NCBI RefSeq assembly: GCF_025398255.1
Contig: NZ_JAODNW010000002.1
Span: 62,001-126,000, forward strand
Direction: 5' to 3'
Length of the DNA: 64,000 nt
Origin: Chelativorans intermedius
GTDB lineage: Bacteria; Pseudomonadota; Alphaproteobacteria; Rhizobiales; Rhizobiaceae
This document shows positions 1-64,000 of this stretch, one piece after another. The notes beneath the pieces are model-generated. The model saw only the letters and a list, made by a program, of their open reading frames with translations, did not search any database and was not told the DNA's origin. The position numbers and the translations under genes were made by a program. How positions within the stretch are numbered: position 1 is the first letter of the stretch; the number at the start of each line of letters is the position of its first letter.

Positions 1-2
1 AG

Positions 3-791
3 ATCGAAGGCATGAGCTCCGTCGGGCCTGCAACGCTGCCCGGCTGGACAGGCGTCGATCCGATGCCGCTCATCGCCCGCGCCACCGGCCAGCCCGTCTC
101 CCTCGACAACGATGCGACGGCAGCCGCGGTGGGCGAACGGCTCTATGGCGCAGGGCGCCAGATCATGAGCTTCTGCTATCTCTATTTCGGTGTCGGACTG
201 GGCCTTGGCGTCATCCAGGAGGGCCGGCCGCTGCGTGGCGCCTTCGGCAATGCCGGCGAGATCGGCCACATCAATCTCGCCCCGCGCAACCGCCGGGGAG
301 CCTACGGCCCCGAGGGCGCGCTGGAGCGGTTCGCCTCCGTCTTCGCGCTGCGTGAGCGGCTGGCCGCCGCCGGCCGCCAGGCAGCGACCATCGAGGCGCT
401 CGCCGCGCTTCATGCAGCAGGCGACGCGGTGATGCGGGACTGGATCGCAGAAGCAGCCGACTATCTGGCACCCACCGTCGCCATGCTGGAAAACGTTTTC
501 GATCCCGAGACCATCATCTTCGGCGGCGGGCTGCCCGATGCGGTGCTCGACGCGGTGATCGAGGCACTGGAGCCGCTGCCGGTTTCCGTCGCCACCCGGC
601 GCAGCCGCGCCCTGCCGCGCGTCATCCGCGGCCAGACCGGCCAGCTCACCGCTGCCCTGGGTGCTGCAGCGCTGCCGCTGCTCGAAACGGTTTCGCCCCA
701 TCTCAGCCTCGCACCGGCACCGCAACAGCCGCCGGTCGAAGAAGCGCAGACACCCAACGAAGGAGAGGCAGGCCATGCTGAGCCATCGTGA
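3..791 (+). CDS. ROK-family protein, 5' end outside window
   Basis: The reading frame is open to the left edge, so this is the C-terminal part (about 260 residues) of a ROK (Repressor, ORF, Kinase) protein. The DND segment followed by ATAAA, the glycine-rich phosphate region (FGVGLGLGV) and GNAGEIGH are typical ROK sugar-binding/kinase-fold motifs. The family's usual zinc motif (CxCGxxGC) is absent: the stretch after GEIGHINLAP has no cysteine. It could be a kinase or a ROK regulator, because the N-terminal region that would show a helix-turn-helix is missing. It overlaps the next gene by 17 bases, so the two are probably one transcript. Confidence 0.8.
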   Translation: MEGMSSVGPATLPGWTGVDPMPLIARATGQPVSLDNDATAAAVGERLYGAGRQIMSFCYLYFGVGLGLGVIQEGRPLRGAFGNAGEIGHINLAPRNRRGAYGPEGALERFASVFALRERLAAAGRQAATIEALAALHAAGDAVMRDWIAEAADYLAPTVAMLENVFDPETIIFGGGLPDAVLDAVIEALEPLPVSVATRRSRALPRVIRGQTGQLTAALGAAALPLLETVSPHLSLAPAPQQPPVEEAQTPNEGEAGHAEPS

Positions 792-3168
792 ACGCCTGCA
801 TCGCCGCAGGGCGCGGCCGGCACTTGTCGAACTGCACCGGGCGCTGAGCCGCCTGAAATCGACGCTCACCGTCATGAACACGGGCGCCCATCCCGACGAT
901 GAGCACAGCGGCATGCTGGCGGTCTTGCGCCTTGCTTATGGCATGCGCGTCGTCATCGCCTGTTCGACCCGCGGCGAGGGCGGCCAGAATGCGCTCGGGC
1001 CGGAGCGCGGCGGAGCGCTGGGCGTGGTGCGGACGCGCGAGATGGAAGAGGCCGCCCGCACGCTTGACGCCGACGTGGTGTGGCTCGGCCATGGGCCGGA
1101 TGACCCGGTGCATGATTTCGGCTTCTCCAAGGATGGCCGCGACACCCTGGCCCGCTGGGGGCGCGAGCGCATCGTCGAGCGGCTTGTGCGCGCCTACCGC
1201 GCCGAGCGGCCCGACATCGTCATCCCCGCCTTCCTCGACGTGCCCGGCCAGCACGGCCACCACCGCGCCATGACGCAGGCGGCCGAAGAGGCGGTGCGGC
1301 TTGCCGCCGACCCGCATGCCTTTCCCCAGCACCTGAAGGAAGGACTCACCCCCTGGGAGGTTGCCAAGTTCTATCTGCCGGCGTGGTCCGGCGGCGGCGG
1401 CACCTATGACGACGAACTGCCGCCGCCCGATGTCACGGTGCGGGTGCGCGCGCCTGGCCGCGATCCGGCCACCGGCGCAGCCCACGCCGAGATCGGCGAG
1501 TGGTCTCGCAGCTTTCATGCCACCCAGGGCATGGGTGTCTGGCGTCCCGAGCCGCAGACGGACTGGCCCCTGCATCTGAAGCTCGCAGGGCAGGGGACGG
1601 AAAGCGACATTTCAGAGGGCCTGCCGGCCAGGCTCGCCGACCTTGCCCGCGGCCTCGGCCATGCCACGGCCGAACAACTCGAAGCCGCACAAGCGCACGT
1701 GGATCGCGCCCTCGACGCCTTTCCGCATCGTGAGCGCATCATCGAAGCCCTCGCCGCGGCAGCGCGCCATATCGAAATCGCACAAGCCCGCCTGTCACGC
1801 GAGGAGCAGCAGCGTTTCGGCCATCGACTGGCGCGCAAGCGCGTCGAGATCGACGCAGCACTGGGGGTGGCTGCCGGCATCGTGGCGACGGTCTGGGCCG
1901 AGCCGGCCGCCCTTGCCCCGGGCAGCCGGGGCAAGCTTCATGTGCATCTGGGGCCACGCGATGCCGCCTCACCCGTCGAGATCGACCTGCTCCTGCCGGA
2001 AGGCATTTCCGGCGGAACGGCCATCCACGACGCTTCGGTCACCACCTTCCCGATCGCGGTTGCGCGCGCCGCGCCCATCGGCAATGCCTATCCGCCCTCC
2101 TTTTCCAGCCTTCTGGGGCGGCCGGGCCTGCGTGTGGCGCTCCGGACCGAGATCGGTGGCCGCACGGTGACCCTTTTTGCCGAACCGGAAGAGCCGGTTG
2201 AGATCGTGCCGGCCCATTCCGTCACTCTTGCGCCCGATGCCCTCATCGTCTCCACCCGCGCCCGGCCCGGCTCCCGTTCCGTCCGTGCGCGCGTCGATGG
2301 CCCCGCCGCCTCGCTTGCGCTCGAAAGCACGAACGGCGCTGCTGCACGGCGCGAGGGCGAAGGTTTCCGTGTGGACATCGCGCCCGACATCGCGCCGGGC
2401 CGATACAGCCTCGACGCAACGGTGGATGGCGCGCCGGCCTATCGGCAGACGCCGATCACCTACCCGCATATCGGGCGGGCGCGGTTCGTCTCCCGTCAGA
2501 ACCTGGACATGCTGGTGGTCGACCTGCTTCTGCCCCAGAATGCGCGGGTGGGGTATGTCGGTGGCGGGGCGGACCGCGTCGGCCTGTGGCTGCGGCGCAT
2601 GGGCCTCGACGTCACGGAGCTCGATGAGACCGACCTGCGGGGCGATCTGAAGCGCTTTACCACCATCGTCGTGGGCATCCTTGCCTTCGGCCTGCGGGCT
2701 GACCTTGCGGAGGCCGTGGGCCGCCTCAACCGCTGGGTCGAGGAGGGGGGGCATCTTCTGACCCTTTACCACCGGCCCGGCGACGGCTGGCTGCCGGAGA
2801 GGACACCGCCGCGGCGGTTGGTCATCGGTTCTCCCTCCCTGCGCTGGCGCGTGACGAACCCGGCAGCACCGGTCGAGTTTCTCAGGCCCCGCCATCCGCT
2901 TCTGAGCCGGCCGAACGCCATCACGGCGCAGGATTTCACCGGCTGGGACAAGGAGCGCGGTCTTTATTTCGCCAGCCAGTGGGACGGGGCCTACGAGCCC
3001 TTGCTTGCCATGAGCGATGCCGGCGAGGCGCCCCTTGAAGGCGCTCTCCTGTCTGCCTCGATCGGCCGTGGACGGCACACCCACACAAGCCTCGTGCTGC
3101 ACCATCAGCTCGACCGGCTGGTGCCGGGGGCCTTCCGCCTCATGGCCAATCTCGTCCAGCCGGCCTGA
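775..3168 (+). CDS. PIG-L family deacetylase with C-terminal glutamine-amidotransferase-like domain
   Basis: A 797-residue protein. Residues about 30-250 form a PIG-L (LmbE-like) metal-dependent de-N-acetylase domain: AHPDDEHSG (H39, D41, D42) supplies zinc ligands and QHGHH near residue 160 the later histidine. A beta-rich middle region follows, and the last roughly 220 residues resemble a ThuA/class I amidotransferase-like fold (VGYVGGGADRVGLWLRRMG). The start at 775 is preferred over in-frame upstream codons because AGGAG lies about 9 bases before it and the predicted protein then begins close to the domain. It likely removes acetyl groups from an amino-sugar conjugate. The exact substrate is unknown. 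Co-transcription with the ROK gene (17-base overlap) fits a sugar-related role. Confidence 0.85.
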   Translation: MLSHRERLHRRRARPALVELHRALSRLKSTLTVMNTGAHPDDEHSGMLAVLRLAYGMRVVIACSTRGEGGQNALGPERGGALGVVRTREMEEAARTLDADVVWLGHGPDDPVHDFGFSKDGRDTLARWGRERIVERLVRAYRAERPDIVIPAFLDVPGQHGHHRAMTQAAEEAVRLAADPHAFPQHLKEGLTPWEVAKFYLPAWSGGGGTYDDELPPPDVTVRVRAPGRDPATGAAHAEIGEWSRSFHATQGMGVWRPEPQTDWPLHLKLAGQGTESDISEGLPARLADLARGLGHATAEQLEAAQAHVDRALDAFPHRERIIEALAAAARHIEIAQARLSREEQQRFGHRLARKRVEIDAALGVAAGIVATVWAEPAALAPGSRGKLHVHLGPRDAASPVEIDLLLPEGISGGTAIHDASVTTFPIAVARAAPIGNAYPPSFSSLLGRPGLRVALRTEIGGRTVTLFAEPEEPVEIVPAHSVTLAPDALIVSTRARPGSRSVRARVDGPAASLALESTNGAAARREGEGFRVDIAPDIAPGRYSLDATVDGAPAYRQTPITYPHIGRARFVSRQNLDMLVVDLLLPQNARVGYVGGGADRVGLWLRRMGLDVTELDETDLRGDLKRFTTIVVGILAFGLRADLAEAVGRLNRWVEEGGHLLTLYHRPGDGWLPERTPPRRLVIGSPSLRWRVTNPAAPVEFLRPRHPLLSRPNAITAQDFTGWDKERGLYFASQWDGAYEPLLAMSDAGEAPLEGALLSASIGRGRHTHTSLVLHHQLDRLVPGAFRLMANLVQPA

Positions 3169-3172
3169 GGCA

Positions 3173-4039
3173 ATGCAGCCATCGCCGGAGCGGCGGGCAG
3201 AGCGGATCGGTGTGATCTGGCTGCTTGCGGACATGACGCTGATCTCCGCCATGGCCGCCCTCGTCAAGATGGAGGGCGCGCAATACCCGGCGATCCAGCT
3301 CGTTTTCCTGCGTTCGGTGGTGGGTGTGGTGATCATCCTGCCGCTCGTCTGGCGCCATCGGCGCGAGATCCGGCACACGCGCCACACCGGCCGGCACATC
3401 TTCCGCATCACCTGCAACGCCCTGGCGCTGACGGGCAACTTCGCGGCCCTGGCCGCCTTGCCGCTGGCCCTTGTCAGCGCCATCGGCTTCACCCGCCCTC
3501 TTGTCGTGATGCTGCTTGCCGTGCTGCTTCTGGGGGAGCGCATCTCCACCATCCGCTGGCTCGGTGCCGCGCTGGGTCTTGCCGGCGTGTTGGTCATGGT
3601 GGCGCCGGGTCACGTGCCGCTCGATCCCGGCCTTGCCGCGGCATTCGCCTCGGTGCTGTTCGGCTCGCTTGCCGTGGTTCAGACGCGTGCTCTCAAGGAT
3701 GAGAACACCACGGTTCTGATGGTCTTCTATACCGTGGGGCTCAGCCTTATTTCCGCTGTTCCAGCCGCCATGACGTGGCAGCCGGTCCAGCCGGCGGACT
3801 GGGCGCCGCTGCTTGCCATCGGGATCCTGGCCCAGCTTGGCCAATATTGTTTCCTGCGCGCCTATCAGACGGCGCAGGCCAACGTGCTTGCGCCCTTCGG
3901 CTACCTTTCCATCATCTTCGCCACGGCGACCGGCTATCTCCTTTTTGGCGAGGTGCCGCGCCTCACCACCATGGCCGGGGTTCTCGTCATCCTGCTTTCC
4001 CTCCACATCACTCGCCTTCTGGACAACCGTCGCGGATAG
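3173..4039 (+). CDS. DMT (EamA) family transporter
   Basis: A 288-residue integral membrane protein with about ten hydrophobic segments arranged as two EamA repeats, the normal size for drug/metabolite transporters. The first repeat ends near VLLLGERISTIRWLGAALGL and the second near YLLFGEVPRLTTMAGVLVI, both classic EamA signatures (GE...). The start at 3173 lies 4 bases after the PIG-L stop codon, so the genes are probably translated from one message. Transporters of this family export small metabolites such as amino acids or their derivatives across the inner membrane. The substrate cannot be read from sequence. Confidence 0.9.
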   Translation: MQPSPERRAERIGVIWLLADMTLISAMAALVKMEGAQYPAIQLVFLRSVVGVVIILPLVWRHRREIRHTRHTGRHIFRITCNALALTGNFAALAALPLALVSAIGFTRPLVVMLLAVLLLGERISTIRWLGAALGLAGVLVMVAPGHVPLDPGLAAAFASVLFGSLAVVQTRALKDENTTVLMVFYTVGLSLISAVPAAMTWQPVQPADWAPLLAIGILAQLGQYCFLRAYQTAQANVLAPFGYLSIIFATATGYLLFGEVPRLTTMAGVLVILLSLHITRLLDNRRG

Positions 4040-4223
4040 CAAAGCGGCAGGATCGTCGCCGATTCAAAGCCGGCAAAATATATATGCGGACCAGGTGATC
4101 GCGCAACATTCGCCAGCGCAAGATTCGCGAAGAAGTGTGCCGGTTGAAATAAGAATATCAGCCTCTATCCTCGGCGGTTACATCGTCAAAGCGACACCCA
4201 GCAACTGGAAGCGAGGCCGGCGG

Positions 4224-6569
4224 ATGCCATTTTTTCTTCGTCATGTTGTTCTTGCGCTGCTCGTCCTGCCCCTTCTGGCGGGAGCGGCCGGTGCACAGGC
4301 CGAGGGCCCGGACCCGCAGGCGGCGGCGGACGGCGCCTCGCAGCCGGGCTATGCCGCCATGGCCGACATTCTGGAAGACGAGGCGGCGCGCAACGCGCTG
4401 ATCGCGCAGCTGCGTCGCCTTGCCGCCGGACAGGGCGCCGAGGCCGCATCGCCGGCCGAACAGGTGCCGCTGGCGCGCCGGATCGCCAGCGCCACGAACG
4501 GCCTCATCGAGGAGATCGCCGCGGAGGCCGCGGAAGCCTATCGGCGCATCCTCAGCCTCCAGATGGATTCGGTCTCCTCGCAAGGGGTGGCCGGTCTCGC
4601 GCAGGCGACCTTCGATCTTGGCGTGCTGGTTGCCGTCGTGGCCGTCGTCATGTGGCTGTCGCGCCTGGCGGCAGGCGGCCTCTACCGCCGTATCGCCGGC
4701 TGGGCCGCGCGTGCGCACGGTTCGGCCCACTGGATGCGGCGCGGCCTGGCCACCCTCGGCGCTGCCCTGATCGATCTCGCCGCCATCGCCATCGGCTGGT
4801 TGGCCGGCCATGGCGTCGCCCTGCTTGCGCTTGGCGAGCAGGCGGGGCGCATGGATGCAAGCCAGTCGTTCTTTCTCAACGCCTTTCTGGTGGTCGAGAC
4901 CGCAAAGGTGGCGATCCGCCTCTTCTTCTCCACGCGGCATGAGGACCTGCGCCTCTTGCCGGTCACAGCGGAGGATGCGGCCTACTGGGAAAGCCGGGCC
5001 TCGCGTCTTGCGAGCCTGCTGGGCTACGGGATTCTGGTTGTCGAGCCGATCGTCGAACTCAATCTCGGAACGGCGCTCGGGTTCGTCACAGGGGCCGTCG
5101 TCTACGGGCTGGCGCTTGCCCTGATCATCGTCGTGGTGCGCCAGAACCGGGAGCCGGTGAGGCAGGGGCTTCGCGCCATGGCCGAGCGCAGCCGCACCCG
5201 TCTTGCGAATGTGCTTCTGGGAACCCTGTCCCACATCTGGCACATCGTTGCGATCGCCTATGCGGCGGTGCTTGCACTGCTTCTGCTCCTGCGCCCGGAA
5301 TCGGCCCTCTCCTTCATCATCGGCGCGACGCTTCAGACCATCCTGGCAGTGGCGGCGGGCGTGCTCCTTTCGATCCTGATCGACAGGGCGATGGCCCTCG
5401 GCATCCGGCTGAAACCGCAGACGCGCGTGCGGTTTCCCATGCTGGAAGAACGGTTGAACGCCTTCGTGCCCGCCGCATTGCGGGGCGTGCGCGTCTTCAT
5501 CGCTCTCCTCGTCGCCGCCGTGGTGCTGGACGCCTGGCGGATCGTCGACTTCTTCGCCTGGATCCGTTCGGAATCGGGCCTCAACGTCATCGGCACCATC
5601 GTCACCATTGCCTTTGTGCTGGCCGCCGCCTTCGCAATCTGGCTGTTTGTCTCCTCCTGGATCGAGCATCGCCTCAACCAGCAGGCCGAGGCCGACAGCA
5701 TGCTGGCCGCTTCCAGGGCGCGCCAGCGCACGCTGCTGACGATCTTCCGCAACGCCTTCACCATCGCGCTCGTCGTCATGGCGCTGATGGTCACCCTGTC
5801 CGAACTGGGCCTCGATATCGGGCCGTTGCTGGCAGGCGCGGGCGTGTTGGGCCTGGCCATCGGCTTCGGGGCGCAGAAGCTGGTGCAGGACGTGATCACC
5901 GGCGTGTTCATCCAGCTCGAAAACGCCATCTATACCGGCGACGTCGTCACCGCCTCCGGCATTACCGGCGTGGTGGAGAAGCTGACCATCCGCTCCGTGG
6001 GCATTCGCGATCTTTCGGGCACCTATCACATCATCCCGTTCTCCTCCGTCGATACGGTCTCGAACTTCATGCGCGGCTTTTCCTACCATGTCGGGGAGTA
6101 CGGGGTGGCCTATCGGGAGAATGTGGATGAGGTGATCGAGGTGATGAGGCAGGCTTTCGAGGAACTGCGCGAAAACCCCGAACACGCCGCCAGCATCATC
6201 GACGATCTGGAGGTGCACGGCGTGACCGCCTTTGCCGATTCTAGCGTCAATGTGCGCATACGCATCAAGACGCTGCCCGGCCAGCAATGGGCCGTCGGAC
6301 GCGCCTACAACGCCATCATCAAGAAGCGCTTCGACGCGGCGGGCATCGAGATCCCCTTCCCGCACGTCACGCTCTATTTCGGCGAGGACAAGAAGGGCTC
6401 CGCGCCGCCTGCGCCGATCAGGATCGTCGAGCCCCAGAGCGTCGATGGCGGGGACATGCAGTCGAAGGCAGAGCCGAGGAAACCGCAGCGCAGGAAGACG
6501 GCAAGGCGAAAGCCGCCGCAGCCCGCCGAAGGCGGGCAACCGGACCTGCCCTCCGAGGAGGAGCTTTAG
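4224..6569 (+). CDS. Large MscS-family mechanosensitive channel
   Basis: A 781-residue inner-membrane protein. The start at 4224 gives a clean signal-like N-terminus (FLRHVVLALLVLPLLAGAAGAQA). A periplasmic segment and many hydrophobic helices follow. Residues about 540-700 hold the MscS core: the pore helix GAGVLGLAIGFGAQKLVQD and the beta domain with GDVV...GVVEKLTIRSVGIRDLSG. The tail after about 730 is charged and lysine/proline-rich. Length and layout are like the YbiO/MscK-type large channels, which release solutes on hypo-osmotic shock. A 184-base gap separates it from the DMT gene, so it probably has its own promoter. Confidence 0.88.
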   Translation: MPFFLRHVVLALLVLPLLAGAAGAQAEGPDPQAAADGASQPGYAAMADILEDEAARNALIAQLRRLAAGQGAEAASPAEQVPLARRIASATNGLIEEIAAEAAEAYRRILSLQMDSVSSQGVAGLAQATFDLGVLVAVVAVVMWLSRLAAGGLYRRIAGWAARAHGSAHWMRRGLATLGAALIDLAAIAIGWLAGHGVALLALGEQAGRMDASQSFFLNAFLVVETAKVAIRLFFSTRHEDLRLLPVTAEDAAYWESRASRLASLLGYGILVVEPIVELNLGTALGFVTGAVVYGLALALIIVVVRQNREPVRQGLRAMAERSRTRLANVLLGTLSHIWHIVAIAYAAVLALLLLLRPESALSFIIGATLQTILAVAAGVLLSILIDRAMALGIRLKPQTRVRFPMLEERLNAFVPAALRGVRVFIALLVAAVVLDAWRIVDFFAWIRSESGLNVIGTIVTIAFVLAAAFAIWLFVSSWIEHRLNQQAEADSMLAASRARQRTLLTIFRNAFTIALVVMALMVTLSELGLDIGPLLAGAGVLGLAIGFGAQKLVQDVITGVFIQLENAIYTGDVVTASGITGVVEKLTIRSVGIRDLSGTYHIIPFSSVDTVSNFMRGFSYHVGEYGVAYRENVDEVIEVMRQAFEELRENPEHAASIIDDLEVHGVTAFADSSVNVRIRIKTLPGQQWAVGRAYNAIIKKRFDAAGIEIPFPHVTLYFGEDKKGSAPPAPIRIVEPQSVDGGDMQSKAEPRKPQRRKTARRKPPQPAEGGQPDLPSEEEL

Positions 6570-6570
6570 C

Positions 6571-6665
6571 CCGGTTCACCGTTTCAATGAAACGCCGATC
6601 CGGTCCATCTCTTTGTTTTTGCCGCATTTGTGCGACGCCAGATGATTCCATCCGGCTGCAAGATG
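6571..6665 (+). repeat. Interspersed palindromic repeat, copy 1
   Basis: One of three closely related copies of about 95 bases in this window (others near 14.6 and 26.0 kb). It contains CGTTTCAATGAAACG, an inverted repeat, then a spacer with GCCGCATTTGTGCGACG, then a hairpin with arms CCAGATG and CATCCGG (perfect CCAGATG/CATCTGG in copy 3). It begins right after the channel gene stop codon, in a gap between convergent genes. The family is not one I can name. Confidence 0.85.
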
Positions 6666-6973
6666 CCGTAGCCGGCGTATTCTGGATGCACGTTGCCCGG
6701 CCGGATCAACCGCTTCGCTGCTGCCTCTTCGGGGTGACTCCCGGCTGTCTCGCGAAGCTTTCGGAGCGTGTCGTGGCGAGGCGCGCCGCCAATCGCCCCA
6801 TGGTGACAAAGCCTGGAAGAATCTTAAGGACTTTCATGTTCAGCCACGCCATCTCATCGACCGGAGGCGGTCCGGCCGTTCAAGCCGATTGAAGGCTGCC
6901 GCCCCCATGAGCGGTCAGCTTCATGGAGAAGGCGCAGCGGACCTCGGCTTATGGGTACCAAGCGCTCCTCCCG
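6666..6973. other. Gene-free stretch between convergent genes
   Basis: About 308 bases between repeat copy 1 and the end of the LacI-type regulator gene. No reading frame here has a plausible start, ribosome site and composition together. No terminator with a T-run was found. I see nothing recognisable. Confidence 0.5.
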
Positions 6974-7993
6974 CTATTGCGGCGCCGGCCCCGTGGAATC
7001 TCCAAGAATGAGGGGGACCGGCCATAGCTCTCCGATCGAGCCGGGGTCGCGGCCTTCCAGCATTTCGAGCAGGAGCTCGCCGATCCGGGAACCGGCGGCA
7101 CGCAGCGAGGACTGCGTGGTCGTCAGGCTCGGGATCATGGTCTGCGGGTTGAGATAGGGAAACACATCGTCATGGGCGACCATCGAGACGTCGCGGCCCA
7201 GAGTGAGGCCGCGGGAGCGGATGGCCCGGGAGATCCCCATCGCCATCGTCACCGCGCTGGTGAGAATGGCGGTCGGGGGCGCCTTCAGGGAAAGCCAGCC
7301 ATCGGCGATGGCATAGCCGGTCATGTCGGTGAGGTCGCTGTTGCTGATCAGGGCGGGATCGGGCGCAATGCCATATTCGGCAAGCGCGTCGCGGTATCCC
7401 TTTTCGCGATGATGGGTGTAGGTGTAGCCCGCCGGTCCGTTGGCGAGTGCGATGCGCTCGTGCCCGAGCTGCAGAAGATGGCGCGTGGCGCGCCGGAAGG
7501 CGCCCTCATTGTCCACGTCCAGCCAGGCATGAGGGACGTTGGAGCGCGTGCGGCCATGCAGGATGAACGGCATGCCGCGTCTGGTCAGAAGCGGAATCCG
7601 TTCATCGGCCAGGGTCGGCATGCTCAGAACCAGCGCATCCACCTGTCTGCTCGATATGATGCGCTCATAGGCGCGCATCTCGTCCTGCAGTTCGACCGGA
7701 ATGAGCACGATGTCGAACTCCTTGCGGATGAGATGCGTGCCAAGACCTGCGATGAATTCCAGGAAATGGGGGTTCATGAGCCGGTCGCTGTTGGCGGGGA
7801 GGATAAGGCCGATCGCGCCCGCCCGCCCCGTCGCCAGACGCTGTGCGCTGGCATTCGGCCTGTAGCCGAGCTTTACGGCCGCCTCCTCGACGCGCCGGCG
7901 CGTCGCCTCGGCCACGTCGGAATGCCCGTTCAAGGCCCTGCTGACCGTGGTCTGTGACAATCCCAGCATCTCTGCCAGGGTCTTCATGTTCAT
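6974..7993 (-). CDS. thuR: LacI-family repressor of the trehalose operon (ThuR-like)
   Basis: A 339-residue LacI/GalR regulator. The N-terminal helix-turn-helix is MKTLAEMLGLSQTTVSRALNG followed by the hinge region YRPNASAQRLATGR, and a periplasmic-binding-like effector domain follows (AIGLILP...). It is divergent from the thu transport operon, as is thuR in rhizobia, so the ligand is probably trehalose or a related disaccharide. Two operator-like palindromes sit in the shared 388-base control region, one about 32 bases from this start codon, suggesting autorepression. The alternative in-frame ATG at 7987 would shorten it by two residues. Confidence 0.85.
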   Translation of the reverse strand: MNMKTLAEMLGLSQTTVSRALNGHSDVAEATRRRVEEAAVKLGYRPNASAQRLATGRAGAIGLILPANSDRLMNPHFLEFIAGLGTHLIRKEFDIVLIPVELQDEMRAYERIISSRQVDALVLSMPTLADERIPLLTRRGMPFILHGRTRSNVPHAWLDVDNEGAFRRATRHLLQLGHERIALANGPAGYTYTHHREKGYRDALAEYGIAPDPALISNSDLTDMTGYAIADGWLSLKAPPTAILTSAVTMAMGISRAIRSRGLTLGRDVSMVAHDDVFPYLNPQTMIPSLTTTQSSLRAAGSRIGELLLEMLEGRDPGSIGELWPVPLILGDSTGPAPQ

Positions 7994-8024
7994 CGCGTTT
8001 CCCCGCCGCTGCCGATGAAAGCCG

Positions 8025-8042
8025 ATCCGAAGCGCTTTCGAT
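8025..8042. promoter_or_regulatory. LacI-type operator upstream of thuR
   Basis: ATCCGAAGCGCTTTCGAT is an 18-base near-palindrome centred on the GCGC typical of LacI-family operators. It differs from a perfect inverted repeat by two base pairs and closely matches the second operator centred 232 bases away. It lies about 32 bases upstream of the regulator start codon, where it could repress that gene or form a DNA loop with the second site. Confidence 0.75.
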
Positions 8043-8223
8043 TTTCTGTTGTCCGGGGAGAGCGAAAAGACCGCTTCCCCAAGGCCTCAGGCACCATTTT
8101 ACACCAAGCGGGTGGACGGACAATGCCGCCACTTCCATCAAAAAAAGAAACGACCGCAATTATTTAGGATGAATGTCGGTAACATCAAGCTGCCCGGCCA
8201 CTCAAGGCACGGCATCGGCGGGA

Positions 8224-8274
8224 TTGACAAGGGATGGGAGTGGTTCTAGCTTCCACATCCGAAGCGCTTCGGAT
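8224..8274 (+). promoter_or_regulatory. thuE promoter with perfect LacI operator
   Basis: A TTGACA -35 box (8224-8229), a 17-base spacer and a weaker TAGCTT -10 box (8247-8252) are followed at once by the perfect 18-base palindrome ATCCGAAGCGCTTCGGAT (8257-8274). A repressor on this palindrome would cover the likely transcription start. This is the only strong sigma-70-like promoter in the 388-base divergent region. Confidence 0.7.
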
Positions 8275-8381
8275 ACCTGCGAATTCGCTTCAGGGAGCAG
8301 CGGGGTTTTGCGCTCCGCGGACGGTCAGGAAGGCGCCGGCAAGGGAGGAGCCCGGCGGGCGCCAAATGCGGGAGGACGAGA

Positions 8382-9647
8382 ATGCACGGAAAATTCTTGA
8401 CGGCGGGCGTGGCCGCTTGCGCTCTGCTGGCGGTGGCCGGGGCGCGCGCGGCCGAGGTGAACTACGCCGCCGGCATCACCGGCAACGCGGTGCAGGTCTT
8501 CGAGGAGCTTGTCGCCCCGTGGGAGGAAGCAACCGGGCATGATGCCAGGCTGGTGCCGATGCCGGCGTCGACCACCGACCAGTTCGGCCAGTATCGCCTG
8601 TGGCTTGCGGCACAGAACAAGGACATCGACCTCTACCAGACCGACGTGATCTGGGCCCCGCAGCTGGCGGAGCACTTCGTCGATCTCAAGGAGGCCGCAG
8701 GCGATCTGGTGGAGAAGCACTTCCCGTCCATCATCGAGTCCCAGACCGTGGATGGAAGGCTGGTGGCGCTGCCGCTCTTCACGGATGCTCCGGCGCTCTA
8801 CTACCGCAAGGACCTTCTTGAAAAGCATGGTGCGGCGGTGCCGACCACCTGGGAGGAGCTCACCGAAACGGCCCGCAAAATCCAGGACGCCGAGCGCGCC
8901 GAAGGCAATGGCGACATCTGGGGCTTCGTGTGGCAGGGCAATGCCTATGAGGGCCTGACCTGCAACGCGCTCGAATGGATCAAGTCCTTCGGCGGCGGCC
9001 AGATCGTGGAGCCCGACGGCACCATCTCCGTCAACAACGAGGCGGCCATTGCGGCCCTCGATCTCGCGGCCAGCTGGCCCGGCACCATCTCGCCGCAGGG
9101 CGTCCTGGCCTACAAGGAGGAGGAAGCCCGGGGTGTCTGGCAGACCGGCAATGCCGTCTTCATGCGCAACTGGCCCTACGCCTACGGGCTTGGAAACGGC
9201 GACGACAGCGCCGTGAAGGGCAAGTTCGACGTCACCGTGCTGCCGAGGGGCGGCGACAGCGATACCTCCGCTGCCACGCTCGGCGGCTGGAACGTCGCCG
9301 TTTCCAGATATTCCGATGAGCAGGAGGCCGCGATCTCGCTTGCCGTCTATCTGGCAAGCCCCGAGGCACAGAAGCGGCGGGCCCTGATCGCCTCCAATCT
9401 TCCGACCATCATCGACCTTTACGACGACCCCGAAATCGCGAAGGAGCAGCCCATCATCCCGCGCTGGAAGGATGTGTTCCTGCAGGCGGTGCCGCGCCCC
9501 TCTGCGCCGACGAAGACGGCCTACAACGAGGTCTCCTCGCTGTTCTGGAGCGCGGTTCACGACACGCTGTCCGGCAACGGTACGGCCGCCGAGAATCTCG
9601 AGATTCTGGAGGCGGATCTGGAAGCGCTGAAGGGCGACGGCTGGTAG
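8382..9647 (+). CDS. thuE: Trehalose/maltose-type ABC substrate-binding protein (ThuE-like)
   Basis: A 421-residue periplasmic binding protein with a Sec signal peptide (about residues 1-23, ending ARA|AEV). The body has the family 1 carbohydrate-binding fold, with motifs such as LYQTDVIWAPQLAEHFVDL and FTDAPALYYRKDLLEKHG. As first gene of a thuEFGKAB-ordered set it should capture trehalose or related alpha-glucosides for the ThuFG permease. The assignment rests on gene order and on the highly recognisable ThuA downstream. The 5' leader carries the LacI operator. Confidence 0.85.
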   Translation: MHGKFLTAGVAACALLAVAGARAAEVNYAAGITGNAVQVFEELVAPWEEATGHDARLVPMPASTTDQFGQYRLWLAAQNKDIDLYQTDVIWAPQLAEHFVDLKEAAGDLVEKHFPSIIESQTVDGRLVALPLFTDAPALYYRKDLLEKHGAAVPTTWEELTETARKIQDAERAEGNGDIWGFVWQGNAYEGLTCNALEWIKSFGGGQIVEPDGTISVNNEAAIAALDLAASWPGTISPQGVLAYKEEEARGVWQTGNAVFMRNWPYAYGLGNGDDSAVKGKFDVTVLPRGGDSDTSAATLGGWNVAVSRYSDEQEAAISLAVYLASPEAQKRRALIASNLPTIIDLYDDPEIAKEQPIIPRWKDVFLQAVPRPSAPTKTAYNEVSSLFWSAVHDTLSGNGTAAENLEILEADLEALKGDGW

Positions 9648-9662
9648 TCCCGATCCTGGTCA

Positions 9663-9691
9663 GGCCCGGGCGCCCGGCAGGCGCCCCGGCC
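9663..9691 (+). promoter_or_regulatory. Hairpin between binding-protein and permease genes
   Basis: GGCCCGGGCGCC and GGCGCCCCGGCC form a 12-base-pair stem with one mismatch and a 5-base loop (CGGCA). There is no T-run, so this is more likely an mRNA-stabilising or partial-termination structure that raises binding-protein output relative to the permease. The same arrangement recurs at 20.08 and 61.17 kb. Confidence 0.65.
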
Positions 9692-9744
9692 CGTCCGCCG
9701 CCGCTTGAAGGCCGCCCCGGCCACAGTCTTCGGGAGGAAACGCG

Positions 9745-10715
9745 ATGGCCACCGTCGCCGCACCCGCGCAGCCGATATCCCCCAAGGGCCGCTCCGAGCT
9801 CAAGGCACAGCGTGTCCGGGCCGCCATGTGGTTCCTGCTGCCGATGGTCACGGCCCTGTTCCTGGTTGCTGCCTGGCCGCTTCTGCGGACCATCTATTTC
9901 AGCTTTACCGATACCACGCTCAACGATCTGGGCGGCGGCGAATGGATCGGGCTGCAGAACTATCTGAGCTGGCGCACTCTCTCCTCCGGGCGGACGATCT
10001 TCCGCGGCGTCCTGGCCGATCCGAACTGGTGGAACGCGGTGTGGAATACGGTCTACTTCGCGGTCGTCTCCGTCAGTCTCGAAACGGTCTTCGGCGTCAT
10101 CGTTGCGCTCGTGCTGAATGCCGAGTTCAGGGGGCGCGGGCTTGTCCGCGCCGCCGTTCTCATCCCCTGGGCGATCCCCACCATCGTCTCGGCGAAAATG
10201 TGGGGCTGGATGCTGAACGACCAGTTCGGCATCATCAACGACCTGCTCCTGAAGCTGGGGCTGATCTCCGAAAAGATCGCCTGGACGGCCAGCCCGGACA
10301 CCGCGATGCTGGCCATCATCATCGTGGATGTCTGGAAGACCACGCCCTTCGTGGCCCTCCTGGTGCTTGCCGCGCTTCAGATGGTGCCGCGCGAAATCTA
10401 CGAAGCGGCACGGCTCGACGGGGTCAATCCCGTCAAGGTCTTCTTCCGGGTGACGCTGCCGCTCATCCGGCCGGCGCTCCTGGTCGCCGTCATCTTCCGC
10501 ACGCTCGACGCATTGAGAATGTTCGACCTGGTCTACGTGCTCACGCCCAACTCTTCGGCCACCAAGACCATGTCGGTCATCGCTCGGGAGAATCTCATCG
10601 ATTTCAATAAGTTCGGATACGGTTCGGCGCAGTCTACCCTGCTGTTCCTGCTGATTGCCGGCTTCGTTCTTCTCTACATCCGGCTCGGCCGGCTGAACCT
10701 TGGCGGGAGGGGCCT

Positions 10716-10719
<4 letters not shown>
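9745..10719 (+). CDS. thuF: ABC sugar permease (ThuF-like)
   Basis: A 324-residue inner-membrane permease with six predicted membrane helices. The cytoplasmic coupling (EAA) loop is EIYEAARLDGVNPVKVFFRVTLPLI, residues about 212-236, which docks onto the ATPase. The start at 9745 follows GGGAGG by a normal distance. It pairs with ThuG to form the MalF/MalG-type channel. It overlaps the next gene by 4 bases (ATGA). Confidence 0.85.
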
Positions 10720-11540
<821 letters not shown>

Positions 11541-11544
11541 GGTC

Positions 11545-12552
<1,008 letters not shown>

Positions 12553-12614
12553 GAGGGCGCGGCCGTCCATCTCCAACCCACCCCCAGCGGGGTGATCCAG
12601 CCAGGGAAGGCACG

Positions 12615-13397
12615 ATGATCAGAGCGCTCGTATGGGGCGAAAACGTCCATGAGCAGACCAATGAGACCGTCGCCCAGCTCTACCCCAAGGGCATGCATGA
12701 GGCGATTGCCGACGCGCTGCGGGCAGACGGAACCATCGCGGTGAGCATCGCAACGCTTCAGGAGCCCGAGCACGGGTTGACGAGCCGCGTGCTGGAAGAG
12801 ACCGATGTGCTGCTGTGGTGGGGGCATGCCGCCCATGGTGCGGTGGCCGACGACATCGTTGCGCGCGTTGCCGGGCGCGTGTGGCAGGGAATGGGCCTCA
12901 TCGCCCTCCACTCGGCGCATTTCTCCAAGATCTTCAAGACCCTGATGGGGACCCACTGCGCGCTCCACTGGCGTGAGGCGGGCGAACGCGAACGCCTTTG
13001 GGTGGTCAATCCGGGCCATCCGATCGCCGCCGGCCTGCCCGCCCATTTCACGCTCGAGAACGAGGAGATGTATGGCGAGCCCTTCGGCATTCCAGAGCCG
13101 ATGGAGACGGTGTTCCTGTCGTGGTTCCAGGGGGGCGAGGTCTTCCGTTCGGGCGTGACCTACCAGCGCGGCAGGGGCAGGATCTTCTATTTCCGGCCCG
13201 GCCACGAAACCTATCCCACCTATTACGACGAGAATGTTCGCAAGGTGCTGCGAAACGCCGTTCGCTGGGCCTACAACCCGGCGCAGACCACACAGGACGT
13301 GACCGCAGCCCCCAACGTGCCTGTCGAGCAGGCATTGGAACCGATTTCGGAGCGTGGGCCGAAGCTGCACGCCCATGGCGACAGGGGATTCAGATGA
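12615..13397 (+). CDS. thuA: Trehalose utilisation protein ThuA
   Basis: A 260-residue cytoplasmic protein strongly matching rhizobial ThuA throughout: [46 protein letters not shown] and [12 protein letters not shown]. It has the class I amidotransferase-like fold without a typical nucleophile. In rhizobia ThuA and ThuB act together in trehalose breakdown through a 3-keto intermediate. The start at 12615 is chosen over a much earlier in-frame start because GGGAAGG lies just upstream and homology begins here. The stop overlaps thuB by 4 bases. Confidence 0.9.
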
Positions 13398-14482
13398 ACG
13401 CAAAGCCAATTCGCTTGATCATTGTCGGCACCGGCTCCATGGCGGCACAGCACGCCCGGCGGTTCGGCGCCATGGAAGGCGTGGAGGTCGTTGCCGGGGT
13501 CGATCTCGATCCCGAGCGCGTGCAGGCCTTTTGCCGCGAGCACGGGATCGGACGCTGGTTCACGGATCTCGGCGCTGCGCTCGAATGGGGCGCGTTCGAT
13601 GCGGTGGCGAATGTGACGCCCGACAGCGCCCACCATGCCACGACGATGCCGGTTCTGGCGCACCGAAAGCACGTCTTCTGCGAGAAACCGCTGGCGACCA
13701 GCCATGCCGACGCCAGCGCGATGACGCAGGCAGCCCAGGAGGCGCAGGTCGTTGCGATGGTGAACCTGTCCTATCGCAGCGTGCCGGCGCTGCAGAAGGC
13801 GCGCCAACTGGTAACGGCCGGTGAGCTCGGCGAGGTCAGGCATGTCGAAGCGTCCTACCTTCAGAGCTGGCTGGCCAGCCGCTACTGGGGGGATTGGCGC
13901 ACGGAAAGCCGGTGGCTGTGGCGCCTGTCCAGGCAGCACGGCTCCAACGGCGTTCTCGGCGATGTCGGCATCCACATCCTGGATTTCGCATCCTACGGAA
14001 CGGCCTCGGAAATCGAGAAGGTGTCCTGCCGGCTCAAGGCCTTCCATAAGGCCGAGAACGACCGCATCGGCGAATATGTGCTCGATGCCAATGACAGCTT
14101 CGTCATGGCTGTCGAATTCGCCAATGGCGCGTTGGGTACGATCCATGCAACCCGCTGGGCAACCGGCTATGCCGACGATCTGCGGCTTCGCATCTTCGGT
14201 TCACGGGGCAGCCTGGAAGTCAGCTATGGCGGCCGGGGGGAAGATGGCCAGCGCATATCGCATCTCAGGGCCTGTCTGGGGCGCGATATCGAAACGCACA
14301 GCTGGCGGGACATTCCCCTCGACCCCGTCGAAAGCAATTACGAGCGCTTCATTCGCGCGATTCGACAGGGCGAGACCCTGGAACCATCTTTCGGCCATGC
14401 CGCCAATCTGCAACGAATCTTCGATCTTGCCCTCGAAACGGAGGCAACCTTGCCGAAGGATACGATGGCGGCAAGCGCCTGA
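13394..14482 (+). CDS. thuB: Gfo/Idh/MocA oxidoreductase ThuB
   Basis: A 362-residue NAD(P)-dependent dehydrogenase. The N-terminal Rossmann motif is [16 protein letters not shown]. The family motif EKPLA (in [12 protein letters not shown]) carries the catalytic-site lysine, and [13 protein letters not shown] contains the conserved Asp-x-x-x-His. In the thu pathway ThuB oxidises the disaccharide to its 3-keto form. ATGA overlap with thuA implies translational coupling. It is the last gene of the operon, followed by repeat copy 2. Confidence 0.88.
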
Positions 14483-14600
14483 TGCGGCATGCCGAAGGCG
14501 GAGACGGTTCTTCGCCGCGAAGGCCCTGCCCATGACGGCAAGGGGGCATCGCTGCTCGGAGGCGTTCGCCTGCCGGACGTGCGATGCGCCCCGCGCCTGG

Positions 14601-14696
14601 ACCGGTTCGTCGTTTCATTGAAACGCTGATCCGGTCCATTTGTCTGTCTTGCCGCATTTGTGCGACGCCAGATGATTCCGTCTGGCTGCAAAATGC
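14601..14696 (+). repeat. Interspersed palindromic repeat, copy 2
   Basis: It has the same orientation as copy 1. It contains the perfect inverted repeat CGTTTCATTGAAACG, the conserved core GCCGCATTTGTGCGACG and the hairpin CCAGATGATTCCGTCTGG (one G-T pair). It fills most of the gap between the convergent thuB and dioxygenase-esterase genes, and its last base touches the latter's stop codon. Confidence 0.85.
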
Positions 14697-16252
14697 TAGT
14701 CCTGCGGAGGCGGCTGGCCCGGCCCGTCGGCCTGACGGGCCAGCCACGCCTGCGCGGCCGCCAGATCATGTGCGACCAGTTCATGGCCGGCGTCGATCTG
14801 GCGGGCGTCGAGGGCGGCTCCGCTTTTTCTCAGCCATTCGTTGAGGCGGGGCGCGAAGGCGCCGTAGGGGTCGCGGCTGCCGGCAAGCGTGAGAACGCTG
14901 AGATGTGACAGATCGACATCCGGCAGCGTTTCCAGCACCGCCATTGGCCGCAGGAGAATGGCCCGCCGCATGAGCGAGGGGTGCAGCGCGGCCACCGCGG
15001 CCGCGAAATTTGCGCCGTTGGAATAGCCCAGAACCGTGATGCGTTGCGGATCGAGGCCATAGGAGCGGATCGCGCCCTGCCAGAACGCGGCGAAGGCTTC
15101 GGCTTCCGAGCGGATGTCCTCCTGATCGAAATGCGTCATGTCGAGCCGGCGGAAGAACCGCGACACGCCCTCTTCCGTCGAGCGCCCCCGCACCCCCAGC
15201 AGGGTGGCCCGCGGATCGAGACGATGGGCCAGCGGAAAGAGATCGGCCTCGCTGCCGCCGGTCCCGTGAAGGGTGAGAATGAGCGCTCCGTTGGGGCTCT
15301 CGGGCCTGTGAAAGCGATGGACGAAGGGCAAGTCGCGCATGGCAATCCTTTCCTCGCCCGGACGGGCGAACTGGGGCAAGATCACGCGCAGGTCCTGGGC
15401 GCGGTGCATGTCCGCATCCGGTACGAAGAGGGTTTCGCCCAGATGAGCGGGGTCCTCGTCCACCGTCAGTCCTGGCGCATCGGTGGCGTATTCGATCAAT
15501 GTTCCGGCCGGCTCGCGGACATAGAGCGAAACGAAATATTTCCGGTCATGGACGGAGGTGACGCCATCCTGTGCCTTGAGGGCGGCACGCATCCTGACGA
15601 GCGCCTGCCGATCCGCGGCGCGGAAGGCGACATGATCGACGATGCCGGTTCCGGGAATGCCGGGGACATATCCGCTGGCGTCCCTTATGTCCACCGCGTC
15701 GCGCTCGCCATGCCAGCGCTGGAGGTTGCCTTCCCGCCGCCCCGGCCGGTAGCCGAAGCGCTCGATGAAGCCGGCGGTCTCGTCGGGCCGCTGCGAGAGG
15801 ATGGTGACGGAGCGCAGCCGCGTGGGCGCGGACGGATCGGCCAGGGCGGCGCTTGCCGGAAGATCGCTGCCGACAAGCTTGATGATGATCCTGTCGGGGT
15901 CCTTGAGGCGCAGAACGGGCTCGCCGAACTCGCGCACGGGACCATCGACCTTGACGCCGGCCGCAAGCGACCGGGTAAGCCAGGCGCCGATCGAAGCCTG
16001 CGGAACGGCGAAGGCGATCTCGGCGACCTGTCCGTGGCCGACCCGTCCGGGCGCGCCGTCTTCCCAAACCAGAAAGGTGATGAGCGAGCCCGGGCTGCCG
16101 AGCGCATCGCCATAGAAGAGATGAAGCTGCGCGCCATCCTCGAATCCCCCGGTCTGCTTGACCAGGCGCAGGCCGAGAAAGCCGGCATAAAAGTCCACAT
16201 TGGCCTGCACCTTGCGCGTGATCGCCGTGACGTGGTGGATGCCGCAGGTCAT
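14696..16252 (-). CDS. Fusion of MhqO-like ring-cleaving dioxygenase and MhqD-like esterase
   Basis: A 518-residue two-part protein. Residues 1-285 are two VOC (glyoxalase-fold) units: HHVTAIT (H6/H7), VDHVAF (H207) and LIEYATD (E254) look like the metal ligands of hydroquinone-type extradiol dioxygenases. Residues about 315-510 are an alpha/beta hydrolase of the carboxylesterase/phospholipase class, with oxyanion segment LHGTGGSE, nucleophile GYSNG (S411), acid in SRDPYG and AGHEL histidine. In Bacillus the two activities are separate MhqO and MhqD proteins induced by quinones. Here they are one chain. It is divergent from a pirin gene across 132 bases. The fusion is in frame with no sign of an internal start. 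Confidence 0.85.
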   Translation of the reverse strand: MTCGIHHVTAITRKVQANVDFYAGFLGLRLVKQTGGFEDGAQLHLFYGDALGSPGSLITFLVWEDGAPGRVGHGQVAEIAFAVPQASIGAWLTRSLAAGVKVDGPVREFGEPVLRLKDPDRIIIKLVGSDLPASAALADPSAPTRLRSVTILSQRPDETAGFIERFGYRPGRREGNLQRWHGERDAVDIRDASGYVPGIPGTGIVDHVAFRAADRQALVRMRAALKAQDGVTSVHDRKYFVSLYVREPAGTLIEYATDAPGLTVDEDPAHLGETLFVPDADMHRAQDLRVILPQFARPGEERIAMRDLPFVHRFHRPESPNGALILTLHGTGGSEADLFPLAHRLDPRATLLGVRGRSTEEGVSRFFRRLDMTHFDQEDIRSEAEAFAAFWQGAIRSYGLDPQRITVLGYSNGANFAAAVAALHPSLMRRAILLRPMAVLETLPDVDLSHLSVLTLAGSRDPYGAFAPRLNEWLRKSGAALDARQIDAGHELVAHDLAAAQAWLARQADGPGQPPPQD

Positions 16253-16384
16253 GTCCTTCCTTCCCGGGACTGCTTTGCCCCTCAGTAATAGCGGGATATG
16301 GTGCGATCAGATACGCCCGATGAGCGCCTGCATCCACGCCCTTGCGCAGGCCGTGTTTGCGGGCGGGAGCCGAAAGGAGCCGAC

Positions 16385-17320
16385 ATGAGCTGGAATCCCG
16401 CCCTGACCCCCGGCTGCCCCGATGAGATCGGCGTCGATGCCATCGAGACGCTGATCGTCCCGCGTGCCCGCGATCTGGGCGGTTTTGAGGTGCGTCGCGC
16501 CCTGCCGGCGCCCAGACGTCAGATGGTGGGTCCGTTCATCTTTTTCGATCAGGCCGGCCCGGCGGAGTTCCTGACCGGCCAGGGCATCGACGTGCGGCCG
16601 CACCCCCATATCGGGCTTGGCACCGTGACCTATCTCTATCGCGGGGATTTCCATCACCGCGACAGCCTCGGGACGGATCAGATCATCCGCCCCGGGGCGG
16701 TGAACTGGATGGTGGCGGGGCGGGGCGTTACGCATTCCGAAAGGACGAGCGATCAAGCACGCAGCGGGCCGCACAGCCTGTTCGGCATCCAGACATGGAT
16801 CGCCCTGCCGGAAGATCGCGAGGACATTGCCCCCTCCTTCGAGCATCATGGGAAGGATCGCCTGCCGGAATTCGAGGACGGGGGCGTCCGGTCGCGCCTC
16901 ATCCTGGGCTCTGCCTATGACCGCTCGGCACCGGCAACGCTTCATTCGCAGACCTTCTATCTCGACGTCGTGCTTGACCCCGGCGCGCGTTTTCCGCTTC
17001 CCGACGATCACGAAGATCGCGGGCTCTATATCACCGAGGGCAGCGTTGCGATTGCCGGACAGTCCTTCGAGGCCGGGCGTATGATGGTGTTCCGTCCCGG
17101 CGACCGCATCACCGTTGCCGCCGGGCCGAGGGGCGCCCGTCTGATGGCGCTCGGCGGCGCCACGCTGAACGGCCCGCGATATATCTGGTGGAACTTCGTC
17201 TCCTCGAGCCGCGAGAAGATCGAGCACGCCAAGCGGGAATGGCAGGCGGCGGATTGGGGGCGCGGCCAGTTCGATCTTCCGACGGGAGACCGTGACGAAT
17301 TCATTCCGCTGCCGGGCTGA
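16385..17320 (+). CDS. Pirin-family protein
   Basis: A 311-residue bicupin of the pirin family. The N-terminal cupin has the metal motif HPHIGLGTVTYLYRG (two His) and HRDSLG, with the later WMVAGRGVTHSER. A C-terminal pirin domain follows. Some bacterial pirins are quercetin 2,3-dioxygenases; others are redox-sensitive regulators. AAAGGAG about 5 bases before 16385 fixes the start. Divergence from a quinone-type dioxygenase supports a role in aromatic or electrophile handling. This is inference. Confidence 0.88.
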   Translation: MSWNPALTPGCPDEIGVDAIETLIVPRARDLGGFEVRRALPAPRRQMVGPFIFFDQAGPAEFLTGQGIDVRPHPHIGLGTVTYLYRGDFHHRDSLGTDQIIRPGAVNWMVAGRGVTHSERTSDQARSGPHSLFGIQTWIALPEDREDIAPSFEHHGKDRLPEFEDGGVRSRLILGSAYDRSAPATLHSQTFYLDVVLDPGARFPLPDDHEDRGLYITEGSVAIAGQSFEAGRMMVFRPGDRITVAAGPRGARLMALGGATLNGPRYIWWNFVSSSREKIEHAKREWQAADWGRGQFDLPTGDRDEFIPLPG

Positions 17321-17337
17321 GCGCTCCTTGGCCCCAT

Positions 17338-17401
17338 GGCGGTGGTTTCGGAAACACCGCCGTGCCGTCGCGGTCCGACGCCGGCTTTCGACCGCGACGG
17401 C
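17338..17401. terminator. Tandem hairpins between convergent genes
   Basis: Hairpin 1 (17338-17361) pairs GGCGGT+GTTTC with GAAAC+ACCGCC around one base, with a single bulge. Hairpin 2 (17364-17401) pairs GCCGTCGCGGTC with GACCGCGACGGC across 14 bases, and its last base is in the downstream gene's stop codon. The two fill the 80-base gap between pirin (+) and LacI (-). There are no long T-runs, so bidirectional termination is inferred from position and stem strength. Confidence 0.6.
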
Positions 17402-18423
17402 TACAGATTCTCGGCCAGCAGGATCTCGATGCGGATGCGCTCCTGGGCGGCAACAGGCTCCAGATGGTCGGCTCTTGCGCGCAGGATGCGGATCGCGCTG
17501 CGGACGGCATGGCCCGGATTTTGCGCAATGATGGCATCCACCCTTTCCTCGCGAAGCGCCTGCTCGCTGAAGGGCGTGCGCTCGTGCGCCACCACGACGA
17601 ACTTCTTCAGATCCGCAAAGCGGGCAATCGCCTCCAGCGGCACGCGCGCCTCGGGGCTGACCACATAGACGCCCACGATGTCGGGGTTGTGGTCGAAGGC
17701 GGTCTTCACGATGCGGGCGGCGCGCTCCAGGTCCGAATGGGTCTCCAGGGTCGGCAGGCTGCGCAGGCCCGGAAAGCAACGGTTTATCACCCGGTCGAAC
17801 CCGAGGCGCCGCTTGATGCTGTCCTGTGACAATATGGTCTCGGCAACGATCAGTATCTTGCCCGCCCTGCCGGCGCTGAACCGGCCCATGATGCGGCCGG
17901 CCGTGGCCCCGGCGGCGACGTTGTCAACGCCCACAAAGTCCAGTTTCTCCAGATTTTCCTGGCCGGAGAGAAACTGCACGACCTTGATGCCGCGCTCGCA
18001 AAGCCGGCTCATCGCATCGCGCGCCTGCGGAGATTCGGGCGCCATGACCGCCACGCCGTCGACCGCACCCGCCTCCAGCGAGGAGAGATAGTTCGCCACC
18101 GCGTGCGGGTCCTCGATGGCCACCTGGGCGACGTCGACGGAGACGAGGTCGGGCTTGAGCGCGGCATTGGCGGCGGCAACTTCGCGCAGCAACTCCTTCA
18201 GATACTGGTCGCCCTTCTCGGGAAGCACGAACCGGAAGCGATAGGTCCTGTTGCGCGCCAGGTTCACCGCCGCGATGTTGCGCACGAAGCCTATGCGCTC
18301 GATCGCATCCTGAACCTTCTTGACCGTCCGGGCGCTGACATTGGGCCTTTCATTGAGCACGCGGTCCACCGTCGCCAGGCTGACACCCGCCGCTTTGGCA
18401 AGATCCTTGGTGGTGGGGCGCAT
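17401..18423 (-). CDS. LacI-family regulator of the polyol-type ABC operon
   Basis: A 340-residue LacI/GalR regulator: helix-turn-helix TKDLAKAAGVSLATVDRVLNE and hinge FVRNIAAVNLARNR, then a ligand domain resembling the ribose-binding subclass. It is divergent from a binding-protein gene, and the shared region carries two TTGAGGTACGNACCTCA palindromes about 69 bases or more from its start codon. It probably represses the transporter operon in the absence of its sugar or polyol inducer. The inducer is not identifiable from sequence. Confidence 0.85.
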   Translation of the reverse strand: MRPTTKDLAKAAGVSLATVDRVLNERPNVSARTVKKVQDAIERIGFVRNIAAVNLARNRTYRFRFVLPEKGDQYLKELLREVAAANAALKPDLVSVDVAQVAIEDPHAVANYLSSLEAGAVDGVAVMAPESPQARDAMSRLCERGIKVVQFLSGQENLEKLDFVGVDNVAAGATAGRIMGRFSAGRAGKILIVAETILSQDSIKRRLGFDRVINRCFPGLRSLPTLETHSDLERAARIVKTAFDHNPDIVGVYVVSPEARVPLEAIARFADLKKFVVVAHERTPFSEQALREERVDAIIAQNPGHAVRSAIRILRARADHLEPVAAQERIRIEILLAENL

Positions 18424-18491
18424 CCTTCCTCCACTTCAGACGGCCGTTCCTGCCGCTTTATTCAACAGCGCCGGCGGCAAGGCAAGGCAAA

Positions 18492-18546
18492 TTGAGGTAC
18501 GCACCTCAAAAAATGCTTGCCTTGAGGTACGTACCTCATCTATGGA
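18492..18546 (+). promoter_or_regulatory. Paired LacI operators over a candidate promoter
   Basis: Two near-identical palindromes, TTGAGGTACGCACCTCAA (18492-18509) and TTGAGGTACGTACCTCAT (18522-18539), have centres exactly 30 bases apart, so both face the same side of the helix. A candidate -35 TTGCCT (18517-18522), an 18-base spacer and -10 TATGGA (18541-18546) place the second operator inside the promoter spacer. The geometry fits cooperative repression of the downstream operon. Confidence 0.75.
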
Positions 18547-18673
18547 TAGGGCGCGCACAGGATCGCCGTGTCGGCGCCATCCGAACGCATCCGGCGCACG
18601 AAGGCGCGCGGGGAGGAGGGGCCACAGGCTTCACATTGCTCGCGTATGGAGTTCGCGCCCTGGCGCGAAGCGC

Positions 18674-18695
18674 CGCTTCGGCATGCGCCGAAGCG
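18674..18695 (+). promoter_or_regulatory. Leader hairpin just before the binding-protein start
   Basis: CGCTTCGGC and GCCGAAGCG form a perfect 9-base-pair stem with loop ATGC. It ends a few bases before the GGGAGG ribosome site, and a run of six T residues follows about 10 bases downstream. It could affect mRNA stability or translation of the binding protein. No ligand aptamer is evident. Confidence 0.45.
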
Positions 18696-18714
18696 AGGTG
18701 GGAGGTTTTTTGAG

Positions 18715-20046
18715 ATGAAATCGACGGTATGGAATTGCGCTCTCGGCGTCGGCCTGCTGGTCGGAACGAGCGCGCTTGCAGTCCCCTCGGCCAAGGCCGA
18801 GAACCTGACGCTGTGCTGGGCCGCCTGGGACCCGGCCAATGCGCTGGTGGAGCTTTCCAAGGATTTCGAGGAAGCGTCCGGCCACACGATGAGCTTTGAA
18901 TTCGTTCCCTGGCCGAACTTCGCCGACCGCATGCTCAACGAGCTCAATTCCGGCGGCCAGCTTTGCGATCTGATGATCGGCGACAGCCAGTGGATCGGCG
19001 GGGCGGCCGAAAGCGGCCATTACGTCAAGCTGAATGACTTCTTCGAGCAGGAAGGCATTTCGATGGACGACTTCATCCCCGCCACCGTGACCGGCTACGC
19101 CGAGTGGCCCAAGGGGACGCCGAACTACTGGGCCTTGCCTGCCTTTGGCGACGTGGTGGGATGGACCTACCGCAAGGACTGGTTCGAGCGGCCGCAGCTG
19201 CAGGCCGAGTTCAGGGAGAAATACGGGCGCGACCTGGACGTGCCGGCGAGCCTGGCCGAGCTCAAGGACATTGCGGAGTTCTTCCAGGGGCGCGAAATCG
19301 ACGGAACCCGCGTCTATGGCGCTGCCATCTACACCGAGCGCGGCTCCGAAGGCATCACCATGGGGGTGACGAACATCCTCTACAATTACGGGTTCGACTA
19401 CGACAATCCCGAAAAGCCCTATGAGCTGGAAGGCTTCGTCAATTCGCCCGGCGCCGTCGAAGGGCTCGAGTTCTACAAGCAGCTCTACGACTGCTGCACC
19501 CCGCCCGGTTCCTCGGACTGGTACATGTCGGAAAACATCGACGCCTATAAGTCGGGGCAGGTCGCCCTGCAGATGAACTTCGCCTTCATCTGGCCGGGCG
19601 TGGAGGCGGACCCGAATGTCGGCGGCGGCAAATCCGGTTATTTCGCCAATCCGCCCGGGCCCGGCGGCCACTATGCGCAATTGGGCGGGCAGGGCATTTC
19701 CGTGGTCGCCTATTCGAGCAAGCAGGATGCGGCGCTCGAATACATCAAGTGGTTCGCCCAACCCGAGATCCAGGCCAAATGGTGGGAGATGGGCGGCTAT
19801 TCGGCCCTGCGTGCCGTTGTCGAGGATCCAGGCTTCGCATCGAGCCAGCCTTACGCCCAGACCTTCCTCGATTCCATGGCCATCGTGAAGGACTTCTGGG
19901 CCGAGCCGGCCTATGCCGATCTGCTGCTGGCCATGCAGGCACGCGTTCACAACTATGTGGTGGCCGGCAACGGAACGGCGCAGGAAGCCCTCGACGGCCT
20001 CGTGGAGGACTGGACCGAAATCTTCGAGGACGAAGGCAAGTACTAG
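18715..20046 (+). CDS. ABC substrate-binding protein, glycerol/polyol-type importer
   Basis: A 443-residue family 1 binding protein with a signal peptide ending about AKA|ENLTLCWAAW. Internal motifs include PNYWALPAFGDVVGWTYRKDW and MNFAFIWPG. The start at 18715 follows GGGAGG. It leads an operon of two permeases, a small two-helix protein, two different ATPases and dihydroxyacetone kinase. This content is like the rhizobial glycerol importer GlpSTPQ(U)V, in which the binding protein is GlpV, but no glycerol-3-phosphate dehydrogenase is present here. The likely ligand is therefore a triose or tetrose sugar or polyol rather than certainly glycerol. Confidence 0.8.
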   Translation: MKSTVWNCALGVGLLVGTSALAVPSAKAENLTLCWAAWDPANALVELSKDFEEASGHTMSFEFVPWPNFADRMLNELNSGGQLCDLMIGDSQWIGGAAESGHYVKLNDFFEQEGISMDDFIPATVTGYAEWPKGTPNYWALPAFGDVVGWTYRKDWFERPQLQAEFREKYGRDLDVPASLAELKDIAEFFQGREIDGTRVYGAAIYTERGSEGITMGVTNILYNYGFDYDNPEKPYELEGFVNSPGAVEGLEFYKQLYDCCTPPGSSDWYMSENIDAYKSGQVALQMNFAFIWPGVEADPNVGGGKSGYFANPPGPGGHYAQLGGQGISVVAYSSKQDAALEYIKWFAQPEIQAKWWEMGGYSALRAVVEDPGFASSQPYAQTFLDSMAIVKDFWAEPAYADLLLAMQARVHNYVVAGNGTAQEALDGLVEDWTEIFEDEGKY

Positions 20047-20075
20047 CCTGCCCGATCGACAGGCGCTTGCAGCGA

Positions 20076-20103
20076 GCGATGCCGGCGCGGCCGCCGGCAT
20101 CGC
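20076..20103 (+). promoter_or_regulatory. Perfect hairpin between binding-protein and permease genes
   Basis: GCGATGCCGGC and GCCGGCATCGC form a perfect 11-base-pair stem with a 6-base loop, 30 bases after the binding-protein stop. There is no T-run. It probably protects the upstream mRNA from 3' decay or partly attenuates transcription, as in other binding-protein operons. Confidence 0.7.
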
Positions 20104-20133
20104 ATCGGCAGCATCGACAGTGAAGGTCGCAAG

Positions 20134-21081
20134 ATGTCCATTTCTCCGATAGAGCGGGCCGCAGCCACGACCCCTCCCGGCGTCGCCCGGCGCGTCAAGG
20201 GACTGTCCGACAGGGCTCTGGCCTGGATCTTCGTGGCCCCGACCATCCTTCTGCTTCTGGCGATCAACATCTTCCCGTTGATCTGGACCATTCGGCTGAG
20301 CTTCACCGACTACCGGGTCAACCGGCCGAACCGGGAGGCCGAATTCATCGGCCTGCGCAATTACGAACGCATCCTGACCGATGGCGACATCTGGATCAGC
20401 ATGCAGGCCACGGCCCATTTCCTGTTCTGGACCATCTTCTTCCAGGTCGTCATCGGCTTTGCCCTTGCCTATCTGATCAACAAGAAGTTCCGGGGAAACG
20501 ATCTGTGGACGACCATCATCGTCCTGCCGATGATGCTCTCTCCGGCCGTCGTGGGCAATTTCTGGACCTTCCTCTACCAGCCGCAGATCGGCCTGTTCAA
20601 TTATGTCGTTGGCTTTCTGACCGGTGCCGACCCATCCAGCTTTTCGATGATCGGCGAGGTGGCACTCGCCCCCTGGGCCATCGTCATCGTCGACACATGG
20701 ATGTGGACGCCCTTCGTGATGCTCATCTGCCTTGCCGGGCTGCGCTCCATCCCCGACAGCATCTATGAGGCGGCAGAATGCGACCGCGCCAGCAAATGGC
20801 GCCAGTTCTGGACGATCACCATTCCGCTGGTCCTGCCGTTCCTGATGCTGGCGGTGCTCTTCCGCGGCATCGAGAACTTCAAGATGTTCGACCTCGTGGT
20901 GCAGCTCACCGGCGGCGGGCCGGGTGCGACAACGGAGCTGACCTCCATCAACCTCAAGCGCGAAGCCTTCGAGAAATGGCGCACCGGCTATGCCTCGGCC
21001 TATGCGGTCATCCTGTTCGTCACGGTCTTCGGCCTTGCATCGATCTATGTGAAAGCCCTCAACAAGGTGAAAGAGAGATGA
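20134..21081 (+). CDS. ABC permease, polyol-type importer, subunit 1
   Basis: A 315-residue MalF-type permease with six hydrophobic helices. The EAA coupling loop is SIYEAAECDRASKWRQFWTITIPLV (about residues 207-231). It includes the stretch WTIRLSFTDYRVN common to this permease class. It overlaps the next gene by 4 bases and pairs with it to form the channel. Confidence 0.85.
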   Translation: MSISPIERAAATTPPGVARRVKGLSDRALAWIFVAPTILLLLAINIFPLIWTIRLSFTDYRVNRPNREAEFIGLRNYERILTDGDIWISMQATAHFLFWTIFFQVVIGFALAYLINKKFRGNDLWTTIIVLPMMLSPAVVGNFWTFLYQPQIGLFNYVVGFLTGADPSSFSMIGEVALAPWAIVIVDTWMWTPFVMLICLAGLRSIPDSIYEAAECDRASKWRQFWTITIPLVLPFLMLAVLFRGIENFKMFDLVVQLTGGGPGATTELTSINLKREAFEKWRTGYASAYAVILFVTVFGLASIYVKALNKVKER

Positions 21082-22016
21082 GTTTTTCCGTCACGGAGCC
21101 ATCCGGCCGGCAAAAGCTGTTCGCGGGCTTTCTGGTCGCCTTCTATGCCCTCGTCACCATCATGCCGCTGGCCTGGATCATCGCGACCGGCTTCAAGTCG
21201 CCTGCCGATGCCATTGCCTATCCGCCGAAGGTCGTCTTCGAGCCGACGCTGGAAGGCTATGTGAATCTCTTCACCACGCGCACGCGTGCCAGCGACGAGG
21301 CACTTCAGGAACGCGGCGCGCCGGAGACCTGGTACCAGCGCATCGTGCGCGACAAGGGCATGATGATCGTCGGACCCTCCCGCTACGGCGAGCGGTTCAT
21401 GAACTCGGTCATCATCGGCTTCGGCTCGACCTTCCTGACGGTGTTTCTGGGCACCATCGCCGCCTATGCCTTCTCGCGCTTCAAGGTTCCGCTGAAGGAC
21501 GATCTGCTCTTCTTCATCCTCTCGACACGGATGATGCCGCCGATCGCCGTCGCCATCCCGATCTTCCTCATGTACCGCCAGCTCGGGCTCAACGACACGC
21601 ATCTGGGCATGATACTGCTCTATACGGCAGTCAACCTCTCCCTGTCGGTGTGGCTGTTGAAGGGCTTCATCGATGAGATTCCGGTCGAATACGAGGAAGC
21701 GGCGCTGATTGACGGCTACACCCGCTTCCAGGCCTTCTGCAAGGTGGTGCTGCCGCAGGCGGCCACCGGCATCGCCTCGACGGCCATCTTCTGCCTGATC
21801 TTCGCCTGGAACGAATATGCCTTCGCGGTGCTTCTGACCTCCGGCACGGCGCAGACGGCACCTCCCTTCATCCCCACCATCATCGGCGTCGGCGGCCAGG
21901 ACTGGCCCGCCGTCGCCGCCGGCGCAACCCTGTTCCTCGTGCCGGTGATGGTGTTCACCATTCTGCTGCGCAAGCACCTCCTGCGTGGCATAACCTTCGG
22001 AGCGGTGCGCAAATGA
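21078..22016 (+). CDS. ABC permease, polyol-type importer, subunit 2
   Basis: A 312-residue MalG-type permease with six membrane helices, an unusually long periplasmic loop between helices 1 and 2 (residues about 50-110) and EAA loop EYEEAALIDGYTRFQAFCKVVLPQA. The start ATG overlaps the previous stop (ATGA), and its own stop overlaps the next start in the same way, so this run of genes is translationally coupled. Confidence 0.85.
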   Translation: MSFSVTEPSGRQKLFAGFLVAFYALVTIMPLAWIIATGFKSPADAIAYPPKVVFEPTLEGYVNLFTTRTRASDEALQERGAPETWYQRIVRDKGMMIVGPSRYGERFMNSVIIGFGSTFLTVFLGTIAAYAFSRFKVPLKDDLLFFILSTRMMPPIAVAIPIFLMYRQLGLNDTHLGMILLYTAVNLSLSVWLLKGFIDEIPVEYEEAALIDGYTRFQAFCKVVLPQAATGIASTAIFCLIFAWNEYAFAVLLTSGTAQTAPPFIPTIIGVGGQDWPAVAAGATLFLVPVMVFTILLRKHLLRGITFGAVRK

Positions 22017-22243
22017 GCGAGGCTCGTCACGGCCATCGGCATGAAGAGGCAGACCCTGCCCGCCAGAAGGCATCGCGGCGCATCCTCGTGCGCGGCCCGT
22101 GGGAGATGGCGGCCAGCATTCTCATCGGGCTCGGAGTGCTCATGCTGATGCAGCCCTTTTTCATGTGGGCCTTCACCTACAGCTTCATCGTCCTCCTGAT
22201 CGGGACGATCGGCTTCATCATCGTCTCGCATTTCCCGGAGTAG
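22013..22243 (+). CDS. Small two-helix membrane protein of the importer operon
   Basis: A 76-residue protein with a basic, histidine-rich N-terminus (about residues 1-30) and two hydrophobic helices (about 34-51 and 55-72). It overlaps the upstream permease by 4 bases and stops directly before the first ATPase, so it is a genuine operon member. A small protein of unknown role (GlpU) sits in the same position in the rhizobial glycerol importer operon. Its function is unknown; it may assist assembly or regulation of the permease. Confidence 0.8.
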   Translation: MSEARHGHRHEEADPARQKASRRILVRGPWEMAASILIGLGVLMLMQPFFMWAFTYSFIVLLIGTIGFIIVSHFPE

Positions 22244-22246
22244 GTG

Positions 22247-23344
22247 ATGGCGAGGATAGAAATCAGAAAGCTGCGCAAGGATTTCGGAGACTTCACCGCC
22301 GTGCGGTCTTCCACCTTCACCGTCGAGGACGGGGAGTTCTTCATGCTGCTCGGGCCCTCGGGCTGCGGCAAGACCACGACGCTCAGGATGATGGCGGGGC
22401 TGGAACTGCCCACCTCCGGCGAGATCTATATCGACGGGGAGGAGGTGAGCGGCAGGCCAGCAAGCCAGCGCGACATCGCCTTCGTCTTCCAGATGTTCGC
22501 CCTGTACCCGCACATGAACGTGCGCCGCAACATCGCCTACCCATTGGTCAGCCAGGGCATGGCGAGGGCCGATGTCAGGCGCAAGGTGCAGGAGGTGGCG
22601 CGAATCCTCGACATCGAGGACATTCTCGACCGCCCTGTGGGCGGCTTGTCCGGCGGCGACCGCCAGCGCGTGGCGCTTGGCCGGGCGATCGTTCGCGAGC
22701 CCAAGGCCTTCTTCATGGACGAGCCGCTCGGCGCGCTCGATGCGGAGTTTCGCGAGCGGATGGCGGGCGAGCTGCGCGCGCTTCACGACCGCATGGGCGC
22801 AACCACGGTCTATGTGACGCACGACCAGCTGGAGGCCATGCAGATGGGCGACAGGATCGTGGTGATGAACCACGGCGTGGTCGAGCAGTTTGGCGCGCCG
22901 CAGGACATCTACGATTGGCCGGCGACCATGTTCGTCGCCGATTTCATCGGCTCGCCGGCCATGAACTTCCTGCATTTCGACGGAGCTGTGGCCCGGGGCG
23001 CCTGCCGGATCGGCCTTGCCGGGATCCATGTCGAAGTCCCGGCGCTGCTCGAAGGCGGCAAGGGCCGCCTTGCGCTGGGTGTCCGCCCCGAGCATGTGCA
23101 TCTCGACGACAGCGCGCCCTATCGTGGCGAGGTCCTCGCCGTCGAATATCTCGGCACGACGCAGATCGTAACCATCGAGACCGCCAATGGCGCGCTCAAG
23201 GCGAGGCTTTCCTCCGCCCAGCCGGTGCGCACCGGCGAGACCGTGGGTCTTGCCTTCGATGCGCGCACGCTCACCGTTTTCGATGCGGCAAGCGGCCGGG
23301 CGCTTCTATCGCAGGCGAACAGGGAGGTGCTCGCCGGTGGCTGA
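22247..23344 (+). CDS. ABC ATPase 1 of polyol-type importer
   Basis: A 365-residue ATPase. Walker A is GPSGCGKTT, the signature motif is LSGGDRQRVA, Walker B is AFFMDEPLGALDAEF, and the H-loop is YVTHDQLEAM; a TOBE-type C-terminal domain follows (SPAMNFLHF; LGVRPEHV). Note Gly-Gly-Asp rather than Gly-Gly-Gln in the signature. Starting at ATG 22247 gives a normal ribosome-site spacing from GGAG; the GTG at 22244 is also in frame. The operon has two distinct ATPases, so the importer is likely a heterodimer at the nucleotide-binding end. Confidence 0.85.
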   Translation: MARIEIRKLRKDFGDFTAVRSSTFTVEDGEFFMLLGPSGCGKTTTLRMMAGLELPTSGEIYIDGEEVSGRPASQRDIAFVFQMFALYPHMNVRRNIAYPLVSQGMARADVRRKVQEVARILDIEDILDRPVGGLSGGDRQRVALGRAIVREPKAFFMDEPLGALDAEFRERMAGELRALHDRMGATTVYVTHDQLEAMQMGDRIVVMNHGVVEQFGAPQDIYDWPATMFVADFIGSPAMNFLHFDGAVARGACRIGLAGIHVEVPALLEGGKGRLALGVRPEHVHLDDSAPYRGEVLAVEYLGTTQIVTIETANGALKARLSSAQPVRTGETVGLAFDARTLTVFDAASGRALLSQANREVLAGG

Positions 23345-24347
23345 AGTCATACTGGAAAACATCACCAAGATCTTCGCAGACACGAGGGCGCTCGACAACG
23401 TGTCGCTCGCCGTTCCGGATGGCTCCTTCGTGGTGCTTCTCGGACCGACGGGGGCAGGAAAGACCACGACGTTGCGGGTCGTGGCGGGCCTTGAAAGGCC
23501 GGATGCGGGGACGGTGTCCATCGGCGGCAGGCTGGTGACCGGGTTCACGCCGGCCCAGCGCAACGTCGCGATGGTCTTCCAGCAATATTCGCTCTACCCG
23601 CATCTGACGGTACGCCAGAACCTCGAATTCCCCCTCAAGTCCCCGATCCTGAAGACACCACGGCCCGAGATCGACCGCCGGGTGAAGGCCGTTGCCGAGA
23701 TGCTGCGCATTGCGCACAAGCTGGACAACAGGGCAACCGCCCTGTCGGGCGGCGAGATGCAGCGGGTGTCGATCGGGCGCGCGCTGGTGCGCAATCCCTC
23801 CATCTATCTGATGGACGAGCCGCTCAGCTCCCTCGATGCCAAGCTGCGGGCCGATCTGCGCATCGAGCTGAAAAGGATCCAGGCCCATTCGGGCGCGACG
23901 CTGCTCTATGTCACGCACGACCAGGTGGAGGCCATGACCATGGCCACCCATGTGGGCGTCCTCGACCGCGGCCGGATCGTGCAGTTCGGCTCGCCGCGCG
24001 AGGTCTACGAAAATCCGGCAAGCGTCTATGCCGCCAGCCGGCTCGGACAGCCGCGCATCAACCTGCTTCCCGCCGGGCTCTTCCCCCACCCGCCGGCGGG
24101 TGCCCGCACGATCGGCCTGCGCCCGGAACACATCCGCCAGGGAGACGGGCAGGAAAGCTCCGTCATTCGCGTCGAGCGGCTGGGCGACCAGACGCGCCTT
24201 CACCTGCGCTTCAAGGACTGCGAACTGGTGACCGTAACGGATGCCCATACGCCCTTGAGGCCGGGCGACATCGTGAAGATCAGCCCCGCCAACCCCTACT
24301 ACTTCGATGCCGACGGGATGCGCATCGCCCATGGAGAGACCACATGA
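23337..24347 (+). CDS. ABC ATPase 2 of polyol-type importer
   Basis: A 336-residue ATPase starting with GTG at 23337, 9 bases after GGAGG and overlapping ATPase 1 by 8 bases. Walker A is GPTGAGKTT, the signature is LSGGEMQRVS, Walker B is IYLMDEPLSSLDAKL, and the H-loop is [18 protein letters not shown] domain follows. It is paired with ATPase 1 and differs from it in the signature (GGE versus GGD), consistent with an asymmetric pair. Confidence 0.85.
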   Translation: MAEVILENITKIFADTRALDNVSLAVPDGSFVVLLGPTGAGKTTTLRVVAGLERPDAGTVSIGGRLVTGFTPAQRNVAMVFQQYSLYPHLTVRQNLEFPLKSPILKTPRPEIDRRVKAVAEMLRIAHKLDNRATALSGGEMQRVSIGRALVRNPSIYLMDEPLSSLDAKLRADLRIELKRIQAHSGATLLYVTHDQVEAMTMATHVGVLDRGRIVQFGSPREVYENPASVYAASRLGQPRINLLPAGLFPHPPAGARTIGLRPEHIRQGDGQESSVIRVERLGDQTRLHLRFKDCELVTVTDAHTPLRPGDIVKISPANPYYFDADGMRIAHGETT

Positions 24348-25975
24348 CCCAGTTCATGAACCGGAAAGAGGACATCGTTACCGAGGCCGTGGACGGCGTC
24401 GTGGCCGCCTCCGGGGGCAGGCTTGCCCGGCTCGACGGCTACCCGCACATCCGTGTGATCGTGCGCAACGACTGGCAGAAGGATCGGGTGGCGCTCGTGT
24501 CGGGCGGCGGTTCGGGCCACGAGCCGGCCCATGCGGGCTTCGTGGGCGAAGGCATGCTGACAGCGGCGGTGTGCGGCGATGTCTTTGCCTCCCCCTCCGT
24601 CGATGCCGTGCTTGCCGGCATCCTGGCGGTGACCGGGCCGGCGGGCTGTCTCGTCATCGTCAAGAATTATACGGGCGACCGGCTGAATTTCGGTCTGGCC
24701 GTAGAGCGGGCGCGCGCATTCGGCCTCAAGGTTGCGATGGTCATCGTGGACGACGACATCGCCCTTCCCGACCTGCCACATGCGCGCGGTCTTGCCGGCA
24801 CGCTGTTCGTCCACAAGATTGCAGGCACCCTTGCGGAACGCGGCGCCGACCTGGAAACCGTGACGCGGGCCGCCGAGCGTGTCATTGCCGGCGCCCGCAG
24901 CATCGGCATGTCGCTCGACACCTGCACGGTGCCCGGATCGCCGAAGGAGAAGCGCATTCCCGACGGCATGGCCGAGCTTGGCCTTGGCATTCACGGCGAG
25001 GCCGGTGTCGAGCAGGTGGCCTTTGAAGGTGCGCGCGCGGCGATGCATGCAATGTGCAGCAAGCTTGCAAGCGTCATGGCCGACAGGCCCCATGTGGCGC
25101 TGCTCAACAATCTGGGTGGCACCTCGATGCTGGAAATGGGTGTGCTGGCATATGAGCTGGCGAACTCGACCATCGCGCCGCGGCTCAAGGCCATCGTCGG
25201 TCCGGCCGCCTTGATGACCTCGCTCGACATGAGGGGTTTTTCCATTTCGGTGCTTCCGGTGGGCGAGGAGGAGATGGAGCTTCTTGCCGCGCCTACGCCC
25301 CTTGCCGCCTGGCCGGGCGTGTCGCAGATCTCCCCGGTCAGGGTCTTGGGCCTTCCCGACGGGTTGCGGCCGGTCAAGCCGATCCCCTCCGACCACGCGC
25401 CCACGCGCGCCTTCCTGCTGGAATGCTGCGAGGCGCTGCTGGCCGCCGAGGCGGACCTTAACGCGCTCGATGCCAAGTCCGGCGACGCCGATACCGGCTC
25501 CACGCTGGCAGGCGCTGCGCGGGCGCTGATTTCGGCCATGGATCAGCTTCCGCTCTCCGATCACACCCAGCTTCTGCGTGCACTGGGCCAGGAGCTGAGC
25601 CAGACCATGGGCGGATCCTCGGGCGTGCTCCTTGCCATCTTCTTCACCGCGGCGGGGGACGCCGCCTCCAGCGGACAGCCCATGCGCGAGGCGCTGCGCG
25701 CCGGGCTTGCGCGCATGCAGGAAATCGGCGGCGCCCGCCTCGGCGACCGCACCATGGTGGATGCGCTCAGCCCCGCGCTCGACGCGCTGGCCGACGGGCC
25801 GGAGGCCGCAGCCGCGGCTGCCCGGGCGGGGGCAGAGCGCACGGCCGGCATTTCGCAGGCAAGGGTGGGGCGCGCCTCCTACATCAACGCCAAGCAGCTG
25901 GAAGGCAATGTCGATCCGGGTGCGGAGGCCGTCGCCAGGCTGTTCGAGCATCTGGCCGCGCGCGCGGCGGCCTGA
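24344..25975 (+). CDS. dhaK: Fused ATP-dependent dihydroxyacetone kinase (DhaK-DhaL)
   Basis: A 543-residue single-chain kinase, the length of the Citrobacter-type ATP-using enzyme. The DhaK domain (about 1-330) has GGGSGHEPAHAGFVGEGML and GLGIHGEAG, with H217 as the residue that binds the substrate's carbonyl. The DhaL domain (about 350-540) has the metal/ATP motif DAKSGDADTGST. It phosphorylates dihydroxyacetone or a related ketose. ATGA overlap with ATPase 2 places it in the importer operon, arguing that the imported compound is a short ketose or polyol. An alternative start is M5. Confidence 0.9.
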   Translation: MTQFMNRKEDIVTEAVDGVVAASGGRLARLDGYPHIRVIVRNDWQKDRVALVSGGGSGHEPAHAGFVGEGMLTAAVCGDVFASPSVDAVLAGILAVTGPAGCLVIVKNYTGDRLNFGLAVERARAFGLKVAMVIVDDDIALPDLPHARGLAGTLFVHKIAGTLAERGADLETVTRAAERVIAGARSIGMSLDTCTVPGSPKEKRIPDGMAELGLGIHGEAGVEQVAFEGARAAMHAMCSKLASVMADRPHVALLNNLGGTSMLEMGVLAYELANSTIAPRLKAIVGPAALMTSLDMRGFSISVLPVGEEEMELLAAPTPLAAWPGVSQISPVRVLGLPDGLRPVKPIPSDHAPTRAFLLECCEALLAAEADLNALDAKSGDADTGSTLAGAARALISAMDQLPLSDHTQLLRALGQELSQTMGGSSGVLLAIFFTAAGDAASSGQPMREALRAGLARMQEIGGARLGDRTMVDALSPALDALADGPEAAAAAARAGAERTAGISQARVGRASYINAKQLEGNVDPGAEAVARLFEHLAARAAA

Positions 25976-25994
25976 AAAGCCCAGGCCGCCGGAG

Positions 25995-26090
25995 AATTTT
26001 GCAGCCAGATGGAATCATCTGGCGTCGCACAAATGCGGCAAAACAAATAGATGGACCGGATCAGCGTTTCAATGAAACGATGAACCTGTC
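25995..26090 (-). repeat. Interspersed palindromic repeat, copy 3 (inverted)
   Basis: Reverse orientation relative to copies 1 and 2. Read on the minus strand it has CGTTTCATTGAAACG, the core GCCGCATTTGTGCGACG and the perfect hairpin CCAGATG-ATTC-CATCTGG. It starts about 20 bases after the dihydroxyacetone kinase stop. The rest of the 322-base gap (26091-26297) holds the putative promoter region of the next gene, with nothing else recognised. Confidence 0.85.
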
Positions 26091-26297
26091 TGGAAGACGG
26101 AAACTGCGGCGTCTCCCGTCGCCTGCGCGCCGGGCATGCAGCCGGCTGCTTCGCCATGCGAGCATGGGCGCTTGCCGCTTCACGCGTACGGATCTTGCGG
26201 GCGAATCAACAACGGATTCAAGATTCGTTGCGTATTGAAACGAATATTAACCGGTCTGTATTTGAAATTGCTGCTCCAGCAGCCTGGCAGACCGACC

Positions 26298-28841
26298 ATG
26301 GACGACAGTCAACTCTTCAAAACACTGACCCAGACAGTCCCTGGCATCGTTTGGGTGTCGGATTCCGAAGGGAAGGTCATCTTCAACAACGCGCATTGGA
26401 GCGAGTTTACGGGCCTGCCCCAGGAGCAGGGACTGGGGCACGGCTGGCTGGACGCCATACATCCGGCGGATGCTTCGATCTTTCGCGCACAGTTGCCTTT
26501 CAAGGCCCAGGTCCAGGAAACCAAACAGGTGGAACTGCGCGTGCGCCGTCATGACGGCGTCTATCACCGTCACCTCATAAGCGTTCGCCATGTGGGAGAC
26601 GGAATGTGGGTGGGCTGCGCGATCGATGCGCAGGAATGGATAACGGCCGAAATTCGCGATCTGACGCAGACGAAAATCCTCGACATGCTCTCCATGGGTG
26701 CCGAACTCAACGAGGTGCTGTCCGAGCTCTGCCGCTCTGCCGAAAAGCATATACCCGGCTCCATATGCAGCATCCTTCTGGTGGACGAAGACGGCGAATA
26801 TTTTTCGTCGGGCATCGGGCCTCAATTGCCCGATGAATTGCTGCGCAACGTGCCATCCATAAAGATCGCGCCGGGCATGGGCTCCTGCGGCACGGCCGCC
26901 TATGAGAAGCGGGATGTCATCAGCAAGGATATCGCGACCGATCCCCTGTGGGAGGGTTGGCGCGACCTGATCCTTCCCTTCGGCTTCCGGGCCTGCTGGT
27001 CAAAGCCGCTGTTTGGTTCTCATGGCAAGGTCATCGCGTCCTTCGGCTTCTACTTCAGGGAGCCACGCGCGCCGAGCCCCGTCGAACATGCGGAGATGGA
27101 TCGCCTGCGCCGTCTGGCTTCCCTCGCCATCGAGCGGGCCCGCATGCTGGAGGCGCTGCGCGAAAGCGAGGAGCACTATCGCCACACGGTGGAGCAGAAC
27201 CCGCAGATCGCCTGGACGGCAAGCCCCCAGGGGGATGTGCTGAGCGCCTCCACCAGATGGGAGGAGTTCACGGGCCTCAGCCTGGAACAGTCCCTCGGCA
27301 ATGGCTGGCTCCGCGCGCTTCATCCCGATGATGTCGCTCCGACCATCGAAAGCTGGGAGGAGGCGCTGTCGACGGGCAGGGCCCTCGACATCAACTACCG
27401 CCTTCGCATGAAGGATGGGCACTATCGATGGACGCGTGCGCGCGCCTCGGCACGTCGTGACAGGAAGGGCAAGATCCTGCGCTGGTACGGGACGGTGGAG
27501 GACATTCACGAGCGTCATCTTGCCGAGGTCCGTCTCAAGAGGCAGGCCTACCAGGACGATCTGACCGGCCTGCCAAACCGCCGGCGCTTTGTCGACGAGC
27601 TGCGCCGGCGTCTCAACGGCGCCTCCGGGCCGATCGGCCTCATGGTCCTCGACATGGACGACTTCAAGCTGGTCAACGACCGGTTCGGGCATCTTACGGG
27701 CGATGCCGTGCTCCGCCTGTTCGGCCGTCACCTGCAGAAGCTCGTCGAGCCCTTCGAGTTTGTCGCCCGCCTTGGCGGCGACGAGTTCGCGATCATCGGC
27801 AAGCACTGCTCCGACGAAGCCTGCCTGCTTGCACGGGCGAAACATCTTGAAGAGCAGCTCGACGCTCGTCTGAGGACCAACAGGAAGTCCAGATTGTGCA
27901 GGCCCAGCATCGGCTGCACCCTCGGGCACCCCAACGAGCATCCCGACGAGGTCTTCAAGCGGGCAGACCTGGCGCTCTACGCCGCAAAGTCGTCAGGCAA
28001 GGGCAGCGTCAAGCTCTTCGATCCCGCAATCCGAAACGCCGCCGAGAGGCGCTCGGCAGAACTGGAGCTGGCGAGGCTCGCGCTGAAGGAAAACTGGATC
28101 GAAGCCTACTATCAGCCTGTGATCTCGCTCGGAACGGGCAGGGCGTGCGGCTTCGAGGCGCTGCTGCGCATCCGCCACCCCGAACGGGGTGTTCTTGCGC
28201 CCTTTGCCATCAAATCCGCCCTGGACGACCCCAGGCTCGCCGACGCCATCGCCATCAGGATGGCGCATACCGTGGTCGACAACATCTCGGCGTGGTCTGA
28301 CGCGGGTGTCGATTTCGGCGCGGTGTCCATCAACCTTGCAACGGAAAATCTGATCAATCGGGAGTTTGTCACCACGCTGCTCGATCTTCTGGACAGCAGG
28401 GGACTGCGACACGGATCGGTGAAGCTGGAGATCACGGAACGCGTGCTCATGGATGAGCTGGGAGACAACATAAGGGCGAATCTGGGCTGGCTGCGGGCCC
28501 AGGGCATCGGCATCTCCCTCGATGATTTCGGGACCGGCTATGCTTCGCTCATTCACCTGAAAACCCTGCAGGTGGACGAGATCAAGATCGACAGATCGTT
28601 CGTCTCGGGATTGGGCACCCCGGCCAATGGCGGCGAGATCGTGCGCGCGATGATCGGACTGGCAAAGACCCTCGGGCTGAAGACCGTGGCCGAGGGCATC
28701 GAAACCCAAGGCGAGGCGCTTCTGCTTTCTGCCTGGGGGTGCGAGAACGGCCAGGGCTATCTGTTCAGCCGCCCCATGCCTTTCGATCAGGTGTGCGACT
28801 ATCTCTCCGGCTCATTGATGCCCAAGAGGCTTGCGACGTGA
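26298..28841 (+). CDS. PAS-GAF-PAS-GGDEF-EAL cyclic-di-GMP protein
   Basis: An 847-residue cytoplasmic protein with no membrane segment. Domains: PAS (about 8-112), GAF (about 130-285), PAS/PAC (about 292-408), GGDEF (about 420-580) and EAL (about 590-835). GGDEF is intact (493-497), so it can in principle make cyclic di-GMP. The product-inhibition RxxD site is absent (EPFE at that position). The EAL motif is intact (620-622) with DDFGTGYAS, so it may also hydrolyse it. Which activity dominates is unknown. Sensor domains suggest redox, oxygen or small-ligand input. The upstream gap carries repeat copy 3. Confidence 0.9.
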   Translation: MDDSQLFKTLTQTVPGIVWVSDSEGKVIFNNAHWSEFTGLPQEQGLGHGWLDAIHPADASIFRAQLPFKAQVQETKQVELRVRRHDGVYHRHLISVRHVGDGMWVGCAIDAQEWITAEIRDLTQTKILDMLSMGAELNEVLSELCRSAEKHIPGSICSILLVDEDGEYFSSGIGPQLPDELLRNVPSIKIAPGMGSCGTAAYEKRDVISKDIATDPLWEGWRDLILPFGFRACWSKPLFGSHGKVIASFGFYFREPRAPSPVEHAEMDRLRRLASLAIERARMLEALRESEEHYRHTVEQNPQIAWTASPQGDVLSASTRWEEFTGLSLEQSLGNGWLRALHPDDVAPTIESWEEALSTGRALDINYRLRMKDGHYRWTRARASARRDRKGKILRWYGTVEDIHERHLAEVRLKRQAYQDDLTGLPNRRRFVDELRRRLNGASGPIGLMVLDMDDFKLVNDRFGHLTGDAVLRLFGRHLQKLVEPFEFVARLGGDEFAIIGKHCSDEACLLARAKHLEEQLDARLRTNRKSRLCRPSIGCTLGHPNEHPDEVFKRADLALYAAKSSGKGSVKLFDPAIRNAAERRSAELELARLALKENWIEAYYQPVISLGTGRACGFEALLRIRHPERGVLAPFAIKSALDDPRLADAIAIRMAHTVVDNISAWSDAGVDFGAVSINLATENLINREFVTTLLDLLDSRGLRHGSVKLEITERVLMDELGDNIRANLGWLRAQGIGISLDDFGTGYASLIHLKTLQVDEIKIDRSFVSGLGTPANGGEIVRAMIGLAKTLGLKTVAEGIETQGEALLLSAWGCENGQGYLFSRPMPFDQVCDYLSGSLMPKRLAT

Positions 28842-28916
28842 CGGCCGCAGGCTGAGGCGGGACGAGGCCCCACCCGCGCGGCCGCCGCCCGGCATCGGCA
28901 CGCGGGCCGGCCCTCC

Positions 28917-30386
28917 TCATGCCGCCGTGCGGGGGTGAAGCCAGGAAGGCAGGTAGCCATAGGGATCGCGGGGAACCGCCATGGCGGTCTTTCCAAGACG
29001 CTGCGCAAAACGCCCGTCGCGCAGCTCGTCGAACAGGTCGGTGGCGCCGCCGATCGGTTTGCCCCTCACAAAGATCTGCGGGATCGTCGGTGCGCCGGTG
29101 ATCGCATGCAGGGCGCGCCGCACGCCGGCGGCCCATTCCGGGTCGCGATAGTCCGGCCCATCCAGATCGACAGCGCTAAATCCGATGTCGAGATCAGCGA
29201 ACAGCCGTCTTACGGACCAGCAGAACTCACACCACTCAAGTGCGAACATGACGATCTCGTTGCCGGGATCGCCGACAATCGCTCTGACATGATCGAGCGC
29301 TTCGGCCGATGCTTCGGGGACGTCCACCGCGACGCGCGGCCCCGGCGATGCGGCTTGATCGAAGCGGCAGGAGGGGGTGGAGCGCGACAGCGCCGCTTCT
29401 TCCTGCGTCATCGTTTCTGTGATCTCGGAAAACAGCGGCGTCGAGAGATAGCGCTCGCCCGTGTCGGGCACCATGGCGAGAATGCGTGCGCCGGGCTGCG
29501 CCTCGCGCGCCACCGCCAGGGCGACGGCGACGGTGGCCCCCGCGCTGATTCCGCACAGGATGCCCTCCGCCCGGGCGAGGTCCCGCGCCGTGTCGAGCGC
29601 TGCCCGCCCGCTTACCGGATGCAAGGCGTCGATGAGCCCCTCATCCCGCGCCTTCGCCGTCAGCGGCGAGACGAAATCGGGCGACCAGCCCTGCATCAGA
29701 TGCGGCCGGAAGGCCGGATGGCTGTCTTCGCTCGGCTGGGCAAGGCCGGAGCCCAGGAGGGCGGAGTTGTCAGGCTCGCAGGCAACGATCCTGGTGCGGG
29801 GGCTCTCGCGGCGCAGAACCCGGCCGACGCCCAGCAGCGTGCCGCCGCTGCCAAAGCCGCTGACCCAATGGGTTAGCCCATCTGGTCCGAAGGCGGCAAG
29901 AATCTCGCGTGCCGTGGTGCGGGAATGGGCGTCGGGATTGGCCTCGGACTCGAACTGACGGGCCAGGAACCAGCCATGGCGTTCGGCCAGCTCGCGGGCC
30001 TTCGCCACCATGCCCGAGCCCTTCGCCGAGGCGGGTGTCAGGACGACGCGCGCTCCGAAATGCCGCATCAGCCGGCGCCGCTCGACGCTGAAGTTTTCGG
30101 CCATCACGGCAACGAAGGGATAGCCCTTCGCAGCGCATACCATGGCCATGCTGATGCCCGTATTGCCGCTCGTTGCCTCGACAACGGTCTGTCCGGGCCG
30201 CAGCCGGCCCTCTCGCTCGGCCGCCTCGATGATGCCGAGTGCCAGCCGGTCCTTGACCGAACCCCCGGGGTTGGAGGATTCCAGCATCACGAAGACATCC
30301 GCCTGCCGAGGCGCCAGACGCTGCAGACGCACGATGGGCGTCCTGCCGATCGTGTCCAGGATGCTTGAGAATATCGGTGAAGTCAT
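28917..30386 (-). CDS. Cysteine synthase fused to a glutaredoxin domain
   Basis: A 489-residue fusion. Residues 1-325 are O-acetylserine sulfhydrylase (CysK): PLP lysine K45 in NPGGSVKDR, the substrate loop TSGNTG, the phosphate-binding GFGSGGT and the GISAGA serine. Residues about 370-460 are glutaredoxin-like: WCEFC (C386, C389), TIPQIFV cis-proline and GGATDLFD. The start at 30386 sits 9 bases from GGAG; upstream in-frame ATG codons would add up to 17 residues. It makes cysteine from O-acetylserine and sulfide, and the glutaredoxin may provide reductant or redox control. GTTTC motifs lie upstream. The gene converges on the GGDEF-EAL gene. Confidence 0.88.
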   Translation of the reverse strand: MTSPIFSSILDTIGRTPIVRLQRLAPRQADVFVMLESSNPGGSVKDRLALGIIEAAEREGRLRPGQTVVEATSGNTGISMAMVCAAKGYPFVAVMAENFSVERRRLMRHFGARVVLTPASAKGSGMVAKARELAERHGWFLARQFESEANPDAHSRTTAREILAAFGPDGLTHWVSGFGSGGTLLGVGRVLRRESPRTRIVACEPDNSALLGSGLAQPSEDSHPAFRPHLMQGWSPDFVSPLTAKARDEGLIDALHPVSGRAALDTARDLARAEGILCGISAGATVAVALAVAREAQPGARILAMVPDTGERYLSTPLFSEITETMTQEEAALSRSTPSCRFDQAASPGPRVAVDVPEASAEALDHVRAIVGDPGNEIVMFALEWCEFCWSVRRLFADLDIGFSAVDLDGPDYRDPEWAAGVRRALHAITGAPTIPQIFVRGKPIGGATDLFDELRDGRFAQRLGKTAMAVPRDPYGYLPSWLHPRTAA

Positions 30387-30452
30387 CGCCATTGTCTCCC
30401 GAGGTCGATCGCGCGTGCGCGCCGTTGTCTCGGTCATTTCTGCCGATGCGTT

Positions 30453-30500
30453 GTTTCAGCCCGATGGCGATGCGGGGGCTGTGCGTGTTTCAATCGTTTC
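30453..30500 (+). promoter_or_regulatory. GTTTC motif set, locus 1
   Basis: GTTTCAG at 30453 and the tandem GTTTC-AATC-GTTTC at 30487-30500 are 34 bases apart from start to start. They lie upstream of the cysK-glutaredoxin gene and overlap the response-regulator stop. The same layout recurs at 34.64 and 37.6 kb. This is a candidate binding site only. Confidence 0.4.
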
Positions 30501-31239
30501 CGTGCGGCAAGTGCCCGCGGCCCGGCGGCGGATCGTAAATGTAGCCGAGACCGCGCACCGTGCGGATCACCTCCGGCTTCTTGGGGTTGTGCTCGATCTT
30601 CCTGCGGATCCGCGAAATGCGGATGTCGATCGAGCGGTCGAAGGGATCCCACGAACGGTCGTGCGCTCCTTCGAGGATCTGATCGCGATTGAGCACGCGC
30701 CCGCGGTTCAGGGCAAAGAGCTTCAGAAGGCTGAATTCCATCGCCGTCAGCGGAATCTCGCGCCCATCCTCGACGCTGGTCAGCGTCGCCGCTTCCAGGT
30801 CGAGGGTCGCCCGCCCGAACGGATACCGCGTCCGGGGGATCGCCGGCAGCTCCTCCATCGGGGCTGGCCGCGCGGAGCGGCGCATCACCGCCTTGATCCG
30901 CGCCACCAGTTCCCGAAGGTCCACCGGCTTGGCAAGATAGTCGTCCGCCCCCATCTCCAGCCCGATGATGCGATCCACCACGTCGCCCATCGCCGTCAGC
31001 ATGATGACGGCCGGCCGCTCCTGCCTGTCGAGACTCCTCAGAACGCTCAGGCCATCCTCGCCGGGCATGGTGATGTCGAGGAGGATGACATCCGGCACGG
31101 CCTCGGCCATCGCCTGGCGCAGTTCCGCGGCATTTGCAGCACATCGCACGAGAAAACCCCGCCTTTCGAGATACTCGGCCAGCATCTCGCGCAGCGCGGC
31201 CTCGTCGTCACAGATCACTATGCTTTCAGGCGCGCTCAT
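30490..31239 (-). CDS. OmpR/PhoB-type response regulator of the globin operon
   Basis: A 249-residue response regulator. The receiver domain (1-118) has acidic pair D11/D12, phospho-acceptor D55 (LLDITMPG) and the lysine in LAKPVDL. The C-terminal winged helix (about 140-240) has TAMEFSLLKLFALNRGRVLNRDQIL and GLGYIYDP. The start at 31239 overlaps the kinase gene by 14 bases and follows an AGGCGGA sequence. It is the last gene of the operon and presumably the DNA-binding output of the kinase. The shared GTTTC motifs nearby are candidate targets. Confidence 0.88.
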   Translation of the reverse strand: MSAPESIVICDDEAALREMLAEYLERRGFLVRCAANAAELRQAMAEAVPDVILLDITMPGEDGLSVLRSLDRQERPAVIMLTAMGDVVDRIIGLEMGADDYLAKPVDLRELVARIKAVMRRSARPAPMEELPAIPRTRYPFGRATLDLEAATLTSVEDGREIPLTAMEFSLLKLFALNRGRVLNRDQILEGAHDRSWDPFDRSIDIRISRIRRKIEHNPKKPEVIRTVRGLGYIYDPPPGRGHLPHGND

Positions 31240-33148
31240 TCGCCTTCCGCCTTTCCTGTTGACCCTCCAGGACCGCACGGACGAGCTTGCGCAGATCGTC
31301 CGGTATCACGGGTTTTTCGAGCCAGGGACGCCCGCACTCGGCCAGGAAGTTGCGGGTCTCGCGCGCCATCGTGTCGCCGGTGACGAACGCCATTCGCGAT
31401 ACCGCATCGGGGAAGTCGCGCTGCAGGACCTCGTAAAGACCCCGCCCATCGAGCCCGGGCATCTTGAGGTCGCTCAGGATGACGTCGTAGCGCTGGTGGC
31501 CGAGCATGGTCAGGGCGGTCTCGCCCGAGGTCACGCTGTCCACCAGATGCGCATCGCGCCGCAGCAGATCGCGGATCAGGTCGGCCACCTCCGGCTCGTC
31601 GTCGATCACCAGAATGCGCAGCTCCTGCGATTGCTCGGGCAGGGGATCGACGACCTCCGCACCGCTCCGTCTCGTTTCGTGGACCGGCAGCGAAATCCGG
31701 AAGCAGGCGCCCCTGCCATCCCCGGAGCAATCGAGAAGGCGGATGGTTCCGCCATGCGCCGAGATGACGCGATGCGCAAAGGCCAGTCCGATCCCCGTTC
31801 CCTGACCGGGTGCCTTCGTGGTGAACAGCGGGTCGAAGATCCGCGACCTGATCTCGGGCGGTATCCCCGGACCATCGTCGAGAATGTCGATCAGGACGGT
31901 CCCTTGAGCCCCATCGCTGCGCACGTCGATGCGGATCCGGCTGCCCACGCCCGACATGCGCATGGCCTGATCGGCGTTTGCCAGGAGATTGATGAAAACC
32001 TGCGACATCTGGTGCGAATCGCAAAGAACCTCCGGCAGATCCGGGGCGATGGAGCACTCCACCTCGGCATGGAACTCGGAGGCGCCGTTCACCATTGCCT
32101 CGACGGCCATCTCGATGGCTTCCGCAAGATTGGTGGGTTCAAGCTCGGCCGGCTGCTGGCGCGCCATGGCAAGGAAGGCCTTGACGATGCGCGAACAGCG
32201 CTCCGCAGCATCGCTGATCTTTCCGATCCGGGCGAGGATGGCGGGGTCGTCGATTTCATCGCGAAGCATCAGCGCATGGCCCACCACGACGGAGAGCGGA
32301 TTGTTGAGCTCGTGTGCAACGCCGGCCAGCAGCTCGCCCAAGGCGGAAAGCTTCTCTGCCTGGAAGATCTGTTCGCGCTGATCCGCAAGCGCCTGACGAA
32401 GCGCAAGCTCGCGGCTGCGGTCGGTTACGGTCGAGACGATGACAGCCTCGCCCCTGTGCTCGATCTGCCGCGCCGACACCAGGGCCGGGAATTCCGATCC
32501 ATCCGAGCGCCGCGCCGTCACCTGCATGTCGTCGACCCGCCCGCTGGGCAGAAGCGCGGTGAGGAAATCCGCGCGTTCCTCGGGCCGCGCGAACCAGCGG
32601 TAGGATTTCCTCTCAAGGCCAAGCAGCTCGATGGCGGCAGGCGAGCGATAGATCACCTCGCCGCCCTCCAGCCGAGTCATCATCACGGCCGCCGGGCAGG
32701 CGTCGAGCACCCGGCGCAGCATCTGCTCGACCTCCCGTTCCGCCTCGGCAAGTCTCCTGCGCTCGGTAATGTCGCGCTCCGTCAGCACAAAGCCGCCCGT
32801 CGCGGTGGGATGCATCGCCACTTCGAACAACGTGCCGTTCGGCCCCTCAACCTCGACAGGCTCGGTCGTGGACAGGCCGGCTGCGATCTGCCGTTCGAGC
32901 GCGTTCATCCGTGCCCGCGCGACCTCGGAGATCGCCCCGCGGCCATGCGCCTCGCGCAGCAGGACATCCCAACGGGCCCCGGGGCGGATGAGGTCGGCAA
33001 TCGGCGGATTGAGCGCGACGAAATGGCGATTGTAACGCAGCAGACAGCCGCTTTCGTCAAACACGGCCAATCCCTCATGGAGGGCTTCCACAACCTCCAC
33101 GAACAGCGCCTCACCGGCACTGTCTGCAATGCGATCGCCGGTGTTCAC
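31226..33148 (-). CDS. Soluble hybrid sensor histidine kinase
   Basis: A 640-residue cytoplasmic hybrid kinase with no membrane helix. Layout: PAS (about 15-125), PAS (about 145-245), HisKA with phospho-accepting H279 in GVAHELNNPL, ATPase domain (N391; DDGPGIP; GTGIGLA) and receiver with D560 (LSDLKMPGLDG). The start is GTG at 33148, with GTGA overlapping the cyclase-like gene's stop. The two PAS domains and lack of membrane anchor suggest sensing of an internal cue such as redox state, gas or a metabolite. Partner: the downstream response regulator. Confidence 0.88.
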   Translation of the reverse strand: MNTGDRIADSAGEALFVEVVEALHEGLAVFDESGCLLRYNRHFVALNPPIADLIRPGARWDVLLREAHGRGAISEVARARMNALERQIAAGLSTTEPVEVEGPNGTLFEVAMHPTATGGFVLTERDITERRRLAEAEREVEQMLRRVLDACPAAVMMTRLEGGEVIYRSPAAIELLGLERKSYRWFARPEERADFLTALLPSGRVDDMQVTARRSDGSEFPALVSARQIEHRGEAVIVSTVTDRSRELALRQALADQREQIFQAEKLSALGELLAGVAHELNNPLSVVVGHALMLRDEIDDPAILARIGKISDAAERCSRIVKAFLAMARQQPAELEPTNLAEAIEMAVEAMVNGASEFHAEVECSIAPDLPEVLCDSHQMSQVFINLLANADQAMRMSGVGSRIRIDVRSDGAQGTVLIDILDDGPGIPPEIRSRIFDPLFTTKAPGQGTGIGLAFAHRVISAHGGTIRLLDCSGDGRGACFRISLPVHETRRSGAEVVDPLPEQSQELRILVIDDEPEVADLIRDLLRRDAHLVDSVTSGETALTMLGHQRYDVILSDLKMPGLDGRGLYEVLQRDFPDAVSRMAFVTGDTMARETRNFLAECGRPWLEKPVIPDDLRKLVRAVLEGQQERRKANERA

Positions 33149-34200
33149 AGGTCTGCCTCGGCTGCAACCGCCTCGGGTTCCGATACCTCGAAGACGGCCA
33201 TCGACCGGCCACCGCCGACATCCATCACCCCGATGCGGCGCAGGCCCTGCCGTTCGCCGAAGGCTTCGGCAAACGGCTCATTGGCGACGATGGTCTCAGG
33301 GCGGGCAAAGCTCATCAGGCGCTCGGCTTCATCGACGGCCGGGCCAAAGACATCGTAGATGTATTTGCGCACCCCCACCACCGAGCCGACGACCATCCCG
33401 GTGCTGAGCGCCACCCTGCATTTCCAGCGGATCGGATGCGTTTCGTTGCGGCGTCTGAGATAACGCAGAAACCTTACCGCGGCGCTTGCGGCTGCGGAGG
33501 CGTGATTGGCGCTCGTGTCGCCCATGCCGGACACCGCAATATAGGCGTTGCCCAGGGTCTTGATCCGCTCGCATCCGAATTGCTCGCCGATCCGGTCGAA
33601 GGCGCTGTAAATGTCGTTCAGCTCGCTGACGACAACGCTTGCGTCATTCTCCAGGACGGTGCGGGAAAAATCGGAGAAGTCGAGGCTGAGAACGGTAACC
33701 GGATCATACCGCCGGGGCGACACGATGCCGAGGCTCTTGAACTCGTCATAGGCGCTGCGGGGCATGATGTTGAGAAGCAGTTGCTCGACCCGCTCCTTCT
33801 CCCGCCGGATCTCCCGGGTGTTGCGTTCAACCATCAGGGAATAGGAGTCGATCATCGCCTCCAGTTCCTTGATCCTCGTGATGTTCTGACAAACGGCGAC
33901 GACGATCTGCCGATCGGTCTCCGTGGCAAGGCTGAAGGTGACGGCCACCGTCATGGAACGCCGGCGCACGCGAAAGGTGGCCTCGATGTCGTGCCGCTTT
34001 CCCGACTGAAGATCCTTCAGCATCGCTGCCGGATCGAGGTCGGGAAACGCGTCGGCCAGCGGCCTGCCGCCCTCGGAGGCTCCGAACCATTCCGCAAAGG
34101 TGTCGTTCTCGAAGAAGGTCCGCCGGCTCTCGATGTCGATGAGCACGACGCCAACACCAATGGCCCGAAGCAGCTGCGCGTTGATGGCTTCGATCGTCAT
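33145..34200 (-). CDS. PAS-linked class III nucleotidyl cyclase-like protein, catalytic residues altered
   Basis: A 351-residue protein: PAS (about 8-112), a coiled-coil signalling helix (about 115-150, REKERVEQLLLNIMP) and a class III cyclase domain (about 160-340). The first metal Asp is present (D174, LSLDFSDFS). The residue 44 later, normally the second metal Asp, is N218 (KTLGNAY). The purine-site Asp is present (D283). The catalytic Asn position is D290, while Arg294 four residues on is kept. These changes suggest an impaired enzyme or a regulatory pseudo-cyclase, though altered chemistry is possible. ATGA overlap with the globin gene and GTGA overlap with the kinase place it centrally in the operon. 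Confidence 0.85.
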   Translation of the reverse strand: MTIEAINAQLLRAIGVGVVLIDIESRRTFFENDTFAEWFGASEGGRPLADAFPDLDPAAMLKDLQSGKRHDIEATFRVRRRSMTVAVTFSLATETDRQIVVAVCQNITRIKELEAMIDSYSLMVERNTREIRREKERVEQLLLNIMPRSAYDEFKSLGIVSPRRYDPVTVLSLDFSDFSRTVLENDASVVVSELNDIYSAFDRIGEQFGCERIKTLGNAYIAVSGMGDTSANHASAAASAAVRFLRYLRRRNETHPIRWKCRVALSTGMVVGSVVGVRKYIYDVFGPAVDEAERLMSFARPETIVANEPFAEAFGERQGLRRIGVMDVGGGRSMAVFEVSEPEAVAAEADL

Positions 34201-34562
34201 GGCGCCATTCCAACCATCAGGCCGCGGCGCGCTTCGAACTGTGCGATCACCTCGTTCAGATCGGGCTCGGCGAAGTTGTGGTCCCTCAGCGTTTCGGCCA
34301 GCAGCGCCGTCATGCGATCATAGTGTTCGCCACGGATATCGAGATGGCGGTGAAGGCGGCTGATCTGTTCGTCCGTGTAATGTGCCGGGCCGCCGAGCAG
34401 CATGGCGAGGAACTTGGTCTGGTGATCCACGATGCGCGGAAGATCGACGTCCTCGAAGAAGGGACCCAGAAGATCGTCGTCGAGCAGCCGATTGTAGAAA
34501 TCGAGGACGATCCGGCTCACCACCGCGAACCCGCCATATTGCTCGAACTTCGATTGCGTCAT
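34197..34562 (-). CDS. Single-domain truncated (2/2) globin
   Basis: A 121-residue group 1-like truncated haemoglobin. The pattern FYNRLLDDDLLGPFF gives the B10 tyrosine Y23 and the CD1 phenylalanine, and LHRHLDI gives the proximal haem ligand H71. The FLAMLLGGP motif matches the family's GG hinge. The size is normal for a stand-alone globin. It is first in a four-gene operon (globin, cyclase-like, hybrid kinase, response regulator) with overlapping stops and starts. It could sense or deliver oxygen, nitric oxide or another haem ligand to the downstream signalling proteins. That link is inferred from gene order alone. Confidence 0.85.
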   Translation of the reverse strand: MTQSKFEQYGGFAVVSRIVLDFYNRLLDDDLLGPFFEDVDLPRIVDHQTKFLAMLLGGPAHYTDEQISRLHRHLDIRGEHYDRMTALLAETLRDHNFAEPDLNEVIAQFEARRGLMVGMAP

Positions 34563-34643
34563 CTTGATCGTTCCCCCTGTCGAGACGGAGCCATGGTTTC
34601 TGGCCGCTCACGTCTCTGACGGCCGCCGGGTTAGACTGCGACC

Positions 34644-34690
34644 GTTTCAGTCGCGCGTCGCCTGACGACCGGATTTGTTTCGATTGTTTC
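34644..34690 (+). promoter_or_regulatory. GTTTC motif set, locus 2
   Basis: GTTTCAG at 34644 and the tandem GTTTC-GATT-GTTTC at 34677-34690 are 33 bases apart. They lie in the 238-base divergent region between the globin operon (-) and the DUF1127 gene (+). The tandem core is identical over 15 bases to the one at 37.6 kb read on the other strand. Confidence 0.45.
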
Positions 34691-34800
34691 AATATACGAG
34701 GCTTCGCGGAAAGAACGAAACGCTTTTCCGCTTCCTGCGAAATCGGCCCGAAAACCGGGGTTGCGAAGCTCTCCGCATCGCAAATGAGGAGAGAATGCCA

Positions 34801-34977
34801 ATGATGAACGCAACGATGGCCTGGTTCGGAAGGGCCGCTTTGAAAACCCGGGACACCATGAGGCGGCGCAGGACGCGGATCGTGCTCGAAGACCTGAGCG
34901 ACGAAATCCTGCGCGACATCGGGATCGAGCCCGCAAACGTCCGACGGTGGAAGGGGATGCCCCTCATCCGCCCCTGA
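34801..34977 (+). CDS. DUF1127 small protein
   Basis: A 58-residue basic protein ending in the DUF1127 (YjiS-like) motif LEDLSDEILRDIGIEPANVRRW. AGGAG lies 9 bases before the ATG at 34801; an in-frame ATG at 34795 is too close to that site. DUF1127 proteins in alphaproteobacteria are small RNA-binding-like proteins, some linked to phosphate, carbon and stress responses. It is divergent from the globin operon and followed by a strong terminator. Confidence 0.8.
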   Translation: MMNATMAWFGRAALKTRDTMRRRRTRIVLEDLSDEILRDIGIEPANVRRWKGMPLIRP

Positions 34978-34994
34978 GGGATGGCCGAGGAAGA

Positions 34995-35031
34995 AAAAGG
35001 CCCGCAACCGACATTCGGCTGCGGGCCTTTT
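34995..35031. terminator. Strong bidirectional terminator
   Basis: AAAAGGCCCGCA pairs perfectly with TGCGGGCCTTTT around a 13-base loop that itself contains CCG-ACATT-CGG. The A-run on one side and T-run on the other would terminate both the DUF1127 transcript and the converging monooxygenase transcript. Confidence 0.85.
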
Positions 35032-35115
35032 GCCGCTCGTCGCCCCTGCTCCGCGGCGGGCGGGTGAGGATTCCCAGGCCATGCTTGCCGGCTGCCGGAC
35101 CACCCGTCTTCCGGT

Positions 35116-36357
35116 TCACGCCGCCCGGCGCGCGGTCTGCGCGAGATGGGCCTTGAGGATTGGCAGGAGAGCGGCGGCATCGCGGCCCACACCGTCGATG
35201 AAGTTCGATGCCCTGTGCCGCTGGTAGCGCAGACCCAGCGTGTAGACGCCGGGACAGGCGGTGACACCGTCGATCTGCGCAATCTCGCCATCCGGGGCGA
35301 AAACCGGCAGCTTCAACCAGGGATAGGAACGGCGGTAGCCTGTCGCCCAGACGACCGTGCCGATTCCCAGCATGCCGAGATCGAGCCGGCACGGTCCCGG
35401 CCCGAAGGCCGGGGCGGCGGATTTCGCGGCGGCAGGCGCGTCGATCCCCGTCCTGGCGATGAAACCGTCGATGTGGTCAAGCATGGTGGCGCGTCGCCGC
35501 TCGGATGCGTCGATCTCTCGCGGCAGGTCCGGGTCGAGAGCGATGACGGCGCCCTCGGCGCCCAGAACACGGCCCACGATGCGCACACCCCTGGTGTGCA
35601 GGACACCGAGATCAAGGTCGCTGCCGCCGGGATCTCCAATGAGCTGCATGGATGGCTGGCTTGCAAGCCGCGACAGGTTGCCGTCTTCAGGGCGGCGTTC
35701 GGCGAGAAACCCGCTCCGGTCCAGCCAGTACATCACGTCCCTGCCACGATAGCGCCGGGGCACCCGGACATGGCGGCCGACGGCAATCGTGACGGCATGT
35801 CCCGCGCGGTGGATCTCGGCCGCCAGCTGAACCCCTGTCGCGGAAGCGCCGACCACGAGCACGCCGCCCCCTGGAAGACGGTCGGGCCCTCGATAGATGT
35901 TGGGGGTGAGCTGCAGAATGTCACGCGGCAGGCGAGCCGCAGCCTCCGGGACATGCGGATCCTGAAACGCACCCGTGGCAATGACAACCGCGCGCGCAAA
36001 CCAGGTCCCGGCGGTGCTGCGAACGAGGTAACCGGCACCTTCGCTCTCCACCGACGTCACGGAGGCTCCTTCGCGGACGTTCAGACCGCAGTCCGCGGCA
36101 TAGCGCTCGAGCAGCCCCACGAACTCGCAGGCGCGCATGAACCCGTCGGGATCGGCCCCCGCGTAGCGATGGCCGGGAAGGCGGGTCATCCAGTTGGGTG
36201 TGAGAAGTCTGAGCGTCGGCCAGCGTTCGCTCCGCCAGCGCTCGCCCAGGCGGCCGCGTTCGAGAACGACATGGGGAATGCCTTCGGCATTGAGCAGCCA
36301 GCTCATGGCCAGTCCGGCCTGGCCGGCTCCGATGATGACAGTGTCTGTCCGATGCAT
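35116..36357 (-). CDS. FAD/NAD(P)-dependent flavin monooxygenase-like oxidoreductase
   Basis: A 413-residue two-dinucleotide-binding-domain flavoprotein. The FAD motif is IIGAGQAGLAMSW at the N-terminus, the NADPH motif is VVGASATGVQLA near residue 165, and VVWATGYRRSY lies near 350. This layout resembles flavin-containing monooxygenases that transfer oxygen to nitrogen, sulfur or carbon centres. The substrate is unknown. The start at 36357 places the FAD motif 8 residues in; ATG 36369 is an alternative. It lies downstream of osmC on the same strand. Confidence 0.85.
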   Translation of the reverse strand: MHRTDTVIIGAGQAGLAMSWLLNAEGIPHVVLERGRLGERWRSERWPTLRLLTPNWMTRLPGHRYAGADPDGFMRACEFVGLLERYAADCGLNVREGASVTSVESEGAGYLVRSTAGTWFARAVVIATGAFQDPHVPEAAARLPRDILQLTPNIYRGPDRLPGGGVLVVGASATGVQLAAEIHRAGHAVTIAVGRHVRVPRRYRGRDVMYWLDRSGFLAERRPEDGNLSRLASQPSMQLIGDPGGSDLDLGVLHTRGVRIVGRVLGAEGAVIALDPDLPREIDASERRRATMLDHIDGFIARTGIDAPAAAKSAAPAFGPGPCRLDLGMLGIGTVVWATGYRRSYPWLKLPVFAPDGEIAQIDGVTACPGVYTLGLRYQRHRASNFIDGVGRDAAALLPILKAHLAQTARRAA

Positions 36358-36453
36358 CACAGGTCCCATCCGCTGGGCTATGCAGGTGCAGGCAAGGTGG
36401 GTCCGCGTGGCGGCAAGGCGATGCAGGTCCGCCGCCGCCACGCGTTCGCGGCT

Positions 36454-36621
36454 TCAAGAGTCCGCAGGTGCGCCAGGTTCGGACGGGCGCGCTGCCGCGG
36501 GCGGTGCGTCCTCCTGCCGGGTCTTCATGCGGGGCCCGCCGCGGCGGGCAACGTGCCTTTCGAACTCGGGTCCGAAATGACGGTGACTGACAGCCGGATG
36601 GCCGGGTGCGGGAGTGTTCAT
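36454..36621 (-). CDS. Small hypothetical protein between osmC and the monooxygenase
   Basis: A possible 55-residue protein with an AGGAAG ribosome site about 5 bases before the ATG. It is rich in Pro, His, Arg and Ala, with no recognised domain, membrane segment or signal. It is on the same strand as its neighbours and in a gap that would otherwise be empty. Composition is not distinctive, so coding status is doubtful. Confidence 0.3.
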   Translation of the reverse strand: MNTPAPGHPAVSHRHFGPEFERHVARRGGPRMKTRQEDAPPAAARPSEPGAPADS

Positions 36622-36686
36622 CGCTTCTTCCTGGAAATTTGCGTGAGGTTTCGAGGGCGCGCCCCGTTGCCGGGGCGCATTCCGCA

Positions 36687-37268
36687 TCACTGGGCAACCG
36701 CTTCCACCGAGACGGGGACGCCGTTGCGCAGCACGTCGAAGACGGCCGAGCGCGCCACCGACTGGCGGACGATCTTTTCGAGCACCTCGGCCGGCGCATC
36801 GCCGGCGATGCGGAACCTCGCGCGGATGCCGGAGAAGCCGTTGCGCACGGTGTCATCCATCCCGAAGATTCCCTGCAGGTCGATGTCGCCTTCGATCGTC
36901 GTCTCGACCGAATGAAGCTTCACCTGACGGATCGAGGCGATGTTGCCGATGCCGGCCGTAATGCAGGCGGAAAGCGCGGCAAGCAGCAGCTCCACAGGCG
37001 TGGCGCCATTGTCGGCTCCGCAAAGAACGGCCGGATGATCGCCGTGGATGACGTGGGCGCGGGGGCGTTCATGGTCGCCGCCGGCACCGCGGTAGCCGGC
37101 CATGGTGGCCTGGCTGTGGGTGCCCGACAGCCACTTGCCGTCGGCGCGGAAGGTGAACTTCGCAAGATCGCGGTTGCCCTCGACGACGCCAAGCGTCGCC
37201 GTCAGGTTGGGCACGTCAACGCCGTTCATGGCGACTTTCGTGGGGGTCTCGATGGTCTGGGTGGACAT
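36687..37268 (-). CDS. OsmC/Ohr-family protein
   Basis: A 193-residue OsmC-like protein. The central helix carries LCGADNGATPVELLLAALSAC, with the cysteine pair typical of the family placed before and within the helix. OsmC/Ohr proteins reduce organic hydroperoxides with two cysteines; this is a longer variant whose substrate is uncertain. The start at 37268 follows AAAGGATC, and the upstream in-frame codons look non-coding. It lies in the stress-like block with the globin operon and monooxygenase. GTTTC motifs lie upstream (37362-37656). Confidence 0.85.
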   Translation of the reverse strand: MSTQTIETPTKVAMNGVDVPNLTATLGVVEGNRDLAKFTFRADGKWLSGTHSQATMAGYRGAGGDHERPRAHVIHGDHPAVLCGADNGATPVELLLAALSACITAGIGNIASIRQVKLHSVETTIEGDIDLQGIFGMDDTVRNGFSGIRARFRIAGDAPAEVLEKIVRQSVARSAVFDVLRNGVPVSVEAVAQ

Positions 37269-37361
37269 GGGTCCGATCCTTTCTGTTGCGGTGCTGGTGT
37301 TGGTCTCGTCCTGACCGGAACGAGCCTGTCCCGGTCGACCCGGCGGATTTGCCAGTCCCAC

Positions 37362-37656
37362 GTTTCAGCCTGACACCGCACGGCCGCTCATCGCGTTTCA
37401 AATGTACGCCTGGAGTCTCGGCTGTGTTTCAGCCGGCAAGACCTTTGCGGAAGCCGCAAGCCGTTCGGATCTTCCATTCTTGGCCCTGAAAGGCGGGATC
37501 ATCGGCCGGCGGCGCGCCCTGAAGAGCCTGCCGCCATCTCCCGGCGCTCCCCTCCCCATTTTGCGGCAGGCAGGATGCCGATGCGCCCGGCGGCGAAACA
37601 ATCGAAACATCTGCGAGGCGTCCGCGACAATCGCGTGAAACCTGCCTGCCTGAAAC
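37362..37656 (-). promoter_or_regulatory. GTTTC motif cluster between osmC and the MFS gene
   Basis: A 464-base divergent gap with no supported gene. Plus-strand GTTTCA occurs at 37362, 37395 (33 bases on) and 37436. On the minus strand there is a tandem GTTTC-GATT-GTTTC at 37608-37595, preceded 33 bases upstream by GTTTCAC (37641) and further upstream by GTTTCAG (37656). The single-plus-tandem geometry matches the loci at 30.45 and 34.64 kb. Confidence 0.45.
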
Positions 37657-37732
37657 TGATCCCGTCACAACACGAGACCAGAGGTCCGTCTTGAAGGCAT
37701 TCGGCACCGGCCTGCGGCGACGGAGAACAGAC

Positions 37733-39013
37733 ATGCATCAGCCCCGGATGAAGGAAGGAAGACCAGCCCATGCGTGGGTGACCGTGGCTTCGGCAGCGGC
37801 CATGCTGGCCGTGGCCATGGGACAGTTGGTCAATGGTCTTTCGGCGTTTCTCGAACCACTCGAGAGGGAGTTCGGCTGGGCGCGCGGCGAAATCGCGCTG
37901 ATCAACAGCGCCGGGCTGCTGGGGCTTGCGCTTGGCGGCATCCTGATGGGAGCCGTTGCCGACAGGGTCAGCATTCGGATCGTCTGCCTTGTGGGCGCGA
38001 GCGCCACGGGCATGAGCGCCATCGCCGCGGCCTGGGCGGACAGTCTGGCCGAATTCTACATGATCTTCTTTGTTGCCGGAGTTCTGGGCGGCGGATCGCT
38101 TTTTGCACCATTGTTCGGGCTCGTCGGACAATGGTTTCGAACGGGCGCCGGCCTTGCCATCGGCATCGTTTCGGCCGGTCAGGCGGTCGGGCAGGGCAGC
38201 ATCCCGATGGTCAACACGCTTCTCATTTCCCGGCTCGGCTGGCGCGATGCGTTCGCCGTGTCCGGGATTGCCACCCTGGTGATCCTCGGCCTCCTTGCGC
38301 TTCTCGTCAAAGCGCCCGAAACGTCGCCCGGCGCATCCCCTGCCGGCCCGGCCGGCGAGGCGCCCCGCCCGATCGGCTGGCATCTGGCAATGCCGATGAT
38401 CGGAATTGCCGTCTTCCTGTGCTGCACGGTGATGGCGGTTCCCCTCATGCACCTGATGCCCCTTATCCAGACCTGCGGAATTCCGGTCACCGAGGCTGGA
38501 GGAGCGCTCATGGCGATGATGGCCTCCGCCATCGCGGGCCGTGTGGCCTTCGGCAGGTTTGCCGACCGCATAGGCGCTCTGCCGGCCTATTTCGTCGCCT
38601 CTGCCTGGCAGACGGGGCTCGTCTTCGGCTTCACCCAGCTCGGCGATATCGGGCAGTTTTACGTCTTCGCCCTGCTTTACGGCTTCGGATATGGCGGCGT
38701 GATGACCTGCGTGCTCACGACCATCCGCGTGCTTGCGCCGGCAGATCGCAGGTCGGGCGCAACCGGCATGATCATGGCCTTCGCCTGGGCAGGGCATGGG
38801 GTGGGCGGATTTCTCGGCGGCTTCTTCTTCGATCTGTCTGGCGGCTACGAACTCGGATTTCTCGCCGCCGTGCTCGCCGGGCTGGTCAATCTGTCGATCG
38901 TCGGGACACTGTGGTGGATTTTTGCCGCCGTACGCGCCGACGCGCCGAAAAGCGGCAATCCGAGGCGAGCCGTCTGGCGAAGCTGGGGTCGGCTGGGCGC
39001 CGTGGACGGCTGA
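37733..39013 (+). CDS. MFS transporter
   Basis: A 426-residue major facilitator with about twelve hydrophobic helices. The N-terminal half has GGILMGAVADRVSIR, the family's loop 2-3 motif (GxxxDRxxxR). The size and start at 37733, with GGAG 7 bases upstream, are normal. The sequence resembles monocarboxylate or oxalate-type carriers, but the substrate is not identifiable. It is divergent from osmC and the upstream gap is rich in GTTTC motifs. Confidence 0.85.
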   Translation: MHQPRMKEGRPAHAWVTVASAAAMLAVAMGQLVNGLSAFLEPLEREFGWARGEIALINSAGLLGLALGGILMGAVADRVSIRIVCLVGASATGMSAIAAAWADSLAEFYMIFFVAGVLGGGSLFAPLFGLVGQWFRTGAGLAIGIVSAGQAVGQGSIPMVNTLLISRLGWRDAFAVSGIATLVILGLLALLVKAPETSPGASPAGPAGEAPRPIGWHLAMPMIGIAVFLCCTVMAVPLMHLMPLIQTCGIPVTEAGGALMAMMASAIAGRVAFGRFADRIGALPAYFVASAWQTGLVFGFTQLGDIGQFYVFALLYGFGYGGVMTCVLTTIRVLAPADRRSGATGMIMAFAWAGHGVGGFLGGFFFDLSGGYELGFLAAVLAGLVNLSIVGTLWWIFAAVRADAPKSGNPRRAVWRSWGRLGAVDG

Positions 39014-39157
39014 AGGACTGGGGGGAGGCGGCACCGACCGCTCTTTTCCCGTCCCGGCACGCAAGCTCGCTTCGGGACCGCACGGCCCCTTCAGCCCGTG
39101 GGGGCGAGCCGGGCGACCATACCGCCGGCGCAGCGCTTTGGGCGCCATGACGCCCGG

Positions 39158-39706
39158 CTATGATGCATAGTCTGCGGGAAGCACGATGCGGCCGGTGTCC
39201 CGGTCCTGATAGACGGGCGAGGCCACCAGATCGGGTGCCCGCTGATGCAGCTGGCGCATTTCCAGATCGATCTGCGCAGACGAAAGATCACTGCGGAAGA
39301 CGGGTACGAACCTTGCGGCTGCGAGGTTCGAGGAGGAGACTTCTATAAGCCCGTCGATCAGGGAAACACGGCACGCTGGCGCGCCCATCTGGCAGCAGAG
39401 GGTCCAGATTGCGCCGAGGCTGATCGATTGCGTCATCACGCCCAGCCGGCCGAAGGCGGGGGGCGCTTCTTCATGAAGTCGCGCCGTGGCCTGCGGGGTG
39501 GTATCCGGATCGATCCACACACCCATCAGCGGCTCGCAGAAAGGATCCCCCGATCTGCGGTGGCGCAGCGCCAGGAAGTCGGAAATCTCCCTGCAGGCGC
39601 GCCAGAGGCTCCCAGGATCGTGCACCACCGCAAACATGCTGCCGGCGCGCCCATGCTCCGTCTTCTCGACGGCATGAAGGGAATGCTTCAACGACGAAGA
39701 CCTCAT
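39158..39706 (-). CDS. Hypothetical protein downstream of dabA
   Basis: A 182-residue protein of no family I recognise. It has a cysteine pair (LCCQMGAPACRVSL) near residue 110 and a C-terminal region RQLHQRAPDLVASPVYQDRDTGRIVLP. It has no membrane segment. The start at 39706 is one of several in-frame choices; a longer form to 39958 would run into the dabA gene. It is on the same strand as dabA, 100 bases after it, so co-transcription with the carbon-uptake genes is possible. Coding status is likely but not certain. Confidence 0.5.
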   Translation of the reverse strand: MRSSSLKHSLHAVEKTEHGRAGSMFAVVHDPGSLWRACREISDFLALRHRRSGDPFCEPLMGVWIDPDTTPQATARLHEEAPPAFGRLGVMTQSISLGAIWTLCCQMGAPACRVSLIDGLIEVSSSNLAAARFVPVFRSDLSSAQIDLEMRQLHQRAPDLVASPVYQDRDTGRIVLPADYAS

Positions 39707-39806
39707 TGCGGATCGACGTTCAGGACGTCCCCTCGCGCGTTCGCATCTCCGCCTGGCCAGGCCCGAAGATGCGGAGGACCGAGGCTTCGAGAGCACGGGC
39801 AGGGGG

Positions 39807-42239
39807 TCATGGTGCAAACTCCTCGCGTTCCGCCCGCACCCGTGCGCCAACCGCGGTCCATTCGAGATCCCCCGCATAGCGCCAGGCCACGCGGCCCGCC
39901 TCATCGAGCGCAAAGAGATGCAGCCAGCGATTGTCGAAAAGGGCTCGCACGTCGGCATGCCGCTTCAGAATGCGCGTCATCGCCTCGCGCGGCGCCTCGA
40001 TGCATACGGACAGACGCAACGGGTCGTGGACGAGCTTCTCTCCGTCGTGCACCGATTGCCACGGCAGGCCCGGCCGCAGCAGCCCGCCATTGCCCTCCAC
40101 CACGCCGATGCCGCCGGTCACGTTGTGCAGGAGCTTGTTGCCGGCACCGAACACCTGCGGGGCGACGGTGGAGCCGTAATATTGCAGGCTGATCCAGCTT
40201 GCGACCACGACGGGCGCGGTCATGATCAGCTCCAGCACGCCAAAGCCGCTGTCCTGCCTCCAGTCGTAGTCGTGCAGGAAGGCTCGGCCTTCGAGGCTCT
40301 TGCCTGCGGTGCGGGCGCGCGGCGCGGCGATGAAGGCGCGGCAACCGGCCAACGCCCATTCCGGCCGGATCTCGGCCCAGTTGCGGCTGCGTCGCGCAAC
40401 ATTGGCCTCGTCCCGCGCCCGCGGCAGGCGCAGCGCCCGTTCGGCCCGCGCAAGCCGGCCGGCTGCGGCGAGCCAGGCGCGCACCTGTTCGAGATCCCGC
40501 CGGTGTGCGGCCGATGGATGATCGTGCTCGTAGACGACGACGGCGTCGGTGGTCGTGTCGTGCAGCGCGCCCAGGAACAGCGTGTCGTCGGGAATCTCGA
40601 TGCCCCGCTGGGAAAGCCCGCGCCTGACCTCCGCGTCGTTCAGCAGCGCTGCCAGCAGGCGGGCATTGACCTCGCCGGAATAGCCCCCGCAGGCCCCGCA
40701 ATGCAGCGCGCTGGCATGCGGGTTGTTGACCACATTGGCGCCATGGCCCGACAGGAGGACGATGCGCGCAAAGGTCCCGGTCAGGGACATTGCCCGCAGC
40801 ACCCTTTCCGCGAGGTCGATGCGGGTTTGCGTGTCAAGCGGGGGATCGAACCGTGGTGCCGGATCGTTCGGCAGGGCGGCGCGCGCCAGGCCGAGCGCAT
40901 CGCGCAGCAGCTTGACGACATAGATCGGCCCGGTCGCCTCCACAAAGGCGAAGGAGGAGACGGCGGCGAGCTTGAAGCGGCCCCAGGCCCGCTTGGCGCG
41001 CTTGCTGAAACGGGTTGCCTGGTCGGCCTGCGCGTGCTGCGCACCGCCCGCGCAGCTCGTGACCGCGGCGTTCAGCAAGACCGGCAGCCGGTGCTCGTGC
41101 ATGTCGGAGGCAAACCGCCGGTGCTCCGTCGCAATGCCGAAGAAACCGGCGAAGCCGGAGGTCCGAATGCCCGGATCGACCGATTCGAGCGCCCGGCGGA
41201 ACCGTTCCGAACGCACATCGATGCAGAAGACCGCCTGCAGCGACGGGCGCGCGCTGCCTTCGGCCCGTCCCGGCGTGTCCAACATGGCGCAAAGCGAACG
41301 CTGTTGCGCACGCTCGGCCGCCTCCTGCAGGATGGCGTCCACAACCTGCTCCGGCGTCGGCCTGTCCGGTTCGGCATAGGCAGTCCGCGCGCGCCCCCAG
41401 TCGGCCGCGATCCGGGCGCTGTGGCGGTCGAACAGCGCTTCTTCCCAGATCAGGCGAATGGCAAGAAGATCCCGGATGGTGGTGTCGCAAGCGCCGTGCA
41501 ACTCCGCCTGCCAGAGCTGATAGCGCGCATATTGCGACCATCCGCCGAGGGTCATGAACAGCCGGTGGAAATAGGTCTCGAGTGCCTCGCTTGCGATGCC
41601 GAGGCGCTCGACGGCGCGGATGATCACCTCCTCGGCCCGCTCTGGCGCGTTGGCGACATGGCTTGCAAAGCCCTGAAGCCCGATGATCTCCGGTGTCAGG
41701 TCGCGGGTCGCGACCGCGCGCCAGGCCCGATAGGCGCCCTTGCCGCGCGGCGCGGCCCAGAGCGCCTGACCCTCGTCGAAATATCCTGCCGCCCATGCTC
41801 CGAAGCGCTCCGCGATCAGGCCCGGCCAATCGGTTCCCGAGGTGCGGGCTGCCAGATCCGCCACCGTGGGAAGCGCCCGCGGCGCCGGCGCGGGAAGCTG
41901 TGCCGCAGCCTTCAGCGCCGCCAGATCCGCCGGGCGCAGCTCCGCCGGGGCCATGGCGAGGGCGGCTGCGAGATCCTCGTCGGTGATCGCGCCCGTCTCG
42001 ATGCGCTCCCGATACCAGGCACGTGGCATGGCGACGGGCACACCGGCCGTGCGGGCAAGCCGGGCGGCGGTCTCGGCAAGGCTCAGACGGGCCTGTCCAA
42101 GGAAGGGATTGACCGCCACGCTTGCGCTCAGCGGCCAGACCGGCGGCACAGCCCGTATGGCAGCATCGACGGCCGCAAACACTGCGTCATGGCAGAAAGA
42201 AGCCGGGTGAAAATTCATCGTCATCGCAGATTTTTCCAT
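39807..42239 (-). CDS. dabA: DabA: carbonic-anhydrase-like subunit of the DAB inorganic-carbon system
   Basis: An 810-residue DUF2309-family protein. The zinc-site residues are present and correctly spaced: C339 and D341 in FCIDVRSE, H499 in LLSGHGAN and C514 in LHCGACGG (15 residues apart). DabA couples with the membrane partner DabB to convert CO2 to bicarbonate vectorially and build an inorganic-carbon pool. The gene lies 7 bases after dabB. Candidate starts are ATG 42239 (used here), 42224 and 42218. DAB is best known in chemoautotrophs and some pathogens; its presence here suggests bicarbonate-dependent growth at low CO2. Confidence 0.92.
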
Positions 42240-42246
42240 AAGACCT

Positions 42247-43803
42247 TCAGCCGGCACGTCCGAGGGACCAGCCGCCCAGAATGCGATCGAACACGGCATT
42301 CGCATAAAGCCCGTTCGAGAGATGCACGCGCACGCCCGCCGACGCCGGGTGATAGGCCCATAGCGGGAACATGGCCTGCGCGACTGCCACAAAGCCGAAA
42401 CTGATGACGGCAAGCACGATCAGCGCCCATTCGAGCGGCCCGGGTGCGGGCGTCGGCGGAAGGGTGCCCGACATCAGCCATTGCGCCCCGGTCTGAAGAC
42501 CGAAATACCCGGCCGCTGCTGCCGTCGAATAGAGCGCGGTGCGCAAGGTCAGAACCTTCGGCGCGGTGTCGGCCAGCCCCTGCGCAAGCAGATAGGCCAC
42601 GCCGAAGATCAGAATGGCGCCCAGCGCAATGGCCTGCGGCGACTTGTCCGAAAAGCCGAACACCGTGCCGACCAGCCCATAGATCGCCAGCGCCAGGATG
42701 AAGGCACGGGCGACGGCCCTGGCGTTCGGAATCGCCACCGGGCCGGGCCGGCGGATGGCTGCCACGCGTTCGACCGCCCCGCCGGAATCGAGGAAGGCGT
42801 GCGCCTTGTAGAGCGAGTGCGCGACGATGTGCAGAAGCGCCAGCGGGAAGAGCGCCAGGCCGCATTGCAGGATCATGAAGCCCATCTGCGCCACCGTCGA
42901 CCAGGCAAGCGAGGTCTTGACCGCCGGCTGGGTCAGCATCACCAGCCCGCCGATGAGGGCGGTAAAGCCGCCGATCATCACCATCGCCGCCAGAACGCCC
43001 GGCACGAACAGCATCACGTCGGCCAGGCGGATCAGCAGAAATCCACCGGCGTTGACAACCCCGGCATGCAGAAGCGCGGAAACCGGCGTCGGCGTCTCCA
43101 TCACCTCCGTCAGCCAGCCGTGGGTGGGGAATTGGGCCGACATCAGCAGTGCGGCAAGGGCAATCAGCCCGCCCGCCCACAGCGCGCTTGCCGGGGCCTG
43201 CCCGGCCCGGGCCGCCTCAAGGATCGCGGCGATCTGCGTGGTCTCGTATCCGACGGCAAGAAGGATCGCCGCCAGGATCAGCGCTGCATCGCCCGCCAGC
43301 GCGATCACGAAACGCTTGCGCACCGCCCGCCGCGCCTGGACGCGCTCGGGATAGAACAGCAGCAGCTTCTGCAGGAACAGGCTTGCCGCAATCCAGGCCA
43401 CGACGAGCTGTGCCAGGACACCCGCCTGCACAAACAGCAGGACCGCGGCCAGCGTGGCGCACAGCCAGCCTGTGAAGGCACCCTGTCGCGCCTCGCCATC
43501 CATGTAGCTTGCAGCATAGCGCAGCACGACCCAGCCGATGAAGGAGACAAGCAGCAACATTACCGCGCTCACCGCATCGAGGCGCACGGAAATGCCGACG
43601 CCGCCCATGCCGATTGACGCATCTCCCGGCCCCTCGGCGATCAGCAGCGCCGCCGATAGCAGCGCAACGACAAAGGCGGCGAGCGCCGAGACCTCGGCAA
43701 GCCGCGGGGCAAGACGCGGCCGCCGCCCGGGCTGCAAGGCGGCGGTGGCCGCGGCCATCAGCATGAGGAGCGGGGCAAGAAGCGGCAAAAGGTAGACAGA
43801 CAA
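42247..43803 (-). CDS. dabB: DabB: membrane subunit of the DAB inorganic-carbon system
   Basis: A 518-residue polytopic protein of the proton-conducting quinone-oxidoreductase antiporter family (NuoL/MrpA-like), the known partner of DabA. About thirteen hydrophobic helices carry the conserved [24 protein letters not shown] segment with its charged residues. The start is TTG at 43803: AGGAGG lies 6 bases before it, whereas earlier in-frame codons lack such a site. It precedes dabA by 7 bases on the same strand and is divergent from a LysR gene. It probably couples ion flux to CO2 hydration. Confidence 0.9.
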
Positions 43804-43886
43804 GCCTGGCCTCCTGTTCAGGGGACAATATCGCGGCGCAAGATAGTGCGCCTCCAGATGCGATAAAAATTCATTGTTTTTGAGAA

Positions 43887-43909
43887 ATCGTTCTATTAAA
43901 CAGAACGAT
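43887..43909. promoter_or_regulatory. LysR-type operator at the regulator start
   Basis: ATCGTTCT and AGAACGAT form a perfect 8-base inverted repeat with a 7-base spacer, ending one base before the regulator's ATG. It lies in the 106-base divergent region between dabB and the LysR gene. LysR proteins commonly autoregulate from such sites and activate the divergent operon. Confidence 0.75.
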
Positions 43910-44815
43910 ATGGCCAATCTGAACTACAATCATCTCCGATATTTCTGGGCCGTTGCGCATGACGGGAACCTCACCCGCACGGCCGAGCGGCTGAACCTCT
44001 CGCAGTCGGCGCTCTCCGTGCAGATCCGCAAGCTTGAGGAACGTCTCGGCCATGCCCTGTTCGAGCGGCGCGGCCGTCAGCTCCAGCTCACCGAGGCCGG
44101 GCGCATTGCCCTCGACCATGCCGATGCGATCTTTGCGACCGGAGAGGAACTTCTGGGCACGCTGCGGCAGACGGGTGCCACCCGCAAGGCCCTGCGGATC
44201 GGCGCGCTGGCAACGCTGTCGAGAAACTTCCAGATCGATTTTCTGCGCCCGGTCCTCGGGCGCGCCGACGTGGAGGTGATCCTGCGGTCCGGCAGCCCGG
44301 CGGAGCTGCTTGCGGCGCTCGAAGCGCTCAATGTCGATGCGGTTCTGATCAATCGCCCTGCCGCGCGTGACGCCGTGACGCCGTTCATCTCGTATCGGCT
44401 GGCAGAACAGCGGGTGAGCCTGGTGGGCACTCCGGCGCGCGCCGCGCAGGGCAGCACGCTCGCACAGCTGCTCGCCTCGCAGCCCGTCATCCTGCCAACG
44501 CCGGAGAGCGGCGTGAGGGCTGGCTTCGATGCTCTTGCCGACCGGATGGGCGTGCGCCCGCAGATTGCGGCGGAAGCCGACGACATGGCGATGATGCGCC
44601 TTCTGGCGCGCGAGGGCATCGGCCTGGCCGTTCTGCCCCGGATTGTCGTCAAGGACGAGCTCGAAAGCGGAATGCTGGTGGAAATCGACCGCCTGCCGGG
44701 AATCTCCGAAACCTTCTACGCCGTGACGATCGAACGGCGCTTTCCCAATCCGCTCCTGCGTGAGCTCATCAGGCTGCAGGAAGGCCGTGCCGGCACGCTT
44801 GAACCCTCCGAATGA
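43910..44815 (+). CDS. LysR-family regulator divergent from dabBA
   Basis: A 301-residue LysR regulator. The N-terminal DNA-binding helix-turn-helix is LRYFWAVAHDGNLTRTAERLNLSQSALSVQIRKLEERL, followed by a linker helix and a two-lobed effector domain. The HLRYFWAV opening resembles the NhaR branch. It sits back to back with dabBA, the usual place for the regulator of an inorganic-carbon gene set. The ligand is unknown. The ribosome site is weak because the palindrome abuts the ATG. Confidence 0.85.
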   Translation: MANLNYNHLRYFWAVAHDGNLTRTAERLNLSQSALSVQIRKLEERLGHALFERRGRQLQLTEAGRIALDHADAIFATGEELLGTLRQTGATRKALRIGALATLSRNFQIDFLRPVLGRADVEVILRSGSPAELLAALEALNVDAVLINRPAARDAVTPFISYRLAEQRVSLVGTPARAAQGSTLAQLLASQPVILPTPESGVRAGFDALADRMGVRPQIAAEADDMAMMRLLAREGIGLAVLPRIVVKDELESGMLVEIDRLPGISETFYAVTIERRFPNPLLRELIRLQEGRAGTLEPSE

Positions 44816-45398
44816 GGGCGCGGCCACCGGATGGGCAGGCGATGTGCCCGTCCTGCCGGCCACGGCCGATTTGACCGGGCAGCAGGCGCCTCGGAAATGC
44901 TGGCCCCGGCGGCGAAGAGTTCGAGCTCGGCAAGCGCATCCGCGCAGAAAGGCCGACGATCTCCGTGCTGGTCCTGTGTCCGCAGCGCGATTGCGCCTGC
45001 GTTTGGCCGATTACGCCTCTTTTTGTCGATTCCCGCACTTACCGGATCTGCGGAGGGGGCCTAGTCCGTCGCCGTCAGACCAGGAGATGAGCGATGGAAG
45101 TTCTGCCCACGGACGTCATGCCGGCATGCATGGCCAAATCCTGCTGTGCGACGATGCCGCCGGTGCCGCCATTGGGGCGCCGTCCCTCGCTGGCATGGCA
45201 ATCCGCCCGCCATGCTGCGCTGCCGGCGCCGATGCGGGATGGACGAGGGCTGCGGCGGTGCCGAGGAAGGTCGGTTTCGCATCACTGGAACGGCCCGCCC
45301 CTCCGCGCAATGCCTTGAGCCTCCGGTTTCTCCCGACCGTCTGACAATTGTTTCCCGCATTCCTTGCCCCGGCAGGGGTGCGCGCTCGGAAAACACCC
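44816..45398. other. Gene-free stretch between LysR and MATE genes
   Basis: About 583 bases. A 74-codon frame at 45094-45318 has a fair ribosome site (AGGAG), but its composition and lack of any domain make it unconvincing. No RNA gene, repeat or strong terminator is evident. Read-through stretches have the region's normal G+C. I cannot assign a function. Confidence 0.5.
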
Positions 45399-46775
45399 AT
45401 GACACACGCATCATCTCCCGGCTTCAGGGCAGGGGGCAACCGGCCCTTCGGCTTTCGCCGCGCGCCATCGCAGAACGCCGCCCGGATACTCGCGACTGCG
45501 GCACCGGTGGCGGCCATGGCGCTCGTCAACATGTGCATGAGCGTCACCGATACGCTCATGGCCGGGGCACTGGGCGCCGAGGCACTCGCCGCTGCGGGGG
45601 TCGGAAGTGATCTCTATTCCATAGCGTTCTACCTTGCCATCGGCGTGGTCGGAGGGCTCGCGCCGCTTTATGCCGCAGCCCATGCCGATGCAAACAGGTC
45701 CCGGCTGAACCGCCTTCGCGCCTCTGGCTGGGGCGTCGCCGCCCTTGTCGGGTTGCCCATGGCCTGCGTCGTCTGGACGGCGCCCGCCTGGCTTGAGCCT
45801 CTCGGCATCGAGGCATCCCTGCTCGACCACGGCCAGGGCTACACCCGCGCGATGGGACTGACCATGCTTCCCATGCTTGCCGCAGGCGTCCTGCGCACCC
45901 GTCTTGTTGCGCTCGAGCAGGCCGGAGCGCTCTTCCGGGTGACGCTCGCCGCGGTGCCGCTCAACGCGGTGTTGAATGCGCTGCTGATGTTCGGTGTGGC
46001 CGGCTGGCCGGGGCTGGGCCTGACTGGAGCGGGTATCTCCTCCTTCCTCGTGGCGTCGTTCACCTTCGTGGTCTTCGCGCGGCTTGCCGTGCGGTGCGGG
46101 GATGCCGGCGCCGCCGTCCCGCCGGACCGCCTTGCCATGGCGGAGATCCTGCGGCTCGGCCTGCCCATCGGCGTTGCAACCCTGTCGGAGGTCGGGGTGT
46201 TTCTGGGGGCTACGCTCTTCGTTGCGACCCTCTCGGTCGCCGATGCCGCGGCGCATGTCCTGGCAATCAGGGTCTCTGGCGTCACGTTCGCCGTGTCGAT
46301 CGGGCTGCTGCAGGCGGCGACCATCCGCATGGCCCGTGCAGAGCCTGACAGGGGTCATCAGCGCGCGATTGCGCAGACCGCGCTTGGCCTGTCCGCCGCC
46401 GCCGGCCTGGCGCTGGCGTGCGGCATCGCGCTCGCCGCCTGGCCGCTCTCGCACACGCTGGCGCAGGGCGGCGCCGGAACGGAGGCGGCGGGCATCGCCG
46501 CGATCCTCCTTCTTCTCGTCGCCGGAGCAGAGCTTCTTGGCCCTGCGGGAGCCGCTGCCACCGGGATCCTGCGCGGCGTGCGCATGACGCGGGCGCCGAT
46601 GGCCTTCTCGCTGCTCGGAAACTGGGCGGTCGCCGCCCCCATGGGAGTCTTCCTCGCCACCTCCGCCGAGCTCGGCGCGGTGGGGGTGTGGATTGGCCTT
46701 GCCGTCGGATCCGCGACCGCCTCCTGCCTCACCGTCATCCATCTCGTGCGGGTTCTCCGCGCCCACCAGCCCTGA
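45399..46775 (+). CDS. MATE-family efflux transporter
   Basis: A 458-residue NorM-type multidrug and toxin extrusion protein with about twelve hydrophobic helices. MALVNMCMSVTDTLMAGALG near residue 40 is the standard N-terminal MATE motif, and the half-repeat recurs in the C-terminal half. The start at 45399 has a weak ribosome site; an earlier in-frame start is less compatible with MATE length. MATE proteins export cationic drugs or metabolites using sodium or proton gradients. The next gene begins 12 bases later. Confidence 0.85.
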   Translation: MTHASSPGFRAGGNRPFGFRRAPSQNAARILATAAPVAAMALVNMCMSVTDTLMAGALGAEALAAAGVGSDLYSIAFYLAIGVVGGLAPLYAAAHADANRSRLNRLRASGWGVAALVGLPMACVVWTAPAWLEPLGIEASLLDHGQGYTRAMGLTMLPMLAAGVLRTRLVALEQAGALFRVTLAAVPLNAVLNALLMFGVAGWPGLGLTGAGISSFLVASFTFVVFARLAVRCGDAGAAVPPDRLAMAEILRLGLPIGVATLSEVGVFLGATLFVATLSVADAAAHVLAIRVSGVTFAVSIGLLQAATIRMARAEPDRGHQRAIAQTALGLSAAAGLALACGIALAAWPLSHTLAQGGAGTEAAGIAAILLLLVAGAELLGPAGAAATGILRGVRMTRAPMAFSLLGNWAVAAPMGVFLATSAELGAVGVWIGLAVGSATASCLTVIHLVRVLRAHQP

Positions 46776-46787
46776 AAGGAACCATCC

Positions 46788-47543
46788 ATGTTTTCCAAGG
46801 CCCTCATTCTGCTCTATGCCGGCCTCGCCTATGTGCTGGCCATGGCAAACATCGCCTATATCGTGGGTTTCCTTGCCGATTTCGGCGTGCCCAAAGGCAT
46901 CAACGATGGCACCCAGGGCGCGCTGTGGCCCTCGGTCGCGATCAATCTTGGACTTATCTGGCTGTTCGGCCTGCATCACTCGACGACGGCGCGGCGCTGG
47001 TTCAAGGCATACTGGACGCGGATCGTGCCGCCGTCGCTCGAACGGGCAACCTATCTCTACATGACGGCCATCGCCTCGGCTCTGCTCATCGCCTTCTGGC
47101 AGCCCATCCCGATAACCGTCTGGCGGGTGGAAAACACCATGGGATACTGGGCGATCTGGGGGGCCTATCTCTCCGTCTGGATGATGATGTTTTCAGCCAC
47201 CTTCCATTTCGGCCACCTCGGCTTCTTCGGCCTCGCCCAGGCGTGGGAGAAGGTTGTCGCGGCGAGGCCGGCCGAGACCTCCTTCTGCGCGCGCTGGCTC
47301 TATGGCATCGTGCGCCATCCGATCAGCCTCGGCTGGATGCTCACGCCTTGGCTCACGCCGCATATGACCCTGGGCCAGATCGTCTTTGCCATCGGCGCGA
47401 CGGCCTATGTGCTTGTCGCCACCGTGTTCGAGGAACGCGACCTGGTGGCCGAACTCGGTGATCGCTACCGTGTCTATCGCAGGCAGGTTCCGGCTTTTCT
47501 GCCGAGATTCCGCGCCTGCAAATCCACCCAGCCCGCTGAATGA
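46788..47543 (+). CDS. MddA-like membrane methyltransferase
   Basis: A 251-residue protein with about six hydrophobic helices. It resembles the NnrU/isoprenylcysteine methyltransferase superfamily, in particular methanethiol S-methyltransferase MddA: FGLHHSTTARRWFKAYWTRIVPPSLERATYLY, FHFGHLGFFGL and the C-terminal YGIVRHPISLGWMLTPWLTPHMT plus EERDLVAELGDRYRVYRRQVP. The last motif matches the S-adenosylmethionine-binding end of the family. MddA makes dimethyl sulfide from methanethiol. Assignment to MddA itself, rather than a sister group, is tentative. It is 12 bases after the MATE gene and overlaps the next gene by 4 bases. Confidence 0.7.
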   Translation: MFSKALILLYAGLAYVLAMANIAYIVGFLADFGVPKGINDGTQGALWPSVAINLGLIWLFGLHHSTTARRWFKAYWTRIVPPSLERATYLYMTAIASALLIAFWQPIPITVWRVENTMGYWAIWGAYLSVWMMMFSATFHFGHLGFFGLAQAWEKVVAARPAETSFCARWLYGIVRHPISLGWMLTPWLTPHMTLGQIVFAIGATAYVLVATVFEERDLVAELGDRYRVYRRQVPAFLPRFRACKSTQPAE

Positions 47544-48421
47544 TGTCCGGCAGAAAGGGCCGTCCTGCGGTGAACCGGCGCGAGCTTTCCTCCACGTTGA
47601 ATCCAAGGCGCATCGGATCCGGCCGAGGCCGGCCTGTCATTGCCGTTCATGGCGCGCTGTCCGACCAACGCATCTATCTTCCTCTCGCAACGGCCCTCGG
47701 GCGGCACCGTCCGGTGATCACCTATGATCAACGCTATTTCGGTGCCAGGCCGTGGGTCGATGGCGGGCAGGGCTTTTCCCGCCGGGTTCATGAGGACGAT
47801 TTGATCGGGCTTGTCGAAGCGCTTGAGTGCGGCCCTGTCGATCTGCTGGCCTGGTCCTATGGGGGCGATGTGGCGATGCATGCGATTCTACGACGGCCGG
47901 AGCTGTTTCGCGCGGTTGTCCTGTTCGATCCCTCGATCGGCGCGATCCTGCGCCATGTGAGCGGAGCGGATGCAGCGACTGCGCAGTTCCTGGCTGCATT
48001 GCGGCCAGCAATGGATCTGTTGGCCGCGGGCCAGACGCAGGCTGCCGCAAAGGCGTTCATCTGCGGTGTGACAGGACGGTCTGAGACCGAAATCGAAGCT
48101 TTCGGGCCCCTTGTCTCATCCATCATAGCGGACAATGCGCGCACCCTGGCGCCGTTTCTGAAGGCCCTTGCAGGCGACCACGGCGCGCCGCTCGACCCGG
48201 AGGCCGTTGGCCGCCTGCCGATCCGGAGCCTGATCCTGACGGGGGAACGCTCGCTCCTGCGCTACAGGATGATCGCCCAATGGCTCGGCCGGCGCCTCCC
48301 GGCCGCCCGGCTGATCACCGTCGCAGGCGCCACGCATTTCGGCCCCTGGGAGCAGGCGAAAGCCATCGCCGAGCTCGCGGAACGGTTCCTTCGACGCTTC
48401 GAGGGGGCGATCCCGGACTGA
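47540..48421 (+). CDS. Alpha/beta hydrolase
   Basis: A 293-residue hydrolase. The oxyanion region is VHGALSD, the nucleophile elbow is WSYGG (Ser), and ATHFGPWEQ supplies the catalytic histidine; an Asp is likely near RSLILTGE. It overlaps the methyltransferase gene by 4 bases (ATGA), so the two are coupled. The class includes esterases, haloperoxidase-like and lactone hydrolases. Substrate unknown. Confidence 0.82.
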   Translation: MMSGRKGRPAVNRRELSSTLNPRRIGSGRGRPVIAVHGALSDQRIYLPLATALGRHRPVITYDQRYFGARPWVDGGQGFSRRVHEDDLIGLVEALECGPVDLLAWSYGGDVAMHAILRRPELFRAVVLFDPSIGAILRHVSGADAATAQFLAALRPAMDLLAAGQTQAAAKAFICGVTGRSETEIEAFGPLVSSIIADNARTLAPFLKALAGDHGAPLDPEAVGRLPIRSLILTGERSLLRYRMIAQWLGRRLPAARLITVAGATHFGPWEQAKAIAELAERFLRRFEGAIPD

Positions 48422-48761
48422 CACTTGATCGGCAAATGCGGCTTTCAGCGCGGCGATGTCGATCTTCTGCCCCGCCATCATCCCCCGCCTGAAACTGCAA
48501 CATCTGGATTTCGTGCTCAATTGTCGGCCCCTCCGCTTCGTCGGCGCTCATGCAGAAGGAGCGGAACGGGCTGTCGCCCCCACGGTCTTCCCGTCGCAAG
48601 GGGCCTCTTTGGCATGTCTGAGCAGGGCGATCGAGCGCCGCCAGCCCAGCTACACAGGGCAATAGCGTTTCGTCGCAGGCCGGGCGAGATCAGCAGGGTG
48701 CGCATCGACTTGAGCGATGTGCGCCCAAGGAGAAATTGCAAGGTGCTGACCGGCTGCGTGA
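48422..48761. other. Gene-free stretch
   Basis: About 340 bases between the hydrolase and the convergent DUF3137 gene. Several short frames exist on both strands but none has a convincing start and composition. No terminator, repeat or RNA gene was recognised. Confidence 0.45.
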
Positions 48762-49748
48762 TCAGATCCGGCTGCGGTTGTCGAGATCGAGCGTGTCGAT
48801 GATCTCGAAGATGATGCCGAGTTCCTCTACCAGCTTTTCCAACCGCTCCGGCTGGTCGAAAGGCTTGAAGATGTGGCCACCCTCGAAACGGTTTTCGCCG
48901 CAGCGCAGGGCGAGGAGCAGCCGGCTGCCGATGAAGGCGGCTGCCAGGCTGCGCGGACCCTCGCCGGTGTTCTCCGCCAGCCGCTGCAGCCGCTCCATGA
49001 AGGTGGGCGTGAGCAGGTAGCGCGCTTCCACCTGATCATTGGAATAGACCTCGAACATGCGTTCGAAACGCGGATCCTCCAGCCTGACGCGTTCGCCCTC
49101 GCGCCCGAGCCCCACGATCATGTTGCCGAGCCAGGTGGCATCGGGCACCACCACCGTGCGGCCCTGAAACCGCTTGGGGAACTCGTAGATCATCAGCAAC
49201 CCGCGGAAGACGGTGCGGTATTCGACCTTGGTGTTGCCGTCGCTGTCCTGCCGTTCGGTGCGGCGTTCGAGCAGCGCCTCGCAGAGCTCGAAGCGAACTC
49301 CGTTGTGCTCACCGGCGATCCTGTCCTCCAGGTTGCGCCTGTCATGACCCGGCACCAGCCCGGTTTCTCTGAAGGGCGCGAAGGCAAACCGGAACCGGCC
49401 AGGCGAGAACTTCAGGCCCATCGCCTCGCAGATGCCGCCCACCAGCACCTGCTTGAATTTGGCGTGTATCTGCTTGTAGATCATGGCAGCGCCGGCGAGC
49501 GCCGCGAAGATGACGAGAATGGCGCCGGCTATGATGAAGAAGTCGTCCAGGCCGGTCATGACCGCGATCAGGTCGCCGGCCAGCATCGCGCCAAGCGCGG
49601 TGACGGCCAGCACGCCAAGGACGATGATGCGCTTCACCGCCTGCCGGCGCTGGCGTTCCATCCGGGCCAGGGCCGGGGCGATGTGCTGCCGGTAATGTGC
49701 CGAGAGATCGTGCGGAGCCTGTGGCGAAAGCTCAGGCTGAGCGCTCAT
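48762..49748 (-). CDS. DUF3137 membrane protein
   Basis: A 328-residue protein with two hydrophobic helices near residues 40-90 and a large following soluble region, matching DUF3137. A DUF3137 gene beside lemA is a recurrent pairing. The start at 49748 lies one base from the lemA stop, so the pair is a single operon. Function is unknown, though genes next to lemA are often linked to envelope processes. Confidence 0.75.
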   Translation of the reverse strand: MSAQPELSPQAPHDLSAHYRQHIAPALARMERQRRQAVKRIIVLGVLAVTALGAMLAGDLIAVMTGLDDFFIIAGAILVIFAALAGAAMIYKQIHAKFKQVLVGGICEAMGLKFSPGRFRFAFAPFRETGLVPGHDRRNLEDRIAGEHNGVRFELCEALLERRTERQDSDGNTKVEYRTVFRGLLMIYEFPKRFQGRTVVVPDATWLGNMIVGLGREGERVRLEDPRFERMFEVYSNDQVEARYLLTPTFMERLQRLAENTGEGPRSLAAAFIGSRLLLALRCGENRFEGGHIFKPFDQPERLEKLVEELGIIFEIIDTLDLDNRSRI

Positions 49749-49749
49749 G

Positions 49750-50370
49750 TCAGGATCCCTGCTTCGGTGACGCTCCCTCCTGAGGCACGCCGGTGGACTG
49801 GCCCAGAACATCCGAGACATCGACCGGCTGGCGTGCCGCCTCGTCCTCGATCTCGAAGAACGGCATGGTCTGTACGCGGGCGAACCCGGCAATCAGTGAG
49901 CCGGGAAAGATCTGCACAGCATTGTTGAGTTCGGTGACAGCCGCGTTATAGAAGCGCCGGGCGGCGGCGATGTGACCTTCCACCTCGTTGAAGGTGAGCT
50001 GGGCATTCGACATGGTCTCGCTGGAGCGCAGCTCGGGATAGTTCTCCGCCACGGCGAAAAGCTGACGCAGGCCGGCCTGAAGTGAGCCCTCGGCATCGAG
50101 ATGCTGGCGCACCTGCTCGCCGATGCGCGGATCGTAGGGCGCCTGCGCCTGGTTGCGCAGCTCCGTGAGCCGGGCCAGAAGCTCGCGCTCGTGTGCCATG
50201 AAGCGCTCGGCCATCTTCAGCACGTTGGGCAGAAGGTCGTGCCGTTTGCGCAGTTGCACGTCGATGGAGGATAAGGCCTCCTGCACCCGGTTGCGCCTGC
50301 GGATCAGCGCCACATACCACAGATAGGCGAGAACCAGCATAAAGCCGGCCACAATGGCGATCCAGATCAC
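49750..50370 (-). CDS. lemA: LemA-family protein
   Basis: A 206-residue protein starting with GTG at 50370 (GGGAGG 5 bases upstream). It has one N-terminal membrane helix (about residues 2-18) and the LemA helical domain with RRNRVQEALSSIDVQLRKRHDLLPN and ENYPELRSSE. Most of the protein is predicted on the side following the helix. Upstream in-frame ATG codons lack a site of similar strength. The downstream DUF3137 gene begins almost at once. LemA function in bacteria is poorly defined. Confidence 0.85.
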   Translation of the reverse strand: MIWIAIVAGFMLVLAYLWYVALIRRRNRVQEALSSIDVQLRKRHDLLPNVLKMAERFMAHERELLARLTELRNQAQAPYDPRIGEQVRQHLDAEGSLQAGLRQLFAVAENYPELRSSETMSNAQLTFNEVEGHIAAARRFYNAAVTELNNAVQIFPGSLIAGFARVQTMPFFEIEDEAARQPVDVSDVLGQSTGVPQEGASPKQGS

Positions 50371-50575
50371 ATCAACCTCCCGACCCTGTCTGGAAGGGCA
50401 GGCTAGCCCGCCTGGCACATCGGCACAAGCTGCAGCCTGCGCGGCCAAGCATGTGTGAGGCAAACCCCCGATAGGGCCGATTCTGCTCGCTCGCGATTGG
50501 CCGGTTTCGCGCCTGGCTGGAGGACGTCAAAGCATTGCCGGGTACCGGACGGATTTTGCCCGTGCGGGCAGAGGG

Positions 50576-51442
50576 TCAGAAGATCCGCAGCCGCTTGGCG
50601 TGGGCTTTCCACTGCAACAGGCGTTCCCGCGATTCTTCCGGGTGGGCAGCGGCCACGGCATCGACGAGCAGGCTCAGCGCCAGCGATATGCCGACCGTCG
50701 ATTCCAGGAACAAGCCGGTTCGTGACGGTGCATAAATGACCGCGTCGGCGATGCCGCGGCTCCAATGGCAATATTCGTCGGAAACCACAATGCAGGCCCG
50801 CTCCTCCTCCCGAGCAAGCCGCGCAACCTCGATTGCCTCGCGGGCATAAGGCACGACATCGACCAGCACGAGGCAATCGCTTCCGGGCGTTGTGCCTTCG
50901 ATGCGTGCCCATTCGGCCAGCATGCCGTCGTGGGGCGAAAGATAACTCACGTTGCCGCGCGCAAGCGACAGACGGCGGGCGAAATCCTCTGCGATTCCGC
51001 GGACGGACTGGAAACCGGTGATGAATATCCGCTCGCTCTGCGACAAAAGGCTGCCCGCGCGCTCCCAGTCCGCGCCCGTCGTCTGCTGGAAGACTGCCGT
51101 GACGACGCCGATTTCCGCCTCCATCACCTGTTCCAGCGCCCTGTGCACGCCCTGCCGCGCTTCCGGTGCCGGGCTGGCCACTGTGTATTGCTGGCGCAGC
51201 AGTTCCTTCAGCTCCTTCATGCCGTTGCAGCCGAGTCTGCGCAGCAGCCGTCCGACCGTCACCTCGCTGACGCCGACCCTCGCCGCCAGCGACTTGCCGG
51301 TCTCCAGTCCCAAGGTGTTCAAGTTGAGCAGAACGAACTGTGCAAGCTTGGCCTCCTGCCGTGGCAGGCTCGGAACGGCCTGTTCGAGTGCCTCGACGAA
51401 CTCGTCGAAACTGAGCTGCGGGTAGGAAGCAAATCCAGGCAT
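50576..51442 (-). CDS. RpiR-family regulator of the polyamine-type ABC operon
   Basis: A 288-residue RpiR-type regulator. The N-terminal helix-turn-helix (about 40-75) reads GKSLAARVGVSEVTVGRLLRRLG. A SIS sugar-isomerase-like domain follows (FITGFQSVRG, ending GLFLESTVGISLALSLLVDAV). It is divergent from a polyamine-type binding protein, with a perfect palindrome in the gap. It likely controls that operon in response to a phosphorylated or small metabolite. The start at 51442 follows GGTCGGAG. Confidence 0.85.
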   Translation of the reverse strand: MPGFASYPQLSFDEFVEALEQAVPSLPRQEAKLAQFVLLNLNTLGLETGKSLAARVGVSEVTVGRLLRRLGCNGMKELKELLRQQYTVASPAPEARQGVHRALEQVMEAEIGVVTAVFQQTTGADWERAGSLLSQSERIFITGFQSVRGIAEDFARRLSLARGNVSYLSPHDGMLAEWARIEGTTPGSDCLVLVDVVPYAREAIEVARLAREEERACIVVSDEYCHWSRGIADAVIYAPSRTGLFLESTVGISLALSLLVDAVAAAHPEESRERLLQWKAHAKRLRIF

Positions 51443-51478
51443 CTCCGACCTCTTTTCGGGGCGCAAAATGAAAGAAAA

Positions 51479-51501
51479 ATAACATTTGACAGAAATGTTA
51501 T
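51479..51501. promoter_or_regulatory. Palindrome in the RpiR/binding-protein divergent region
   Basis: ATAACATTT and AAATGTTAT form a perfect 9-base inverted repeat with a 5-base spacer GACAG, centred at 51490. A TTGACA at 51486 lies inside it and could be the -35 box of the transporter operon, so a bound repressor would block that promoter. Confidence 0.75.
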
Positions 51502-51572
51502 CACTGCAGCACCCTGATGGCCATGCCGGTGGAACGCTCTTCCGGCAAAAACCAGAATGAGGGGAAGCCACC

Positions 51573-52631
51573 ATGCAAAAGTCCCGAAAAACCGCCCGGA
51601 CCTCGGCGGCGACATCTGCGCTTGCCATGGCCCTTGCCGTTGTCGTCGCGCCCGCTGCCGCTGAAGGCCGTCTCAACCTCTACAATTGGGGTGATTACAT
51701 CAATCCGGAAGTCTTGCAGCGCTTCAGCGAAGAGTTCGACGTCGAGGTCACGCTCGATACCTACGGCACGAACGAGGAGATGCTGGCCAAGATCCAGGCC
51801 GGCGCCACAGGCTACGACATCGTATTTCCGTCGGTCTGGATGCACGACGTCATGTTCAACCTCGGCCTGCTCGCCAAGACCGGTATCGGCAGCCATCCAG
51901 ACTTCAAGAACATCGACCAGACCTTCATCCGCGCAAAGACGGATCCGCAAGCCGAATATTGTCTGCCCTACGCCTGGGGTAGCGTCGGCATCGTCTACAA
52001 CAAGAAGGTGGTCGACACGCCCATCAAGGGCTGGGCGGACCTCTTCGCCGTTGCCGAGGCTGGCAAGAAGGTCATCCTTCTCGACGATCCGCGCGAAACG
52101 ATCGGCATCGGCCACATCATGAACGGCACCTCGGTAAATTCGGTGGACGAAGAGGAAGTGGTGAAGGCGACGGACTACATCATAGAGCGCATCGGCGACG
52201 TGTCGGCCTTCACCTATGACAGCATCCCCCTGGTCCAGTCAGGGGATGTCGCTGCCGCCCACTGGTATGTCGGCGCCAACATCTTCGTCAGCCAGATGCC
52301 CGACATTCTGGAATATGTGATCCCGGAGGAGGGCGCCACGATCTATCAGGAGGACATGTGCGTGCTGGAAAGCGCTCCGAACCGGGAAAACGCCATCAAG
52401 TTCCTGGAGTTCTATCTGCGGCCCGAGATCGCTGCCCTGAACGTCGCCCAGCAGATGAACGGCACGCCCAACATACCGGCGCTGGAGCTCATTCCTGAGG
52501 AAATCGCCAACAACGAGACCATATACCCGCCGCAGGAGGTGATGGAACGACTGCAGATCTTTCATGATCTGGGCGAGGACATCCGCCTCTATGCCCGCGA
52601 GTGGAGGCGCCTCAAGACGGCAGCACAATGA
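51573..52631 (+). CDS. Spermidine/putrescine-type ABC substrate-binding protein
   Basis: A 352-residue PotD/PotF-type periplasmic protein with a signal peptide (MALAVVVAPAAA|EGRL). The opening LNLYNWGDYINPEVLQRFSEEF is highly characteristic of polyamine-binding proteins. Specificity may be a polyamine or a related amino compound. It starts the operon; the ATPase follows after 10 bases. Regulated with RpiR through the palindrome upstream. Confidence 0.85.
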   Translation: MQKSRKTARTSAATSALAMALAVVVAPAAAEGRLNLYNWGDYINPEVLQRFSEEFDVEVTLDTYGTNEEMLAKIQAGATGYDIVFPSVWMHDVMFNLGLLAKTGIGSHPDFKNIDQTFIRAKTDPQAEYCLPYAWGSVGIVYNKKVVDTPIKGWADLFAVAEAGKKVILLDDPRETIGIGHIMNGTSVNSVDEEEVVKATDYIIERIGDVSAFTYDSIPLVQSGDVAAAHWYVGANIFVSQMPDILEYVIPEEGATIYQEDMCVLESAPNRENAIKFLEFYLRPEIAALNVAQQMNGTPNIPALELIPEEIANNETIYPPQEVMERLQIFHDLGEDIRLYAREWRRLKTAAQ

Positions 52632-52641
52632 GGCGCTGACA

Positions 52642-53820
52642 ATGGAAGCAACGAGCGCGATGGTAGCCAGCCGGAAAACACAGGAAACCGAGGCAGATCC
52701 CGATCACCCGGTTCTGGAAATCCGGCACGCGAAGAAGCGCTTCGCCACCCCGGAGGGGCAGGAAGTGGTCGCGCTCGACGATGTGTCGATCACCGTCGCG
52801 CGGAACGAGTTCCTGACACTGCTCGGCCCCTCCGGCTGCGGCAAGACCACCCTGCTCAGGGTGGTCAGCGGCTTTGAGGATCTCGACGGCGGAGAGATCC
52901 TGATCGACCGGCAGGACATCGCCCGGCAGCCTGCCTATCGGCGTCCCGTCAACACGGTCTTCCAGACCTATGCGCTGTTCCCGCACCTGTCGGTGGCGCG
53001 CAACGTGGCCTACAGCCTCGAGGTCGCTCGGGTAGACCCGGCGGAGATCCGCCGGCGGGTGGGCGAAATGCTGGAACTCGTCGGCCTTGCAGGCTTCGGA
53101 GACAGACGCATCAACCAGCTGTCCGGTGGCCAGCAGCAGCGGGTTGCCCTTGCCCGCGCCCTCGTCGCGCGGCCCAAGATTCTGCTGCTCGACGAGCCGC
53201 TTTCCGCTCTGGACAAGGGTCTTCGGGACAAGATGCAGCAGGAGTTGAAAGCGCTCCAGCACGAGCTCGGCATCTCCTTCGTCTTCGTGACGCACGATCA
53301 GGAAGAAGCGCTCACCATGTCGGATCGGGTGGCGGTGTTGGGCCATGGGAAGCTGCAGCAGATCGGCCGCCCGCAAGAGCTCTATCGCGCCCCGCGCAAC
53401 GTCTTCGTGGCGCGTTTCGTGGGCGAGAGCAATCTCTTTCCTGCAACCGTCACCCAATCCGACCCTGCCGGAATCGCCTTGCGACTGTCCGACGGCCAGG
53501 AGGTGCGCCTGCCCGCGTCAACGGGCAACGTCCTGATGGTGGGCGCGAAGGTGCGACTGATGGCCCGTCCCGAAGATGCGCGGCCCGCCACCGGCAAGAA
53601 TAACGCGGGCGGTCTGCGCTTTCAGGGCCGGATAAAGCAGGTCTTCTTCGTTGGTGCACACTACAAGATCCTTGTGCACACGCAGGCCCACGGAACGCTC
53701 AAGGCATCGCTGCCAGCAGGCGAGGATCTTGGCTCCACGCCCGCCCCCGGCCAGGCGGTAGAGCTGCACTTTCCGCCGGCCACGCTGCATGTGCTCCTCG
53801 ATGAGGAGGCCGGCCGATGA
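52642..53820 (+). CDS. Polyamine-type ABC ATPase
   Basis: A 392-residue PotA-like ATPase. Walker A is GPSGCGKTT, the signature is LSGGQQQRVA, Walker B is ILLLDEPLSALDKGL, and the H-loop is VFVTHDQEEALTMSDR. A TOBE_2 domain is at the C-terminus. The start at 52642 gives a normal N-terminus; earlier in-frame codons would run into the binding-protein gene. It overlaps the permease gene by 4 bases. Confidence 0.88.
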   Translation: MEATSAMVASRKTQETEADPDHPVLEIRHAKKRFATPEGQEVVALDDVSITVARNEFLTLLGPSGCGKTTLLRVVSGFEDLDGGEILIDRQDIARQPAYRRPVNTVFQTYALFPHLSVARNVAYSLEVARVDPAEIRRRVGEMLELVGLAGFGDRRINQLSGGQQQRVALARALVARPKILLLDEPLSALDKGLRDKMQQELKALQHELGISFVFVTHDQEEALTMSDRVAVLGHGKLQQIGRPQELYRAPRNVFVARFVGESNLFPATVTQSDPAGIALRLSDGQEVRLPASTGNVLMVGAKVRLMARPEDARPATGKNNAGGLRFQGRIKQVFFVGAHYKILVHTQAHGTLKASLPAGEDLGSTPAPGQAVELHFPPATLHVLLDEEAGR

Positions 53821-54749
53821 TGGTTCGCGGCACGCTGAAATGGCGCCAGGCGATAGCGCTTCTCGGCCTGCTCGGCGGCCCGACATTGTTCCTCGGCGTC
53901 TTCTTTCTGGGGCCGCTCGTCATTATGCTGATTTATAGCTGGCTCGAGCCCGGCCTCTACGGCGGCGTGGTGTGGAACTTCTACCACCTGAATTACGGCC
54001 GCATCTTCGGCTGGGCCAATACGCGCTACGAGCAGTTCGACCCCGCCTATCTGCGGATTTTCGCCCGCTCGATCTGGCTGGCGCTGTGCACCGTGGGTTT
54101 AAGCCTCGCCATCTGCTATCCAGCCGCCTTCTGGATCAGCCGCCAGCCCGAGTGGCGCAAGAACCTCTTCATCTTCCTCATCACGCTTCCTTTCTTCGTG
54201 AGCCTCATCGTGCGGCTGTTTGCCTGGGTGCTGCTGCTTCGGCCAACGGGTTTCATCAACCAGGCGCTCATGGGCCTCGGCATCGTCGACCAGCCGCTGG
54301 AGATGATCTTCACCGGCTTTGCCGTGGTGCTCGGCATGGTCTACATCTTCATCCCCTTCATGTTCCTGCCGGTCTATGCGAGCGTGGAGAAGCTCGACAT
54401 GGCCATGGTGGAAGCCTCATTCGACCTCGGCGCCGGCCGCTGGCAGACCTTCCGCCGCGTAATCCTGCCGATGACGCTGCCCGGCGTCATCGGCGGTTCG
54501 ATCATCGTCTTCATACCGAGCCTGGGCAACTTCATCGTGCCGTCGCTGCTCGGCGGCGCCAAGGTGATGATGATCGGCAATCTGATCGAACAGCAGTTCC
54601 TCTCGGCGCGCAACTGGCCCTTCGGCGCCGCACTCAGCATGGTGGTCATGGCCACCGTGCTCGTTCTGCTGCTCGTCTATGTGCGACAGATGACGCGAGA
54701 AGATCGCGCCGTCGCGGCCGCCCCCGAACCGACGGGAGACATGAGATGA
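53817..54749 (+). CDS. Polyamine-type ABC permease 1 (PotB-like)
   Basis: A 310-residue inner-membrane permease with about six helices and the coupling segment EKLDMAMVEASFDLGAGRWQTFRRVILPMT. This EAA loop contacts the ATPase. Overlap with the ATPase gene is 4 bases (ATGATG lets either of two ATG codons start). It pairs with the following permease. Confidence 0.85.
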   Translation: MMVRGTLKWRQAIALLGLLGGPTLFLGVFFLGPLVIMLIYSWLEPGLYGGVVWNFYHLNYGRIFGWANTRYEQFDPAYLRIFARSIWLALCTVGLSLAICYPAAFWISRQPEWRKNLFIFLITLPFFVSLIVRLFAWVLLLRPTGFINQALMGLGIVDQPLEMIFTGFAVVLGMVYIFIPFMFLPVYASVEKLDMAMVEASFDLGAGRWQTFRRVILPMTLPGVIGGSIIVFIPSLGNFIVPSLLGGAKVMMIGNLIEQQFLSARNWPFGAALSMVVMATVLVLLLVYVRQMTREDRAVAAAPEPTGDMR

Positions 54750-55573
54750 CGCGTTCCGGCATCCTGTCGCGCCTCCTATCGGTCTATGGGCTCCTCTTCT
54801 TCGCCTTCATCTATGCGCCGATCCTGCTGATCGTGGTCTTCTCCTTCAATGCCAACCCGGTCAACATGATGATCTGGGACGGTTTCACGCTCGACTGGTA
54901 CCGCACCATATTCGGTTTCCCAAGTCGACTTACGGAGTCCACTCTCTACGTTGAATCGACCCGCCAGCTCTATGCTGCAGTGCGCAACAGCCTGTTGGTT
55001 GCCCTGGTTGCCAGCAGCGTGTCGACGATTTTTGGGACGGCGATCGCGCTCGCAGTTGCGCGCTACCGTTTCCGCCTGCGCAGCTTCTACCGGGCTTTCA
55101 TGTTCATGCCGATGATCATGCCGGACATCGTGCTCGGCATCGCGCTCTTGATCTTCTTTGTTTCCCTTGGCGCGCAGCTCAGCATCTACACGATCATGAT
55201 CGGCCACTGCACCTTTCTGATCAGCTACGTCTTCATCGTCGTCAGCGCCCGCATCGCCGACATGGACGACAAGCTGGAGGAGGCTTCCGCCGATCTCGGC
55301 GCAAACCCTTGGCAAACCTTCCGCCGCGTGACCCTCCCATTGATCCTGCCCGGCGTCGTCGGCGGCGGACTGCTTGCTTTCATCATCTCCATGGACGATC
55401 TGGTCATTACCTACTTCATCGCCGGCGTCGACTCGACCACGCTGCCGGTCTTCATCTACGGCATGCTGCGGCGCGGCATAAAGCCGGAGATCAACGCCAT
55501 CGCGACGATCATGCTCGTCTTCTCGATCCTGGTCGCCTCGGCTGGCCTCTATCTTCGGGCCAGGAGGAAATGA
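54746..55573 (+). CDS. Polyamine-type ABC permease 2 (PotC-like)
   Basis: A 275-residue permease with six helices and EAA loop DDKLEEASADLGANPWQTFRRVTLPLI. ATGA overlap with the first permease ties the four transporter genes into one operon. Its stop is 4 bases before the aminopeptidase gene. Confidence 0.85.
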   Translation: MTRSGILSRLLSVYGLLFFAFIYAPILLIVVFSFNANPVNMMIWDGFTLDWYRTIFGFPSRLTESTLYVESTRQLYAAVRNSLLVALVASSVSTIFGTAIALAVARYRFRLRSFYRAFMFMPMIMPDIVLGIALLIFFVSLGAQLSIYTIMIGHCTFLISYVFIVVSARIADMDDKLEEASADLGANPWQTFRRVTLPLILPGVVGGGLLAFIISMDDLVITYFIAGVDSTTLPVFIYGMLRRGIKPEINAIATIMLVFSILVASAGLYLRARRK

Positions 55574-55577
55574 CAGG

Positions 55578-56720
55578 ATGATCGAGAAGCAGACACGCCG
55601 CAGGCCGCGCGCCCGTGAGCTTGGCCTCCGCCTGCCCGGAGTGCCGGGCGCCCACAACGCCATCACCGACGTGCCCGGCGTTCTGGTCGGATACGAGACC
55701 TTGAGCTCGCATCGCGAGCCGGGCCTGCAAACGGGGCCGCTGCCGGTGCAGACGGGCGTGACGGCGATCCTCCCCGCCGGATTCGAGACAAGGCCGCGCC
55801 CGGTCTGGGCAGGCCAATTTACGCTCAATGGCAATGGCGAAATGACCGGCACGCACTGGATCCGCGACGGCGGCTACTTCGTCGGGCCGATCCTGCTTAC
55901 CAACACCCACAGCGTGGGCGCGGTGCATGACGGGGCGACACGTTGGATTCTGGAGCACCACGGCAAGGCGTGGCGGGACACGCATCTCTGGGCCATGCCC
56001 GTCGTCGCGGAAACCTATGACGGCGTGCTGAACGACATCAACGGCCAGCATGTCCGTCCCGAGCACGCCTTGGCAGCCATCCGCGCGGCATCCCCGGGGC
56101 CGGTGGCCGAAGGTAATGTGGGCGGTGGCGCAGGCATGATCTGCTACGAGTTCAAAGGCGGCACCGGCACCGCTTCGCGGCGTGTGGAGATTGCAGACGG
56201 CACATATCACCTGGGTGTGCTCGTACAGGCCAATCACGGCGTGCGGCCATGGCTGAATGTCCTCGGCGTTCCGGTCGGCCATGCCATGAGGGAGGATCGC
56301 ATTCCCGACTTGCACCACGAGCGCGGGTCCGTGATCTGCATCATCGGTACCGACCTTCCCCTGCTGCCATCCCAGCTTCAAAAGCTGGCGCGGCGGGCCA
56401 CGATCGGGATCGGCCGCGGCGGCACGCCGGGCGGTAACAATTCGGGTGACATGTTCCTCGCCTTCAGCATCGCCAACGACATGGACCTGCCCCAATTGAG
56501 CGGCCCCTGGCGGCAGATGACCTGCCTCAACGACGAGCTGCTCGATTCCGTCTACCTTGCCGCCGTAGAGGCGGTCGAGGAGGCGGTGCTCAACGCCATG
56601 CTGGCCGCCGAGGACACGCCGACGGCCCGCCCGGCAGGATCGATATGCCGCGCTATCGACGCAACAAGGCTTCTGAGGCTGGTCGAGGGGCACATGCAGC
56701 GACGTGGCGTCTCAGGCTGA
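55578..56720 (+). CDS. P1-family self-processing aminopeptidase (DmpA-like)
   Basis: A 380-residue DmpA/BapA-type peptidase. The self-cleavage site is GGNNSGDMF, with N288 before the new N-terminal nucleophile S289. Such enzymes release D-amino acids or beta-amino acids from short peptides and amides. It begins 4 bases after the permease stop, so it is the last gene of the RpiR-controlled operon. This suggests the imported compound is a peptide- or amide-like amine rather than simply putrescine. Confidence 0.85.
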   Translation: MIEKQTRRRPRARELGLRLPGVPGAHNAITDVPGVLVGYETLSSHREPGLQTGPLPVQTGVTAILPAGFETRPRPVWAGQFTLNGNGEMTGTHWIRDGGYFVGPILLTNTHSVGAVHDGATRWILEHHGKAWRDTHLWAMPVVAETYDGVLNDINGQHVRPEHALAAIRAASPGPVAEGNVGGGAGMICYEFKGGTGTASRRVEIADGTYHLGVLVQANHGVRPWLNVLGVPVGHAMREDRIPDLHHERGSVICIIGTDLPLLPSQLQKLARRATIGIGRGGTPGGNNSGDMFLAFSIANDMDLPQLSGPWRQMTCLNDELLDSVYLAAVEAVEEAVLNAMLAAEDTPTARPAGSICRAIDATRLLRLVEGHMQRRGVSG

Positions 56721-56945
56721 GGCCGTCTCTCGTTCCCTCCGGTATGGTTACAGCGCGCCAGGCAACCGGCTTCTTCCCGGCGGGCCTTCGCATGAAAATT
56801 GACCCAAATCGCCTCGAACGCAATCAGCACACAAAGGGCATCGGGCAGTCGGTTCCGCGCAGCCTTTCGGTGCGCTGATTGGCGCCTCTACGTGCAGAAT
56901 TTGACGCACAGCCCGCTGGAAGATGCCGCGTAAACCCGGCGCGCC

Positions 56946-58853
56946 TCAGCTCTTTGGCATCCCGGCCGGCCTCAGCTCTCGCTTCTGTGCGGCGATACGG
57001 AAGGACGCATTGGCGGCACCATAGCCGCGGTATTCGCCGCGGCGTTCCACGATCTCGAAAAAGAAACCCTCGCCGTAATTGGTGCTGTAAAGCTGGAAAT
57101 ATTCGCCGCCTTCATCGCGGTCATACAGGATATTATGCGACCGCAGCTGTTGAGACAGAGCTGCATCAATGCCGAACCGTGCCTCGAGGTCATCGTAATA
57201 ATTGGGCGAGATCTCCAGCGGACGGAAGCCGAGCTTCCGCATCGCCGCCGCGCTTGCAAAGATATCGCGGCTGGCAAAGGCGAGGTGCTGCACGGACGAA
57301 CCGAAGCTTTCGGCGATAAAATGGCCCGCCAGTGTCCTGCGGCTCTCGGCGCCGTTGAGCGTGAGCCGCAGCGCGCCATTCTCGCTCTCTATGACCTGGC
57401 TGCGCACGAGCCCGCCGGGGTCGACCACGTCTACCATCGGGGACTTCCGGGTACGGAAGATCGCTGTGTAGAACAGAATCCAGGTCAACATCTCCTCATA
57501 GTTCATCGTCTGCGCGATGTGATCCACGGCAACAAGGCCTGCGTCGACCGTCGTCTTGCGCTCCGGGAGCGGCGCGAATTCAATATCCCAGACACGCGAA
57601 AGCTCGCTGCGGCTGTCGATGAAATAGATCACGCCGCCGCCGACACCGCGAATGGCCGGAATGGCCAGCTCGCCTGGCCCGTGCTTCTGCTCGAAGGGTT
57701 CAACACCAAGCGCGCGGGCGCGCGCCACCGTCGCCTGCGCGTCCTCGACTCGAATGCCGAACGCATAGGCATTCGTGCCGTGCACAAGATACGAGGAATG
57801 GGCAAAGCCTTCGTGCTCGGTGTTGATGACGATGTTGATGCCGGACGCGGAGGGTCCCTGCCGCCACAGCACCACATCCTTGTTGCGATGCTTTGCCTGT
57901 GGCGCAAAGCCCATGGTCGAAAGAAGGTGGCCCAGCTCGTCCGCTTCCTCGTCATTGGCAGCGAATTCAACGAATTCCACGCCCTCCACCGGAATCCGCT
58001 CGGGCATGTCGGGCACGTCGATTGCAATCGTGCCAGGTTCGATGCGGCGGACCTGGTCCATCAGGTTCACCAACGCCCGCCTGCCGTCCACCGCGATCGA
58101 CTTGGGCGAACCGCCGCGGAACTGGTCGTTGAAGATTTCGAGCGAGAGTGGGCCGTCATACCCTGTGGCCGCCACAGCGCGCATGAAATCGACAACGGGC
58201 AGGTCGCCCTGGCCCGGCATGTTGCGATAGTGCCGGCTCCAGGAGAGCAGGTCCATCTCCATACAGGGCGCATCCGCGAGCTGCACGATGAAGATGCGAT
58301 CGCCCGGGATGGCGCGGATCGTCTCGACGTCGAGCTTGCGCGCCAGCGTATGGAAGGAATCGAGAATGAGGCCGATATTGGGGTGGTCGGCGCGCCTCAC
58401 AATCTCCCATGCATCGCGATGGTCGTTGATGTGTCGCCCCCAGGCAAGCGCCTCGTAGCCGACCCTCAGCCCCCGCCTTGCGGCGCGCTCGCCAAGTTCA
58501 TGGAAGTCGGCCGCGGCGCGGTCGATACCGCCAAGGGCGGTCGGCGATACGTTGGAGCACACGAGCATCAGGTCGGTGCCGAGTTCGGCCATCAGGTCGA
58601 ATTTGCGCTCGGCCCGGTCGAAGGCACGTGAGCGCTGCGGCTCGGGAAGGCCCTCGAAATCGCGGAAGGGCTGGAACAGTGTGATCTCCAGCCCGTGATC
58701 CCGGATCATGCGGCCCACTTCGGCTGGCGTCCCGTCAAAGGCGAGGAAATCGTTTTCGAAGATTTCCACGCCATCGAAACCGGCGGCGGCGATCGCCGCC
58801 AGCTTCTCGCGCAGGTCGCCGCTGATCGACACGGTCGCGATCGACGTCTTCAT
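56946..58853 (-). CDS. quiC: Fused 3-dehydroshikimate dehydratase (QuiC-type)
   Basis: A 635-residue fusion. The N-terminal TIM barrel (1-280) is a xylose-isomerase-like 3-dehydroshikimate dehydratase, with metal ligands E134, D165, Q191 and E239. The C-terminal half (about 290-620) is a 4-hydroxyphenylpyruvate-dioxygenase-like VOC domain, ending GYDDLEARFGIDAAL..GEYFQLYSTNY.. The fused form is like Pseudomonas QuiC1. It converts 3-dehydroshikimate to protocatechuate. The gene overlaps aroQ by 4 bases. Any separate activity of the C-terminal domain is unproven. Confidence 0.9.
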   Translation of the reverse strand: MKTSIATVSISGDLREKLAAIAAAGFDGVEIFENDFLAFDGTPAEVGRMIRDHGLEITLFQPFRDFEGLPEPQRSRAFDRAERKFDLMAELGTDLMLVCSNVSPTALGGIDRAAADFHELGERAARRGLRVGYEALAWGRHINDHRDAWEIVRRADHPNIGLILDSFHTLARKLDVETIRAIPGDRIFIVQLADAPCMEMDLLSWSRHYRNMPGQGDLPVVDFMRAVAATGYDGPLSLEIFNDQFRGGSPKSIAVDGRRALVNLMDQVRRIEPGTIAIDVPDMPERIPVEGVEFVEFAANDEEADELGHLLSTMGFAPQAKHRNKDVVLWRQGPSASGINIVINTEHEGFAHSSYLVHGTNAYAFGIRVEDAQATVARARALGVEPFEQKHGPGELAIPAIRGVGGGVIYFIDSRSELSRVWDIEFAPLPERKTTVDAGLVAVDHIAQTMNYEEMLTWILFYTAIFRTRKSPMVDVVDPGGLVRSQVIESENGALRLTLNGAESRRTLAGHFIAESFGSSVQHLAFASRDIFASAAAMRKLGFRPLEISPNYYDDLEARFGIDAALSQQLRSHNILYDRDEGGEYFQLYSTNYGEGFFFEIVERRGEYRGYGAANASFRIAAQKRELRPAGMPKS

Positions 58854-59296
58854 GTCTCATGCTCCCGAACCAGGTCGATCAACGCCTTCACTGCGAGCGC
58901 GTATCCGCGCGACCCAAGCCCGGCCAGCACGGCGGTGGCGACGGTCGAGACGAGCGATCGGTGATAGATCTCCTCGCGCCGGTGAATGTTGGAGATGTGG
59001 AACTCGACGATGGGCCGGGGAAACATCTTCAGCGCATCGAGCAGCGGGATCGACCTGAAGCTCAAGCCTGCGGGGTTGATGAGGATGCCCGCACCTTCGT
59101 CGATCGCCTCATGGACCCAGTCGACAAGCTGATGCTCGGCATTCGACTGATGGAATCGCACAGGCCTGTCGCTCGCCGCCTCGCGGCACATCACCTCGAT
59201 CTCTGTGAGTGTTGTGGTGCCGTAGATTTCCGGCTCGCGTTTTCCGAGGCGGTTGAGGTTCGGTCCGTTGAGGACGAAAATGGGCTTGATGGTCAT
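58850..59296 (-). CDS. aroQ: Type II 3-dehydroquinate dehydratase
   Basis: A 148-residue type II dehydroquinase. The loop Arg and catalytic Tyr are in GKREPEIYG, and the catalytic His is in VEFHISN, with INPAGL and QSNAEHQL as substrate contacts. It interconverts 3-dehydroquinate and 3-dehydroshikimate. In this context it is catabolic, feeding the dehydratase encoded next, with which it overlaps by 4 bases. Confidence 0.92.
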   Translation of the reverse strand: MTIKPIFVLNGPNLNRLGKREPEIYGTTTLTEIEVMCREAASDRPVRFHQSNAEHQLVDWVHEAIDEGAGILINPAGLSFRSIPLLDALKMFPRPIVEFHISNIHRREEIYHRSLVSTVATAVLAGLGSRGYALAVKALIDLVREHET

Positions 59297-59317
59297 TGTC
59301 GCCTACCTTTCCGGCAG

Positions 59318-60619
59318 TCAGCCGCCATATCCGAGCAGCCTCGGCAGCCAAAGCACGAGATCAGGGAAGAAGGTGATGAGGCCGAGCGCGCCAACCATGG
59401 CCCACAGGAACGGAAACACGTCGCGAACGAGCCGGCGCAGCGGTACGCCGGCAATCCGCGTCATGACAAAGAGAAGCAGACCGTAGGGTGGGGTAATGAG
59501 GCCGAGCATGATGTTGACAACGACCATGACGCCGAAGTGAACCATATCGATTCCGAGTGCCTGCGCCGTCGGGATGAGCACGGGCACCACGACCAGAAGA
59601 ATGGTCGTGCCCTCCAGCAGGCAGCCGAGCAGCAAGAGTGCGATGTTGACGATGATCAGGAAACCGGTCGGAGAAAGATCGCGGGCGGTCAGGAACGCGC
59701 TCAGTGCCTGCGGGATGTTCTCCACCGTGACGACGTAATTGAAGACCATCGCGCCGGCGATCAGCATTCCGATGGATGCTGAGGTCCGTGCGCTTGACAG
59801 CACCGACCGATAGAAATCGCCTAAGCTTACGCTGCGGTAGAGAACCGTCGACACGAGAAGCGCGTAGGCTGCGGCGATGGCCGCCGCCTCCGTCGGCGTG
59901 GTGACACCGGAGTAGATGCCGCCGAGCAGGACCACAGGCATCATCAGCGTCGGCAGCGCCCGCCAGGTGATGCCCGGCAGGGCGCGAAGCGGCGTGGGCG
60001 GCTCGACCGGGAATCCCCTTCTGTGCGCATCGAAGACGACGATGATCATCTGCGAGAGGGCCATCAGCAGCCCCGGCACGACGCCTGCGAGAAACAGGTA
60101 CCCGATCGAGGCGTCAGACACCAACGCGTAGATGATCATCGGGATCGAGGGCGGGATGATGGGCCCGATCACCGCTGTCGCCGCCGTCAGTGCCGCGGCA
60201 TAGCTCGGCGGATACCTCTGATCTCTGGTCATGAGCTGCTGCATCATCTTGCCGGTTCCGGCGGCATCTGCGATCGCGGAGCCCGACATGCCCGCAAAGA
60301 TGATCGACTGGAGGATGTTGACGTGAGCCAGCCCGCCACGGAACCGTCCGACCACCGCGTTGCAGAAGGCCATGAGCCGGTCCGTCATCGAGCCGATATT
60401 CATCAGCTCCGCGGCGAGGATGAACAGCGGCACGGCAAGGATGATGTAGTTGAAATACATGCCGTTCAGCAGCTGCTCGGCGGCGGTTCCCATGTCGAGC
60501 CCCGAAAGCATCAGGTAGAGAATGGAGCCGGCGATCATGGCGTGGCCGATCGGCAGGCCCAGGAAGGCAAGCCCGGTGATTGCCACGAGCGACAGGGAGA
60601 AAGGGCTGGCCAAGCTCAT
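59318..60619 (-). CDS. TRAP transporter large permease (DctM-type)
   Basis: A 433-residue DctM-type membrane subunit with about twelve hydrophobic helices and the TRAP motif SGSAIADAAGTGKMM near residue 100. The start at 60619 overlaps the small-permease stop by 4 bases. With DctQ and the binding protein it forms a sodium-linked importer for an organic acid, here probably quinate or shikimate. Confidence 0.88.
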   Translation of the reverse strand: MSLASPFSLSLVAITGLAFLGLPIGHAMIAGSILYLMLSGLDMGTAAEQLLNGMYFNYIILAVPLFILAAELMNIGSMTDRLMAFCNAVVGRFRGGLAHVNILQSIIFAGMSGSAIADAAGTGKMMQQLMTRDQRYPPSYAAALTAATAVIGPIIPPSIPMIIYALVSDASIGYLFLAGVVPGLLMALSQMIIVVFDAHRRGFPVEPPTPLRALPGITWRALPTLMMPVVLLGGIYSGVTTPTEAAAIAAAYALLVSTVLYRSVSLGDFYRSVLSSARTSASIGMLIAGAMVFNYVVTVENIPQALSAFLTARDLSPTGFLIIVNIALLLLGCLLEGTTILLVVVPVLIPTAQALGIDMVHFGVMVVVNIMLGLITPPYGLLLFVMTRIAGVPLRRLVRDVFPFLWAMVGALGLITFFPDLVLWLPRLLGYGG

Positions 60620-61131
60620 ACGCCGGAGCCCGCTTCCGTCGGGTCGAACGCATCGACGTCGCGACCGGTAAGCACCTGCCAGGACAGCCAGATGTAGCGG
60701 GCGATCACGGCCAGAACGAAGACAATGTAGATGGAGAAGACCCAATCGAAGCGCAGCTTGAGATAGGAGCTCTTCTCGACCTTCATGAAGGTGACGTAGT
60801 CGACAACCGCCGGAAAGGAGTATCCGTAGAGGAATAACAGAGCCGCGGCCGAAAGCAGAAACATGATCCGGCGAAGCCGCGGCCCGGCAGAAGCGTAAAG
60901 CAGATCGAAGCGCACCTCCTCCTCTTCTCGCACCACGAGGGCCGCACCGAAGAGGACAATCCAGATCCAGAGGATGGAGCTGAGCTCGTTCGTCCATCCA
61001 ACGGGCAGGTTCAGCGCGTAGCGGAAAAGGACCTGCAGCAAAAAGGCAAGGAACATCACGCCAAGCATGAGCGCGAGAAGGTTTTCCGCACGGCGATAGA
61101 GCCAGAGACCGACCCGTGATTTCGATGGCAT
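60616..61131 (-). CDS. TRAP transporter small permease (DctQ-type)
   Basis: A 171-residue small TRAP subunit with four hydrophobic helices, including WTNELSSILWIWIVLFGAALVVREEEEVRFD. The ATG at 61131 has AGGA 9 bases upstream and is favoured over ATG 61140. Its stop overlaps the large-permease start by 4 bases. Confidence 0.8.
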   Translation of the reverse strand: MPSKSRVGLWLYRRAENLLALMLGVMFLAFLLQVLFRYALNLPVGWTNELSSILWIWIVLFGAALVVREEEEVRFDLLYASAGPRLRRIMFLLSAAALLFLYGYSFPAVVDYVTFMKVEKSSYLKLRFDWVFSIYIVFVLAVIARYIWLSWQVLTGRDVDAFDPTEAGSGV

Positions 61132-61162
61132 GCGGTTCATTCCTGCTGAATGCGGTAAACCA

Positions 61163-61191
61163 GCCCGCCGCGGGCCATGCCCGTGGCGGGC
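61163..61191 (-). promoter_or_regulatory. Hairpin between TRAP binding-protein and permease genes
   Basis: GCCCGCCGCGGGC and GCCCGTGGCGGGC form a 13-base-pair stem with one mismatch and a 3-base loop, in the 67-base gap after the binding-protein gene. Same position as the hairpins at 9.66 and 20.08 kb. It probably stabilises the binding-protein message. Confidence 0.65.
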
Positions 61192-61198
61192 CGGGCAC

Positions 61199-62185
61199 TC
61201 AAAGCGCGTTGATCTTCTCGACCATGCCTTCCGGCCAGTCCTTGGCCAGGACGGAGGCAAGATACTTCTGCTGCACATGCTCGCGGAAGGCCTCGCGGTC
61301 AGGCTCATAGATCTTCAGGCCTTTCTCCTTGAAGGAGTCGGCCAGCTCGGCTTCGCGCGTGAGATGTTTTTCCGTTGAGAAGTCGATGGCCGCATCCGCT
61401 GCCGCCTGGAAGCGGGCCTGGGTGTCCGCATCCATTTCGTCCCAAACCTTCTTTGACACGGTCAGCAGGTCAAAGCCGACGAGGTGAGAGGTGAGCACGA
61501 TCTGCGACATCACCTCGTAGAACTTCATGTTCTCGACATTCGGCAGCGGATTGTCCTGTCCGTCGATCGCACCGGTCTGCAGGCCCGTATAGACCTCGGC
61601 ATAGGCCATCGGCGTGGGATTGGCGCCAAGCGCCTCTCCAAGAAACTGCCATGCGTCTCCGGGGGGCATGCGCAGCTTGATGCCTGCCAGGTCTGCGGGC
61701 GTGCGGATCTCCTTTTCCGGCTTGAGGCCAACCTGGCGAACGCCGAAATAGGTCGGCCCAAGAATCTTTATGCCAAGCTGATCCTCGGCCATTCCCTTCA
61801 ACTCGGCGCCGGGCTCGCTGTTGAAGAAGGTCCTTACATGGGCCGCGTCCCGGAACAGGTAACCGGCGGTCACGATCGACCAGGCCGGGATCTGCTTGGA
61901 GATGTCCTGCGGCGCAATGTTGCCCATTTCGAGATTGCCCCGCTGCAGCGCGACGAGCTCGGTACCCTGCTTGAAGAGGTTGCCGCCGTAGTAGCCTTCA
62001 AAAGTGAAGTCGTCGGCGATCGCGTCGGCAAACCTCTGCATCATCTCCGCGCGGATATCCTGTTCCGAGAACACCGCGGAGAAGCGGAGCTTCGGCTTGT
62101 CTTGCGCCCGTGCCGGAAAGGTTGCGGATGCGGCGAGGCCGCCGGTTGCGATGATGAACTGGCGGCGATTGATGGTGATGTTCAT
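61199..62185 (-). CDS. TRAP transporter substrate-binding protein (DctP-type)
   Basis: A 328-residue periplasmic protein. The N-terminus MNITINRRQFIIATGGLAASATFPARA has the RRQF twin-arginine-like motif, so export by Tat or Sec is plausible. The body matches DctP: YLFRDAAHVRTFFNS, GLKPEKEIRTPADLAGIKLRMPPG and YAEVYTGLQTGAIDGQDNP. GGGAGG precedes the ATG. Gene context makes quinate or shikimate the likely ligand. Confidence 0.85.
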   Translation of the reverse strand: MNITINRRQFIIATGGLAASATFPARAQDKPKLRFSAVFSEQDIRAEMMQRFADAIADDFTFEGYYGGNLFKQGTELVALQRGNLEMGNIAPQDISKQIPAWSIVTAGYLFRDAAHVRTFFNSEPGAELKGMAEDQLGIKILGPTYFGVRQVGLKPEKEIRTPADLAGIKLRMPPGDAWQFLGEALGANPTPMAYAEVYTGLQTGAIDGQDNPLPNVENMKFYEVMSQIVLTSHLVGFDLLTVSKKVWDEMDADTQARFQAAADAAIDFSTEKHLTREAELADSFKEKGLKIYEPDREAFREHVQQKYLASVLAKDWPEGMVEKINAL

Positions 62186-62351
62186 GCTTTCCTCCCTTTT
62201 GCGATGGTTGATCTTGCGGCCCTCGCGGGTCCCGCTTTCGGTTGAGCACGCTGCATACCGTTGATGTTGCGGGCCATGCGATTCTCCGCCTTCCCAGCTC
62301 CGGGACAGGCTCCGATGCGTTCGTCGTCGCGAGCGATTACCGCAGCCTGGC

Positions 62352-63242
62352 TCATGCTGTTGCCTCGAAATGCCTGGCCATCGCGGTCATGTCCGTCCTC
62401 CGTCCGGTGAAAAGCTCGAAGGCGCGGACTGCCTGCCCGATCGCCATGCCCATCCCGGGAAGAACCTTGCAGCCCAGGCGGCGTGCATGGCGCAGAAGCT
62501 CTGTCTCCCTCGGGAAATAGACGATTTCGGCCACCCAGTGGTGGGACGCCAGGAGTTCGCCCGGAAAGGGCATCCCGGGATACTGCGCCATTCCCACAGG
62601 TGTCGCGTTGACCAGACCATCGGCCGCGGCGACCGCTTCCTGGACATTCGTTTCCGCACGGGCCGAGCCACCGGTGGCAATGTTCATGCGCTCTGCCAGG
62701 CGTTCCGCCCGTCCGGCTTGGGTGTCGATGATCGCGAGATCCTTCACACCCAGCTTGATGAGGGCATAGGCGACCGCAGCCCCCGCTCCGCCAGCCCCGA
62801 ACTGGACCACGCGGTCAAGGCGAACACCTGCCATGTCCCGTCTGAAACTTTCCGCAAAGCCCCAGCAGTCGGTATTGTGACCGAAGCGCAACCCGTCCTT
62901 CAACACCACCGTATTGACGGCACCGACCACCTGGGCTGCATCCGACAACTCATCGAGAAGTGGCAGGATTTCCTGCTTGTAGGGGAACGTGACGTTGAAA
63001 CCGGAAAAGCCGAAATATTCGGCGAAGCGGACGAGTTGAGAGATCGGCGGTGCCGGATCGCCCATGAGATCGGCATCAATCAGCCGGTAGATGTAAGCGA
63101 TGCCCTGAGCGCGCCCCTCCGCTTCGTGCATGGCAGGGGTGCGCGAAAGCTGAATCCCGCGGCCAATGAGACCGACCAGCACGCCGCCGCGTGATGATGG
63201 CTGCATTCGCCCGGCTTCAGCGCTGATCGCCACAGGCTTCAA
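62352..63242 (-). CDS. Quinate/shikimate dehydrogenase (AroE/QsuD-like)
   Basis: A 296-residue NAD(P)-dependent dehydrogenase: substrate domain LSRTPAMHEAEGRAQG, catalytic Lys in NVTFPYKQ, Asp in HNTDCWGF, and Rossmann motif GAGGAGAAV. The LSRTP pattern with Thr instead of the usual SxS of biosynthetic AroE points to a quinate/shikimate catabolic type. The start is uncertain: TTG 63242 has the strongest site (GGGAGG 7 bases upstream); ATG 63269 and 63206 are alternatives. It oxidises quinate or shikimate to the substrates of the next enzymes. Confidence 0.8.
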   Translation of the reverse strand: MKPVAISAEAGRMQPSSRGGVLVGLIGRGIQLSRTPAMHEAEGRAQGIAYIYRLIDADLMGDPAPPISQLVRFAEYFGFSGFNVTFPYKQEILPLLDELSDAAQVVGAVNTVVLKDGLRFGHNTDCWGFAESFRRDMAGVRLDRVVQFGAGGAGAAVAYALIKLGVKDLAIIDTQAGRAERLAERMNIATGGSARAETNVQEAVAAADGLVNATPVGMAQYPGMPFPGELLASHHWVAEIVYFPRETELLRHARRLGCKVLPGMGMAIGQAVRAFELFTGRRTDMTAMARHFEATA

Positions 63243-63299
63243 GTCTGACCCTCCCTCATGGCCACGCATCCATTCCTCGAAGCGCGCCATACGATGCAA

Positions 63300-63351
63300 T
63301 TTGAACTATCCAGTTAATTCAGTCAAGGACTTTGAACGAACCGGTTAATTC
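63300..63351. promoter_or_regulatory. Duplicated TetR-type operator
   Basis: Two 21-base direct copies (63300-63320 and 63331-63351), each with TTTGAAC, a variable CC centre and GTTAATTC, are spaced 31 bases apart, about three helical turns. Within the second, AACCGGTT is a perfect palindrome. They lie between the dehydrogenase and TetR genes and are probable binding sites for the latter. Confidence 0.75.
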
Positions 63352-63384
63352 GTGTAAGACCGCCGCAGCGAGGAGACCGCGGGC

Positions 63385-64000
63385 ATGGGCGAGAAGGATC
63401 TGGAGCTACAGAAGGGCATCGGCCGTGGTGGCTGGAAGCAGGATCCCGCCGGCGTGCAGTCGAATATCCTCGCCGTCGCGACATCGGAATTTGCCGCCAA
63501 CGGCCTGTCGGGCGCGCGCATGGACGAAATCGCGGCCAAAACGCGCACTTCGAAGCGCATGATCTACTACTATTTTGGCGACAAGAACGGGCTCTACCGC
63601 CGCGTACTCGAAGAGGCGTACCGGAAGGTGCGTGAAGGGGAGCGCCATCTGGATCTCGAGCATCTGCCGCCGGTGGAAGCGCTTAGGCGTCTTGTCGAGT
63701 TCACCTTCGATCACCACAGCAGCAATCCCGATTTCATCCGTCTGGTGATGATCGAGAACATCCACCATGGAGCGTATATTCGACAGTCGGAGCTGATTGG
63801 GCGCCTCAATGCCGGTGCGGTCGAGAAGCTGGAGGCGATCTGCCAGCGCGGCAAGGAGGCGGGCATTTTCCGTGACGATGTCGATCCGTTGGAGCTGCAT
63901 TGGCAGATAAGCGCGCTCAGCTTCTTCAACGTGTCCAACCGGGCAACATTCTCCCTGATTTTTGGAGAACGCCTTTACAGCACCGCCGGCCAGGAAACTT
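63385..64000 (+). CDS. TetR-family regulator, 3' end outside window
   Basis: The frame runs off the right edge after about 205 codons without a stop. The N-terminal helix-turn-helix is FAANGLSGARMDEIAAKTRTSKRMIYYYFGDKNGLYR, a standard TetR motif. The C-terminal ligand domain begins near residue 75. AGGAG is about 9 bases before ATG 63385. It is divergent from the quinate/shikimate genes and probably represses them until an aromatic or alicyclic inducer binds. Its full length cannot be seen. Confidence 0.88.
   Translation, partial: MGEKDLELQKGIGRGGWKQDPAGVQSNILAVATSEFAANGLSGARMDEIAAKTRTSKRMIYYYFGDKNGLYRRVLEEAYRKVREGERHLDLEHLPPVEALRRLVEFTFDHHSSNPDFIRLVMIENIHHGAYIRQSELIGRLNAGAVEKLEAICQRGKEAGIFRDDVDPLELHWQISALSFFNVSNRATFSLIFGERLYSTAGQET

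Follow-up and report, generated by a model that had tools for sequence, protein, structure and literature searches.

Relation to described heme-based and two-component systems

The closest described relatives of the locus studied here are soluble guanylate cyclase, in which H-NOX, PAS, coiled-coil, and cyclase parts follow one another; globin-coupled sensors and globin-cyclase fusions, in which a globin is coupled with a signaling output; H-NOX and NosP, stand-alone heme proteins that are encoded beside histidine kinases; and OmpR/PhoB-type two-component systems, which combine receiver-winged helix regulators with tandem direct repeats, the period of the repeat being 10 to 11 bp for PhoB/OmpR.

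We analyzed a 64,000-nucleotide stretch of the Chelativorans intermedius genome (the window), which contains a predicted operon for a truncated globin, a cyclase-like protein, a hybrid histidine kinase, and an OmpR-type response regulator. The cyclase-like protein has the PAS-helix-cyclase order and fold in common with soluble guanylate cyclase over residues 2 to 342, gives a weak HNOBA match, and would likewise have a heme protein as its partner, but the window system differs in its separate truncated globin, its adenylate-type Lys/Asp, the altered residues of this copy, and the kinase downstream. Since no H-NOX was found in the chain by Pfam up to an E value of 1, and the chain starts with a PAS-like part, the protein is sGC-like in its layout but not a member of the soluble guanylate cyclases. 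Unlike in the globin-coupled sensors and, as we understand them, the fusions, the 2/2 truncated globin of the window is encoded separately. In comparison with the H-NOX and NosP pairs, the heme protein here would be a truncated globin, and a cyclase-like protein stands between it and the kinase. With the OmpR/PhoB-type systems the cluster shares a receiver-winged helix regulator and tandem direct repeats, whereas its box has a 9-bp period, its hybrid kinase is soluble by prediction, and the cluster has no evident HPt gene. From the predicted proteins, we filed the cluster under heme-based two-component signaling.

No description of the system was found in the open-licence papers searched, nor in the available portions of PMC12904073, PMC4319818, and PMC4720485. 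Distant alphaproteobacteria also have the cluster, again with a shared DNA box and genes for sulfur and redox enzymes, so that we are probably dealing with a gas-sensing control system not described before. As the best explanation we put forward a soluble heme-based signaling system with a small local regulon, which, with the mechanistic steps proposed below included, we hold tentatively and with slightly less than even confidence. If this holds, a stand-alone truncated globin would gain a signaling role, a cyclase would be seen to turn from an enzyme into a relay, and a compact model (one regulator and three predicted sites in a single genome) would be at hand for tracing heme gas sensing from ligand to promoter, while canonical-cyclase relatives, some with a kinase and some lacking it, would permit a comparison of stages.

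Organization of the predicted operon and its neighborhood

The four genes are located on the minus strand and encode a group-1 truncated globin (34197..34562; 121 amino acids; PF01152, E value of 5.1e-13), a PAS-helix-cyclase protein with altered catalytic residues (33145..34200; 351 amino acids; PF00211, 6e-28), a hybrid histidine kinase (31226..33148; 640 amino acids; PAS_7, PAS_9, HisKA, HATPase_c, and Response_reg), and an OmpR-type response regulator (30490..31239; 249 amino acids; Response_reg and Trans_reg_C). The open reading frames and coordinates bear out the overlaps of 4, 4, and 14 bases claimed in the initial annotation of this DNA: globin and cyclase share an ATGA (34197-34200, 4 nt), cyclase and kinase a GTGA (33145-33148, 4 nt), and kinase and regulator 14 nt (31226-31239). 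Pfam detected no membrane domain in the four proteins. Pfam and a residue check together identified the elements of a two-component system, with the phospho-acceptor His279, the ATPase domain, and the receiver Asp560 present in the kinase, and Asp55 in the regulator.

The conserved cluster also takes in genes that were absent from the initial annotation, namely, a cysteine synthase-like protein fused to a glutaredoxin domain (CysK-Grx; 28917..30437, minus strand; PF00291 and PF00462) downstream, and an FAD oxidoreductase (35116..36441, minus strand) and an OsmC-family protein (36687..37361, minus strand; PF02566) as conserved neighbors upstream. CysK-Grx starts 52 nt past the end of the regulator gene and scores 341 bits against TIGR01139, just under the cutoff of 350.95. 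The FAD oxidoreductase is a relative of the MSMEG_0569 family (330 bits against TIGR04046, below the cutoff of 498). The OsmC gene may have its true start near 37268, and its product matched one PDB protein, which has no assigned function. Divergent from it, an MFS transporter gene (37691..39013, plus strand; PF07690) starts just downstream of the third of the boxes described below; its place in the regulon is uncertain. Two further genes on the plus strand were observed in this region: one for a small DUF1127 protein (34675-34977) between the globin and FAD genes, which overlies the globin box, and a 901-amino-acid open reading frame (26136-28841), PAS/GAF-GGDEF-EAL-like by eye, that is convergent with CysK-Grx. 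Base composition as a sign of recent transfer was set aside, since the values for the cluster (65.6% G+C) and the window (64.8%) are uninformative.

A group-1 globin and an altered cyclase domain

The best PDB match of the globin is 3aq5, a group 1 truncated hemoglobin (6.3e-16); HbN (1idr) matches at 2.6e-12 and group-2 proteins far more weakly, so that its relationship to solved group-1 proteins places it among the group-1 truncated hemoglobins. It carries the proximal His and distal Tyr/Gln of that group in the form of Tyr23, Gln48, and His71, which we take to be Tyr B10, Gln E11, and the proximal His, respectively, the first two presumably as in the NO/O2-reactive HbN. All three residues are invariant in the 93 globin sequences aligned, some of which are duplicates.

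The N-terminal part of the cyclase-like protein gives PAS matches below the Pfam cutoff. Its AlphaFold model (mean pLDDT of 81.9, pTM of 0.58) consists of a PAS-like domain, a long helix, and a cyclase domain, and it superimposes on chain A of human soluble guanylate cyclase (8hbe) over residues 2 to 342 (Z of 22.9, rmsd of 6.1, 318 residues aligned), with isolated cyclase cores slightly above this full-length match (up to Z of 25.8). The protein has the class III fold and lacks the residue set of an active class III adenylate cyclase: it reads DKNDDR versus the canonical DKDDNR (Asp174, Lys214, Asp218, Asp283, Asn290, and Arg294), with Asp174, Lys214, Asp283, and Arg294 kept, Asp218 changed to Asn, and Asn290 changed to Asp. 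We assume that these positions have the roles known from class III cyclases, where an active enzyme needs two metal-binding Asp residues (Asp218 being the second metal site), a Lys/Asp pair for specificity, and the Asn and Arg. The initial annotation was right to call the window's protein altered, but the alteration is mainly a trait of its clade, given that 87 of the 101 proteins left after deduplication (a set that includes the window's; L076, L152, and L156 removed as duplicates) have the canonical residues. The residue comparison left out L105 and L164, with in-frame stops in the matched stretch, and the decayed L170.

Altered residues occur in all eight loci found in which a kinase follows the cyclase. 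Besides the window, these read DKDDTR in L031, L032, L040, and L065, NRDDTE in L033, DRDDNA in L061, and DKDDIQ on the plasmid pLA3 of Novosphingobium pentaromativorans. Seven other altered cyclases have no kinase downstream; L056 and L058 are divergent from kinase/regulator genes, and L149, L150, L155, L166, and L168 have neither a kinase nor a regulator nearby. The seven cyclase-then-kinase proteins other than that of pLA3 form a fully supported clade, and all eight, pLA3 included, likewise group as one clade in a FastTree tree. By this phylogeny, the eight altered cyclases are one clade and not independent events.

Relative to 12 canonical proteins, seven of the altered cyclase-then-kinase proteins have an identity of 59 to 69% in the cyclase domain (versus 68 to 86% among the canonical), 49 to 59% in the PAS part (versus 53 to 64%), and 76 to 92% in the helix (versus 82 to 93%). 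The cyclase domain has thus changed most of the three parts, with overlapping ranges for altered and canonical proteins, which we read as catalysis lost or weakened and the scaffold kept, once in evolution. We propose that the globin would be the heme subunit, with the PAS/helix part of the cyclase-like protein as its target, in the way that H-NOX works inside soluble guanylate cyclase, and that in the window's clade the cyclase domain, with lost or lowered catalysis, would relay to the adjacent kinase by contact and not through cAMP.

Distribution and gene order of globin-cyclase pairs

Comparison of gene neighborhoods showed that the gene for the putative truncated globin adjoins that for the PAS-helix-cyclase protein, and that some members of the family also have a hybrid kinase and an OmpR-type regulator. 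The globin gene lies directly upstream of the cyclase gene in 80/80 loci (the best 80 of 253 relatives) and in 24 of 26 further loci, the two exceptions being L155, whose contig starts with the cyclase and has a partial globin match on the downstream side, and the decayed pair of L170. Judged by this gene order, the core of the cluster is the globin-cyclase pair. Apart from the window, the cyclase was found in 13 of 297 genomes of the order at an E value of 1e-30 or better (15 genomes matched; G274, with L030, was not counted, as it matched in the cyclase domain only), within the family in G034, and within the class in 16 further genomes out of 385 (17/385 with the window's own), 14 of which were viewed in context (G671 and G688 were left out). 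The distribution is patchy, since the 15 other genomes of the genus all lack it.

The window's order of globin, cyclase, kinase, and regulator recurs in L031, L032, L040, and L065 and on pLA3, where it is flanked as OsmC, FAD oxidoreductase, second FAD oxidoreductase, globin, cyclase, kinase, regulator, and CysK-Grx, with proteins 51 to 72% identical to those of the window. On pLA3, an arsenic resistance operon (arsR, arsI, arsC, and arsB; L228 5758-8151, minus strand) is divergent from the cluster, which we take as chance. The initial annotation regarded the four genes as a unit that would fall if their order were confined to this strain. The order does persist in other genera and in another order, so the four genes are a conserved unit, that objection fails, and the idea that the arrangement is special to this strain was rejected. 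The tightest unit is, however, the globin with the cyclase: no kinase or regulator is found near 57 of the 101 deduplicated pairs, many of them from Ruegeria (8 of the 57 have less than 5 kb of sequence on one side, and G524 and G616 carry a regulator elsewhere in the genome), so that a kinase-regulator always tied to the pair was also rejected.

Where kinase and regulator genes are present (regulator identity of >50%, kinase identity of 34% or more), they either run divergently to an operon of enzyme, globin, and cyclase genes or lie co-linear with the pair, as they do in the window. In L033 and L061 a kinase without a receiver domain follows the cyclase, and L169 has the order kinase-regulator-globin-cyclase. 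Independent overlapping genes assembled by chance, with no functional link, would fit the patchy occurrence and the 0/15 within the genus; we nevertheless regard this as highly improbable, because the order is kept across orders, which makes the four-gene arrangement more than chance, and because the box described below is tied to regulator-bearing loci and, within the genome, to the cluster.

A predicted direct-repeat box accompanies kinase and regulator genes

From words common to 31 divergent intergenic regions (those under 900 nt among 39), we obtained the box TGAAACAATTGAAACA, which consists of two GAAAC cores 9 bp apart. In the 4.18-Mb genome of the window, which contributed none of these regions, the direct-repeat box GAAACRAYYGAAAC occurs three times, always within the cluster. 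The exact form GAAACRATYGAAAC is found genome-wide only at these three sites, with four more sites at one mismatch versus one for the reversed control. In the window itself, the 16-base pattern with up to 3 mismatches gives 3 matches versus 0.35 expected, a number reached by 1 of 100 shuffles. The first site (34676..34691, minus strand) is 113 nt upstream of the globin start, the second (30486..30501, minus strand) spans the stop codon of the regulator gene and is followed, 48 nt on, by the start of the CysK-Grx open reading frame, and the third (37594..37609, plus strand) lies between the OsmC gene and the divergent MFS gene. Of the three boxes of pLA3, one precedes OsmC, one the FAD gene, and one spans the regulator stop at the same place as in the window.

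Among the other pair loci with kinase/regulator genes, 36 of 43 have the box, among them 30/35 divergent loci, a partly circular figure because the motif was derived from divergent loci, 4/5 co-linear loci other than the window, and 1/2 kinase-only loci. It was found in none of the 57 pair loci without a kinase or regulator nearby (906 kb), and in 4 of 8 loci with a regulator and no cyclase (L141, L143, L144, and L145). This comparison shows that the predicted box accompanies the kinase/regulator genes. With the wider pattern, 11 of the 15 same-genus genomes have no site and 4 have one each; sites without a known regulator ortholog, which count against our best explanation, occur in these 4 genomes, in G260 (four sites), and in G134 (two sites).

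The genome-wide survey covered 54 chosen genomes, listing 64 sites, and 20 distal stretches were picked and inspected. Eleven of these had no evident link (L210 to L214, L216, L218 to L221, and L227). The links that were seen place the box in front of or beside a kinase gene (L209), kinase/regulator genes with OsmC (L223 and L224), or enzyme genes, the latter encoding a second CysK-Grx (L226), a homocysteine S-methyltransferase (L208), FAD and methyltransferase proteins (L217), and UbiE-like methyltransferases (L222 and L225). In G524 and G616, a protein of 310 to 358 amino acids is encoded at or near the box, opposite the kinase-regulator genes (L223 3114-4190, minus strand; L224 7366-8298, plus strand); the L223 copy has no Pfam match. 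A 304-amino-acid protein beside the globin of L171 (6714-7628), also without a Pfam match, is similar to it by eye only.

We infer that the regulator binds the box and would control CysK-Grx, the globin operon, the OsmC and FAD genes, and perhaps the MFS gene. Alternatively, the pair may be the regulator's target rather than its input, the kinase sensing through its own PAS domains and the pair serving only as a gas-tuned source of cAMP, here perhaps a remnant. Consistent with this, the pair of the divergent loci stands last in an operon with the box in its promoter region, most pairs have no kinase nearby (57/101), and 8 of 9 other genomes with the regulator lack the pair. The one clade that joins the kinase to the cyclase, in which catalytic residues are lost while PAS and helix stay similar, fits an input better, and we therefore consider the target-only reading rather unlikely.

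Sulfur and redox genes and the candidate signal

Genes near the boxes or in box-bearing operons encode CysK-Grx, OsmC, FAD oxidoreductases, an alpha/beta hydrolase, a UbiE-like methyltransferase, MetX, and MetY. In the deduplicated set, OsmC is near 13/43 kinase/regulator loci versus 1/57 loci without these genes, the FAD gene near 13/43 versus 2/57, the alpha/beta hydrolase near 35/43 versus 0/57, the methyltransferase MT12 near 28/43 versus 1/57, and CysK-Grx, MetX, MetY, or SBP56, at the same identity limits, near 12/43 versus 0/57, the reference proteins being mostly from kinase/regulator loci, on which the identity limits were set. At weaker limits, MetX-like genes are near 30/57 and CysK-like genes near 6/57 loci without kinase/regulator, showing that the sulfur genes are not wholly specific; the MetX-like genes near Ruegeria pairs all belong to a single shared synteny, and we left them out of the supporting evidence. 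Most kinase/regulator loci carry the hydrolase and methyltransferase genes, which we counted against our best explanation. The hydrolase had no PDB match at 1e-12. Together, the enzyme neighbors and the predicted box point to a sulfur/redox response, which corrects the gas- or redox-responsive circuit of the initial annotation.

A methanethiol oxidase above the family cutoff adjoins the pair in L162 (G389) and L165 (G426), while L147 (G162; 8895-11396) has a broken copy near the pair, one piece of which scores 433 bits; none of these three loci has a kinase or regulator nearby. Oxidases above the cutoff were found only in pair loci of this kind; the SBP56 of L035 is below it. Methanethiol oxidase and the cyclase (8 and 17 of the 385 genomes, respectively) co-occur in 4 genomes (Fisher P of 0.00017, a value that ignores kinship), in one of which, G359, the pair is decayed. 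According to PMC12904073, mddA and mddH are induced by H2S or methanethiol, and MddH is UbiE-like. We set aside MT12 as a candidate MddH, since its PDB relatives are mixed.

The nearby genes for cysteine synthase, homoserine acyltransferase, sulfhydrylase, and methanethiol oxidase hint that the signal or the substrate may be a reduced sulfur gas. With the co-occurrence of methanethiol oxidase and the induction of mddA and mddH, this makes a reduced sulfur gas (H2S or methanethiol), assimilated or detoxified by the enzymes, our first guess and the least certain step of the proposed mechanism. The signal could instead be cyanide, NO, or O2/redox, with the cysteine synthase and MetY-type enzymes serving cyanide or thiol-redox chemistry. 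Heme binds all these ligands, the putative Tyr B10 and Gln E11 of the globin are those of NO/O2-reactive HbN, cyanide is a possible substrate of cysteine synthases, and the MSMEG_0569 family, to which the FAD protein is distantly related, occurs in nitrilase clusters. The methanethiol oxidase beside the pair and the MetX and MetY genes in kinase/regulator loci speak against this alternative, which we consider somewhat less likely than not. No relevant report on methanethiol or cyanide and globins was found in the open-licence papers. The sulfur-gas reading can be extended to a split sGC-like heme sensor, with the globin in trans, that was ancestrally a gas-gated adenylate cyclase and in one clade became a catalytically dead adaptor, passing the signal of a volatile sulfur compound (H2S or methanethiol) on to a soluble histidine kinase with a dedicated GAAACnnnnGAAAC-box regulon; in this full form we consider it unlikely. 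The decayed pair of G359 (L170, 7755-8931) contains in-frame stops, and the same genome has two methanethiol oxidase copies above the cutoff.
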